Shown here: positions 1 to 40,026 of the stretch, piece by piece
Layout: each line of letters starts with the position of its first letter
Position numbering within the stretch: position 1 is the first letter of the stretch
Source: Methanobacteriota archaeon
GTDB lineage: Archaea; Halobacteriota; Methanosarcinia; Methanosarcinales; Methanosarcinaceae
DNA length: 40,026 bases
Reading direction: 5' to 3'
Assembly: GCA_016841265.1 (NCBI GenBank)
Contig: JAENZL010000013.1
Span: 44,692 to 84,717 of the forward strand
Made by a program: the position numbers and the translations under genes
Notes under the pieces: generated by a model
What the model was told of the DNA's origin: nothing
Databases searched by the model: none
The model's input: only the letters and a program-made list of their open reading frames with translations

Positions 1-80
1 ACCTTAAACTTCAGTAACCTTAAACTTCAGTAACCTTAAACTTCAGTAACCTTAAACTTCAGTAACCTTAACTCCGGTCA
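1..80. repeat. 16-nt tandem repeat at left edge
   Basis: Four exact copies of the 16-nt unit ACCTTAAACTTCAGTA occupy 1-64, followed by a degenerate fifth copy at 65-80. The array touches the window edge, so its full length is unknown. It lies just beyond the 3' end of the minus-strand gene ending at 98. No open frame or hairpin explains it. Confidence 0.9.
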
Positions 81-97
81 CTTTAGACACTTTACTT

Positions 98-328
98 TCA
101 TTTAAGCCTGCGCCTGGACTTTGAAGCAATGATGTTTGATATTGCAATAACAAAGAAGACAAAGATCCCGGCCCAGAGGATGTATCTCCCTATCTCGATG
201 CCCAAAACAGTAAGCAATAACCCGAGAGCCAGAATACCAAGATTTATCTTGTTCATCTTTTTGTTTTTTTCCAGGACCTGTTTGTACGCAATTTCCTTTT
301 CCAGAATTTCCTTTTTCTCCGCTTTCAA
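98..328 (-). CDS. Small two-helix membrane protein (hypothetical)
   Basis: A 76-residue protein of unknown function. Residues 1-27 are charged and Lys/Glu-rich, which could be a short cytoplasmic helix. Two hydrophobic segments follow, at about 29-44 and 49-67, and the protein ends in a basic Ser/Arg/Lys tail. The start codon is TTG at 326-328. It is preceded on the minus strand by a strong purine-rich Shine-Dalgarno run (GAGGAGGAGAGGT), which supports both the gene and the non-ATG start. It begins 39 nt after the stop of the threonylcarbamoyl-adenylate synthase gene and is probably cotranscribed with it. I do not recognise the family; a role in the membrane is inferred from hydrophobicity only. 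Confidence 0.7.
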   Translation of the reverse strand: MKAEKKEILEKEIAYKQVLEKNKKMNKINLGILALGLLLTVLGIEIGRYILWAGIFVFFVIAISNIIASKSRRRLK

Positions 329-367
329 AGACCTCTCCTCCTCAAATGTTCTCTTTCCGGGAAAAAC

Positions 368-1468
368 TCAGACCTCAAACCTGGTGGAAGCAGCCTCTTT
401 CAGCCGATCCAGAAGCGCGATTCCAAGTCCCATGTTACTGAAAGAACCGTCAGCCAGAATCACATCAAGGCCTTTCAAGTCAAGAGTCCGGAGCCCCTCA
501 AAAAGTCTTAGGGCAGCCGTATCAGGATCTTTCCGGCCCCCCAGAAAAAACCACTCTTCCGGATCTTCGGAACGCAGCCCTTTCGAATCCAGGAAATTTG
601 CACTTTCCTCACTCAGCAGAAACCCGACTTTCAGCTCGTCCTTCTGGAAAATACCTGCGAGTTCTCCGATTTTTTCAGCAACCGGATTTCCTTTCCCTTC
701 TACAAGCACGACCGCAGTATCCGGAGTGTAATGTCCGTACTTTTGTCCGGCAATTTGATCAGATGAAGCCTCACCTGCCTCTCCCTTTGCACTTTTATAT
801 CCGAGCCTGACCTCTCCGAGAATTTTTTTGAGGGCTTCGAGCCCGATTGCCCCTGGCCGGAGAACAACCGGAGGTTCGGCAGTCATATCCACAACCGTGG
901 ACTCAACCCCGATCGTAACAGCACCCCCGTCAAGCACCGCATCGATCCTGCCCTTGAGGTCGGCAAGCACATGAGCCGCAGAACTGGGGCTGGGCCTTCC
1001 CGAAAGGTTGGCACTGGGGGCTGCAAGGGGCCTTCCGGCCCTTTTCACAAGTTCCAGGGGAATCCTGTGGTCAGGCATCCTGACCCCGACAGACGGGAGG
1101 TTCCCGGAAGTAATTGCGGGAACGGAATCACTTTTTTCCAGCACGAGAGTGAGGGGCCCTGGCCAGAAGGCGTCCATAAGTTTGAAAGCGCTTTCCGGGA
1201 CGTTCCTCACAATTTGTGGGAGGTCTTCCATGGAATGGATCAGCAGGCTAAGGGGGTTCCCTGGCGGCCTCTGTTTCGCCTCAAAAATCTTCCGGACAGC
1301 TTCCGGAAGGAGCCCGTCCGCTCCGAGCCCGTAGACGGTTTCCGTGGGAAAGGCCACGGTACCACCTTTCCTGATAAGCTCCGCCGCCTCCTCAAGCACG
1401 GCATCGAAATTTTCGTCAGAAACCCGGAAAATCCGGGTCTTTATTCCATTTTCGTTTTCAGCCTGCAC
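368..1468 (-). CDS. L-threonylcarbamoyladenylate synthase (Sua5/YwlC type)
   Basis: Makes threonylcarbamoyl-AMP from threonine, bicarbonate and ATP, the first step of the t6A37 modification of ANN-decoding tRNAs. It acts in the cytoplasm upstream of the KEOPS complex. Residues about 20-215 form a YrdC domain with the typical segments FPTETVYGLGADG, EAKQRPPGNPLS, SANLSG and LRPGAIG. Residues about 235-360 are the extra C-terminal Sua5 domain, so at 366 residues this is the long Sua5 form rather than the short YrdC form. The start is GTG at 1466-1468 with an upstream AAAAGGGGG run. It follows the RuBisCO gene by 85 nt, a gap filled by an 11-nt tandem repeat, and may be read from the same transcript. 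Confidence 0.93.
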   Translation of the reverse strand: MQAENENGIKTRIFRVSDENFDAVLEEAAELIRKGGTVAFPTETVYGLGADGLLPEAVRKIFEAKQRPPGNPLSLLIHSMEDLPQIVRNVPESAFKLMDAFWPGPLTLVLEKSDSVPAITSGNLPSVGVRMPDHRIPLELVKRAGRPLAAPSANLSGRPSPSSAAHVLADLKGRIDAVLDGGAVTIGVESTVVDMTAEPPVVLRPGAIGLEALKKILGEVRLGYKSAKGEAGEASSDQIAGQKYGHYTPDTAVVLVEGKGNPVAEKIGELAGIFQKDELKVGFLLSEESANFLDSKGLRSEDPEEWFFLGGRKDPDTAALRLFEGLRTLDLKGLDVILADGSFSNMGLGIALLDRLKEAASTRFEV

Positions 1469-1509
1469 AGAAGCAAAACCCCCTTTTCAGGTTTTTTATT
1501 TTATGCTTT

Positions 1510-1553
1510 TAGTTCTTATTTAGTTCTTATTTAGTTCTTATTTAGTTCTATTT
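1510..1553. repeat. 11-nt tandem repeat between RuBisCO and Sua5 genes
   Basis: Three exact copies of TAGTTCTTATT (1510-1542) and a fourth degenerate copy (1543-1553) fill most of the 85-nt gap directly after the RuBisCO stop codon. On the transcribed minus strand the copies are A-rich, so they do not look like an oligo-T terminator. Confidence 0.85.
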
Positions 1554-2840
1554 TTATTTTCCAGCCCATTTTTCAACGGCAGCCCCGAGTTCTTTCCTGT
1601 CCTTTGCATATTCTTCCAGGGTGAAGCCTTCCATGCTAGCTTCAAGCGCCTGCCTGCAGGCAGTTGCCCCGGGTGCAGTTCCCATAGGATGGGCGTGGAT
1701 TCCGCCGCCAAACTGCATGATAACGTCTTTTCCGAAGATGGAGTAGAGGTCCGGGATCATGGTTGGGGCAAGCCCTCCCGAAGCTACCGGGAACATAGGT
1801 TTGATTCCTTCCCAGTTCTGGGCAAGGACACTCTGTTCGGGATCTTCGGGCACGGTCTCGAGTACACACTCGTCCCTGATAGAAAGGACTTCGTCCTTAT
1901 CCCCGTGCATCTTCCCGACTACGGTACCGATATGCAGCTGGTCAAGCCCGATCAACCGGCAGAGTTTAGCTACGAGCAGCATGCTGACTCCGTGCCGGGG
2001 GTTCCTTGTGAATGCCGAGTGCATGCAGCGGTGGGCGTGGAGCGCCAGGCCTTCGTCTTCGGCTGCTTCCCGGAGGGTCTGGAGGGCTGTCCAGCCTGTG
2101 GGCACGATGTCGATCATTGCGTAACTTGCCCCAAGGTCTTTTAGCACATGCAGGCGCCGGATCATTTCCTCACAGGTAGGAGCCGTAATGTTGCACAGGT
2201 ACATCTTCCGTTCCCCGGTCTCGACTTCCGCCTTTTCCGCAAGTTTCAGGGTGAGTTCGGCCCTCTTTTCAAACCCATTGAACTTCTGGTCGGTAAGGTT
2301 CTCGTCATCCTTTACAAGGTCACAACCCCCGGCAAAGGCATTGTATGCCACTTCCGCATGCATTTCTGAGGTCAGGCCTACTTTCGGCTTGACGATTGTC
2401 CCGATCAGGGGCCTATCTTTAACCCCTACGATATCCCTGATCCCGGAAAGCCCGAAGTTCGGGCCCTTGAACTCCCGGAGCATGGACTTCGGGAAGCTAA
2501 TGTCCTGCAAGCGCAGGTTATCTACAATCTTCATGCTGAAAATGTTGCCAGCCACCGCACTAAGAACCTGAGGAACGGACCCAAGTTCAAAGAGCTCTTC
2601 AGAATAAGCCACTCGAACCGATTTTGTCCCCTCATCCAGGTAAAAGACATGGGGTTTCAGTTTTGCTGCAAGCTCTGGGCTCAGGGTAGAAATTTCAGTC
2701 CAGGAATCAATGGAACTTTCCCCCGCCATATGGGTGGAAGCTTCCTCAAAACTTACTCCTTCTGCCGGTTCAATGTGGAATTCACAGATCAGATCTGTGT
2801 CTTTCGGGCTGTAGCCCGGGTCTACGTAGTCCCTGCGCAT
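1554..2840 (-). CDS. rbcL: Form III ribulose-1,5-bisphosphate carboxylase
   Basis: Carboxylates ribulose 1,5-bisphosphate to two 3-phosphoglycerates. In archaea the form III enzyme serves AMP/nucleoside ribose salvage together with AMP phosphorylase and ribose-1,5-bisphosphate isomerase, rather than a Calvin cycle. Neither partner gene is in this window. At 428 residues it is of form III length. Active-site elements are visible: TIVKPK with Lys151, GGCDLVKDDE with the carbamylated Lys177 and metal ligands Asp179/Glu180, HAHR with His270, and loop 6 HIGTVVGKMHGD with Lys310. The phosphate-binding FGGGIHAHP segment follows. The ATG start at 2838-2840 has the Shine-Dalgarno GGAGAT nearby. A TATA-like stretch lies in the 252-nt upstream gap at about 3014-3045. 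The Sua5 gene follows in the same direction. Confidence 0.97.
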   Translation of the reverse strand: MRRDYVDPGYSPKDTDLICEFHIEPAEGVSFEEASTHMAGESSIDSWTEISTLSPELAAKLKPHVFYLDEGTKSVRVAYSEELFELGSVPQVLSAVAGNIFSMKIVDNLRLQDISFPKSMLREFKGPNFGLSGIRDIVGVKDRPLIGTIVKPKVGLTSEMHAEVAYNAFAGGCDLVKDDENLTDQKFNGFEKRAELTLKLAEKAEVETGERKMYLCNITAPTCEEMIRRLHVLKDLGASYAMIDIVPTGWTALQTLREAAEDEGLALHAHRCMHSAFTRNPRHGVSMLLVAKLCRLIGLDQLHIGTVVGKMHGDKDEVLSIRDECVLETVPEDPEQSVLAQNWEGIKPMFPVASGGLAPTMIPDLYSIFGKDVIMQFGGGIHAHPMGTAPGATACRQALEASMEGFTLEEYAKDRKELGAAVEKWAGK

Positions 2841-3092
2841 TTTTTTATCTCCTATGTTTGTATAGAGTAAATTCTTCTCCTATATGATAAAAATGAAGTT
2901 CTAATTGAAGGAAGTATCTGAACGTAAATAAAAATTTGTTCATTTGAAAGCTTTGAATGTGGACCCGAAGTAAAAAGGGAAATAAAAAGATAAGAGAGCT
3001 ATTCCAGAAACTGCCCCTATACATATAATATACATATGATATAGACAGGCAAAATAGAAAAACCAAATGTAGATAAAAAGAGGATTTAAAGT

Positions 3093-4259
3093 TTATTCCA
3101 ACCCGTTTTTTAAGTATTCTGATTTGTAACATACGGATTCATAAGCTTCAGATTCGCGATATTTGGATTCATGACATTTTGAATTATAAGATTTGGATTC
3201 ATGATATTCGGACCCACAGCCTTCGAAACATGAAGAAGATGACCCATAATACTCATCCCTTGCCTCGACCAGCGCTCTCATATTTTCGAGAGGTGTCAGA
3301 GGCGCAATTCCGCAGCCAGGAGCAAGGATATCAACCCCTCCTTCCAGAGATTTTCTTGCTTCCGCCTTTACACCTTCGCGACTGCCGCAAAGGAGAGTCG
3401 AAGAACTGGCAACGTTTCCTATAAGGCAGATCCCATTTCCGAGGCTTTTCTTTGCACTTTTCAGGTCCCGGACCTTTTCTTCGACACTAATGCCCTCAAA
3501 ACCGCATTCAGAAAGGGTTTCCAGAAAAGGGGAAGCGTTTCCGCACATATGCAGTATTTTGATCCCTTTTACCTGCTTACAAAAACGCCTGTAAGCGGGT
3601 TTTATTAAAAGGTCGAAAATCTCCAGGTTTAAAAGGTCAGGGCCTGATATGCCATCCGGAATACAAACTGCATCCACACCTTCCTCAAAAAGGGCATTTG
3701 CATACTCAATGCAGGCTTCAGTATTGATTTCCAGGCATTCCCTGATATAGTCAGGAGATTTAAGAAGCTGTCTCAGGTAGTTGTCCGCCCCCAGAAGCCT
3801 GGAACAAAGGGCAGCCGGACTTTCTATTCCCACAATTAGGGGGAGAGACCCTTCAGTTTTATTCTTAAGGAGAGCAGTTGCTTGCAAAACCGTAGGGATC
3901 CTGCCCTTTTCCAGCAGGGAATCCGGGATTTCCGGCAATTCCCCTGAGTTTTCAAGGGGAGGAAATGTTACATAGGGCTGGGTCTCCTTTGTTCCCCTGC
4001 TAACCTTACACCCCATCGCTTCTGAGAGTACTGTTACGCAGTAAGGATACCTTACAGCCTCCAGTCTCGTAATTTCATGGGCAGCCAGGGAGAGAGCTGC
4101 CATTTTTTCAGGGTTGCTGTGGGCTTCAGGCCAGAAAGCCCCGCATTTTTCCATAAGAGAAACAGTTCCTGTCTGGGTAACGGAAAGTACCGGCGCCCGA
4201 TCCACGGTTTTCCCCTTCAACACATTCAGGAAACGGTCTCTTAAATTGTACTCGATCAT
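3093..4259 (-). CDS. MtaA/MtbA-like methylcobamide:CoM methyltransferase (UroD superfamily)
   Basis: Belongs to the uroporphyrinogen decarboxylase-like family that moves methyl groups from a methylated corrinoid protein to coenzyme M, or related thiols, in methylotrophic methanogenesis. The predicted zinc site His237-x-Cys239 and Cys316 keeps the H-x-C-x76-C spacing of MtbA/MtaA, so it looks catalytically competent. The catalytic region is about 1-338. The tail from about 351 to 385 is seven five-residue repeats rich in Tyr, Cys, His, Glu, Ser and Lys, and is not part of the family. No corrinoid-binding domain is present, so it is not an MtsD-type fusion. No Shine-Dalgarno is clear at the ATG. 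A hydantoinase-like gene lies 392 nt upstream on the same strand. Its substrate partner cannot be told from the sequence. Confidence 0.82.
   Translation of the reverse strand: MIEYNLRDRFLNVLKGKTVDRAPVLSVTQTGTVSLMEKCGAFWPEAHSNPEKMAALSLAAHEITRLEAVRYPYCVTVLSEAMGCKVSRGTKETQPYVTFPPLENSGELPEIPDSLLEKGRIPTVLQATALLKNKTEGSLPLIVGIESPAALCSRLLGADNYLRQLLKSPDYIRECLEINTEACIEYANALFEEGVDAVCIPDGISGPDLLNLEIFDLLIKPAYRRFCKQVKGIKILHMCGNASPFLETLSECGFEGISVEEKVRDLKSAKKSLGNGICLIGNVASSSTLLCGSREGVKAEARKSLEGGVDILAPGCGIAPLTPLENMRALVEARDEYYGSSSSCFEGCGSEYHESKSYNSKCHESKYRESEAYESVCYKSEYLKNGLE
3105..3209 (-). repeat. Coding 15-nt repeats: pentapeptide C-terminal tail
   Basis: The 3' end of the methyltransferase gene is a degenerate 15-nt tandem repeat encoding seven pentads from residue 351 to 385. 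They follow the pattern (Y/C/S)-(aromatic or polar)-(E/K/N)-S-(K/E), for example YHESK, SYNSK, CHESK, YRESE. The pentads contribute two Cys, two His and several Tyr residues. The period is a multiple of three, so the reading frame is preserved. This looks like a tandem repeat that was captured into the coding region. Confidence 0.8.
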
Positions 4260-4651
4260 GTATATCTATAAGTTATTTAATTGGATTTGGATTATTTTTA
4301 ATCGGATTATTTTTAATCGGATTATTTTTAATCGGATTATTTTTTAATTGTATTTATGTTTCTAATTGTATTTATGTTTCTAATTAGATTTGAGAGTTCC
4401 GATTTAAGACTCTGCCGTTAGTTTTTTCAGTAATGAAAGAAAAGGCTCCTCCCAGCCTACCGAACCTTTTTAAACACTCATTAGTGCATGGTTGTAGTAT
4501 ACAATTTTTGTAAAAAAGGGCAAACCATTAAGCTGGCGTCTTGAACTATTTTGATTCAGGGTTAACAAAATCAGACCCGAAACCTTCAGGAAAAATTAAA
4601 ATGAAAGGATAAAAAGAAAAGGGTTTTAAAAATAAAGGTTTTGCCTGGGGT
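4260..4651. other. Intergenic region with AT-rich tandem repeats
   Basis: Between the two minus-strand genes lies 392 nt without a credible gene. Positions 4289-4333 hold three copies of the 15-nt unit GGATTATTTTTAATC with a degenerate fourth to 4348. Positions 4345-4380 hold two copies of an 18-nt unit, TAATTGTATTTATGTTTC. On the minus strand the 15-nt units read as TTAAAAATAATCC, close to the methyltransferase start, and could include TATA-like elements. No single promoter stands out. Confidence 0.75.
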
Positions 4652-6607
4652 TCACTTAAGTTTCAGGGGGCTTCCGACTCCAAGGCCTGACAGGCGGGTC
4701 TCTTTCGGAGCCCCGTATCCCGGATTGAAGTCTTTCCTTTCAAGATCGAAACGGACCTGTTCTTTCCGGAGCCCGTGCCCGCCCATATGCTCGAAAATAA
4801 GCTGTTCCATGAGACCAAGCCCATAATCCATGGCTTCCGCGTAGCTGTCAGCGACTGTCCTTTCCTTTTCCGAAAATACATGGTACCGGTCAGACCCGGG
4901 CCCCACCGGACGGACAAGAATTTCACTTCTTTTGATTATGTTTCCTACAAGAGCTCCAACGGCATTGCCCACTTCATGGAACTCGGGAACCAGGATATCC
5001 GCATCGATAAACTCCCGGAGCTCGGACACGTAAGCTTTCACCGGGGCTCCGATCATCACTACAGGCATCGTGATTTTGTACTTCATAAACCTGGAGCCTT
5101 CCATCAATTTTTCAAGGTTCTCCCGCTTGATGTCCTTTGCAAGAAAGGTCAGCAGATCAAGAGCGACATTCTTTGCAAAGTTCTTTTTTATTTCCCTGGA
5201 AAAACCTTCCTCATCCAGGCCCAGATGACGGCCGAGAAGTTCCGCTCCAAGCAAAGAAGCCGCCCTGTCCCAGGCCTCGTAGTCCCCCAGCACATGGAGA
5301 GCATCCGTGGGAGTAAAACCGATATGGCAGATGCAGTGCTTCTGGATCAGGGAACGCAGGGCTTTTGCAAAGTAAAGGGGATGCTTCCCGATCTTTTCCG
5401 AAATGCCATAAACAGAAATAGGCTCATATTCTATCAGGTCCAGGACCCGGCGTTCATAATCGTTAAGTTCGAACTCAATTGAGTAATTAAGAGAATGCAG
5501 GTCTTCTTCAGACTCCGGATGCCCGATCCTTACAAAAAAGCTGGTTGGCTGAAGGACATCGTCCATTATCCTTTCGGAGGGTTTTTCCCCTTCAAGCAAC
5601 CTGTCCACAAGGGAAGGATACCGGGAAGCTGCAAGGCAGAGAGGGATAACCCTATGAGGCCCTATGCAGAGTTTTTTCTGTACCCATACGTGGCTGTCCC
5701 CGCCCAGTGCCGAAGTCTGGATCCTGACTGCCCGGACCATTGTCCTCCAGTTCCCTACAATAGCACCGTTTTCACTGATTTCGGGAACCCCATCCTCGAT
5801 AAGGGCTATATCGGTACTGGTCCCCCCTATGTCCACTGCAACACAGTTTTTCAGTCCGCTGATGTGCGCAGCCCCCACAAGACTTGCTGCAGGCCCTGAA
5901 AAGATGGACTCCACCGGTTTTTCAACGGCGTCCTCTATCCTGGCCAGGGAGCCGTCGCATTTCATGACCATCAGGGGAGCGCTGATGTTTCTCACTTCCA
6001 TTACGGAGAGGACTGCCCGGATGAAATGGGAATTTATAGGGATCAGACGGGCGTTCAGAGTGGCAGTAACCGCCCTTTCGTAGGCGCCCAGGTCCAGGGA
6101 AAGCTCGTGTCCGCAGACCACGGGTTTGCTGGTAAGGCGCTCTACGGTTTCCTTTATGGCAAGTTCGTGTTCGGGGTTGCGGATGGCAAAATAAGAAGAT
6201 ACGGCATAGGAAGAGACACAGTTACCGGTGCTATTGACGAACTCCTCAACTGCTTCAAGATCCAAACGCCCGATTTCGTTTCCTTTTGAATCATGCCCTC
6301 CATTTACGGTCACCATATCCCTGGCAGGGACTTCCCCACTCACAGAGTAGCCAGACAGGATTAACCCTGCATGGTGGCCTTTTCCTTCAAGAGTTGAGTT
6401 GGTGGCAAGAGTCGTAGAAACGGAAACAAGTTTGACGTGCTCCAGATATTCCTGCCCCAGGCCTGCAATTACGTTTTCTATCCCTTCGATCAGATTGGAA
6501 TGAGTGGTCAGAGCTTTATTAGAACAGAGGATGGCACCGTCCGAGAGGTCCATGATGACGGCATCCGTATATGTGCCGCCAGTGTCGATTCCTAAACCCA
6601 GTTTCAT
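4652..6607 (-). CDS. Hydantoinase/oxoprolinase-family ATPase with internal winged-helix-like segment
   Basis: A 651-residue cytoplasmic protein of the ASKHA-fold hydantoinase/oxoprolinase family, whose members use ATP to open or make amide and related bonds. The N-terminal nucleotide-binding motif GIDTGGTYTD is at about 5-14 and the second phosphate motif VAVDIGGTSTD at about 256-266. Residues about 383-440 look like a winged helix (YERRVLDLIEYEPISVYGIS, then a recognition-helix-like stretch), which classical hydantoinase A lacks. The family normally begins at MKLGLGIDTGGT, so I place the start at ATG 6605-6607. An in-frame ATG at 6640 would add 11 residues. Neither start has a clear Shine-Dalgarno. 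It lies upstream of the methyltransferase-like gene on the same strand, which may mean a shared task. The substrate is unknown. Confidence 0.82.
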   Translation of the reverse strand: MKLGLGIDTGGTYTDAVIMDLSDGAILCSNKALTTHSNLIEGIENVIAGLGQEYLEHVKLVSVSTTLATNSTLEGKGHHAGLILSGYSVSGEVPARDMVTVNGGHDSKGNEIGRLDLEAVEEFVNSTGNCVSSYAVSSYFAIRNPEHELAIKETVERLTSKPVVCGHELSLDLGAYERAVTATLNARLIPINSHFIRAVLSVMEVRNISAPLMVMKCDGSLARIEDAVEKPVESIFSGPAASLVGAAHISGLKNCVAVDIGGTSTDIALIEDGVPEISENGAIVGNWRTMVRAVRIQTSALGGDSHVWVQKKLCIGPHRVIPLCLAASRYPSLVDRLLEGEKPSERIMDDVLQPTSFFVRIGHPESEEDLHSLNYSIEFELNDYERRVLDLIEYEPISVYGISEKIGKHPLYFAKALRSLIQKHCICHIGFTPTDALHVLGDYEAWDRAASLLGAELLGRHLGLDEEGFSREIKKNFAKNVALDLLTFLAKDIKRENLEKLMEGSRFMKYKITMPVVMIGAPVKAYVSELREFIDADILVPEFHEVGNAVGALVGNIIKRSEILVRPVGPGSDRYHVFSEKERTVADSYAEAMDYGLGLMEQLIFEHMGGHGLRKEQVRFDLERKDFNPGYGAPKETRLSGLGVGSPLKLK

Positions 6608-7033
6608 AGATTCTAATTTATTTTCAAAAAGATATAACATAGCCGATGTGAGATTTCCAGGGAAAGGGGATTCTGCAGGGGTAAGAAATATTGAAGGGCA
6701 TCAAATATTGAGGGGTGTTAAATATGAGAGGGAGAGAAACAAATAAAAAAATCCTGCATTGTCCTGTAGAGTCTTGAAAACATTGAAAATATTGAAAGCC
6801 TTGAAAGTCTTGAAAACATTCAGAAGAAAAAATAAAGAATCGATAGCTTCAGCCTATTTGCAACCCACTTGTAATCAATTTGCGGAAAGAGAATAGAAAA
6901 TCAAAAAAAATCAAAAATAAAAATCGAAGAACTGGATTGAAAAAGCAAGATTGAAAAGTGGTCAAAAAGTCAGACAAACAGGTAAAAAAACGAAAAAATA
7001 ATGAATGTGTTTTGAAAACACATCCATTTCTCT
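6608..7033. other. Intergenic region after the mrp operon
   Basis: This 426-nt stretch holds no credible gene. It contains short direct repeats of a TTGAAAACATT-like unit (about 6774-6825), a loosely repeated ATTGAGGG/AATATTGA stretch (about 6688-6725), and the A-rich block that reads as oligo-T on the minus strand. A promoter for the hydantoinase-like gene must lie here or very near its start, but I cannot point to one with confidence. Confidence 0.6.
6895..6927 (-). terminator. Oligo-T terminator candidate for the mrp operon
   Basis: Read on the minus strand this is a run of T-tracts (TTTTTATTTTTG followed by eight T) about 105 nt past the mrpG stop codon. Archaeal RNA polymerase terminates on such oligo-T tracts without needing a hairpin. 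Confidence 0.5.
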
Positions 7034-7384
7034 TCAATCTTTTCTTTTTCCTGCGTACTCATCAAGGCAGCTGCCATCACAGAGCTTTACACCCATCCTG
7101 TAGGCCGCCCGGGCGATCATATGCCCGGAAATCGGAGAAGTAAGGAGGATGAAAAGCCCGACTGTAAAGGCTTTGATGCCCATGGGAGTGATACCTTCCT
7201 GGAAGATGATGCTCAAGAGAACTCCAAAAGCTCCCAGAGTACCGACCTTGGTCGTTGCGTGCAACCTGTTGTATACATCAGGCAGACGCAGAAGGCCGAT
7301 CATACCCACAGAGAGGAAGAAGAGACCTACGAACAGGCTGATAATGCTCAGGATATCTGCCACGAGTGCCAGTTCACCTGCCAT
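7034..7384 (-). CDS. mrpG: Mrp Na+/H+ antiporter subunit G
   Basis: Small membrane subunit (116 residues) of the Mrp/Mnh multisubunit Na+/H+ antiporter. Three hydrophobic helices are visible at roughly 8-30, 42-62 and 70-92. The segment LRLPDVYNRLHATTKVGTLG after the first helix is the family signature. It is the last gene of the operon, and its ATG shares one base with the mrpF stop (TGATG), indicating translational coupling. The MrpG C-terminus is short and polar, ending in Arg-Lys-Asp. Confidence 0.95.
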   Translation of the reverse strand: MAGELALVADILSIISLFVGLFFLSVGMIGLLRLPDVYNRLHATTKVGTLGAFGVLLSIIFQEGITPMGIKAFTVGLFILLTSPISGHMIARAAYRMGVKLCDGSCLDEYAGKRKD

Positions 7385-7656
7385 CAGATCACCTCCCCTT
7401 TATCGAGATACTTTGCAACCACAACTGTCCCCACGAAGGAGATAATTGCGAGAAGCATGGCGACGTCCATAAGGAAGATAGAGCTCGCCTGATAAGCATA
7501 GAGTGCGAATATCACCACAAGGGCATTACCCATGGCATCCTCAGCCGCAATCCTGTCAGCGAGGGTAGGACCGTACAGTACTCTGTATACGCAGGGTGCT
7601 GTTGCGGCTACCATAACTATCAGGGCAAGGAAGTCTGCTTGTTCCAGAGAAATCAT
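7384..7656 (-). CDS. mrpF: Mrp Na+/H+ antiporter subunit F
   Basis: Membrane subunit of 90 residues, typical of MrpF. Hydrophobic helices span about 4-24, 36-56 and 60-81. The conserved segment VYRVLYGPTLADRIAAEDA follows the first helix and is diagnostic. Its start overlaps the mrpE stop by four bases (ATGA), and its stop overlaps the mrpG start by one. It forms part of the small-subunit module with MrpE and MrpG. Confidence 0.95.
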   Translation of the reverse strand: MISLEQADFLALIVMVAATAPCVYRVLYGPTLADRIAAEDAMGNALVVIFALYAYQASSIFLMDVAMLLAIISFVGTVVVAKYLDKGEVI

Positions 7657-8150
7657 TCGAATGCCTCCAGCACATACTTTTCAAGGTCATCCCGGATGGA
7701 ATCACGGATCCCCTGAGGATCGGTTGAATCGATAGAGTGCACATAGAGCACTTTCTGGTCGTCCGAGATATCCACTGTCAGGGTTCCTGGAGTTAGAGTG
7801 ATCGTGTTTGCAATCCCGGTGATTCCAATGTTGGTCTTTGTCCGAATAGGAACGGCGATAATCCCGGGTTTGATATCGATCTTGGGGCTGAGAACGATCT
7901 TTGCGACCACGATGTTCGCTTTTATGATCTCCTTAATCAGCACGTAGAAGTACACAAGCTTCTTGGGGATCTTTGCAAGCCAATCTCCTGTAGGTGTTAC
8001 AACCTCATCCAGCCTGTAGAGTTTGCTGAAAGGCTGGACGACCACCATTCCGAAGATAAGGCCCAGGAAAATGCTGCCGATAGTTACTTGCCCACTGACC
8101 AGACACCATATGACCGGGAGTCCCATGTAAATAATCAGACGGCGTTTCAT
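7653..8150 (-). CDS. mrpE: Mrp Na+/H+ antiporter subunit E
   Basis: 165 residues, usual for MrpE. Two N-terminal hydrophobic helices (about 5-20 and 25-45) are followed by a further hydrophobic stretch and a hydrophilic C-terminal domain. The stretch TNIGITGIANTITLTPGTLT near residues 103-122 is the family hallmark. The start overlaps the mrpD stop by four bases, and the stop overlaps mrpF by four bases. Confidence 0.95.
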   Translation of the reverse strand: MKRRLIIYMGLPVIWCLVSGQVTIGSIFLGLIFGMVVVQPFSKLYRLDEVVTPTGDWLAKIPKKLVYFYVLIKEIIKANIVVAKIVLSPKIDIKPGIIAVPIRTKTNIGITGIANTITLTPGTLTVDISDDQKVLYVHSIDSTDPQGIRDSIRDDLEKYVLEAFE

Positions 8151-9715
8151 CGAATCACCCTCACTAATACTGCATCAATATATGGTTGCGGGTCTATGAT
8201 CTGAGCTGCGATGGTCTGTGAAATCTCCAGGAGCGGCTCTGCAAATATTCCGAAAATCAGCACAAGTGCTGCCAGGAAAAAGATAGGGCCTACCATCAGG
8301 AGGGATAACTTGTGATGAGAGTATTCCCCGTACTGTGGGTCTCTTTCTCCCCAGAAGATAAGCATCCAGCCTCTGAACATATAGAACAGAGTGAAGACTG
8401 CAAATATCAGGGCTATCAAAATCGGGATGTAGAACTCCGACCTGAGACCTGCATCAAAGAGGGAGAACTTGGCAATGAATCCACCCATAGGGGGCACACC
8501 GCCAATGGACATGGCTCCCACCAGGAAAGCAACGCACATGGTAGGATTGCTGTTAATCATGCCTCCCATCTTGCGCATATCCCTGGTTTCCGCGTGGTGG
8601 ATGATTCCACCGGAGGTAAGGAACAACATGCTCTTTGCAAGAGCGTGGTTTACCAGATAGACAAAGGACGCTGCAATGATTAAAGTAGCTCCCGCCACCG
8701 AACCTTCCGCATATGCAATTGCTCCCATTCCAAAGCCCAGGAAGACATATCCGATCTGGGATACACTGGAATAAGCCAGCAAACGCTTGACGTCGTTTTG
8801 TCCTATGGCAGAAGTTGCTCCAAGTCCTATTGTGATCAGAGCCATCATGAGGATAATTGGTCCAAAGACCCCCTGAAGGGGAGCAAAGACCACAAAGAGA
8901 ACCCTCAGTATACCATAGGCTCCTATCTTGATGATCACACCACTAAGCATTGCACTGATCGGGGACGGAGCTGTCGGGTGCACATCCGGAAGCCAGTAAT
9001 GCAGTGGGAAGACTGCCGCCTTTCCTCCGAATACAATAATGAAGAGCAGCCCTATTGCGTACATGTGCCAGGGCATGGTCCCTGCATCGGCAAGAATCTG
9101 GACCTTAATGGCAATGTCTGCCATGTTCAGGGAACCGATGGAAGCGTAGAGAGAAGCTACGGCAATCAGCATCACGTTTGACCCGAGCATGTTCAGGACA
9201 ATGTACTTCATAGTGGCTTCCATCTTATCCGAGATCTTCGTAACCTTTGAGTTTTCGTTTGCAACGATCAAAGCTCCCGAGGAGAGCAGCATGATCTCGA
9301 AGAAGACAAACAGGTTGAAGATATCCCCTGTCAGGAAGATCCCGTTGATCCCGGCTAGCATCAGGTTGTACAGGGAGTGGTAAGTCAGGTTCAGGGATTT
9401 ACTTTCGATATAATCGTAGGAGTAAATCAGGCCCATACAGCCGATTAAGCAGTTGAGGCCCACCATCGAAGCGCTGAGGAGGTCGGCTACAAGTACGATC
9501 CCGTACTTTCCGAATTCTCCCACTTCATAAACCGTAATCCCACCATTCCAGACCGAAGAGAGCAGGAGCCCGCTTAAAGCCAGCAAACCAACGCTCACTA
9601 CGATATCTATAGCCTTTTGCAACCCTGGAGAGCCTTTGGTCAGGATCGTAAGAGGAGCCATTAAAAGGGGAATGGCAATCAGGAGAATTGGAAGGTGTTC
9701 CATTAAAAAGCTCAT
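8147..9715 (-). CDS. mrpD: Mrp Na+/H+ antiporter subunit D (NuoN/NuoM-like)
   Basis: Large polytopic subunit homologous to the proton-pumping subunits of complex I, with about 14 hydrophobic helices. The key acidic residue lies in FEIMLLSSGALIV, and the conserved block WLPDVHPTAPSPISAMLSG is followed by a helix Lys (KIGAYGILR). The start is ATG 9713-9715 (522 residues). The Shine-Dalgarno AGGAGGT sits eight bases before it, whereas a GTG at 9721 lies only two bases from the same site. With this start the gene overlaps mrpC by the usual ATGA. MrpA and MrpD are the likely ion-translocating subunits. Confidence 0.96.
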   Translation of the reverse strand: MSFLMEHLPILLIAIPLLMAPLTILTKGSPGLQKAIDIVVSVGLLALSGLLLSSVWNGGITVYEVGEFGKYGIVLVADLLSASMVGLNCLIGCMGLIYSYDYIESKSLNLTYHSLYNLMLAGINGIFLTGDIFNLFVFFEIMLLSSGALIVANENSKVTKISDKMEATMKYIVLNMLGSNVMLIAVASLYASIGSLNMADIAIKVQILADAGTMPWHMYAIGLLFIIVFGGKAAVFPLHYWLPDVHPTAPSPISAMLSGVIIKIGAYGILRVLFVVFAPLQGVFGPIILMMALITIGLGATSAIGQNDVKRLLAYSSVSQIGYVFLGFGMGAIAYAEGSVAGATLIIAASFVYLVNHALAKSMLFLTSGGIIHHAETRDMRKMGGMINSNPTMCVAFLVGAMSIGGVPPMGGFIAKFSLFDAGLRSEFYIPILIALIFAVFTLFYMFRGWMLIFWGERDPQYGEYSHHKLSLLMVGPIFFLAALVLIFGIFAEPLLEISQTIAAQIIDPQPYIDAVLVRVIR

Positions 9716-10137
9716 CCCCACAACCTCCTGAGTTCCTGAACATCGGTGGTGCCGTATTCTTCATAGATACGGTATGCAAGGGTCAGGATAAAGGCCGTTG
9801 TTGCAAGCCCGATCACAATGGCTGTGAGCACAAGGGCCTGGACAAGAGGGTCCACAAACTCGGTATACGGGTTGGCCGTTATCGGCCCGATTATCCCGGC
9901 TGCCACGTTGTCAGCGACTATCAGGCCCTGGTCAAGGCCCTCAACCGCTTGATGGTGTTCCAGGATAGGTACGAGGGTACCTTCGCCGAAAACCCCGCTT
10001 GCAACAATATAGAGGTTTATGGCATGGGAAACGATCCCGAAACCGATAATAACTTTCATCATATCTCTCCTGAGGATCAGGAAAGTCCCGATCCCAAAGA
10101 GCAGAGAGACAGTAAGCGCAAGCATAACATTATTCAT
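9712..10137 (-). CDS. mrpC: Mrp Na+/H+ antiporter subunit C (NuoK-like)
   Basis: 141 residues with three hydrophobic helices, homologous to NuoK of complex I. The signatures GFGIVSHAINLYIVASG (about 32-48) and VDPLVQALVLTAIVIGLA (about 97-114) are plain. The loop between helices 2 and 3 is longer than in many bacterial MrpC proteins. Its start overlaps the mrpB stop by four bases, and its stop overlaps mrpD by four bases. Confidence 0.95.
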   Translation of the reverse strand: MNNVMLALTVSLLFGIGTFLILRRDMMKVIIGFGIVSHAINLYIVASGVFGEGTLVPILEHHQAVEGLDQGLIVADNVAAGIIGPITANPYTEFVDPLVQALVLTAIVIGLATTAFILTLAYRIYEEYGTTDVQELRRLWG

Positions 10138-10586
10138 TTTCCACCCTCCGGGTCTTTTCCTTTGTCAGTACCGACCTGTGTTACGATAAACAACAGTCCA
10201 CCTACCACAACAAAGTATACACCGAGGTCAAAGAACATTGATGAGACCAGTTCGAGCTCACCCAGATGGAAACCTCCCACTATCAGCGGGGATAACTCAA
10301 AAGCACTTCTGAAATAGTTGTGGCCTGCAAGTAAGGGAGAAATGGCCGTTATGCTTGCAAAAAGCAAGCCGTAGCCAAACCAGGTATGCCAGTCAGGGTT
10401 CCAGATCTTTTTGATATCTTCATACCCATATGCCACATAGATCAGTGCGATTCCACATGCACAGAGCACACCGCCTATGAAACCACCACCTGGCCGATTT
10501 CCTCCAATCAGCAGAAGGTCGAGTGAGTAGAGCATGTCCACCATCAAACAGATCTTTGCGATTGTTTTGGTTATTATTGTGGTCAT
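10134..10586 (-). CDS. mrpB: Mrp Na+/H+ antiporter subunit B
   Basis: 150 residues with about four hydrophobic helices. The diagnostic MnhB segment GGNRPGGGFIGGVLCACG is at about 28-45, and the C-terminal helix FDLGVYFVVVGGLLFIVTQVG is typical. It overlaps mrpA and mrpC by four bases each. The C-terminus is short and charged. Confidence 0.95.
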   Translation of the reverse strand: MTTIITKTIAKICLMVDMLYSLDLLLIGGNRPGGGFIGGVLCACGIALIYVAYGYEDIKKIWNPDWHTWFGYGLLFASITAISPLLAGHNYFRSAFELSPLIVGGFHLGELELVSSMFFDLGVYFVVVGGLLFIVTQVGTDKGKDPEGGK

Positions 10587-12997
10587 TCTTCCTCACCTTC
10601 TTCAGCCGCTGATCCGGATCTGCTAAGGATCAGGTTATAGACACCCAGGGCTGCAAGGGACAGCACCGAAATTTCTCCGATGGTATCATAACCTCTGAAG
10701 TCCACGACTATCACATTTACCACATTGAGTCCACCGGTCAGCTGCAAGCTGTATTCCATGAAGTAGTGAGAGAAGGACTCGAATGGGGCAAGGATTCCAA
10801 CGCCTGCGTTTACCATAATGGCGAAGACTGAAAACGCAACTGTGCCTGAGATTATAAGGTTCACCAGGACTTTACCCGCTGGCATCGGCTCCTTGAATTT
10901 CTGGGGAAGCTTGATGATCACCAGGATGAAGATGATGGTGGAAAGCGTTTCCACACAGACCTGGGTCATTGCAAGGTCCGGAGCCTTGAGGTACATGTAG
11001 AGCAAAGATACCAGGAAACCAACAGCTGAGAGGGATAAGACTGCAGGCAGGTATCTCGGAATTATCGCAGCACCCAAAGCTGACACAATTATCAAGGCAT
11101 AGAGCACGATTTCATAGGGTTGCGAAGCGAAGTTCATGCCCTCAGGCAGAATATTGGCAGCACCTATACCAAGGTAATAGAGAGGCCATACGACAAGGAA
11201 GATCATGAAAAGCTGCACGACCTTGATGTATCCTCCGAGGGGACCTGGCTGGGTGATATTTGCGAACTTCTTGCAGATTCCCTTTGCATTGTTTACGGTT
11301 GCATCGTACCAGTAGTTCACGCTGACCCAGGGGAGCTTTGCATTGAAGCTGTTCTGCCAGGCAGCAAGTGTGTCATAGAATTTGTAGAGCACGATACCGA
11401 TTGCAAAGGTTGCTATTGTCATCAAAAGCGGCGTGGTAATTCCATGCCACAGCTTTACATGCAGGTGTTCGGCGCCTGGAACCTGACCACTGAATGCAGG
11501 CTGGATCAGGGTCTCAATCGGAAACTTCGGATAGATACCGAAGAAGATGATCAGACCTACCAGGAAGAATGCCGGAGTCAGCATGACCCAGGGAGCTTCA
11601 TGCACATGGTGAGGGATGTCCGGGTCTTTGGTCCTTTCTCCGAGGAAAATCCCGTCTATCAGCCTGATGGAATACATAAGGGTGAATACACCACCCATCA
11701 CTGCAACCACCGGGAAGATAATGTTCCAGGGTCCTCCGTAGGTTTCCGTAACCAGCTCACCGATCTCAAGAGATGTTTCATAGAACATTTCCTTGCTCAG
11801 GAAACCGTTGAGTGGGGGGACACCTGCCATTGAGGCTGCTGCAATTACCCCGATAATAAACGTCTTTGGCATCTCCTTTCGCAAACCGCCCAGTTTTCGT
11901 ATGTCTCGAGTGGCGGTCTCATGAGCCACAATACCCGCTACAAGGAAGAGCGTAGCTTTAAAGGTAGAGTGGTTTAGCATGTGGAAAGTCGCTGCAGCGA
12001 ATCCCAGGCCCGGATTTTCAGCCGTACTGTAGCCGTACATGGTCATCAGGTAAGCCAGCTGACTGATTGTCGAATATGCCAGAATACCTTTGATATCCGT
12101 CTGCCGGAAGGCCATGAAACCTGCCATCACCATGGTTATCATCCCTGTTCCTGAAACAAGGATCAGCCACTCGGGGGTACCCGAGAGGATGGGGTGCATA
12201 CGTGCAACCAGATAAACTCCGGCCTTGACCATTGTGGCCGAGTGCAGGAAAGCACTCACCGGAGTCGGAGCTTCCATAGCATTGGGTAGCCAAATATAGA
12301 AGGGTCCCTGTGCCGATTTGGAAGCAGCCCCGATAAAGATCAGGACGAGAGTTACAAGGTAAAGCTCGCTTCCGTGGACTGCTGAGAGCAGTTCAGAGCT
12401 CTGGGCAACCTCCGATATTCCATAGGTACCTGAAGCTATCCGAAGCATCAGGAAACCTAAGAACATGAAAAGGCCGCCACCAGCCGTCACCAGCAAGGCT
12501 TTAGTTGCACCGTATACGGATTCTGGTCTTTCTCTCCAGTACCCGATAAGCATGAATGATGTGATACTAGTCAGTTCCCAAAAAATAAACATCTGGATAG
12601 TATTATCCGTATAGGCAATGCCTAGCATTGCACCCATGAAGAGTAGGAGCCACTGGTAGTACCTCGGCAGGTCTTCCTTTGTGGACATGTAACCGTTTGA
12701 ATAGGACATGATGATAACACCAATGCCCGAAACGATTAGCGCCAGGAGAACGGCCAAGCCGTCTCCGTAAATGTCAAAGGATAGACCAGCTGTCGGCAAC
12801 CAGACCCACGAACCCTGTACAGGAGTGCCCGCCATAGCGTAAGGGATTACCAGGACATTCAGCATAAAACAGGTAAATGCAATACCTGCTGCAATCCAGC
12901 CAATCCTTTGTTTAAATACGCTATATAATACGGGTAATGTCCATGCAAGTATAAATGGTAAAAAGACAGCTATTACTATCGCATTAAATGGATCCAT
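10583..12997 (-). CDS. mrpA: Mrp Na+/H+ antiporter subunit A (NuoL-like)
   Basis: First gene of the seven-gene Mrp operon, encoding the largest subunit (804 residues, normal for MrpA). The N-terminal two thirds is NuoL-like: a conserved Glu in MFIFWELTSITSFMLIGYW, the block WLPNAMEAPTPVSAFLHSAT, and a helix Lys in TMVKAGVYL. The C-terminal part has the DUF4040-type segment YLKAPDLAMTQVCVETLS and the GYDTIGEISVL motif. In aceticlastic Methanosarcina, Mrp exchanges Na+ and H+ across the cell membrane to match the Na+ pumped by Rnf and Mtr to ATP synthase needs. No hydrogenase or complex I module genes flank it. It begins at ATG 12995-12997 with a weak ribosome site. Confidence 0.96.
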   Translation of the reverse strand: MDPFNAIVIAVFLPFILAWTLPVLYSVFKQRIGWIAAGIAFTCFMLNVLVIPYAMAGTPVQGSWVWLPTAGLSFDIYGDGLAVLLALIVSGIGVIIMSYSNGYMSTKEDLPRYYQWLLLFMGAMLGIAYTDNTIQMFIFWELTSITSFMLIGYWRERPESVYGATKALLVTAGGGLFMFLGFLMLRIASGTYGISEVAQSSELLSAVHGSELYLVTLVLIFIGAASKSAQGPFYIWLPNAMEAPTPVSAFLHSATMVKAGVYLVARMHPILSGTPEWLILVSGTGMITMVMAGFMAFRQTDIKGILAYSTISQLAYLMTMYGYSTAENPGLGFAAATFHMLNHSTFKATLFLVAGIVAHETATRDIRKLGGLRKEMPKTFIIGVIAAASMAGVPPLNGFLSKEMFYETSLEIGELVTETYGGPWNIIFPVVAVMGGVFTLMYSIRLIDGIFLGERTKDPDIPHHVHEAPWVMLTPAFFLVGLIIFFGIYPKFPIETLIQPAFSGQVPGAEHLHVKLWHGITTPLLMTIATFAIGIVLYKFYDTLAAWQNSFNAKLPWVSVNYWYDATVNNAKGICKKFANITQPGPLGGYIKVVQLFMIFLVVWPLYYLGIGAANILPEGMNFASQPYEIVLYALIIVSALGAAIIPRYLPAVLSLSAVGFLVSLLYMYLKAPDLAMTQVCVETLSTIIFILVIIKLPQKFKEPMPAGKVLVNLIISGTVAFSVFAIMVNAGVGILAPFESFSHYFMEYSLQLTGGLNVVNVIVVDFRGYDTIGEISVLSLAALGVYNLILSRSGSAAEEGEEE

Positions 12998-13037
12998 GAA
13001 TCATCAACCCAACCTCTGAAATTGTTTATAGATTCAA

Positions 13038-13048
13038 TTAATATAGTC
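13038..13048 (-). promoter_or_regulatory. Candidate TATA box for mrpA
   Basis: On the minus strand the string GACTATATTAA lies about 45 nt before the mrpA ATG, which would give a short leader. A second TATA-like string (GAAAATATAAG, about 13107-13117) lies further out. Neither has been mapped; the choice is by position only. Confidence 0.35.
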
Positions 13049-13862
13049 AGGCATAAAAGTTTCAATCCAGAATTCAATCCACATAGAAAATAAAGATATA
13101 ATGTAATCTTATATTTTCCTCAACGTATACTCTTTTGTCATATAGTTAAAAAATGTTTCGGTTTTTGTTTGAGGCGTCTTCAATATCAAGCAAACTATTT
13201 TTCCTCCAGATTTGCATGAAAAACTCCGCCGGAATGCTCACAAATAACAATGTTACCTCCTCACTAAACCTTGCATATTTTTTAGTCACCCTCACAAAAG
13301 AATAATTTTATTTCATTTGTGAAGAAGATTTAATCTGCTTAATGAATTAAATTAATAAATAAGTTGCTCCGGCTTCAATCAAATAAATAAAGTGAAGTAA
13401 AATATATTTTTTTAGTCAAGTTAAATTCAAAAAAAGAAACATGAACAATAAAAATGAAAATCTAGAACGATATATGTTCATTTTTTAATAAAAAAAAAGT
13501 TATGTTGTAAGTAACAAAAATCTCTGAAAAATAATTACCTATAATGAATAAAGAGTTCATTTATATATAAAAGCGAAAATATGGAAAATCGTTTACGAAG
13601 TTTGAGGGGGGAATCTCAGGGATTTTGAGCCAATAAAAAGAAAAGTTTTTCGAAAAAATAGGAACAAAAGGAAAAAAGTTTATTCAACAAATTTTCCCAA
13701 AAAAAAGATTTAGTTAACAAAAAGCAAGAATGAAAAAGAAAAATGTGCCAGATAATGACTGATAGGAAAAATATCAAAACAAAGACTGATCAAAAAACAT
13801 GTCGACAAATAATCCAGAGCAAAAGAAAATAATAGCATTGAAAAGAAGTCAAATTAAAGAAG

Positions 13863-13969
13863 TAAGGTTTGGAAAAAACAAAGTTACGAAATGGAGAAAA
13901 ACTCAGAAAAGAAGCAACTGGAAAATTAAGGTTTGGAAAAAACAAGGTTACGAAATGAGAGAAACTCAG
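13863..13969. repeat. Pair of 44-nt imperfect direct repeats
   Basis: The sequence beginning TAAGGTTTGGAAAAAACAA and ending AACTCAG occurs at 13863-13906 and again at 13927-13969, with a 64-nt period. A few substitutions and one missing base separate the copies. It lies in the gene-free spacer between the mrp operon and the hsp20 genes. Confidence 0.85.
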
Positions 13970-14264
13970 CATTCATAAAAGCAAAATGCAAAAGAAAGTC
14001 TTCACCTTCTTCTGCTCTTTTATCTTTTATCCCTGATCTCTTCAGAAAAGTTCGAGATCTTTTTCAGCGCCTTCAAGGGCTTTCGGAACTTTCCTGAACA
14101 TTTGGAAGGTCCCGGAACTTTTAGGAATTTTCGGAATTTTTGGGAGATTCCAGAAATTCCAGGTCATTTTTGGGGTCTTTATTAAACGGATTTCTTGGGA
14201 GGTCTCATTCAGGCCTCATTCAGGTTTCTTTTGGACATTGTCCGTACATTGTTTTTGGACATCT

Positions 14265-14418
14265 TTCGGATCTCGTTCGGATCTCGTTCGGATCTTGTCG
14301 GGTTTCGTTCGGATCTCGTTCGGATCTCGTTCGGATCTCGTTCGGATCTCGTTCGGATCTTGTCGGGTTTCGTTCGGATCTTGTCGGGTTTCGTTCGGAC
14401 CTCGTTCGGACCTCGTTC
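14265..14418. repeat. 11-nt tandem array adjoining the hsp20 stop codon
   Basis: About fourteen units of TTCGGATCTCG and variants (TTCGGATCTTG, TCGGGTTTCG, TTCGGACCTCG), mostly 11 nt with occasional 10-nt units. The array ends 10 nt before the stop codon of the downstream hsp20 gene, so it is almost certainly in the 3' untranslated region of its mRNA. Because 11 is not a multiple of three, all frames stay open, which gives misleading open frames rich in Ser, Arg, Asp and Phe. Confidence 0.9.
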
Positions 14419-14428
14419 AGGGGCGCCA

Positions 14429-14929
14429 TTACTCAATATCAATTGTTATGGGACCTTCTTCCAGATAGCGCCTGAAGGTCACTTCAAGTACACCGTTTTT
14501 GTAACTTGCCTTTGCACTCTTCGGGTCTACCGGAACCGGAAGCTCCACATTTTCCGAGTAACTGCCGGAAAGTCCTGAAATCATGATTTCAAGGGAACTG
14601 GCTGTTGCCCGCAGGCAGATATCTTCTTTTTCGGCTTCCGGAAACTCTGCAAGTATCTGAACCGTTTCATCAGTTTCGAATACATCGATCAAAGGTTCTT
14701 TGGCTTCAGGGGAAACGAAATCCCCTTCCTCATGGGAAGATTCAGAAACGTTCCCGAACTCCCGGATCTCCGGGTCTTCGCCCGGGCGGTGGATGATGGA
14801 AAATCCGTAAACAAAGGGAGAGGATTCCCCCATCTCATCCAGGAGGGCATCTATCATCTCTTCCAGGTTGTCAAAAAGTTCGGATCCAAAGTCTTCAAAG
14901 AAATCTTTTCTTTTTCTTGCGCCCACCAT
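14429..14929 (-). CDS. Small heat shock protein, Hsp20 family (second copy)
   Basis: An alpha-crystallin chaperone that holds unfolding proteins in the cytoplasm. The crystallin domain runs from about 72 to the end, with the family A-x-x-x-N-G-V-L signature seen as SYKNGVLEV. It ends in ITIDIE, a C-terminal I-x-I motif for oligomer assembly. The longest frame starts at GTG 14968, but ATG 14927-14929 has a clear Shine-Dalgarno (AGAGGT) and aligns with the start of its upstream paralogue (MVGARKRKDFFEDF against MVDRDWRKRRSFFDEMF). I therefore use it (166 residues). This leaves a 35-nt gap after the first hsp20 rather than an overlap. Both proteins share the FVYGFSI-x-RRPGE or HRPGE segment before the crystallin domain. 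Confidence 0.93.
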   Translation of the reverse strand: MVGARKRKDFFEDFGSELFDNLEEMIDALLDEMGESSPFVYGFSIIHRPGEDPEIREFGNVSESSHEEGDFVSPEAKEPLIDVFETDETVQILAEFPEAEKEDICLRATASSLEIMISGLSGSYSENVELPVPVDPKSAKASYKNGVLEVTFRRYLEEGPITIDIE

Positions 14930-14964
14930 TATTACCTCTGCTTTTCCTTGCGCTCCGGAAAACT

Positions 14965-15507
14965 TCACTCGATATCGATTGAAGTCCGGGAACTGGATTC
15001 CAGTCGCTTAAAGATAACTTCCAGCACACCGTTTTTGTATGTGGCTTTTGCGCTCTGGGGGTCCACCTTTACGGGTAGTTCCACACGTTCGGAATATTTT
15101 GGATTCCCATTTACTGTTTCGATTTCAAGTATTAAATCAGTTGCGTTCAACCGGATATTTTCTTTTTTGATTCCCGGCATCTCCGCAATCACATGAACGG
15201 TCTCCTCGTCTTCCAGAACATCGATCAGGGGCCTTCGCATGTCAGTGTAGTGCTGCACTTCGGTTTCGCCCTGCCGTTCAAAGGCGGAGGGGATATTCCC
15301 GAACTCCCGGATCTCAGGTTCTTCCCCAGGCCGACGGGTTATGGAAAAGCCGTAGACAAAGGGATGTTTCTCGAAATCGTTCATGTTCATGTCCATCCCC
15401 ATGACCCTGCTGATACGATCGAACATCTCTTCCATGTCCTGCAGGGGATCGATCCCGAACATTTCGTCAAAGAAACTTCTCCTTTTTCTCCAGTCTCTGT
15501 CCACCAT
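14965..15507 (-). CDS. Small heat shock protein, Hsp20 family (first copy)
   Basis: An alpha-crystallin domain chaperone, paralogous to the next gene and lying just upstream of it in a tandem pair. It shares the FVYGFSITRRPGEEPEIREF segment, the YKNGVLEVIFKR signature and an IDIE terminus with an I-x-I motif. The start is placed at ATG 15505-15507 because GGAG lies eight bases before it. The GTG at 15516 and ATG at 15513 are too close to that site. The resulting protein has 180 residues. The N-terminal region is Met-, Asp- and Phe-rich, as usual in substrate-binding arms. It sits about 260 nt downstream of the Cdc48 gene on the same strand. Confidence 0.94.
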   Translation of the reverse strand: MVDRDWRKRRSFFDEMFGIDPLQDMEEMFDRISRVMGMDMNMNDFEKHPFVYGFSITRRPGEEPEIREFGNIPSAFERQGETEVQHYTDMRRPLIDVLEDEETVHVIAEMPGIKKENIRLNATDLILEIETVNGNPKYSERVELPVKVDPQSAKATYKNGVLEVIFKRLESSSRTSIDIE

Positions 15508-15769
15508 ATTCATCACTCCATATATTAATATCCGGTAGTAATCTGTTTTTTCGGATAGTCATCATTTTAGCCGGTAGGCATCCATTGGTAGGGAACTCAG
15601 CTTTAAGTCATGAAATCAATAATTCAAAAAGTCATAAGCCGGTTTAATTGAAAACAAGCTTTAATCAGCATTCAATGAGCCTGGAATGCCCTGGAAGGGA
15701 ATGTCTTTAGACAGCCTTATCTTTCAGGATCGAGACTGCTCCTGCCCCTTCCACGACTTCGGATCCCGG

Positions 15770-17992
15770 TTATTCATCACTAATTTCGCAAACTCCTTCG
15801 TCAATCTCGGTGGCGTATTTGGCAAAGAATTCGGCACTTTGTTCGTAAATCCCAAGCGTCTCCCTTGAGGTTGTAGGCTTCACCCTGCGGACTGCCTGTT
15901 CAAAGTGCTTCTTCGTAAGCCTGATGTTCCTTGCCCTTTCCGTGAGCTCCTTTCTGCTGACCCCGGAGCAGATTACTTCCCGGAGAGCGAGCATTGCAGC
16001 TTCCCTGCAAATACCTTCGATATCTGCTCCCACATAACCCTCGGTTTTCTCTGCAAGTTCGATAAGGCTTAGATCTTCTGCAAGGGGTTTATCTTTCAGG
16101 TGGATCTCAAAGATTTTCTCCCTGCTAGCCTTATCGGGCGGCCTTATATATATGAGCCTATCGAAACGTCCCGGGCGGAGGAGAGCCGGGTCTACCATAT
16201 CCGGGCGATTCGTGGCAGCCACGATGATCACATCTTTAAGCTCCTCGATCCCGTCAAGTTCGGTCAGAATCTGGCTGACGACCCTCTCGGAAACGTGGGT
16301 ATCCGAAACCGCAGTCCTCTGGGGAGCAATGGAATCGATCTCGTCAAAGAAAACCACAGTTGGAGCAGCCTGCTTTGCCTTCCGGAAAGTCTCCCGGATC
16401 GCCCGCTCGGACTCCCCGACATACTTGCTAAGAAGTTCGGGGCCCTTAATACTTATAAAGTTAGCATCGCTTTCACTGGCAACGGCTTTTGCAAGCAGGG
16501 TCTTCCCCGTACCCGGCGGTCCGAAAAGCAGCACTCCTCTAGGAGGCTTTATTTTAACTATCCTGAATATTTCAGGGTACTTGAGGGGCCATTCCACAGC
16601 TTCAATCAGTTCCTGTTTTGCTTTTTCAAGCCCTCCAATGTCCCCCCATTCCACATGGGGCACTTCCACAAAGACTTCACGCATTGCAGAGGGTTCGATA
16701 TTCTTCAGGGCTTCCCTGAAGTCTTTCTTCTTGACCTCCAGGTTATCCAGAACCTCCTGAGGGATCTCTTCATCGATATCAATATCGGGAGTGATCCGCC
16801 GGAGGGCGTGCATGGCAGCTTCCTTACAAAGAGAAGAGAGGTCCGCTCCCACGAAACCATGGGTCACGTCAGCAATCTCGGAAAGGCTTATGTCCTTTTC
16901 AAGAGGCATGCCTCTGGTATGGATGAGGAGGACCTGCTTCCTGCCGTTCCGGTCAGGGATCCCGATCTCTATTTCCCGGTCGAACCTTCCACCTCTCCGG
17001 AGGGCTTCGTCGATGGAGTTCGGACGGTTCGTGGCAGCAATCACCACAACCTCGCCCCTGGACTGCAGCCCGTCCATCAGGGAAAGCAGCTGGGCAACGA
17101 CCCTGCGTTCCATTTCCCCGGTGACTTCTTCACGCTTCGGCGCAATGGAATCGATCTCGTCTATGAAGATGATTGAAGGAGCGTCCTTTTCCGCTTCCTC
17201 GAAGATTTCCCTGAGTTTATGCTCACTTTCCCCGTAGTATTTTGAGACAATTTCCGGGCCGCTGATGGTAATGAAGTTGGAATCGGTTTCACTGGCAACA
17301 GCTTTTGCAATCAGGGTCTTGCCGGTTCCGGGGGGACCGTGCAAAAGCACACCTTTAGGAGGTTCGATCCCGAGTTTCTGGAAAAGCTCCGGATGCCTGA
17401 GAGGCAGTTCGATCATTTCCCTGACAAGCTGGATTTCCCGCCTGAGCCCTCCGATATCCTCATAGGAGATACCTTCCAGAGTCTTAATCTCTTCAAGGGA
17501 CTGTTCCTTGATGACGATCTCGGTGTCCTTTGTAACCACAACAGGACCCGCGGGCTTTGTGGACGTCACCACGAAAGTCAGAGGGTTGTTTACGGTCTCC
17601 ACCCTGATCTGCTGCCCCTTGTTAAGAGGCCTCCCCTCAATGATCCTAAGGATGTAATGGGCACCCCCGACAAGCCTTACCGACTGGGAAGGAGTCAGGG
17701 TGACTCTCTGGGCGTGTTTTGCCCGGACTTTCTGGATCGTGACCTTATCGTCAATCCCCACTTTTGCATTGCTGCGCAGGTTTCCGTCTATCCGAACCCT
17801 GTTTTCCTGCCCGGACCCGCGTTCCACATTCGGCCAGACAATGGCGTAGGTATTGGCTTTGCCTGAGATCTGAATGATATCCCCGCTCACAAGTTCCATC
17901 TGCTGCATCAGGCGGGTGTCGATCCTTGCAATGCCTCTTCCTACGTCCTTGTGATAAGCTTCGGCGACTCTCAAACTTACGTCTTCAGTCAT
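15770..17992 (-). CDS. Cdc48/VAT-type double AAA+ ATPase
   Basis: A hexameric unfoldase that pulls apart folded or tagged proteins, often feeding the archaeal proteasome. The 740 residues carry a Cdc48 N-domain (about 1-185) with double-psi barrel features and two AAA modules. D1 has Walker A GPPGTGKT (219-226), Walker B IIFIDE (274-279) and arginine-finger segment [10 protein letters not shown]2 has Walker A GPPGTGKT (491-498), Walker B VVFFDE (546-551) and LRPGRFDR. All motifs are intact. The C-terminus ends in an acidic tail without a clear HbYX motif (final residues EISDE). Its ATG overlaps the stop of the upstream winged-helix gene by four bases (ATGA), so the two are translationally coupled. 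Confidence 0.97.
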
Positions 17993-18747
17993 ACATTCTC
18001 TTCTCCCATTTCACATATTTTCCAGTACTGCTGGTTGTTTCTGATCGCATATTGGATAAAACCCCTCTCTGCAAGGTCAATGAGGTTTGCGTTGATAATG
18101 CTCGGGTGAAGGCGCAGGTTGTAGCAAAGTGCGGCTACGGTGGTTTCATCCTTCAAAAGCTCAAAGAGGATCTCACACTCCAGCGGGTTTTTTGCGACTC
18201 CCTCGATGGAGTCCAGGCAGTTGTCCATCAGCTCCGTATAATCAGCCTGCAATTGCTGTTGCATCCGCGCAAGCTCTACCCGCCTCTGTTTCAACTCCCG
18301 GAGCCTCCCGATCAGTTTCAGTAAAACGGTTGAAGGATCGGGCCTGGAAGGAACTTCTTTCTTCCCAGCAGCAACAGGAGCAGCACCCTGGATCTCACCA
18401 TTCGTTTCAGGGGCTTCCCCTGCACTTCCTTTTTTCTCCTGAATGCCTCCCCTCCTCTCCATTTCAAATGAGATGTCCTGAAGCGATACCGTATAAGCAT
18501 ACGGGGATACCGACACTTCCAGCCGCATGTTATTGGCAATGTTGAAGTATTTCCGCCTCTGATCGTCCACGCTACACTCAATCAGTCCAGCCTGCTCAAG
18601 CAAACTCAGGTGATTGATAATAGCCTTCGGCCCAACCCCCAGTCTGCCCGAGATCTCACTGACATAGCAGGGTCGGTTTGCAAGAAGCTGAATAATCTTC
18701 CTGCGGTTTTCATTCCCCAGGATGTCAAGTAATTTTGCTGGTTCCAT
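17989..18747 (-). CDS. ArsR-like winged-helix regulator coupled to Cdc48
   Basis: A 252-residue DNA-binding protein. Residues about 3-62 form an ArsR-type winged helix ([14 protein letters not shown], then a recognition helix around [12 protein letters not shown]). A low-complexity Gly/Ala/Glu linker spans about 98-135, a Gln/Leu/Arg-rich coiled coil about 138-175, and the C-terminal 65 residues resemble a second winged helix ([20 protein letters not shown] onward). No metal-sensing Cys pair is visible. The start ATG has GAAGGG upstream. Its stop overlaps the Cdc48 start. Inferred role: a regulator of its own operon, possibly heat or proteotoxic stress response, given the hsp20 genes downstream. 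Confidence 0.85.
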
Positions 18748-19330
18748 TGTTTTTCCCTTCGAGGATCTGTGTTAGGCTAAATGTGAAAAGCGAGTTCCAC
18801 CCTATCAGGAGGTAAATTTGTGACTTATGCATTATACATTGAATTATGAGTTATTTGTGATACCTTAATTTGTGAATGATTTATAGTATATTAGTTCGTA
18901 ATTTTCAGGGAAATTGTTACGACGATCTTAAAAACAAACTTTTACCCGGGATTTTAACAACCAATTATTGATGCTTTCTGCAGCTTTTTTGCTTACTGCT
19001 CCCTGGCTTTCCTGAAATATTGTGTCCTTAACCCCATACGTCGTTTTCCTTTACGGAATTAGCGCAAATATCCCCGAATCAAGGTTTTTTTCGTAGTGAA
19101 TCCCTGTCCGGGATTTTTAAAATGAAATAAAAATATAGAGAAGTATAAGTTACTAACTATTAGTTAGTATTGATAATATATAAAATTATCTTTGTGCAAT
19201 TTGTTTGCAGAGAAATGAAAGAAGTGGGGATTAAATAATCCATAATAAAATATAAAAATCAAAGTTGCGCTGGCACACCCCGCAGCAAGCTGTCGAGGTA
19301 TTCGACTGAAATAAATCGCTTATTTAGAAT
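18748..19330. other. Intergenic region upstream of the regulator-cdc48 operon
   Basis: This 583-nt region contains no credible gene. It is AT-rich. On the minus strand a TATA-like string CTAATATACTATAAA (18880-18894) lies about 135 nt before the regulator ATG and is the best promoter candidate, giving a leader of roughly 105 nt. A second TATA-rich run lies near 19172-19184. Nothing else stands out. Confidence 0.5.
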
Positions 19331-19733
19331 TCAGCTTCCACTGTTGTTTTCACTGTAAGGGTCAGACCAGACTTTGACACCAGGCCCTGAAACAGCAATG
19401 TTGCCTTCCAGAGTGTTATTGCTAGAATTTGCCAGTGTAATCCCGTACGTTTGAATCCACAGTGTTATCCAGAAGTTTATTGTTATCGGAATCGTCAAGA
19501 CAGATGCTGAAATAATTCATTGAGATTATGTTTTTACTCAGCTCGTTATCCGAAGAATTGCTGAGGGATACGGCCATCCAGCTGCGGGACACATCATTGT
19601 TGATCAGCTTGTTTTTGCAGGAATCCTCAAGCCGAATTCCGTTTCTGTCAACCTTAATCCCTGGATTGGAGATGTTGTTACCAAGCAGCCGGTTGTCATC
19701 GGAATTTCTTAGAAAGATTCCATACTTACCGTA
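19331..19733 (-). pseudogene. Remnant of a NosD-like beta-helix surface protein gene
   Basis: On the minus strand the translation shows repeated parallel beta-helix coils: GIFLRNSDDNRLLGNNI, GIRLEDSCKNKLINNDV, VSLSNSSDNELSKNII, ICLDDSDNNKLLDNTV, then GITLANSSNNTLEGN. The first four coils are in one frame. That frame ends at a TAG after GKF, and the last coil continues in another frame to a natural stop at 19331. The frame break is at about 19440-19455. There is no start codon, signal peptide or membrane anchor. Methanosarcina genomes carry many such surface proteins (NosD/PbH1 repeats), and this is a broken 3' fragment of one. Confidence 0.85.
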
Positions 19734-19956
19734 GAAGATAGAAAATAAGCAAGCGAATGAGCAGTGAAGGAACAGTAAATAAGCGAATAAACAGAAAAAG
19801 AATCAAAGACTAACAACAGAAAAGGAGACCAAAGATCAACGGAAAAAGCCAGAAAAATCAGAAATAAAGAAAAAAAGGGCGGAAATCTAAAAGGAAAAAG
19901 TTTCCAGCAACTTTTCCTTAAATTTCATAAAAGTCCTTAAATTCCATAAAAAAGAA

Positions 19957-20421
19957 TTATTTTTGCTTTTTCTTGCCTTTGCCTTTCTCTCTAGCTTTTT
20001 CTGCCTCTCTCTGGGAACTGAAGACCGAGGGCAGGTGCAGGGCATAAGAACCTTCCTCTTTGATAGCCATCACGAGTTCCTTACGCCCGAAGAGAGAGTC
20101 AAGGTTCAGTTCGTAGGAACCGGGCCCCAGGATCCTGACGGACTCCACCCTTTCTTTATTCTCTTTCTCTGCTTCCTTTTCTTTTTCTTTGCTTTCTTCT
20201 TCGGAAGCCAGGGCTTCGTCAATATTCCTGACAACCTCATCAAAGGAGGATTCCAGATCCAGCTTCTGCTCTTCTTCAGCGGGCTTGTCCTGGTTTTGCC
20301 GGGTTTCCTCACCCTTTCTTACGTAGAGGAACTTGTTCCAGCCGCAAGTAGGACAGCCGCTGAGGATGGCGCCATCGCCGTTTTCGAAAACAGTTCCGCA
20401 TCTGGTACATCTGTGGGGCAT
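19957..20421 (-). CDS. Archaeal Zn-ribbon protein (OapC/ArvC-like, COG3364 type)
   Basis: A 154-residue cytoplasmic protein. Residues 1-28 form a zinc ribbon with two Cys pairs, CTRC and CPTC. A long charged linker of Lys and Glu follows (about 42-92). A conserved C-terminal block runs from VRILGPGSYELNLDSLF to YALHLPSVF, before a basic Lys-rich tail. This arrangement matches an archaeal family named after replication-origin-associated genes, though its function is not established; the family call is from memory of the pattern. A GGTGA site lies just before the ATG at 20419-20421. The gene stands alone on the minus strand, 250 nt from the phosphoribosyltransferase gene. Confidence 0.75.
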   Translation of the reverse strand: MPHRCTRCGTVFENGDGAILSGCPTCGWNKFLYVRKGEETRQNQDKPAEEEQKLDLESSFDEVVRNIDEALASEEESKEKEKEAEKENKERVESVRILGPGSYELNLDSLFGRKELVMAIKEEGSYALHLPSVFSSQREAEKAREKGKGKKKQK

Positions 20422-20452
20422 GGGTTCACCGATTATAGATAGTGTAAAAGTA

Positions 20453-20543
20453 AATTAATTCAAACATAATTAATTCACATAATTAATTCAAACATAATTA
20501 ATTCACATAATTAATTTGAACGTAAATTAATTTGAACGTAAAT
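20453..20543. repeat. 28-nt AT-rich tandem repeat
   Basis: Two exact copies of a 28-nt unit (AATTAATTCAAACATAATTA followed by ATTCACAT) lie at 20453-20480 and 20481-20508. A shorter, diverged AATTAATTTGAACGTA motif then appears twice to 20543. It lies directly upstream of the Zn-ribbon gene and may hold or surround its promoter. Confidence 0.85.
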
Positions 20544-20671
20544 AATATGTACGGTGGTATTTACCGTTTGCTTTGTTTGCTTCTATTTCGTTTACTTCTT
20601 CCGACTTTCCAATGGAAAGCAGGGTTTTTAGCCAGATCAGTTTGGATAAATTTATAATTACGGTCTCATTT

Positions 20672-21346
20672 TCATAGAAGTTTCCAGTACTTTTTCCCGT
20701 CAAGAAGCTCGGAACTGATATTTCCTGTCCTTTCCATTTCAGAAAGGACTTCAGGAAGCCGTCCTGGCTGGGTTATTTCAAAAACTATCGGATCGAGAGC
20801 ATGGTTTACGTAGAGGCTGTGCCTGAGAGCGACAAGGTCCCAGTTTTTCCCGGGGGATTTTCTCATAATTTTTGTGATGAGGTTGAGCATAGCCTCCATA
20901 AAATTCCAGGGATAAACGATCCAGGCCCAGTCCTCAAGCCTTTCTCCCACATAATCTGGATCAAACTTCGAACTCTTGACGTACTGAAGGGAAGCAGTCC
21001 GGATCTCCAGAGGTTTTCGCCCTGCCACGTAGGACCTGGCTCTCAGCATGCTCTCCCCACTGTCCACGATATCGTCCACAATGAGTACTTTTTTCCCCCT
21101 TATGACGTTGTCCGAGAGCGGGTATCTGATGTGGGGTTCGCCCGTGTCAATGGCAATCTCTCCCACATAATGTTCGATTTTCAGGCTGGTCAGGTCATCC
21201 AGACCCAGGAAATCACAGAGCACACGCCCTGCAAACCAGCCTCCTCTGGCAAGTGCAATGATCACGTCCGGCTCGTAGCCCGAACGTTTGATTTCGTTTG
21301 ACACGTTTCGGCACAGGTTATAGATATAATCCCAGTTTGTAAGCAC
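20672..21346 (-). CDS. Purine-type phosphoribosyltransferase
   Basis: Attaches a ribose 5-phosphate from PRPP to a nucleobase, probably hypoxanthine, xanthine or guanine, for purine salvage in the cytoplasm. The 224 residues include the PRPP-binding motif VLIVDDIVDSGESM (about 87-100), preceded by the flexible loop region and a conserved IIALARGGWFAGRVL segment. Residues about 190-224 (LPEVLSEMERTGNISSELL onward) resemble a small helical, winged-helix-like extension absent from short PRTases. The start is GTG 21344-21346, with no evident Shine-Dalgarno and no better in-frame start. Substrate specificity cannot be decided by eye. Confidence 0.85.
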   Translation of the reverse strand: MLTNWDYIYNLCRNVSNEIKRSGYEPDVIIALARGGWFAGRVLCDFLGLDDLTSLKIEHYVGEIAIDTGEPHIRYPLSDNVIRGKKVLIVDDIVDSGESMLRARSYVAGRKPLEIRTASLQYVKSSKFDPDYVGERLEDWAWIVYPWNFMEAMLNLITKIMRKSPGKNWDLVALRHSLYVNHALDPIVFEITQPGRLPEVLSEMERTGNISSELLDGKKYWKLL

Positions 21347-21736
21347 ACATTTAAATGATTCCGTACAAAGCCCTCCCTGAGCCAGAGCCCGGCATAGGGC
21401 CGATCAGAACTTCCGTTTCCCTCAGAGCCGGGATGTTTTAAGCTTCCTCCTGCAAACAGATATAAATCAGAGCCATATCACTTTAAGGTTTCTTGTTGGG
21501 TCTGATCCTGAAGAAATATTAAGGGAAATGGATATAAATATTTTAATAGTTTACACTGCCTTTTCGCAAGTTTAATTAAGCGTGATTTCAAGAAACCTTT
21601 AAGACAACTTCCTCCAAAAAATGATATGAGAATTTTTGAAGGATTTGTTCCCGAAAAAGGAAAAACGGATATACGGAATCTCCATCAGAAACCAATAAAC
21701 ATCCCTCAGAATGACAAAAAGGGAAAAGTGAGAACA
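21347..21736. other. Divergent intergenic region
   Basis: This 390-nt region separates the minus-strand phosphoribosyltransferase gene from the plus-strand Msr-type regulator. It includes the TATA candidate at 21531-21540, and an in-frame 37-codon extension of the regulator (from 21626) that I consider untranslated. No other element is evident. Confidence 0.6.
21531..21540 (+). promoter_or_regulatory. TATA box candidate for the Msr-type regulator
   Basis: GATATAAATA, followed by ATTTTAATAG, is a good archaeal TATA element. A start site about 25 nt later would leave a leader of roughly 170 nt before the preferred ATG at 21737. Methanosarcina leaders are often this long. Confidence 0.5.
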
Positions 21737-22531
21737 ATGGAAAAAACCCTGACTGACCTGCTCTTCATGTCCAAAAAAAGGAAAGACCTCCTGCTCCTTC
21801 TAAAAAAGGGAAGTAAAAATATAGATGAAATCGTGGACGAGCTTCACGTCAACCCTACAGGGATGCTTCCCCAGATCAAGAAACTTAAAGAAGAGTACCT
21901 GATAATCCAGAATGATAGAGACTACGTGCTTTCTTCCCTCGGAGAGATACTCGTAGAAAAAATGGAACCTCTGCTGGACATCCTGGAAGTGATTGAGGAA
22001 AACGAAGATTTCTGGCAGGAACGCGACCTTAGTGGAGTGCAAACTACTTTTCTCGAAAGGCTTAACGAATTGAAACCCAGTTTCCTGATCAGACCCAACC
22101 CGGACAATATCTTCGAACCCCCAGAAGAATTTATGGAGAACATAAAAAAATCAAAGCATATACTCTCCCTGAGCTCGGTTTTTCACCCATTATACCTCAA
22201 AACATTTCTCGGAAAAAAGGATGAGAAAACCGAAATTACTCTAATCGTAACTGAAGGCGTTTTTACAAGATTTGAAAATGACTTCAAAGAAGAACTTGAA
22301 AATTTTCTAACTCAGGAGAAAAAAAAGTTGTTCGTGCTTTCAGATGAAATAAAAGTAGCAATGTTCACGAAAACGGAATGTTTTATGATGGTCAACTTCC
22401 TGACCTATAAGGGCACCTTTGACCAGGAAAATATCCTGAGTTTCGAACCCTCCGCCCTTAAGTGGGCTGAAGACCTGATCTCGCATTATAGAGAACAGGC
22501 AAGGGAAATAAGTGGAAGCGAGTTAAACTGA
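21737..22531 (+). CDS. Msr-family transcription regulator (winged helix + FilR1/DUF1724)
   Basis: A 264-residue DNA-binding regulator. Residues about 12-70 form a winged helix (KKRKDLLLLLKKGSKNIDEI, then a recognition helix at HVNPTGMLPQIKKL), and about 125-250 form the FilR1 domain. Methanosarcina Msr proteins of this design switch methanol and methylsulfide methyltransferase genes on and off. Family members begin MEKTLTDLLF, so I choose ATG 21737. An upstream in-frame ATG at 21626 would add 37 residues of unrelated, polar sequence. No methyltransferase gene is adjacent (the nearest in this window is 17 kb away), so the target is unknown. The stop codon lies inside the first of three 11-nt repeats (GAGTTAAACTG, about 22520-22552). 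Confidence 0.87.
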   Translation: MEKTLTDLLFMSKKRKDLLLLLKKGSKNIDEIVDELHVNPTGMLPQIKKLKEEYLIIQNDRDYVLSSLGEILVEKMEPLLDILEVIEENEDFWQERDLSGVQTTFLERLNELKPSFLIRPNPDNIFEPPEEFMENIKKSKHILSLSSVFHPLYLKTFLGKKDEKTEITLIVTEGVFTRFENDFKEELENFLTQEKKKLFVLSDEIKVAMFTKTECFMMVNFLTYKGTFDQENILSFEPSALKWAEDLISHYREQAREISGSELN

Positions 22532-22654
22532 GTTAAACTGAGTTAAACTGAGCCGGGAAAACTTCGAACCTGACAGCAGTTTAAGGAAAGGATAAATCCA
22601 ACCAAGACATCTTTTCATTCATACGGCACCAGAAGAATCCTGAGGCGAGTGAGA

Positions 22655-23515
22655 ATGAAAAGAATGGAAAATAAAAAAAATCCAAATTTTGTAAAAGCTG
22701 CTGCAGCTTTGCTCCTTGTTGCCGCAGTCATAGTTTCCGGCTGCGTGGACGGCGGGGAAGAGAATAATACGGACCTGGAACCGATAAGCCCCACAACCGG
22801 GGGTGATAATACCGTGGACGAAGGCGACAATGTGGAAGAATTCATCTACGGAACCGCAAATGTAGAGAACATAGAGATCATGACCCTGGAGTCGTTCCCG
22901 GTGCAGGTAAGGGTATCGGCTTCAGGCAACCTGCCCGACGGCTGCACGGAAATAGATGAAATTCAAACCGAGCGGACAGGAAACACCTTCAAAATCAACA
23001 TCAGCACGAAAAGACCCGCAGACGCGATCTGCACCCAGGCACTTGTGCCCTTTACGGAAACCATCCCCCTCGAAGTACGGGGCCTGGAAGCCGGGATATA
23101 TAACGTGGATGTAAACGGAGTTACCGGGACATTTGAGCTTGCAATTGATAACGTAATAGAGGAACCCTTCCCGGAAGAAGGAGGAAAAACCTCATTCACC
23201 GAAGCCGACAATGGGACAACCGCAGTCTTTGAAAACGGAACATTCTTCTACCTGAAACTTTCCGAAAACCCGACCACAGGATATTCCTGGGAACTTGAAC
23301 TGAGTGAAGGACTCAGCCTGCTTAATGATGAATTCATATCTCCGGAACCTCCCGAAGGAGCCGACGAGCCACTTGTAGGGGCAGGTGGAGCCCATATCTG
23401 GAAAATCGAAGCTGTGACCGAAGGAAACCAGCACCTGAAGGGGATTTACAAAAGGCCCTGGGAAAACGAAACAGGCGAGGAAGAAATCTTCGTGCTTGAC
23501 ATTGAAGTGGTCTGA
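22655..23515 (+). CDS. Secreted lipoprotein with chagasin-like (I42) protease inhibitor domain
   Basis: A surface lipoprotein of 286 residues. The signal peptide has a basic start (MKRMENKK), a hydrophobic core (about 13-27) and a VSGC lipobox with Cys30. A Glu/Asn/Thr-rich linker follows, then a beta-rich domain (about 60-160) with two Cys residues. Residues about 180-286 match chagasin-family cysteine protease inhibitors: all three inhibitory loops are present as NPTTGY (205-210), GAGG (242-245) and RPW (267-269). The ATG at 22655 has GAGG nine bases before it; a GTG at 22649 is too close. Inferred role: blocking papain-like proteases outside the cell or self-control of a secreted protease. 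Confidence 0.88.
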   Translation: MKRMENKKNPNFVKAAAALLLVAAVIVSGCVDGGEENNTDLEPISPTTGGDNTVDEGDNVEEFIYGTANVENIEIMTLESFPVQVRVSASGNLPDGCTEIDEIQTERTGNTFKINISTKRPADAICTQALVPFTETIPLEVRGLEAGIYNVDVNGVTGTFELAIDNVIEEPFPEEGGKTSFTEADNGTTAVFENGTFFYLKLSENPTTGYSWELELSEGLSLLNDEFISPEPPEGADEPLVGAGGAHIWKIEAVTEGNQHLKGIYKRPWENETGEEEIFVLDIEVV

Positions 23516-23572
23516 GTTCCCCGTGAATCTACCCATTTGTTTTCTTTCGGATTAGACCGGATAAGAGTTTAC

Positions 23573-23706
23573 CGAAGAGAAACTAACGAAGAGAAACCAA
23601 CGAAGAGAAACCAACGAAGGGAAACCAACGAAGGGAAACCAACGAAGGGAAACCAACGAAGAGAAACCAACGAAGAGAAACCAATGAAGAGAAACCAATG
23701 AAGAGA
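23573..23706. repeat. 14-nt tandem array
   Basis: Nine complete units of CGAAGAGAAACCAA, including CGAAGGGAAACCAA and TGAAGAGAAACCAA variants, occupy 23573-23698, followed by a partial unit. It starts 58 nt after the stop of the chagasin-like lipoprotein gene. Variants are clustered (three GGG copies together, two TG copies at the right end), as expected from expansion by slippage. Confidence 0.95.
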
Positions 23707-23771
23707 GCATACGCTACCGTAACTCCAGGTTTTCAGCCGACGGAACCAAAATCCAAATCCTCAGAAAATCC

Positions 23772-23963
23772 TCAGGGAACCCCAAGAGCCTCTTTCAGAT
23801 CTTTCAGGCAACTGTCACATATGTAGGAAGTGCCTATCTGATTACATCCGAGAATATCTGAACTCCCTTCCTCCTCTTTTTTTCCCGAACTTCCCGGATA
23901 ACCCTCGCAGTAAACCCCACACTTTACTTCACAATAAGCCCCACAGAACAGACATTTAGTCAT
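23772..23963 (-). CDS. Small Cys-rich, probably zinc-binding protein (hypothetical)
   Basis: 63 residues starting at ATG 23961-23963. It has eight Cys residues: CLFC (4 and 7), Cys11, Cys15, Cys19, Cys40 and CDSC (49 and 52). The two CxxC pairs at the ends suggest a zinc finger or an iron-sulfur site, with a Gly/Ser/Lys/Glu-rich loop between. An upstream in-frame ATG at 24035 would add 24 hydrophobic residues that could act as a membrane segment. I prefer the shorter form because Cys-rich folding begins right after it. No Shine-Dalgarno is visible. I do not recognise the family. The Cys spacing is too regular to be chance, but expression is unproven. Confidence 0.55.
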   Translation of the reverse strand: MTKCLFCGAYCEVKCGVYCEGYPGSSGKKEEEGSSDILGCNQIGTSYICDSCLKDLKEALGVP

Positions 23964-24185
23964 AATAGAATCTAGGTTTTTAGATATCAAATAGATGCCC
24001 CTGGAAATCCCAGGAGGGGAAAAAATAAAAAACAAACAAAAAAAAGCTCAGAAATCGGACCTTTCCCGGGAAAAAATATACACTCTTAAGGAAAAATTCA
24101 CGATTGAGTTCCAAAAAAACTGTAAAAAAGGAGCAGTGACCGCAAACTATTTACATGATCCCCAGTATGTTGTGGTTGCTGATTC

Positions 24186-24196
24186 AAAGTATATCC
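24186..24196 (+). promoter_or_regulatory. TATA box of initiator tRNA copy 1
   Basis: AAAGTATATCC, 15-25 nt before the tRNA 5' end, is a plausible archaeal TATA element. The same sequence stands before copy 2 at 24626-24636. Confidence 0.55.
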
Positions 24197-24210
24197 CATT
24201 ATAACCCAGA

Positions 24211-24285
24211 AGCGGGGTGGGGTAGCCAGGAGATCCCGACGGGCTCATAACCCGTAGACCGATGGTTCGAATCCATCCCCCGCTA
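24211..24285 (+). tRNA. Initiator tRNA-Met (CAT), copy 1
   Basis: Folds as a standard cloverleaf of 75 nt with no encoded CCA. The acceptor stem is AGCGGGG/CCCCGCT, the anticodon stem ACGGG/CCCGT with loop CTCATAA, the T-arm GATGG-TTCGAAT-CCATC, and the discriminator A. The A1:U72 pair together with three G:C pairs next to the anticodon loop are the marks of an archaeal initiator rather than elongator tRNA-Met. An oligo-T tract (24297-24303) follows. Confidence 0.95.
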
Positions 24286-24650
24286 TCTACAAAAAATCTT
24301 TTTTATGATGCTTTTTATCCACAGTTGCAACACTATACGTTTTAACTCCAGACACGTTCTTCTAATTCATCTCCCTTCATTTTCTTTGAACACACTTTAT
24401 TCTGATTGATCACGCTTTATTTACTGATTGATCACTGATCCTCGTTTACTGTATGATTCACAAACGGATATCCGGAAGCTTATTAAGGGAAGATTGACCT
24501 TTTGATATAAGGTCGAATAAATTATGAAGAACATAATTTTAAAGCATACCTACCATAACACACTTTAAAAGGACAGGGACCGTAAACTATTTACATGATC
24601 CCCAGTATGTTGTGGTTGCTGATTCAAAGTATATCCCATTATAACCCAGA
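24286..24650. other. Spacer between the two initiator tRNA genes
   Basis: 365 nt of AT-rich sequence without a gene. It has the oligo-T stop region of copy 1, a 125-nt segment unique to this copy (24337-24461) with three TGATTGATCA-like direct repeats (about 24404-24437), the partly conserved flank (24462-24497), and then the upstream part of duplicated block 2 (from 24578). Confidence 0.7.
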
Positions 24651-24776
24651 AGCGGGGTGGGGTAGCCAGGAGATCCCGACGGGCTCATAACCCGTAGACC
24701 GATGGTTCGAATCCATCCCCCGCTATCTACAAAAAATCTTTTTTATGATGCTTTTTATCCACAGTTGCAACACTAT
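24578..24776. repeat. Duplicated tRNA block, copy 2
   Basis: Second copy of the 199-nt block at 24138-24336, differing at one base. The near-identity inside the block contrasts with clear divergence of the flanks. Confidence 0.95.
24651..24725 (+). tRNA. Initiator tRNA-Met (CAT), copy 2
   Basis: Identical in all 75 positions to the copy at 24211-24285, with the same A1:U72 pair, GGG/CCC anticodon stem and CAT anticodon. It has its own copy of the promoter and of the oligo-T tract (24737-24743). The srp54 gene follows about 360 nt downstream. Confidence 0.95.
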
Positions 24777-25086
24777 TCCGTAAACGGATATTCAAAAGCT
24801 TATTAAGGGAAGATTGCTTTTCTTACACAAGACCAAAAGAATTGTGAAGACATCTTTAAAGCGCACATTTAACGCTTACCCAAAACACACTGTTCTAACA
24901 ATTCTCCAAATATGTTATACTCAATGTGTTACTCTAAATAATATTCAATATGAATTTAAAACTCAATATGTTAATTTAAATCACCACTACTTAAACAAAC
25001 TACTACTCTAACACGCTACTTAAACAAACTAACCCTAAACATATTTTTACATCCATCCTCAAAAAACCAGGCAGGACGATTTTCAT
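24726..25086. other. AT-rich leader region upstream of srp54
   Basis: 361 nt without a credible gene. The first part is the end of the tRNA duplication, after which the sequence is AT-rich with several AATATG/TTAAAT motifs (about 24908-24970). The srp54 promoter must lie here. Several weak TATA-like strings exist and I do not choose one. Confidence 0.5.
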
Positions 25087-26409
25087 ATGGTAATGGATAA
25101 ACTGGGAGACTCCTTACAGGGGGCGCTAAAGAAACTTATCGGTGCGGGACGCATTGACGAGCGCACGGTAAACGAAGTTGTAAAGGATATCCAGCGGGCT
25201 CTTCTCCAGGCCGATGTCAACGTAAAACTTGTCATGGGGATGTCCCAGAAGATAAAGGAACGCGCGATGAAAGAAGACCCTCCTGCGGGTATGAACCCGA
25301 GGGAGCATGTAATCCGAATCGTGTATCAGGAACTGCTGGCAATCATCGGTGAGGGAGCAGACATCCAGCTTAAGCACCAGACAATTATGATGGTGGGGCT
25401 CCAGGGAAGCGGGAAGACCACGAGTACTGCAAAACTCGCCCGCTATTTCCAGCGCAAAGGCCTCAAACCGGCAGTTATTGCTGCGGACACCTTCCGCCCC
25501 GGAGCTTACCAGCAGCTAAAGATTCTCTGTGAAAAGCTCAACGTGGCTTTCTATGGAGAAGACGGGAACCCCGATGCTGTCGAAATCGTTAAAAACGGGC
25601 TCATTCACCTGGAAAAATATGAGGTGAAAATCGTGGACACTGCGGGTAGGCACGCCCTCGAAGCGGAACTGATCGAAGAGATGGAGCAGATCCACGCAGT
25701 TGCAAAGCCCGACCACAAGTTCATGGTTCTGGACGCGGCCATAGGGCAGCAGGCAAGCCAGCAGGCCCATGCCTTCAATGATTCGGTAGGGATCACCGGA
25801 GTTATCATAACTAAACTGGACGGGACAGCAAAAGGTGGTGGAGCCCTTTCTGCAGTTTCCGAAACCAAAGCCCCGATCGCGTTTATAGGGGTAGGGGAAA
25901 CCCCGGAAGACTTTGAGAAGTTTGAAGCTGACAGGTTCATTTCCCGCCTCCTCGGGATGGGAGACATCAAAAGCCTCATGGAAAAAGCCGAGGAAACCCT
26001 TTCAGAAGAGGACGTAGACATCGAGTCCCTGATGCAGGGCCGCTTCACCCTTAAAGACATGTACAAGCAGCTTGAAGCCATGAACAAGATGGGCCCCCTG
26101 AAACAGATCATGTCAATGCTTCCCATGGGCATGGGCGGCATGAAGTTCTCGGATGACATGTTCGAGGCCACCAGCGGTAAAATGAAGCACTACAAAATCA
26201 TCATGGATTCAATGACCGAAGATGAAATGGTGGACCCGAAGATAATAGGCAGCACAAGAATCAAAAGGATTTCAAGGGGTTCAGGCTGCAGCCCGGAGGA
26301 AGTCCGGGAACTTCTTAAGTACCACAAGACCATGCAGACAGCCCTGAAAGGGTTCAGAGGCGGAAAATTCAATATCCAGAAAATGATGAAAAAGAAGCTC
26401 GGGATGTAA
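25087..26409 (+). CDS. srp54: Signal recognition particle 54 kDa protein
   Basis: The GTPase of the signal recognition particle. It binds 7S RNA and signal peptides and delivers ribosomes to the membrane receptor FtsY. The 440 residues hold an N domain (about 1-85), a G domain (about 95-295) with GLQGSGKTT (104-112), [28 protein letters not shown] and [14 protein letters not shown], and a Met-rich M domain (about 296-440) with [10 protein letters not shown] and basic RNA-binding helices. All GTPase motifs are intact. I use the first ATG (25087); a second lies two codons on. It is monocistronic and faces the convergent GMP synthetase subunit gene across a 98-nt gap. Confidence 0.97.
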
Positions 26410-26507
26410 ACATCCCAAAATCTGTTTTTAAAGGGAAAGTCCGGTAAAAAAATCGGCAAATTTGGGAAAATGAGCAGAAAAGAAATCAGCACTGCTCACA
26501 AACCTGC

Positions 26508-27077
26508 TCAATGTTGATCACAAACCTCAAAGAAATTCATCAACAATTCTTCGCCTTTTTCCGTATGCGAAACTTCAGGGTGCCACTGGACTCCGTATAT
26601 CGGTTTTGTGGGGTGACGCATAGCCTCAATTTCACAGATATCGGAACGGGCAAGGTGAATAAAGCCCTCAGGAAGAACAGAAACTTCGTCAGCATGGGAT
26701 GCCCAGACGGTGGTTCTGGGGCCAAGCCCTCTGAGGATATCGTCTTCCTCGATAATTTCAATTCCTATCTCTGCATACCCACCTTTTTTTCCGGAATGGA
26801 CGTGACCTCCAAAGGAGAGGGCGATTGCCTGGTGCCCGAGACAGATCCCCAGGACAGGTAAGTCGATTTCCTTTACATAATCTAAGCATAAGCCTGCCCG
26901 GTCCATCTCCGGCCCGCCACTCAGGATCAGACCGTCCGGCTCTTCAGCAAGGATGTCCTCGATAGGGGTCGTGTTGGGGATGATCCTGGTGTCCATATCA
27001 AGATCCCGGACAGCCCGGTGGATGAGGTGGCAGAACTGTCCGTAGTTGTTTACAACAAGGATTTTCAATTCTCTCAT
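26508..27077 (-). CDS. guaAA: GMP synthase glutaminase subunit (class I amidotransferase)
   Basis: Releases ammonia from glutamine for the separate ATP-pyrophosphatase subunit that turns XMP into GMP. Archaea split this enzyme in two, and the partner gene is not in the window. The 189 residues have the class I triad: nucleophile Cys79 in GICLGHQ, with His166 and Glu168 in [11 protein letters not shown]. The ATG at 27075-27077 is chosen because GGAAGGAAAC lies directly upstream; an ATG at 27089 would add four residues without a ribosome site. The protein is of normal length for the family. Confidence 0.94.
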
Positions 27078-27464
27078 GTTTCCTTCCATGTCCTTTATTA
27101 CTGGTTCTAACTGGTTCTAGCGCTCTGAGTTTATTTTATTAGCCTATGTTCTCCTATTTTAAATCTCGTATCCCTTTCATCCGACTTCCGGGTTTATCTC
27201 ATCTCCCGGAATCAGCGTCCTCCAAATCCCGAAGGATCTTTTGTTTGCAGAGCCATGCGAAGCCAATTATATATTTGAAGTAATAAGGTAAAATAAAGGG
27301 ATTCAGGGCAGAAGGGAAATATAAAGTATAAAATTGTACATAGATGTACAGAAAAGTTCAAGAATGTTCATTGTATAGAGATGTATCACATGTATTACAT
27401 GTATCACACAAATTACATGTATCACACAAAAAAACTCTCCCTATCAGGCATCTTTCTGGCATAA

Positions 27465-27478
27465 CTATAAATATATGG
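27465..27478 (+). promoter_or_regulatory. TATA box candidate of the aromatic amino acid operon
   Basis: CTATAAATATATGG is a strong archaeal TATA match. Transcription from about 27500 would give a leader of some 220 nt before the ADH synthase ATG, and the leader would contain the 13-nt array. Confidence 0.55.
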
Positions 27479-27604
27479 ATTGTGTTAGTATGTGACATAG
27501 TAGCACGGGGGATTTTACGGAACCAATTTTTTCAATAGGGAAGAGGGTGACGAAAAATCAAAAATCCTGTGAAAACCGAAAGCAAACCTTTGACGAAAAT
27601 ATTT

Positions 27605-27669
27605 CGTTGAATTAAATCGTTGAATTAAATCGTTGAATTAAATCGTTGAATTAAATCGTTGAATTAAAA
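27605..27669. repeat. 13-nt tandem array
   Basis: Five units of CGTTGAATTAAAT, the last ending AAAA, span 27605-27669. The array stops 50 nt before the ADH synthase start codon, so it is probably within the transcribed leader. Confidence 0.95.
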
Positions 27670-27718
27670 AAGTTTGATACATGAAGAAAAAAATCCCGCA
27701 CTTAAAAGGGGGATCATA

Positions 27719-28516
27719 ATGTCCGAAATTGGTAAAAAGATACGCATAGAAAGGCTGATGAACCGGGAGAGCAGAAACATTGTCATCATTCCCATGGACC
27801 ATGGGATCTCCGACGGGCCTATAGAGGGACTGATCAACGTAACTGACACTGTAAACAAGGTGGCGGAAGGGGGAGCTAACGCCGTCCTTATGCAAAAGGG
27901 CATGGTCAGGTACGGACACAGGGGATACGGGCATGACATCGGGCTAATTGTCCATATCAGTGCATCTTCCGCCCTGAGCCCGGACCCGAACGCCAAGGTC
28001 CAGGTCTGCACCGTGGAAGAAGTTATGAAAATGGGAGCAGATGCCGTTTCCATGCACGTCAACATTGGGTCCGAAACCGAAACAGACCAGCTAGAACAAC
28101 TGGGGACTATTTCAAGGGACTGTGAAGAGTGGGGAATTCCCCTCCTTGCTATGATGTACCCAAGGGGCAAAAAGGTAATAAACCCACATGATCCTGAAAA
28201 TGTAGCCCATGCTGCCCGAATAGGGGCCGAACTGGGAGCAGACCTGATAAAGACCGTGTACACGGGAGACATAGACAGTTTCAGGAACGTAGTCCGGGGC
28301 TGCCCTATACCGGTGGTAATTGCCGGAGGCCCGAAAACCTCAACAGATAAGGAATTCCTTGAAATGATCGACGGGGCAATGGAAGCAGGTGCTCGCGGGG
28401 TTGCAATCGGGAGAAACGTCTTCCAGCATAAAGACCCGATCAGAATTACCCGGGCGATTAGTGAGATCGTACACGGGAGAAGACCGGTTGAAGAGGCCCT
28501 GGAACAACTGAAATGA
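27719..28516 (+). CDS. 2-amino-3,7-dideoxy-D-threo-hept-6-ulosonate (ADH) synthase
   Basis: First enzyme of the archaeal shikimate route. It condenses L-aspartate semialdehyde with 6-deoxy-5-ketofructose 1-phosphate, replacing DAHP synthase. It is a class I aldolase-fold enzyme of 265 residues. The Schiff-base Lys178 is in LIKTVYTGD, with Asp27 in [11 protein letters not shown] and Tyr147 in MMYPRGK, matching the MJ0400 active site. The ATG at 27719 has AGGGGGATC just before it; an upstream ATG at 27674 would add 15 residues and has no ribosome site. DHQ synthase II follows 99 nt later, which favours this function over fructose-bisphosphate aldolase. Confidence 0.93.
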
Positions 28517-28615
28517 AACCCAGCTTAATAAAATGAAGCTTACAAAACCCGAAAATAAAAAACCGGGGAAAAAACAGAGAAAAAAAAAGAAGAAAAACAG
28601 AAAGAAAGACCGGGG

Positions 28616-29767
28616 TTGAAACTTTTGCAGAAAAAAAGTATCTGGATAAAAGCCGATGAAGGCAGATGGGAAGAGCAGAAGGATAGGATAACGACCGGCC
28701 TGGAATCAGGGGCCGACTGCGTGCTCGTAAACGGAAGCGACGTGGAGAAAGTCAGGGAACTTGGAAACATCAAGGTTGCAGCCTTTGCCCGAGATGGAAA
28801 AACCGGAGCTGACATCGTTGTCGTAGGAAAGAGGGGAGAAGGCGACGGGACAAAACCTCTTCCATCAGAAATTCCGGGTTCTTTTGATATAAACACGGCA
28901 ACCCTGCTAACAGACAAAGGACTCACTGTAGGGGGATATGTGCTAATAAAGGACAAGCACTACGAGCACTTTGCAACCGAACTCGGGAAGGTCTCCGACT
29001 ACCTGCTCGTCACGGGCACCGACTGGAAGGTCATCCCTCTCGAAAACCTTATTGCAGACCTGCAGCAGCAGAAAGTAAAAATCATTTTCGGGGTAAAGAG
29101 TGCAGAAGAAGCAAGACTCGCTTTCCAGACCCTTGAAAACGGGGCAGACGGCGTCCTTCTGGACAGCGGGGATCCGAATGAGATCAAAGAGACGGTTAAA
29201 GCCGCAAGGGAAATAGAAAGCGGAAGCACCGAACTTGAACCCGCAAAGGTCACAAAGGTCGAGCCTCTCGGGATGGGAGACAGGGTCTGCGTGGACACCT
29301 GTAACCTGATGCAGCCGGGAGAAGGAATGCTCATAGGCTCCCAGGCAAGCGGGATGTTCCTGGTAAACTCCGAATCCGAAGACAGCCCTTACGTGGCAGC
29401 CAGGCCCTTCAGGGTAAACGCGGGTGCCGTCCATTCATACCTTAAGATCGGGGAAAAAACCCGCTACCTCTCGGAACTCAGAACCGGAGACCCGGTTACC
29501 ATCGTGAACTCGAAAGGGGAACAGCGGGAAGGCATCGTTGGCAGGGTCAAAATCGAAAGCCGTCCCATGATGCTTATCGAAGCGAAAGCAAGGGACAGGA
29601 CCCTGACGGCAATCCTGCAAAATGCCGAGACCATCAAGCTGGTCGGAAAGGACGGGACCCCGATTTCCGTTGCCAAACTTAAAAAAGGCGATGAAGTCCT
29701 GGTCCGCCTGGAAGAAGGAGCCAGACATTTCGGGAAGAAGATAGAAGAAACGATTATTGAAAAGTAA
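28616..29767 (+). CDS. 3-dehydroquinate synthase II
   Basis: Oxidatively deaminates and cyclises the ADH synthase product to 3-dehydroquinate using NAD+. It replaces AroB in archaea lacking DAHP synthase. The 383 residues match the family throughout: KSIWIKADEGRWEEQK at the N-terminus, GADCVLVNGSDVEKV, VGGYVLIKDKHYE, and the beta-rich C-terminal half with GDRVCVDTCNLMQPGEGMLI and RPFRVNAGAVHSYL. The start is TTG 28616 with only a weak GGGG near it; no ATG exists in the N-terminal part. The 99-nt gap after ADH synthase is purine-rich. DHQ dehydratase follows 51 nt downstream. Confidence 0.94.
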   Translation: MKLLQKKSIWIKADEGRWEEQKDRITTGLESGADCVLVNGSDVEKVRELGNIKVAAFARDGKTGADIVVVGKRGEGDGTKPLPSEIPGSFDINTATLLTDKGLTVGGYVLIKDKHYEHFATELGKVSDYLLVTGTDWKVIPLENLIADLQQQKVKIIFGVKSAEEARLAFQTLENGADGVLLDSGDPNEIKETVKAAREIESGSTELEPAKVTKVEPLGMGDRVCVDTCNLMQPGEGMLIGSQASGMFLVNSESEDSPYVAARPFRVNAGAVHSYLKIGEKTRYLSELRTGDPVTIVNSKGEQREGIVGRVKIESRPMMLIEAKARDRTLTAILQNAETIKLVGKDGTPISVAKLKKGDEVLVRLEEGARHFGKKIEETIIEK

Positions 29768-29818
29768 AAATTCCGGTTAGCAAATCATTTCAATCCCCGA
29801 AAGTCGGATTAACCTATA

Positions 29819-30598
29819 ATGCAAGATTTATCCATGACACGCATAGGAAACTTCGATCTGGAAAAAAAAGCCGCAGTTGTAGCGGTAATCAATGATAGCC
29901 TCTCCCCTTTCGAGAATTCCAGGAAGGCAGCCGAAATGGGAGCCGATATCCTGGAGATCAGGCTGGACCTCCTGGAAATCCGGGATTCCGGACTTGCAGT
30001 GGAAACAATCGGAAAGATCAAAGCCGAAACCGGCCTGCCCCTGATACTTACAAACCGTTCCCGCGCTGAGGGGGGAAAATGGGAAGGAAGCGAAAAAGAC
30101 AGGATTGAAATCCTGAAAGAACTTCTGTTCACTTTTTCCAGGGAAAACGGTGTAGATGACATAGGCGCCGGAGATGCTGTGGATGCTGTAGATATCGAAC
30201 TTTCGGCAGGGGAAAAGGAAAGGACAGAGCTTATAAGCACTGCAAAAAAGCAGGGAAAAACCGTAATAGTTTCCTTTCACGACTTCTCAAAAACTCCTTC
30301 TTTTCAGGAAATGGAGAAAATTATTGAAGAGGCATTCCGGGCTGGGGCAGACATTGCCAAACTGGCAGTCATGCCCGGGTCCATGCAGGACATACTTGAC
30401 CTGCTCCAGCTTACCCTGAACGCCAGGGAAGCGAGGAGACCTGTGTGCACAATAGCAATGGGAAAGCTCGGGAAACACACAAGGGTCATTGCTCCTCTCT
30501 ACGGTTCGGTCCTCAGTTACTCCTCTGTGGAAAGCAGCGCAGCCCCGGGACAGCTGCAGGCAGATGAAGTAAAGAAAATGATGGAGCTGCTCGGATGA
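29819..30598 (+). CDS. aroD: 3-dehydroquinate dehydratase, type I
   Basis: Removes water from 3-dehydroquinate to give 3-dehydroshikimate by a Schiff-base mechanism. The 259 residues form the type I TIM barrel with Glu46 in EIRLD, His154 in VSFHDFSKTP and Schiff-base Lys181 in AKLAVMP. The insertion around residues 110-125 (DDIGAGDAVDAVDIEL) is rich in Asp and Ala. I use ATG 29819; ATG 29834 is an alternative that would remove five residues. Its stop overlaps the aroE start by four bases (ATGA), showing coupling. Confidence 0.95.
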   Translation: MQDLSMTRIGNFDLEKKAAVVAVINDSLSPFENSRKAAEMGADILEIRLDLLEIRDSGLAVETIGKIKAETGLPLILTNRSRAEGGKWEGSEKDRIEILKELLFTFSRENGVDDIGAGDAVDAVDIELSAGEKERTELISTAKKQGKTVIVSFHDFSKTPSFQEMEKIIEEAFRAGADIAKLAVMPGSMQDILDLLQLTLNAREARRPVCTIAMGKLGKHTRVIAPLYGSVLSYSSVESSAAPGQLQADEVKKMMELLG

Positions 30599-31434
30599 AA
30601 AAGGTATTCGGGGTATTCGGAGACCCGATCGAGCATTCCCTTTCCCCTGCCATGCACAACGCCGCATTTTCCGCTCTCGGAATGGACTGTGTCTACCACG
30701 CCTTCAAGGTGAAGCCGGAAAAGCTGGAAAATGCCATCCTCGGGGCCGAAGCCATGGGTTTCGGAGGTCTTAACCTGACCGTGCCCCTGAAAGAGGCAGC
30801 CCTGAAACTGGACTGCATCAAACCGGACCCCCTTGCAGTGGAAATCGGAGCCGTGAACACAATAGTGTTCAGGGACGGGGAAATCCTGGGCTACAACACC
30901 GACGGGCTCGGGGCAAGACAGGCACTCCTTGAAACTGCAGTGGAAATGGAAGGGTCTAAAGTCTTGATCGCAGGAGCGGGGGGTGCAGCAAGGGCCATAG
31001 CCTTCCAGCTTGCAGCCGACGGAGCCGGGGTCATAATCGCAAACCGGACCGAAGCCAGGGCAGTTGAACTTGCGGAGGATATCTCTGTAGCGAAACTCCC
31101 GGGAAAAGTCAAAGGTAAGGGGCTGCTTGAGCTGGGAACCCTCATCCGGGAAACAGATATCCTGATTAACACCACAACCCTCGGGATGCACCCTCACAGG
31201 GAGGCAAGCATCGCGGAAGCAGAAGACCTCCATCCGGACCTTACCGTTTTTGATATCGTTTACAACCCCCTGGAGACAAGGCTCCTGAGGGATGCAAAAG
31301 CCTCCGGGGCAAAAACAGTTAGTGGAGTCCTTATGCTTGTCTACCAGGGAGCTGAGGCTTTCAGGCTCTGGACAGGGGTGAAACCTCCGGTAGAACTTAT
31401 GAAAAAGACTGTTCTGGAGGCTCTGAAGGTTTGA
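30595..31434 (+). CDS. aroE: Shikimate dehydrogenase
   Basis: Reduces 3-dehydroshikimate to shikimate with NADPH. At 279 residues it is of standard length. Substrate residues are seen in GDPIEHSLSPAMHNAAF, the catalytic Lys66 in NLTVPLKE and the Asp in NTDGLGA. The cofactor motif is IAGAGGAARAIAF, and ANRTEARA after the second strand suggests NADP preference. It overlaps aroD by four bases, and its TGA overlaps the TTG start of the next gene (TTGA). The operon lacks shikimate kinase, EPSP synthase and chorismate synthase, which must be elsewhere. Confidence 0.96.
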   Translation: MKKVFGVFGDPIEHSLSPAMHNAAFSALGMDCVYHAFKVKPEKLENAILGAEAMGFGGLNLTVPLKEAALKLDCIKPDPLAVEIGAVNTIVFRDGEILGYNTDGLGARQALLETAVEMEGSKVLIAGAGGAARAIAFQLAADGAGVIIANRTEARAVELAEDISVAKLPGKVKGKGLLELGTLIRETDILINTTTLGMHPHREASIAEAEDLHPDLTVFDIVYNPLETRLLRDAKASGAKTVSGVLMLVYQGAEAFRLWTGVKPPVELMKKTVLEALKV

Positions 31435-32858
31435 AAAAGGAGCACGAAGTAAAACCGGAAAAAACACCTGAGAAAACGAAAGTCCTGATCCTTGGCGGGA
31501 CAGGGGAAATGGGACAATGGTTTACCCATTTTTTCGGGGAAAGAGGGTACGAAGTTACTGTATGGGGAAAAGGCGGAAAGGTGGAAATTGCCCGGAAAAT
31601 GGGAGTGCCTTTTGCAACTGACCTGGATTCCGAAATTTCCGGAAGCGACATAGTGATCGTGTCCGTGCCCATCAACGTAACGGAAGAAACGATTGCAGAA
31701 ACCGCTCCGAAGATGAAAGCAGGAAGCCTCCTCATGGACTTCACCTCCACCAAGGTTAAACCCGTGGAAGCCATGAAGAAATTCGCCCGCCCGGATGTTG
31801 AAGTCCTGGGGACTCACCCGATGTTTGGGCCGACAATCCCAAGCCTCAGAGGGCAGACCGTTATCCTGGTACCTGTGGAAGGGCGCTCGGAGAAATGGTT
31901 CCCGGTCATCAGGGAACTCTTTGAAGAAGGCGGAGCCCATGTGGAGGTCACCACGGCAGCCGAACACGACCGACTGGTTTCCGTAGTGCAGGGCTTAACC
32001 CATTTTGCTTATATCGGTATCGGGACAACCATTAACAGGCTTGATTTCGATGTCAGGAAGTCCAGAAAATTCGTCAGTCCCGTCTACGATATCATGCTGG
32101 ACTTCGTGGGTAGGATCCTGGGCCAGAACCCTTACCTCTACGCCCTGATCCAGATGGAAAACCCTAGTGTGATCGAGGTGCACGACGCGTTCCTGGCGGA
32201 ATGCAAACACCTTTCGGAAATGGTAAGGGAACACGACGAAGAAGGCTTTGTCAGAAAAATGAAAGCAGCATCCCTGAAATATGGGGACACCTCCCACGCC
32301 CTGCGCAGGTCCGACAAGCTGATCAACTCCCGGATAGTGGAATACGAGACAATCCTGAACTCCATCGGAAAGATCTGCGGTTTTTACCATGTTTACTCCG
32401 GAAAAACCCATGTAGGCCTGCTCGAAAAAGTTAAGCCTGACGAAGTGCTCCTTTCAAAACTGGTCTCAAAAGGAACTTCCCCCCACATCAAAAACAAATA
32501 CATCCGGCTAAAACTTGAAAACCTTCATCTCCTTTCCGAGACGGAACTTAGGGAATGGAGAAAAGAAAATCTGGAACACCCGGTAAGGGACATTGCAGTA
32601 CTCATCCCCGCAGGAGCAAAACCTGAAGTTATCCTGGGCGCGATTTGCACAAACGAGCACCTGGCAGTTTGCGAAATCAGCGACATCTATGAAGGCATCC
32701 GGGTGACTGATGCGGATGAAAAGAAAAGACTCGCTGTGACATACAGGATAACTATTTTTGGTGATTGTGATGCCGATGGAATAGAAAAAGAAATAACTGA
32801 ACTGCTCTGCGGACTGGGCTGCCGGATCAGGGAGAAAAACCTCCCGCAAAGGGAATGA
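31431..32858 (+). CDS. tyrA: Prephenate dehydrogenase with C-terminal FDX-ACB-like domain
   Basis: Converts prephenate to 4-hydroxyphenylpyruvate for tyrosine synthesis. The NAD-binding motif LILGGTGEMGQWF is at about 19-31, catalytic-site segments are THPMFGP and QGLTHFAYIGIG, and the TyrA core runs to about 285. A linker with a predicted helical SETELREWRKENLEHP stretch follows. Residues about 384-468 match the FDX-ACB fold pattern of phenylalanyl-tRNA synthetase beta chains: VRDIAVLIP, SDIYEG, KKRLAVTYRITI and GLGCRIR. No chorismate mutase domain is present. The start is TTG 31431, which overlaps the aroE stop; GGAGG ten bases earlier supports it. The extra domain may sense an aromatic amino acid, as ACT domains do in other TyrA proteins (inference). 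Confidence 0.9.
   Translation: MKKEHEVKPEKTPEKTKVLILGGTGEMGQWFTHFFGERGYEVTVWGKGGKVEIARKMGVPFATDLDSEISGSDIVIVSVPINVTEETIAETAPKMKAGSLLMDFTSTKVKPVEAMKKFARPDVEVLGTHPMFGPTIPSLRGQTVILVPVEGRSEKWFPVIRELFEEGGAHVEVTTAAEHDRLVSVVQGLTHFAYIGIGTTINRLDFDVRKSRKFVSPVYDIMLDFVGRILGQNPYLYALIQMENPSVIEVHDAFLAECKHLSEMVREHDEEGFVRKMKAASLKYGDTSHALRRSDKLINSRIVEYETILNSIGKICGFYHVYSGKTHVGLLEKVKPDEVLLSKLVSKGTSPHIKNKYIRLKLENLHLLSETELREWRKENLEHPVRDIAVLIPAGAKPEVILGAICTNEHLAVCEISDIYEGIRVTDADEKKRLAVTYRITIFGDCDADGIEKEITELLCGLGCRIREKNLPQRE
32580..32834 (+). other. FDX-ACB-like domain within tyrA
   Basis: This sub-region encodes residues 384-468 of the prephenate dehydrogenase. It keeps the order of conserved positions seen in the ferredoxin-fold anticodon-binding domain: Arg-Asp-Ile-Ala in strand 1, Asp-x-Tyr-x-Gly before strand 3, Leu-x-x-x-Tyr-Arg-Ile-Thr in strand 3, and a terminal Gly-x-x-Ile-Arg. 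The assignment is by pattern, not by alignment. Confidence 0.65.
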
Positions 32859-33261
32859 AAAGAAAAATCAAAAAGAAAAGTCAACTCTCAGGAAAGGCAC
32901 TTTTGTAATTCCTGTTTTTATTCCTTTTGTTGTTCCTGTTTTTATTCCTGTTGTTGTTCCTGTTTTTATTCCTGTTTTTATTCCTATTTTTATTCCTGTT
33001 TTTATTCCTATTTACCAGTCACCATTCTTCTCTTACTTTTAGCTATTAACTTTCAGAATTTTATACACAAACTTACAGAATTTAGTTATATTTCCATTTT
33101 TTTATTTTATACATCCCTCGACAACATACTCCAGGAAAATTCCTGTACGTTTAAACCTTTGTGAACAATTGTAAAAAAATATTTATGATGATAATTCAAT
33201 AACCTTGTATAGAGAAATAAAATAATGAAGAGGATATAAAAAAATTGAAAAGGAAAGTAAC
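32859..33261. other. Spacer after the aromatic operon
   Basis: 403 nt with no gene. Its first half is the T-rich repeat tract described separately. The second half is AT-rich leader sequence for the HEAT-repeat lipoprotein gene, with weak TATA-like strings (for example AAATATTTATG at about 33177-33187). Confidence 0.6.
32909..33013 (+). terminator. T-rich 12-nt repeat tract ending the aromatic operon
   Basis: Repeated TTCCTGTTTTTA-like units, with TTGTTGTTCCTG variants, give seven or so runs of four to five T on the coding strand, starting 50 nt after the tyrA stop codon. Archaeal RNA polymerase stops at oligo-T, so this is both a tandem repeat and a likely multi-step terminator. Confidence 0.6.
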
Positions 33262-34905
33262 ATGTCCAGAACAAAATTGAAAATTCCACTTTTATTCATT
33301 TTCCTTGTTATGTTCGGGCTGTGCTCAGGCTGCGTGGGGAGTGAGAAGGGATTATTAAACATCAGTGCGGATGCTTCCGGAGTTGGGAATGAAACGAGCA
33401 TTGATGCAGCGTCTGCAGATATGGAGCAGAATAAGGAACAGGATGCAGAGCAGGGAAGTAAGAGTGCAAGCAATACAGGTGCAAACGAAACAGGTCTTGA
33501 AATCTCAAACGAAACCCGGATCTTAAATCTAATACAGGACCTGGAAAGCAGCAGCCATGAAACCCGGCTGGACACTGTTTCTGAACTGGGGGAAATCGGG
33601 GAACCTGCAGCTGATGCCCTGATTAAGAAACTCGGAGCCAAAGATTCAAAACCGGGAGACATGAACAATTACATTATCCTTGCCCTCCTTGAAACCGGGG
33701 ATGAGAGGGCTGCAGATGTTCTTATCCGAAGCCTGGATAAAGGTGAAGAACTTTTCGGGCAAAATGAAACGGAAAAATACGAAGGTGGGGAAATTTCAGA
33801 AGAGATGCTCCAGGCCGTGGAAGCAAAAGTTGAAACCCTGAGGAAATACCTTGCAGACTCCCTGGATGACGAATACGGGACAGAAGCCGATGCCCTTGTC
33901 CAGGCCCTGAATTCCAAAGAACAAGATGCCGATATTTATGTTAACATCGCCCTTTCGGAATACTCCGGCGAAGAAACCGGAGACAAAAACGAAACTGAAA
34001 GGCTGGTCCATGCCCTGAAAAGCGGAAAAGGTTCTATAAGAATTGCCGCAGCCCTGGCTCTTGGGGAACTGGAAGAGAAAAGCGCTGTGGAACCCATGCT
34101 TCAGATCCTGACCCGGGACTATCCCCTGCAAAGGAGCAGTGCAGCTCTTTCCCTCGGCATGATAGGCGATGAAAGGGCAGTAGAAACCCTGTTAAAGGAA
34201 CTGAAAGCCGATAAAGACAAAAACGTCAGGAGCGGCAGTGCCCTCGCCCTCGGAAAAATAGGGGAGGAAAGAGCCGTATCTCTCCTTATCCAGAGGCTTG
34301 GGGACAAGAAAGCCGATGTAAGGGGCAGTGCAGCCCTGTCCCTGGGGATGATCGGAGACGAAACGGCAGTGGAACCCCTTATAGAAGTCCTTGAAAGCGG
34401 AAAAGCTGCAGACGGAAGGGTAAAGAGTGTTCTGAATGCAAATCCGGAAGTCCGAAAGAGTGCCGTCCTGACCCTGGGAGAAATCGGATGCAAGGATGCC
34501 ACTGAAGTACTTATCAACGTGCTGGTCGACGAGGAAGAACCGCAGGAAGTCAGGAAAGCCGCAGCCCAGGCCCTAGGAGAAATAGGGGATCCCAGAGCCG
34601 TTGAAGCCCTTTCAGGAGTGCTTAACGACGCAGAAATACCCACCAGCATCACTGGCGGCGTCATTTCAGGTCTTGGGAATATGGGAGACAAAAAAGCTGC
34701 AGAAGCCCTTATCGAACAGATTGACGATACAAAGTTAGGAAGCGCTGTAAGAGATGCCCTTGCAGGAATGGGAGAAACGGCAGTAGGTCCACTTATCGAA
34801 ACTTTGGAAAGTGATGATGAAAAACTCAAAGAAGAAGTAGCCCTGCTCCTTATAGAAATTGGGGATGAAAGAGCTGTAGAACCTCTCACCAAAGCTTTTC
34901 GATGA
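33262..34905 (+). CDS. HEAT-repeat (PBS-lyase-like) lipoprotein
   Basis: A 547-residue exported protein. A hydrophobic signal (about 7-20) precedes a CSGC lipobox with Cys at about 24. A low-complexity Glu/Asn/Ser/Asp linker (about 30-85) follows. From about 90 to the end it is built of repeated helical pairs with motifs such as SAALSLGMIGDERAVETLL, SALALGKIGEERAVSLLIQ and QALGEIGDPRAVEALSGVL, as in PBS-lyase HEAT-like repeats. About 13 to 14 such repeats are visible. These form curved solenoids for protein binding. The ATG has AAAGGAAAG upstream. It is monocistronic. The ligand is unknown. Confidence 0.9.
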   Translation: MSRTKLKIPLLFIFLVMFGLCSGCVGSEKGLLNISADASGVGNETSIDAASADMEQNKEQDAEQGSKSASNTGANETGLEISNETRILNLIQDLESSSHETRLDTVSELGEIGEPAADALIKKLGAKDSKPGDMNNYIILALLETGDERAADVLIRSLDKGEELFGQNETEKYEGGEISEEMLQAVEAKVETLRKYLADSLDDEYGTEADALVQALNSKEQDADIYVNIALSEYSGEETGDKNETERLVHALKSGKGSIRIAAALALGELEEKSAVEPMLQILTRDYPLQRSSAALSLGMIGDERAVETLLKELKADKDKNVRSGSALALGKIGEERAVSLLIQRLGDKKADVRGSAALSLGMIGDETAVEPLIEVLESGKAADGRVKSVLNANPEVRKSAVLTLGEIGCKDATEVLINVLVDEEEPQEVRKAAAQALGEIGDPRAVEALSGVLNDAEIPTSITGGVISGLGNMGDKKAAEALIEQIDDTKLGSAVRDALAGMGETAVGPLIETLESDDEKLKEEVALLLIEIGDERAVEPLTKAFR

Positions 34906-34924
34906 ATAAAACTGAAAAAGTAAA

Positions 34925-34955
34925 ATGCGGCTAAAACCGCATCCTTTTTTATTTT
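34925..34955 (+). terminator. Hairpin plus T-tract terminator
   Basis: ATGCGG-CTAAAA-CCGCAT forms a six-base stem with a six-base loop, followed by CC and six T, A, five T. It lies 20 nt past the HEAT lipoprotein stop, between it and the convergent triosephosphate isomerase gene. The arrangement looks like a bacterial-type intrinsic terminator. Confidence 0.75.
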
Positions 34956-34992
34956 TACTATCAGTGACCTAAAATTAACTACAAGAATTGAT

Positions 34993-35661
34993 TCAAACTA
35001 AGCTGATCAGGTCTTCCAGGGCAGCCTTCGGGTCTTTTGCTTTCACAATCCCGGAAGCCAGGAGTACCCCTTCAGAACCGAGCTCAAGGGCCGCTTTGAG
35101 GTCCTCTCCTTTTGAGATCCCGGCGCCGCAGAGTACCTTTACCCCGGGTTTAAGGGCAGCTACCGCTTCAACGGAGCCGCTCACAACTTCAGGGTCGGCT
35201 TTTGAAACGGGAATTCCGGTCCCGATCAGTTCAGGGGGTTCGATTGCAACGTAATCCGGTTCAAGGACTGCAGCTGCGGCTGTGGTTAGGACGTTGTTCG
35301 TGCAGACCACGGTCCGGAGCCCGGACTCTTTTGCTGCTTTCAGGGAAGCCTCGATTTCCGCAAGGGTGAGACGGCGCTCGGAGTGGTTGACAAGAGTGCC
35401 GACAGCTCCGGCTTCCTTTATACAATTCCCAAAAACATGTCCCGTAAAGCTCCCTGCTCCGACTCCGTCCAGGTGCTGGGAAAATACCGGGAGCTCAACT
35501 TCCGAGGCTACCCTGTATATATCCGGGAGCTGGGGAGCTACTGCGATTTCGATACCTGATTCTTCGGACACAGCCCTGCAGGCTTTTGCAATTTCAACTG
35601 CACCCTGACCTGTACCCTGAAGGTAGGTCTTGTAATTCAGTAAGATGAATGGTGAACCCAA
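34993..35661 (-). CDS. tpiA: Triosephosphate isomerase (archaeal type)
   Basis: Interconverts dihydroxyacetone phosphate and glyceraldehyde 3-phosphate in glycolysis and gluconeogenesis. At 222 residues it is the short archaeal form. Active-site residues are Asn9 and Lys11 (LNYKTY), His93 (VNHSERR) and Glu141 (AIEPPELIGTG). The phosphate loop GAGISKGEDL is intact. The start is TTG 35659-35661, supported by AGGAGGGG about seven bases upstream. A TATA box lies at the end of the upstream Fae-Hps gene, so it can be transcribed alone or together with it. The convergent HEAT gene ends across a hairpin terminator. Confidence 0.96.
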   Translation of the reverse strand: MGSPFILLNYKTYLQGTGQGAVEIAKACRAVSEESGIEIAVAPQLPDIYRVASEVELPVFSQHLDGVGAGSFTGHVFGNCIKEAGAVGTLVNHSERRLTLAEIEASLKAAKESGLRTVVCTNNVLTTAAAAVLEPDYVAIEPPELIGTGIPVSKADPEVVSGSVEAVAALKPGVKVLCGAGISKGEDLKAALELGSEGVLLASGIVKAKDPKAALEDLISLV

Positions 35662-35745
35662 AGAGAATCCCCTCCTAAAAAAGAAAAGAAAAACAAACAG
35701 GAAAAGTGCAAAAAAATACGCTCTTTCCTGTTCTTTCTGCTATCC

Positions 35746-35754
35746 GTATATAAT
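35746..35754 (-). promoter_or_regulatory. TATA box candidate for tpiA
   Basis: On the minus strand ATTATATAC lies directly behind the Fae-Hps stop codon, about 85 nt before the tpiA TTG. It would give a leader of roughly 60 nt. Confidence 0.5.
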
Positions 35755-35759
35755 CGCGC

Positions 35760-36938
35760 TTAGAAGTCGGTCATGACCCTGAACTGGTCGATTTCCGGCT
35801 TGTTAAGGGCGTTAATGAACTGCTCGGCTGATTCCCTTATATCCCTTGCACCTGCAATGGCTCTTCCGACCACCAGGATATCGGCTCCCTGGCTCAGGGC
35901 TACCGGCACCTTGTCAAGGCGGACTCCGCCTGCAACCGCAACAAGGGCTTTTGGAGCGACCTTCTTGATATCGGCAATGTTGCCCCAGGCGTGTTCAGTG
36001 CCTTCGATATCGATTCCGCGGTGAAGTTCGATTACATCGGGCATGACGTCAAGCTGTTTCAAGACAGATATCGGGTCAGGCTGGTTCAAAGTGTCCATGA
36101 CCGCATAGATTCCGGTCTTGTGGGCTTCTTCAATAAGCTTGTTGATGGTGTTAATCGGGGCAAGGGCGGAAACCACAATGGCGTCCCCTGCAGCATCCGC
36201 GACCATCCTGGCTTCGAGGTTCCCGGTATCCAGAGTCTTTAAGTCAGCGACGATAAATGCATCGGCCCTGACTTCCCTGATCTTCGAGATAACGTCCACG
36301 CCGTAGCGCTTGATAAGGGGCGTGCCTGCCTCGATGATGACATGGTCGCTCTTCGGGATCTGGGAAATTGCAGCCAGCACGAATTCGAGGTTCGGGTTGT
36401 CAAAGGCAACCTGCAGATACGGAGGGTTCCAGAGCCTGGTGACCTTGAAGCCCATGATTGCGTGGGTGGACTTGTTAGCTTCCTCAAGCACTGTATCAAT
36501 GTCCGGGAAGCCGGTCATTGCACGCTGGATTGCTAGCTTGGTGGCTCCGTAATTGTACCTGTAGATCTTGTTGTAGTCCGTAGCATCAGGGTGGATGAAT
36601 ACACTTGCCACGACGACAATATCTTCAGTCTGGTCCTTTGGAATTATGCCCTCTTCCACGGAGTCGGAAACTGCCTTGGCAACCGCTGCCTGGGCGGGCC
36701 CGAAAATCTTTGCTGCTTCATCCATATTCTTCACAGTGACCTTAGGGATGATCAGGGTCGAAGGTTTTGGAGGCAGGTTGGGGCGAATAACGGACAGAAG
36801 CGGGGTGTGCCCAGCCGAAAGCTGAGTCAGACCTGTCGCAAATGCCTGCCCTACGGGACCTGTCTTGTCTCCTATCATCAAGTCAACGTGGGCAAGTTCA
36901 GAACCCTGCCCTATAAGTGCTTCTCCTATCTGAAACAT
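35760..36938 (-). CDS. fae-hps: Bifunctional formaldehyde-activating enzyme / hexulose-6-phosphate synthase
   Basis: Two enzymes in one chain of 392 residues. Residues 1-165 are Fae, which joins formaldehyde to tetrahydromethanopterin; the catalytic His17 is in [14 protein letters not shown]. Residues about 174-392 are hexulose-6-phosphate synthase, a barrel enzyme working here in the reverse direction, releasing formaldehyde and ribulose 5-phosphate. Its motifs are [31 protein letters not shown] and [10 protein letters not shown]. In Methanosarcina, which lack the oxidative pentose pathway, this is the source of pentose, and Fae recycles the formaldehyde. The ATG has GAGGTC just upstream. 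A TATA box lies about 140 nt upstream. Confidence 0.97.
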
Positions 36939-37255
36939 ATTTGACCTCGTAAATGTGATAACCGTAATAGATGGGGTTTTTATTAAGAAATATTTTTTAA
37001 GAATGCTGTACTTTGATAATGAATTTGCCGCTGAATTAAGGAATTGGCATCGGCCTTTTGCCTGCTTGAATGCTAGCCTTTATATAAATAATCTCGTATC
37101 GCCCCTAATATTTTTTCAGACACCTCACAGGCCCTCAGGAATTCGATTACGGATAATCCTTTACTCCAAAATTCCCTGAAACTTTTATACTGCATGATAA
37201 TTTTATTTCTGTGATCGGAGAATTTTCCCTCTGTCACCGGAGAATTTTCCTTATG
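36939..37255. other. Intergenic region between fae-hps and nth
   Basis: 317 nt with no gene. It holds the TATA box for fae-hps and, at about 37206-37251, two copies of a GATCGGAGAATTTTCC / CACCGGAGAATTTTCC-type direct repeat lying just past the nth stop. Confidence 0.65.
37077..37090 (-). promoter_or_regulatory. TATA box candidate for fae-hps
   Basis: TATTTATATAAAGG on the minus strand is a strong archaeal TATA element, about 140 nt before the ATG. It implies a leader of about 110 nt. Confidence 0.6.
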
Positions 37256-37870
37256 TTAACGGATAATTTTTGGGCAGATATCATTCAGGGTGCAGACTTC
37301 ACACCTTGGAGAGATGGGGCGGCAGATATTTTGCCCTAACTTTACGAGCAAGAGATTTATATGTTTCCAATACCGCCGTGGAAAGACCTTTTTTAGCTCA
37401 ATTTCGGTCTCTTCCGGGCTTTTTGTTCGGACCAGGCCCATCCTGTTAGAAAGCCGATAGACGTGGGTGTCAACTGCCAGAGCATCCTGGAAAAATGCAT
37501 GAGCAAGTACACAGTTTGCTGTCTTTCTACCAACCCCGGGGAACTTCAAAAGAGATTCCATATCATCCGGGACCCGGCCTTCATACTCCTCAAGCAAGAT
37601 CCGGGAAATCTCCTTTATCCGACCGGCTTTGACCCTGTAAAAACCCACATCCCTGATCAGGGCCTCGATCTCCTCTTCAGCAGCCTCTGCCATCTCTTCA
37701 GGTGTTGAAAATGTTTCAAAAAGCTTAACTGCTGTCGGATAAGTAACCTCGTCCCGGGTCCGATGAGACATAACAGTTGAGATAAGTACGAAAAAAGGAT
37801 CTCTTGAACCGTTTGTATACCCATCCGGGTAGAGTTCGAAAAGCCGCTTCATGAGTTCATCGACGTCCAT
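37256..37870 (-). CDS. nth: Endonuclease III (DNA glycosylase/AP lyase)
   Basis: Removes oxidised pyrimidines and cuts the DNA at the resulting abasic site. The 204 residues show the helix-hairpin-helix LLKFPGVGRKTANCV with catalytic Lys116, the following VDTHVYRLSNR with Asp134, and a [4Fe-4S] cluster site from Cys183, Cys190, Cys193 and Cys199 (C-x6-C-x2-C-x5-C). The N-terminal STVMSHRTRDE segment is an archaeal variant of the usual SAQTTD. All catalytic residues are intact. The ATG at 37868-37870 has only a weak GGGG site. It stands alone. Confidence 0.97.
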   Translation of the reverse strand: MDVDELMKRLFELYPDGYTNGSRDPFFVLISTVMSHRTRDEVTYPTAVKLFETFSTPEEMAEAAEEEIEALIRDVGFYRVKAGRIKEISRILLEEYEGRVPDDMESLLKFPGVGRKTANCVLAHAFFQDALAVDTHVYRLSNRMGLVRTKSPEETEIELKKVFPRRYWKHINLLLVKLGQNICRPISPRCEVCTLNDICPKIIR

Positions 37871-37979
37871 GCCCCGAACTTAGCACCCTATTCGTAATAA
37901 AACCTCAGGGTCCGGCAAAAACTGAGACAAAAAAATAAAGATAAAAAAAATAATACGAGCAAAAGTAAAAAGGGTAAAG

Positions 37980-38114
37980 GTAAAAAGAACAAAGGTAAAA
38001 AGAACAAAGGTAAAAAGAACAAAGGTAAAAAGAACAAAGGTAAAAAGAACAAAGGTAAAAAGAACAAAGGTAAAAAGAACAAAGGTAAAAAGAACAAAGG
38101 TAAAAAGAACAAAG
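37980..38114. repeat. 15-nt tandem array next to tRNA-Cys
   Basis: Nine exact copies of GTAAAAAGAACAAAG, with degenerate copies on both sides. It begins about 12 nt past the 3' end of tRNA-Cys copy 1 when read on the minus strand, where each unit carries a run of five T. All three frames stay open because the period is a multiple of three, giving misleading Phe/Leu/Tyr-rich open frames. Confidence 0.97.
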
Positions 38115-38126
38115 GTAAAAAGGAAA

Positions 38127-38198
38127 AGCCAAGATCCGGATTCGAACCGGAATGGTATCGCTCTGCAGGCGATTGCGTAGCCGCTCCGCCATCTTGGC
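38127..38198 (-). tRNA. tRNA-Cys (GCA), copy 1
   Basis: Cloverleaf of 72 nt including discriminator U73, which is the Cys identity base. The acceptor stem is GCCAAGA/TCTTGGC with all seven pairs, the anticodon stem ATCGC/GCGAT with loop CTGCAGA, and the T-arm TCCGG-TTCGAAT-CCGGA. No CCA is encoded. A TATA box (38224-38237) lies about 33 nt upstream on the minus strand. Confidence 0.96.
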
Positions 38199-38223
38199 AC
38201 TTTGTGGAATCGCTTAAAGTACG

Positions 38224-38237
38224 TTATTATATATAAA
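38224..38237 (-). promoter_or_regulatory. TATA box of tRNA-Cys copy 1
   Basis: Minus-strand TTTATATATAATAA, centred about 33 nt before the tRNA. The same element stands at 38379-38392 before copy 2. Copy 3 has its own, different CTTATATATGAT at 38541-38552. Each tRNA can therefore be transcribed on its own. Confidence 0.7.
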
Positions 38238-38281
38238 TATTCAGATTATAAATTTTTACATTAATCCGAACAGAGAATAGA

Positions 38282-38353
38282 AGCCAAGGTCCGGATTCGA
38301 ACCGGAATGGTATCGCTCTGCAGGCGATTGCGTAGCCGCTCCGCCATCTTGGC
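38282..38353 (-). tRNA. tRNA-Cys (GCA), copy 2 (hybrid, one mismatch)
   Basis: Same as copy 1 except for one base in the 3' acceptor strand: GCCAAGA at the 5' side faces CCTTGGC at the 3' side. This leaves an A7-C66 mismatch at the base of the acceptor stem. The 5' half equals copy 1 and the 3' half equals copy 3. Promoter, T-arm, anticodon and U73 are intact, so it may still be functional. Confidence 0.93.
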
Positions 38354-38436
38354 ACTTTGTGGAATCGCTTAAAGTACGTTATTATATATAAATATTCAGA
38401 TTATAAATTTTTACATTAATCCGAACAGAGAATAGA

Positions 38437-38508
38437 AGCCAAGGTCCGGATTCGAACCGGAATGGTATCGCTCTGCAGGCGATTGCGTAGCCGCTCCGCC
38501 ACCTTGGC
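38437..38508 (-). tRNA. tRNA-Cys (GCA), copy 3
   Basis: As copy 1, but with a G7:C66 pair in place of A7:U66 (GCCAAGG/CCTTGGC), fully paired. The upstream flank differs from that of copies 1 and 2, with its own TATA string at 38541-38552. It is probably the oldest or outer copy of the series. Confidence 0.96.
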
Positions 38509-38649
38509 ATATCGGTAATGCAGGTTGCTTAAAGTACTCAATCATATATAAGTTTTTAGCTTGAGTTACCTGTTTTTTAAGGAAATTAACGATGTCGGGA
38601 TAGCTAAAAATTAAAAAGAAAAATCCCCTGAAAAGGAGATCGGCTTTCC

Positions 38650-39189
38650 TCAAATAAAAAACTGCGAAAAGGCTAACGCCCCCATCAAAATGATCAGCAG
38701 GAAGAACAGGATGGTAGGCAAGATAACTGCTACTATAGACTTCCCCATACCGACATCATGGACATACATACCTCCTACAATATACAGATATATCCCATAA
38801 AACCCGACGAGCCAGCCGATGAAAGGGATCCAGGATAAGAGCAGTACGGCAGTTGCATAAGAGATGAACCGGACAGTACCCTCATAGGTTCCGCTTCCCC
38901 CTAACAACCTGTAAATGACGTAAAGAATCAACGCTTCAATAAAGAGGGAAACGATCCCGAAGATAGGGGTCATGACCAAAGACCCTAACACAATAAAGAA
39001 GCCAAACTCTCTTCCACCGTAAATACCGCCATACATTCCACGGTTGAACAGTGCTGTCATAAGTCCGAATACTACAAAGTTTATTGCAGCAAAGATAAGA
39101 GGGTCAGCGTATCCTCCGGTCTTCGGCATTTTCCGATAAAATTCCGAAGGACTCTGCATGACATTTTTCCATGTATCAATATAATCCAT
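38650..39189 (-). CDS. Yip1-family multispanning membrane protein
   Basis: 179 residues with about five hydrophobic helices (about 30-48, 62-88, 104-120, 122-142 and 152-176). The N-terminal motif WKNVMQSPSEFYRKMPKTGG and the helix block ISYATAVLLLSWIPFIGWLV are characteristic of archaeal and bacterial Yip1-like proteins. No catalytic or transport motif can be seen, and the function is unknown. The ATG at 39187-39189 has a GGGGTTG site upstream. It is a single gene, upstream of the tRNA-Cys genes on the same strand. Confidence is for family and reading frame, not function. Confidence 0.85.
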   Translation of the reverse strand: MDYIDTWKNVMQSPSEFYRKMPKTGGYADPLIFAAINFVVFGLMTALFNRGMYGGIYGGREFGFFIVLGSLVMTPIFGIVSLFIEALILYVIYRLLGGSGTYEGTVRFISYATAVLLLSWIPFIGWLVGFYGIYLYIVGGMYVHDVGMGKSIVAVILPTILFFLLIILMGALAFSQFFI

Positions 39190-39703
39190 AAGACAACCCC
39201 ACTTAGAAATAAGGGGGATTATTATTTAAAGAGATTTATAAAAAGAAGCTGAGAAGTTAAAGAATGTCATCCAGCTAAAAGCACCTTAAATCAAGAATTT
39301 TAAGCTGACTGATAAAGAATTTATACAGATTAAACCGATGAGATTGATTATGAAGTTCTTTTTTGATTCATCTTGATGGGCATAGCCGCCAGCCTCAGTA
39401 GGCGGGGGGTGCACACCCCTTAAAGGATAGAGACGGAACGCCAGGAAATTTCCTAGCGAAAAAACAAAACCTGCATCCTGGAGAAAATCGAAGAGATTAT
39501 CAAAAAAAGTGATCCGGGTAATTTCGATTAGCTTCGCTCTGATCGCTCAAGAAGCCGAGTTGCGACACGGAAGTACGCGGTCCGTTTCACTCGCGGAGCT
39601 CGCTCAAGCGGAATAAAAAATGAAGTAAAGAAGTAGGCTGAGAAAAAAACAGAAGCTAAGAACACAAAAAAACAAAAAAACAAACTAAGCAAAAAGATAG
39701 CCA

Positions 39704-39790
39704 AAACTCTTAAAAACAAAATTTGTTAGAAAAGGGAGAGTAGATTAAGGTGAATATGGCAGCGTGCCAGAGTTTCCGATGCCTCACGCA
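39704..39790. repeat. Long direct repeat, copy 1
   Basis: The sequence from AAACTCTTAAAAACAAAATT to CGCAC recurs at 39937-40022. The first 61 nt match almost exactly apart from a two- to three-base difference in the GGGAGAGTAG stretch. The last 26 nt are more diverged. It is part of the larger 233-nt tandem element. Confidence 0.9.
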
Positions 39791-39889
39791 CCCGAATTGC
39801 GCTTCGGGATCACAGAAAATCAGAGATTTTCTGGGAGTTGCGATGTAATCGCAACAGCACGCAGTCCGTTTCGCTGCGCTCAAGCGGAC
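39791..39889. other. Row of four short-loop hairpins
   Basis: Four adjacent inverted repeats: CCCGAA/TTCGGG with a six-base loop (39791-39808), CAGAAAATC/GATTTTCTG with loop AGA (39813-39833), GTTGCGAT/ATCGCAAC with loop GTA (39837-39855), and GTCCGTTT/AAGCGGAC with one G-U pair (39864-39889). Such density is unlikely by chance and suggests a folded RNA or a palindromic repetitive element. Confidence 0.75.
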
Positions 39890-39936
39890 AAAATTAAAAC
39901 ACTAAACTAAGGAAACAAGCTGAGAAAAAATAGCCT

Positions 39937-40022
39937 AAACTCTTAAAAACAAAATTTGTTAGAAAAGGGAATAGATTAAGGTGAATATGGCAGCGATCCA
40001 GACTTCCCGAAGGCTCGCGCAC
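39937..40022. repeat. Long direct repeat, copy 2
   Basis: Second copy of the repeat at 39704-39790. It is followed within a few bases by the window edge, so the element probably continues to the right. Confidence 0.9.
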
Positions 40023-40026
40023 TTCA

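Follow-up and report, generated by a model that had tools for sequence, protein, structure and literature searches.

Described TyrA extensions and the anticodon-binding domain of PheRS

Some prephenate dehydrogenases (TyrA) carry ACT domains for tyrosine feedback, similar in fold to FDX-ACB, the ferredoxin-fold anticodon-binding domain of phenylalanyl-tRNA synthetase (PheRS). The FDX-ACB domain of bacterial PheRS normally binds tRNA-Phe; archaeal PheRS works without it. The tRNAs with guanine at anticodon position 34 (G34) include tRNA-Tyr (anticodon GUA) and tRNA-Phe (anticodon GAA). In human mitochondrial PheRS, the G34 of tRNA-Phe stacks on Phe366, which corresponds to Tyr731 of the Thermus beta-chain, and forms hydrogen bonds with Asp364, Ser375 and Arg414; the D364G mutation abolishes charging, S375A retains 72% and R414A 32% of it, and anticodon positions 35 and 36 contribute little to PheRS (PMC7540514). 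A C-terminal extension of the archaeal TyrA proteins, named REG (COG4937) and presumed to be regulatory, was described in a 2005 survey of the TyrA family, in which the inhibition of the Methanococcus maripaludis prephenate dehydrogenase by tyrosine is also cited; the published account of TyrA-REG gives no fold, FDX-ACB relation or pocket (PMC1173090).

Through analysis of a DNA stretch of 40,026 nucleotides, hereafter the window, a TyrA of this type has been identified in a Methanosarcina-type archaeon. Its counterparts, the archaeal TyrA-REG proteins (COG4937; NCBIfam PRK08655.1-1, -2, -4 and -5), have the same enzyme and domain order, with a match of 454 residues, and all four of these PRK08655 subfamilies aligned full-length through the extension. 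In contrast to them, the window protein possesses an extra barrel loop and an alanine at a position of serine. With the FDX-ACB of PheRS-beta and mitochondrial PheRS, the REG domain has in common the fold, the RD motif of strand 1, the D-x-Y motif, the serine (in most relatives) and a C-terminal arginine. Unlike that domain, REG is joined to a metabolic enzyme, shows about 20% identity, scores below the Pfam cut-off, and lacks both a short stretch following strand 3 and the RTL...E motif that is invariant in PheRS. The Bacillus-type TyrA-ACT proteins also consist of a dehydrogenase core followed by a ferredoxin-like, likely regulatory C-terminal domain, but ACT is unrelated in sequence to REG, and to our knowledge no barrel lies between the core and the ACT domain.

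A first-pass annotation of the window left it open whether the fusion had been described. The extension itself is not new, having been described in 2005 as TyrA-REG/COG4937 (PMC1173090); its FDX-ACB identity was absent from the literature searched, in which no paper linked prephenate dehydrogenase with FDX-ACB, anticodon binding or PRK08655, or REG with FDX-ACB, and the Pfam and COG annotation pages may already note the relation. What is new here is the strong conservation in REG of the residues aligned with those reading G34 in PheRS (Asp, aromatic, Ser, Arg), which count among its most conserved.

The tyrA gene and its surroundings

The tyrA gene (31431..32858, + strand) begins with TTG at 31431 and ends with a stop at 32858, giving an open reading frame of 475 amino acids. 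The stop of aroE is overlapped by this TTG start, and a GGAGG sequence is present upstream of tyrA. The encoded protein matched the Pfam families PDH_N (1.8e-24) and PDH_C (1.6e-23), and NCBIfam NF006411 (PRK08655.1-5, TyrA-REG type) over residues 15-468 (454 residues) with 820 bits, a full-length match above the curated cut-off of 464. The first-pass annotation had placed a prephenate dehydrogenase at these positions, and both its coordinates and its identification were correct. The conserved histidine motifs of the catalytic region were found, close relatives are Methanosarcina TyrA proteins, and no PDH_N protein other than the window TyrA was found in the host genome.

Four genes of the + strand precede tyrA: a DeoC/LacD-family aldolase (27674..28516), which we take to be the archaeal first-step enzyme of the aromatic pathway, 3-dehydroquinate synthase II (28616..29767), aroD encoding a type I 3-dehydroquinase (29819..30598) and aroE encoding shikimate dehydrogenase (30595..31434). 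The prephenate dehydrogenase gene therefore closes an aromatic-pathway run. It is followed by a gene for a lipoprotein-like HEAT/PBS-lyase repeat protein (33262-34905). Further downstream, three tRNA-Cys (GCA) genes form a tandem array of 155-base units with 99% matches (38126-38509), adjoined by an array of 15-base repeats (37960-38122) that gives a spurious open reading frame of FTFVL repeats.

Architecture and predicted fold

The catalytic core of TyrA (residues about 12-300; 31464..32330, + strand) comprises the NAD(P)-binding and the helical dimerisation domains, with the conserved motifs GTHPMFG and QGLTHF. In the fold search it was matched by the Haemophilus TyrA 2pv7 (TMt 0.87). The core is followed by a predicted small five-strand beta-barrel (residues about 315-367; 32373..32531, + strand) with a conserved HVG motif. 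No Pfam family matched the barrel above its cut-off, and DUF7443 matched this region weakly in five relatives (best 5.7e-4). The REG domain itself covers residues 385-467 (32583..32831, + strand), and the barrel and this domain were always found together, in TyrA.

The AlphaFold2 model of the terminal domain has a beta-alpha-beta-beta-alpha-beta order with a mean pLDDT of 85.5, and in Foldseek the mitochondrial PheRS superposed on it at 3.2-3.8 A over 98 columns, which bears out the fold expected in the first-pass annotation. The alignments behind the models were shallow (19 and 23 sequences), so the arrangement of the domains is uncertain. In many Methanosarcina TyrA proteins (G148, G267, G326, G364, G388 and G410), insertions of variable length occur in the REG loop that joins strands 2 and 3; they cut the profile match in two and adjoin the putative pocket described below.

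Relationship of the terminal domain to FDX-ACB

The motifs from which an FDX-ACB-like domain had originally been proposed (VRDIAVLIP, SDIYEG, YRITI and GCRIR) were found at residues 385-467. Against PF03147, the window protein gave an E-value of 0.2 as a whole and 0.015 as a trimmed domain (12.6-16.1 bits), under the curated cut-off of 31.1 bits; this cut-off was reached by no Halobacteriota member tested, the best relative scoring 27.9 bits. Hence the domain is termed here an FDX-ACB homologue and not a formal Pfam member. Among 19 relatives, 15 matched FDX-ACB (best 7.8e-6). The best ten FDX-ACB matches in the phylum (197 genomes; E 8e-6 to 0.0015) were all TyrA C-termini.

Profile-profile comparison by hhalign of 18 REG domains with four PheRS-beta domains gave a probability of 95.5% (E 1.6e-8). 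As controls, 100 column shuffles reached at most 1.8%, the reversed profile 0.3%, and other TyrA segments at most 0.6% unless they overlapped the domain; on these controls a chance resemblance was rejected. ACT (PF01842) gave 1.7-2.5% against REG (1.7% for the ACT domains of the host), and tyrA was unmatched by ACT in a search of the host genome, so that an ACT identity was rejected as well. A search of PDB sequences with the extension profile returned no PheRS and no significant match; the case for homology is therefore built on the profile comparison, the Pfam matches and the predicted fold. Sequence profile and predicted fold together show the terminal domain of the extension to be a homologue of the PheRS-type FDX-ACB.

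A reading of the resemblance as chance, or as simple convergence on the ferredoxin fold, could point to the insignificant match of the window protein alone, to the sub-threshold scores of the Halobacteriota members tested and to the MscS channels, which took the best Foldseek E-values. The MscS-type matches, however, have a TM of about 0.25-0.32 and an rmsd above 10 A, and this likeness was judged to be topological only. Together with the family-wide matches, the controlled profile-profile score and the retained functional residues, this makes chance or convergence highly improbable. The relationship proposed in the first-pass annotation is thus supported by profile, predicted fold and key residues; the combination that it had named as contrary evidence, a missing FDX-ACB match together with another fold, did not occur.

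Putative G34 pocket

The residues reading G34 in PheRS were located in REG by global profile alignment; counting of residues in the Thermus PheRS chain places Tyr731 within FDLY and Ser742 within HKS. They align with D42, Y44, S54 and R86 of REG, which in the window protein are D418, Y420, A435 and R467. The D418-I419-Y420 segment (32682..32690, + strand) contains the counterparts of Asp364 and Phe366 (Thermus Asp729 and Tyr731), which pair with and stack on G34; A435 (32733..32735, + strand) is the counterpart of Ser375; R467 (32829..32831, + strand) is that of Arg414, the C-terminal arginine contacting G34. Three of the four G34-type residues (Asp, Tyr, Arg) are therefore present in the window protein, with alanine replacing the serine as the fourth. 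Local alignment was confident only to about strand 3, and so the arginine pairing, taken from the global alignment, is less secure than the other three.

In 116 distinct REG domains, aspartate occupies its column in 115, tyrosine or phenylalanine the aromatic one in all 116, and serine the third in 102 (88%); the terminal arginine is present in all 114 complete domains, and aspartate, aromatic residue and arginine co-occur in 113 of them. The four positions, which had been picked out in PheRS in advance, are among the most conserved of REG (rank-sum P about 0.0015). Other columns of this kind are R10 and D11, invariant or near-invariant and common to PheRS, and R58, likewise conserved but not in PheRS. 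By alignment and conservation, REG is thus shown to have kept a putative G34 pocket of PheRS, formed in the window protein by Asp418, Tyr420 and Arg467, with Ala435 for the usual serine.

In a set of TyrA proteins (L185-L188), called Methanocella-like on the presumption given by their place in the phylum, the domain is recognisable and all four pocket residues are replaced; the arginine of strand 1 and mostly the aspartate are kept. The fold thus does not need the pocket residues, and their conservation elsewhere points to a function that was lost or changed in the Methanocella-like lineage. REG is slightly acidic, with a median net charge of -3, as is the FDX-ACB of PheRS; net charge did not discriminate.

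Distribution in Halobacteriota and the PheRS of the host

Of 393 Halobacteriota genomes, 94 carried REG, essentially as a single copy within a frame of TyrA size; the exceptions were partial sequences where contigs end or break, and a single decayed fragment. The latter, an isolated 56-residue piece resembling the second half of REG (IIDSYTG...LSVTYRLTIVG...CGLRG; L198, 948-1118, - strand), lies in a related genome in which an intact TyrA-REG is present too, and is probably a decayed duplicate. In a sister family of the same class (f2), presumably the Methanotrichaceae, REG is absent and TyrA ends near residue 290-300. In Methanocaldococcus jannaschii an FDX-ACB match over the cut-off was present, which is probably its TyrA. 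An archaeal TyrA-REG with 52% identity to the query family was also located on a contig labelled Bacteroidales (L119), probably through a binning error.

The PheRS-beta of the host is of the archaeal 546-residue type and lacks FDX-ACB. The host genome gave no PF03147 match at E 0.001, and no second copy of the domain, in PheRS or elsewhere, was found there.

Possible function of the extension

The role of the domain had been suggested to be that of an aromatic amino acid sensor or of an RNA-binding regulator tied to tRNA charging. Of the two, the RNA-binding alternative has become more concrete than in that suggestion, as the residues that recognise G34 are conserved. The likeliest of the readings is that the pocket still binds a G34-type base, of tRNA-Tyr or tRNA-Phe, and regulates TyrA, although its chance is estimated as a little short of even. 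The full proposal, that archaeal TyrA senses tRNA through a PheRS-type domain, with the tRNA pool setting its activity allosterically, is put forward tentatively. The REG pocket would bind the anticodon G34, most plausibly of tRNA-Tyr or tRNA-Phe; pocket occupancy would alter TyrA activity, and tyrosine synthesis would then follow the tRNA state, instead of or besides free tyrosine. Since positions 35 and 36 contribute little in PheRS, additional contacts would be required to select among G34 tRNAs, and the barrel may, speculatively, provide them. The tRNA partner has to be assumed, because archaeal PheRS does not use the domain.

Several observations weigh against tRNA reading: the alanine at the serine position of the window protein, the acidity of REG (though shared by the PheRS domain), and the suitability of aspartate, aromatic residue and arginine for a free aromatic amino acid. 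The last of these leads to the main rival explanation, in which the FDX-ACB-derived domain now acts as an ACT-like allosteric site and the former G34 pocket holds free L-tyrosine for feedback inhibition, with the arginine facing the carboxylate, the aspartate the amine or hydroxyl, and the tyrosine stacked on the ring. The inhibition of the M. maripaludis enzyme by tyrosine fits such a site as well as it fits tRNA reading, but could also arise at the active site of TyrA. The proposed regulatory nature of the domain and the existence elsewhere of TyrA proteins with an ACT domain of similar fold, such as the Bacillus enzyme with bound tyrosine matched in the fold search, agree with this rival. 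Yet REG has no sequence relation to ACT, and its conserved residues are the guanine-recognising ones of its PheRS homologue; a tyrosine site is a real possibility, though somewhat less likely than tRNA reading.

It is unlikely that the extension is mainly structural, the barrel and the ferredoxin-fold domain stabilising a dimer or higher oligomer, or docking a partner enzyme, with no ligand. This explanation would account for the domain retained without its pocket in the Methanocella-like proteins, for the constant association of barrel and domain, and for the presumed Methanotrichaceae managing without the extension; it leaves unexplained why aspartate, aromatic residue and terminal arginine persist in nearly all complete domains at so low an identity to PheRS.

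Through the tRNA-sensing proposal, an archaeal regulatory domain that was uncharacterised since 2005 in the literature searched obtains a concrete identity and a candidate pocket. If the proposal holds, direct reading of tRNA by a biosynthetic enzyme, through an anticodon-binding domain, would link amino acid supply to translation in a manner unlike feedback by the free amino acid. A domain of the anticodon-reading type would thereby serve in a protein other than a tRNA synthetase, in organisms that have a PheRS devoid of it.
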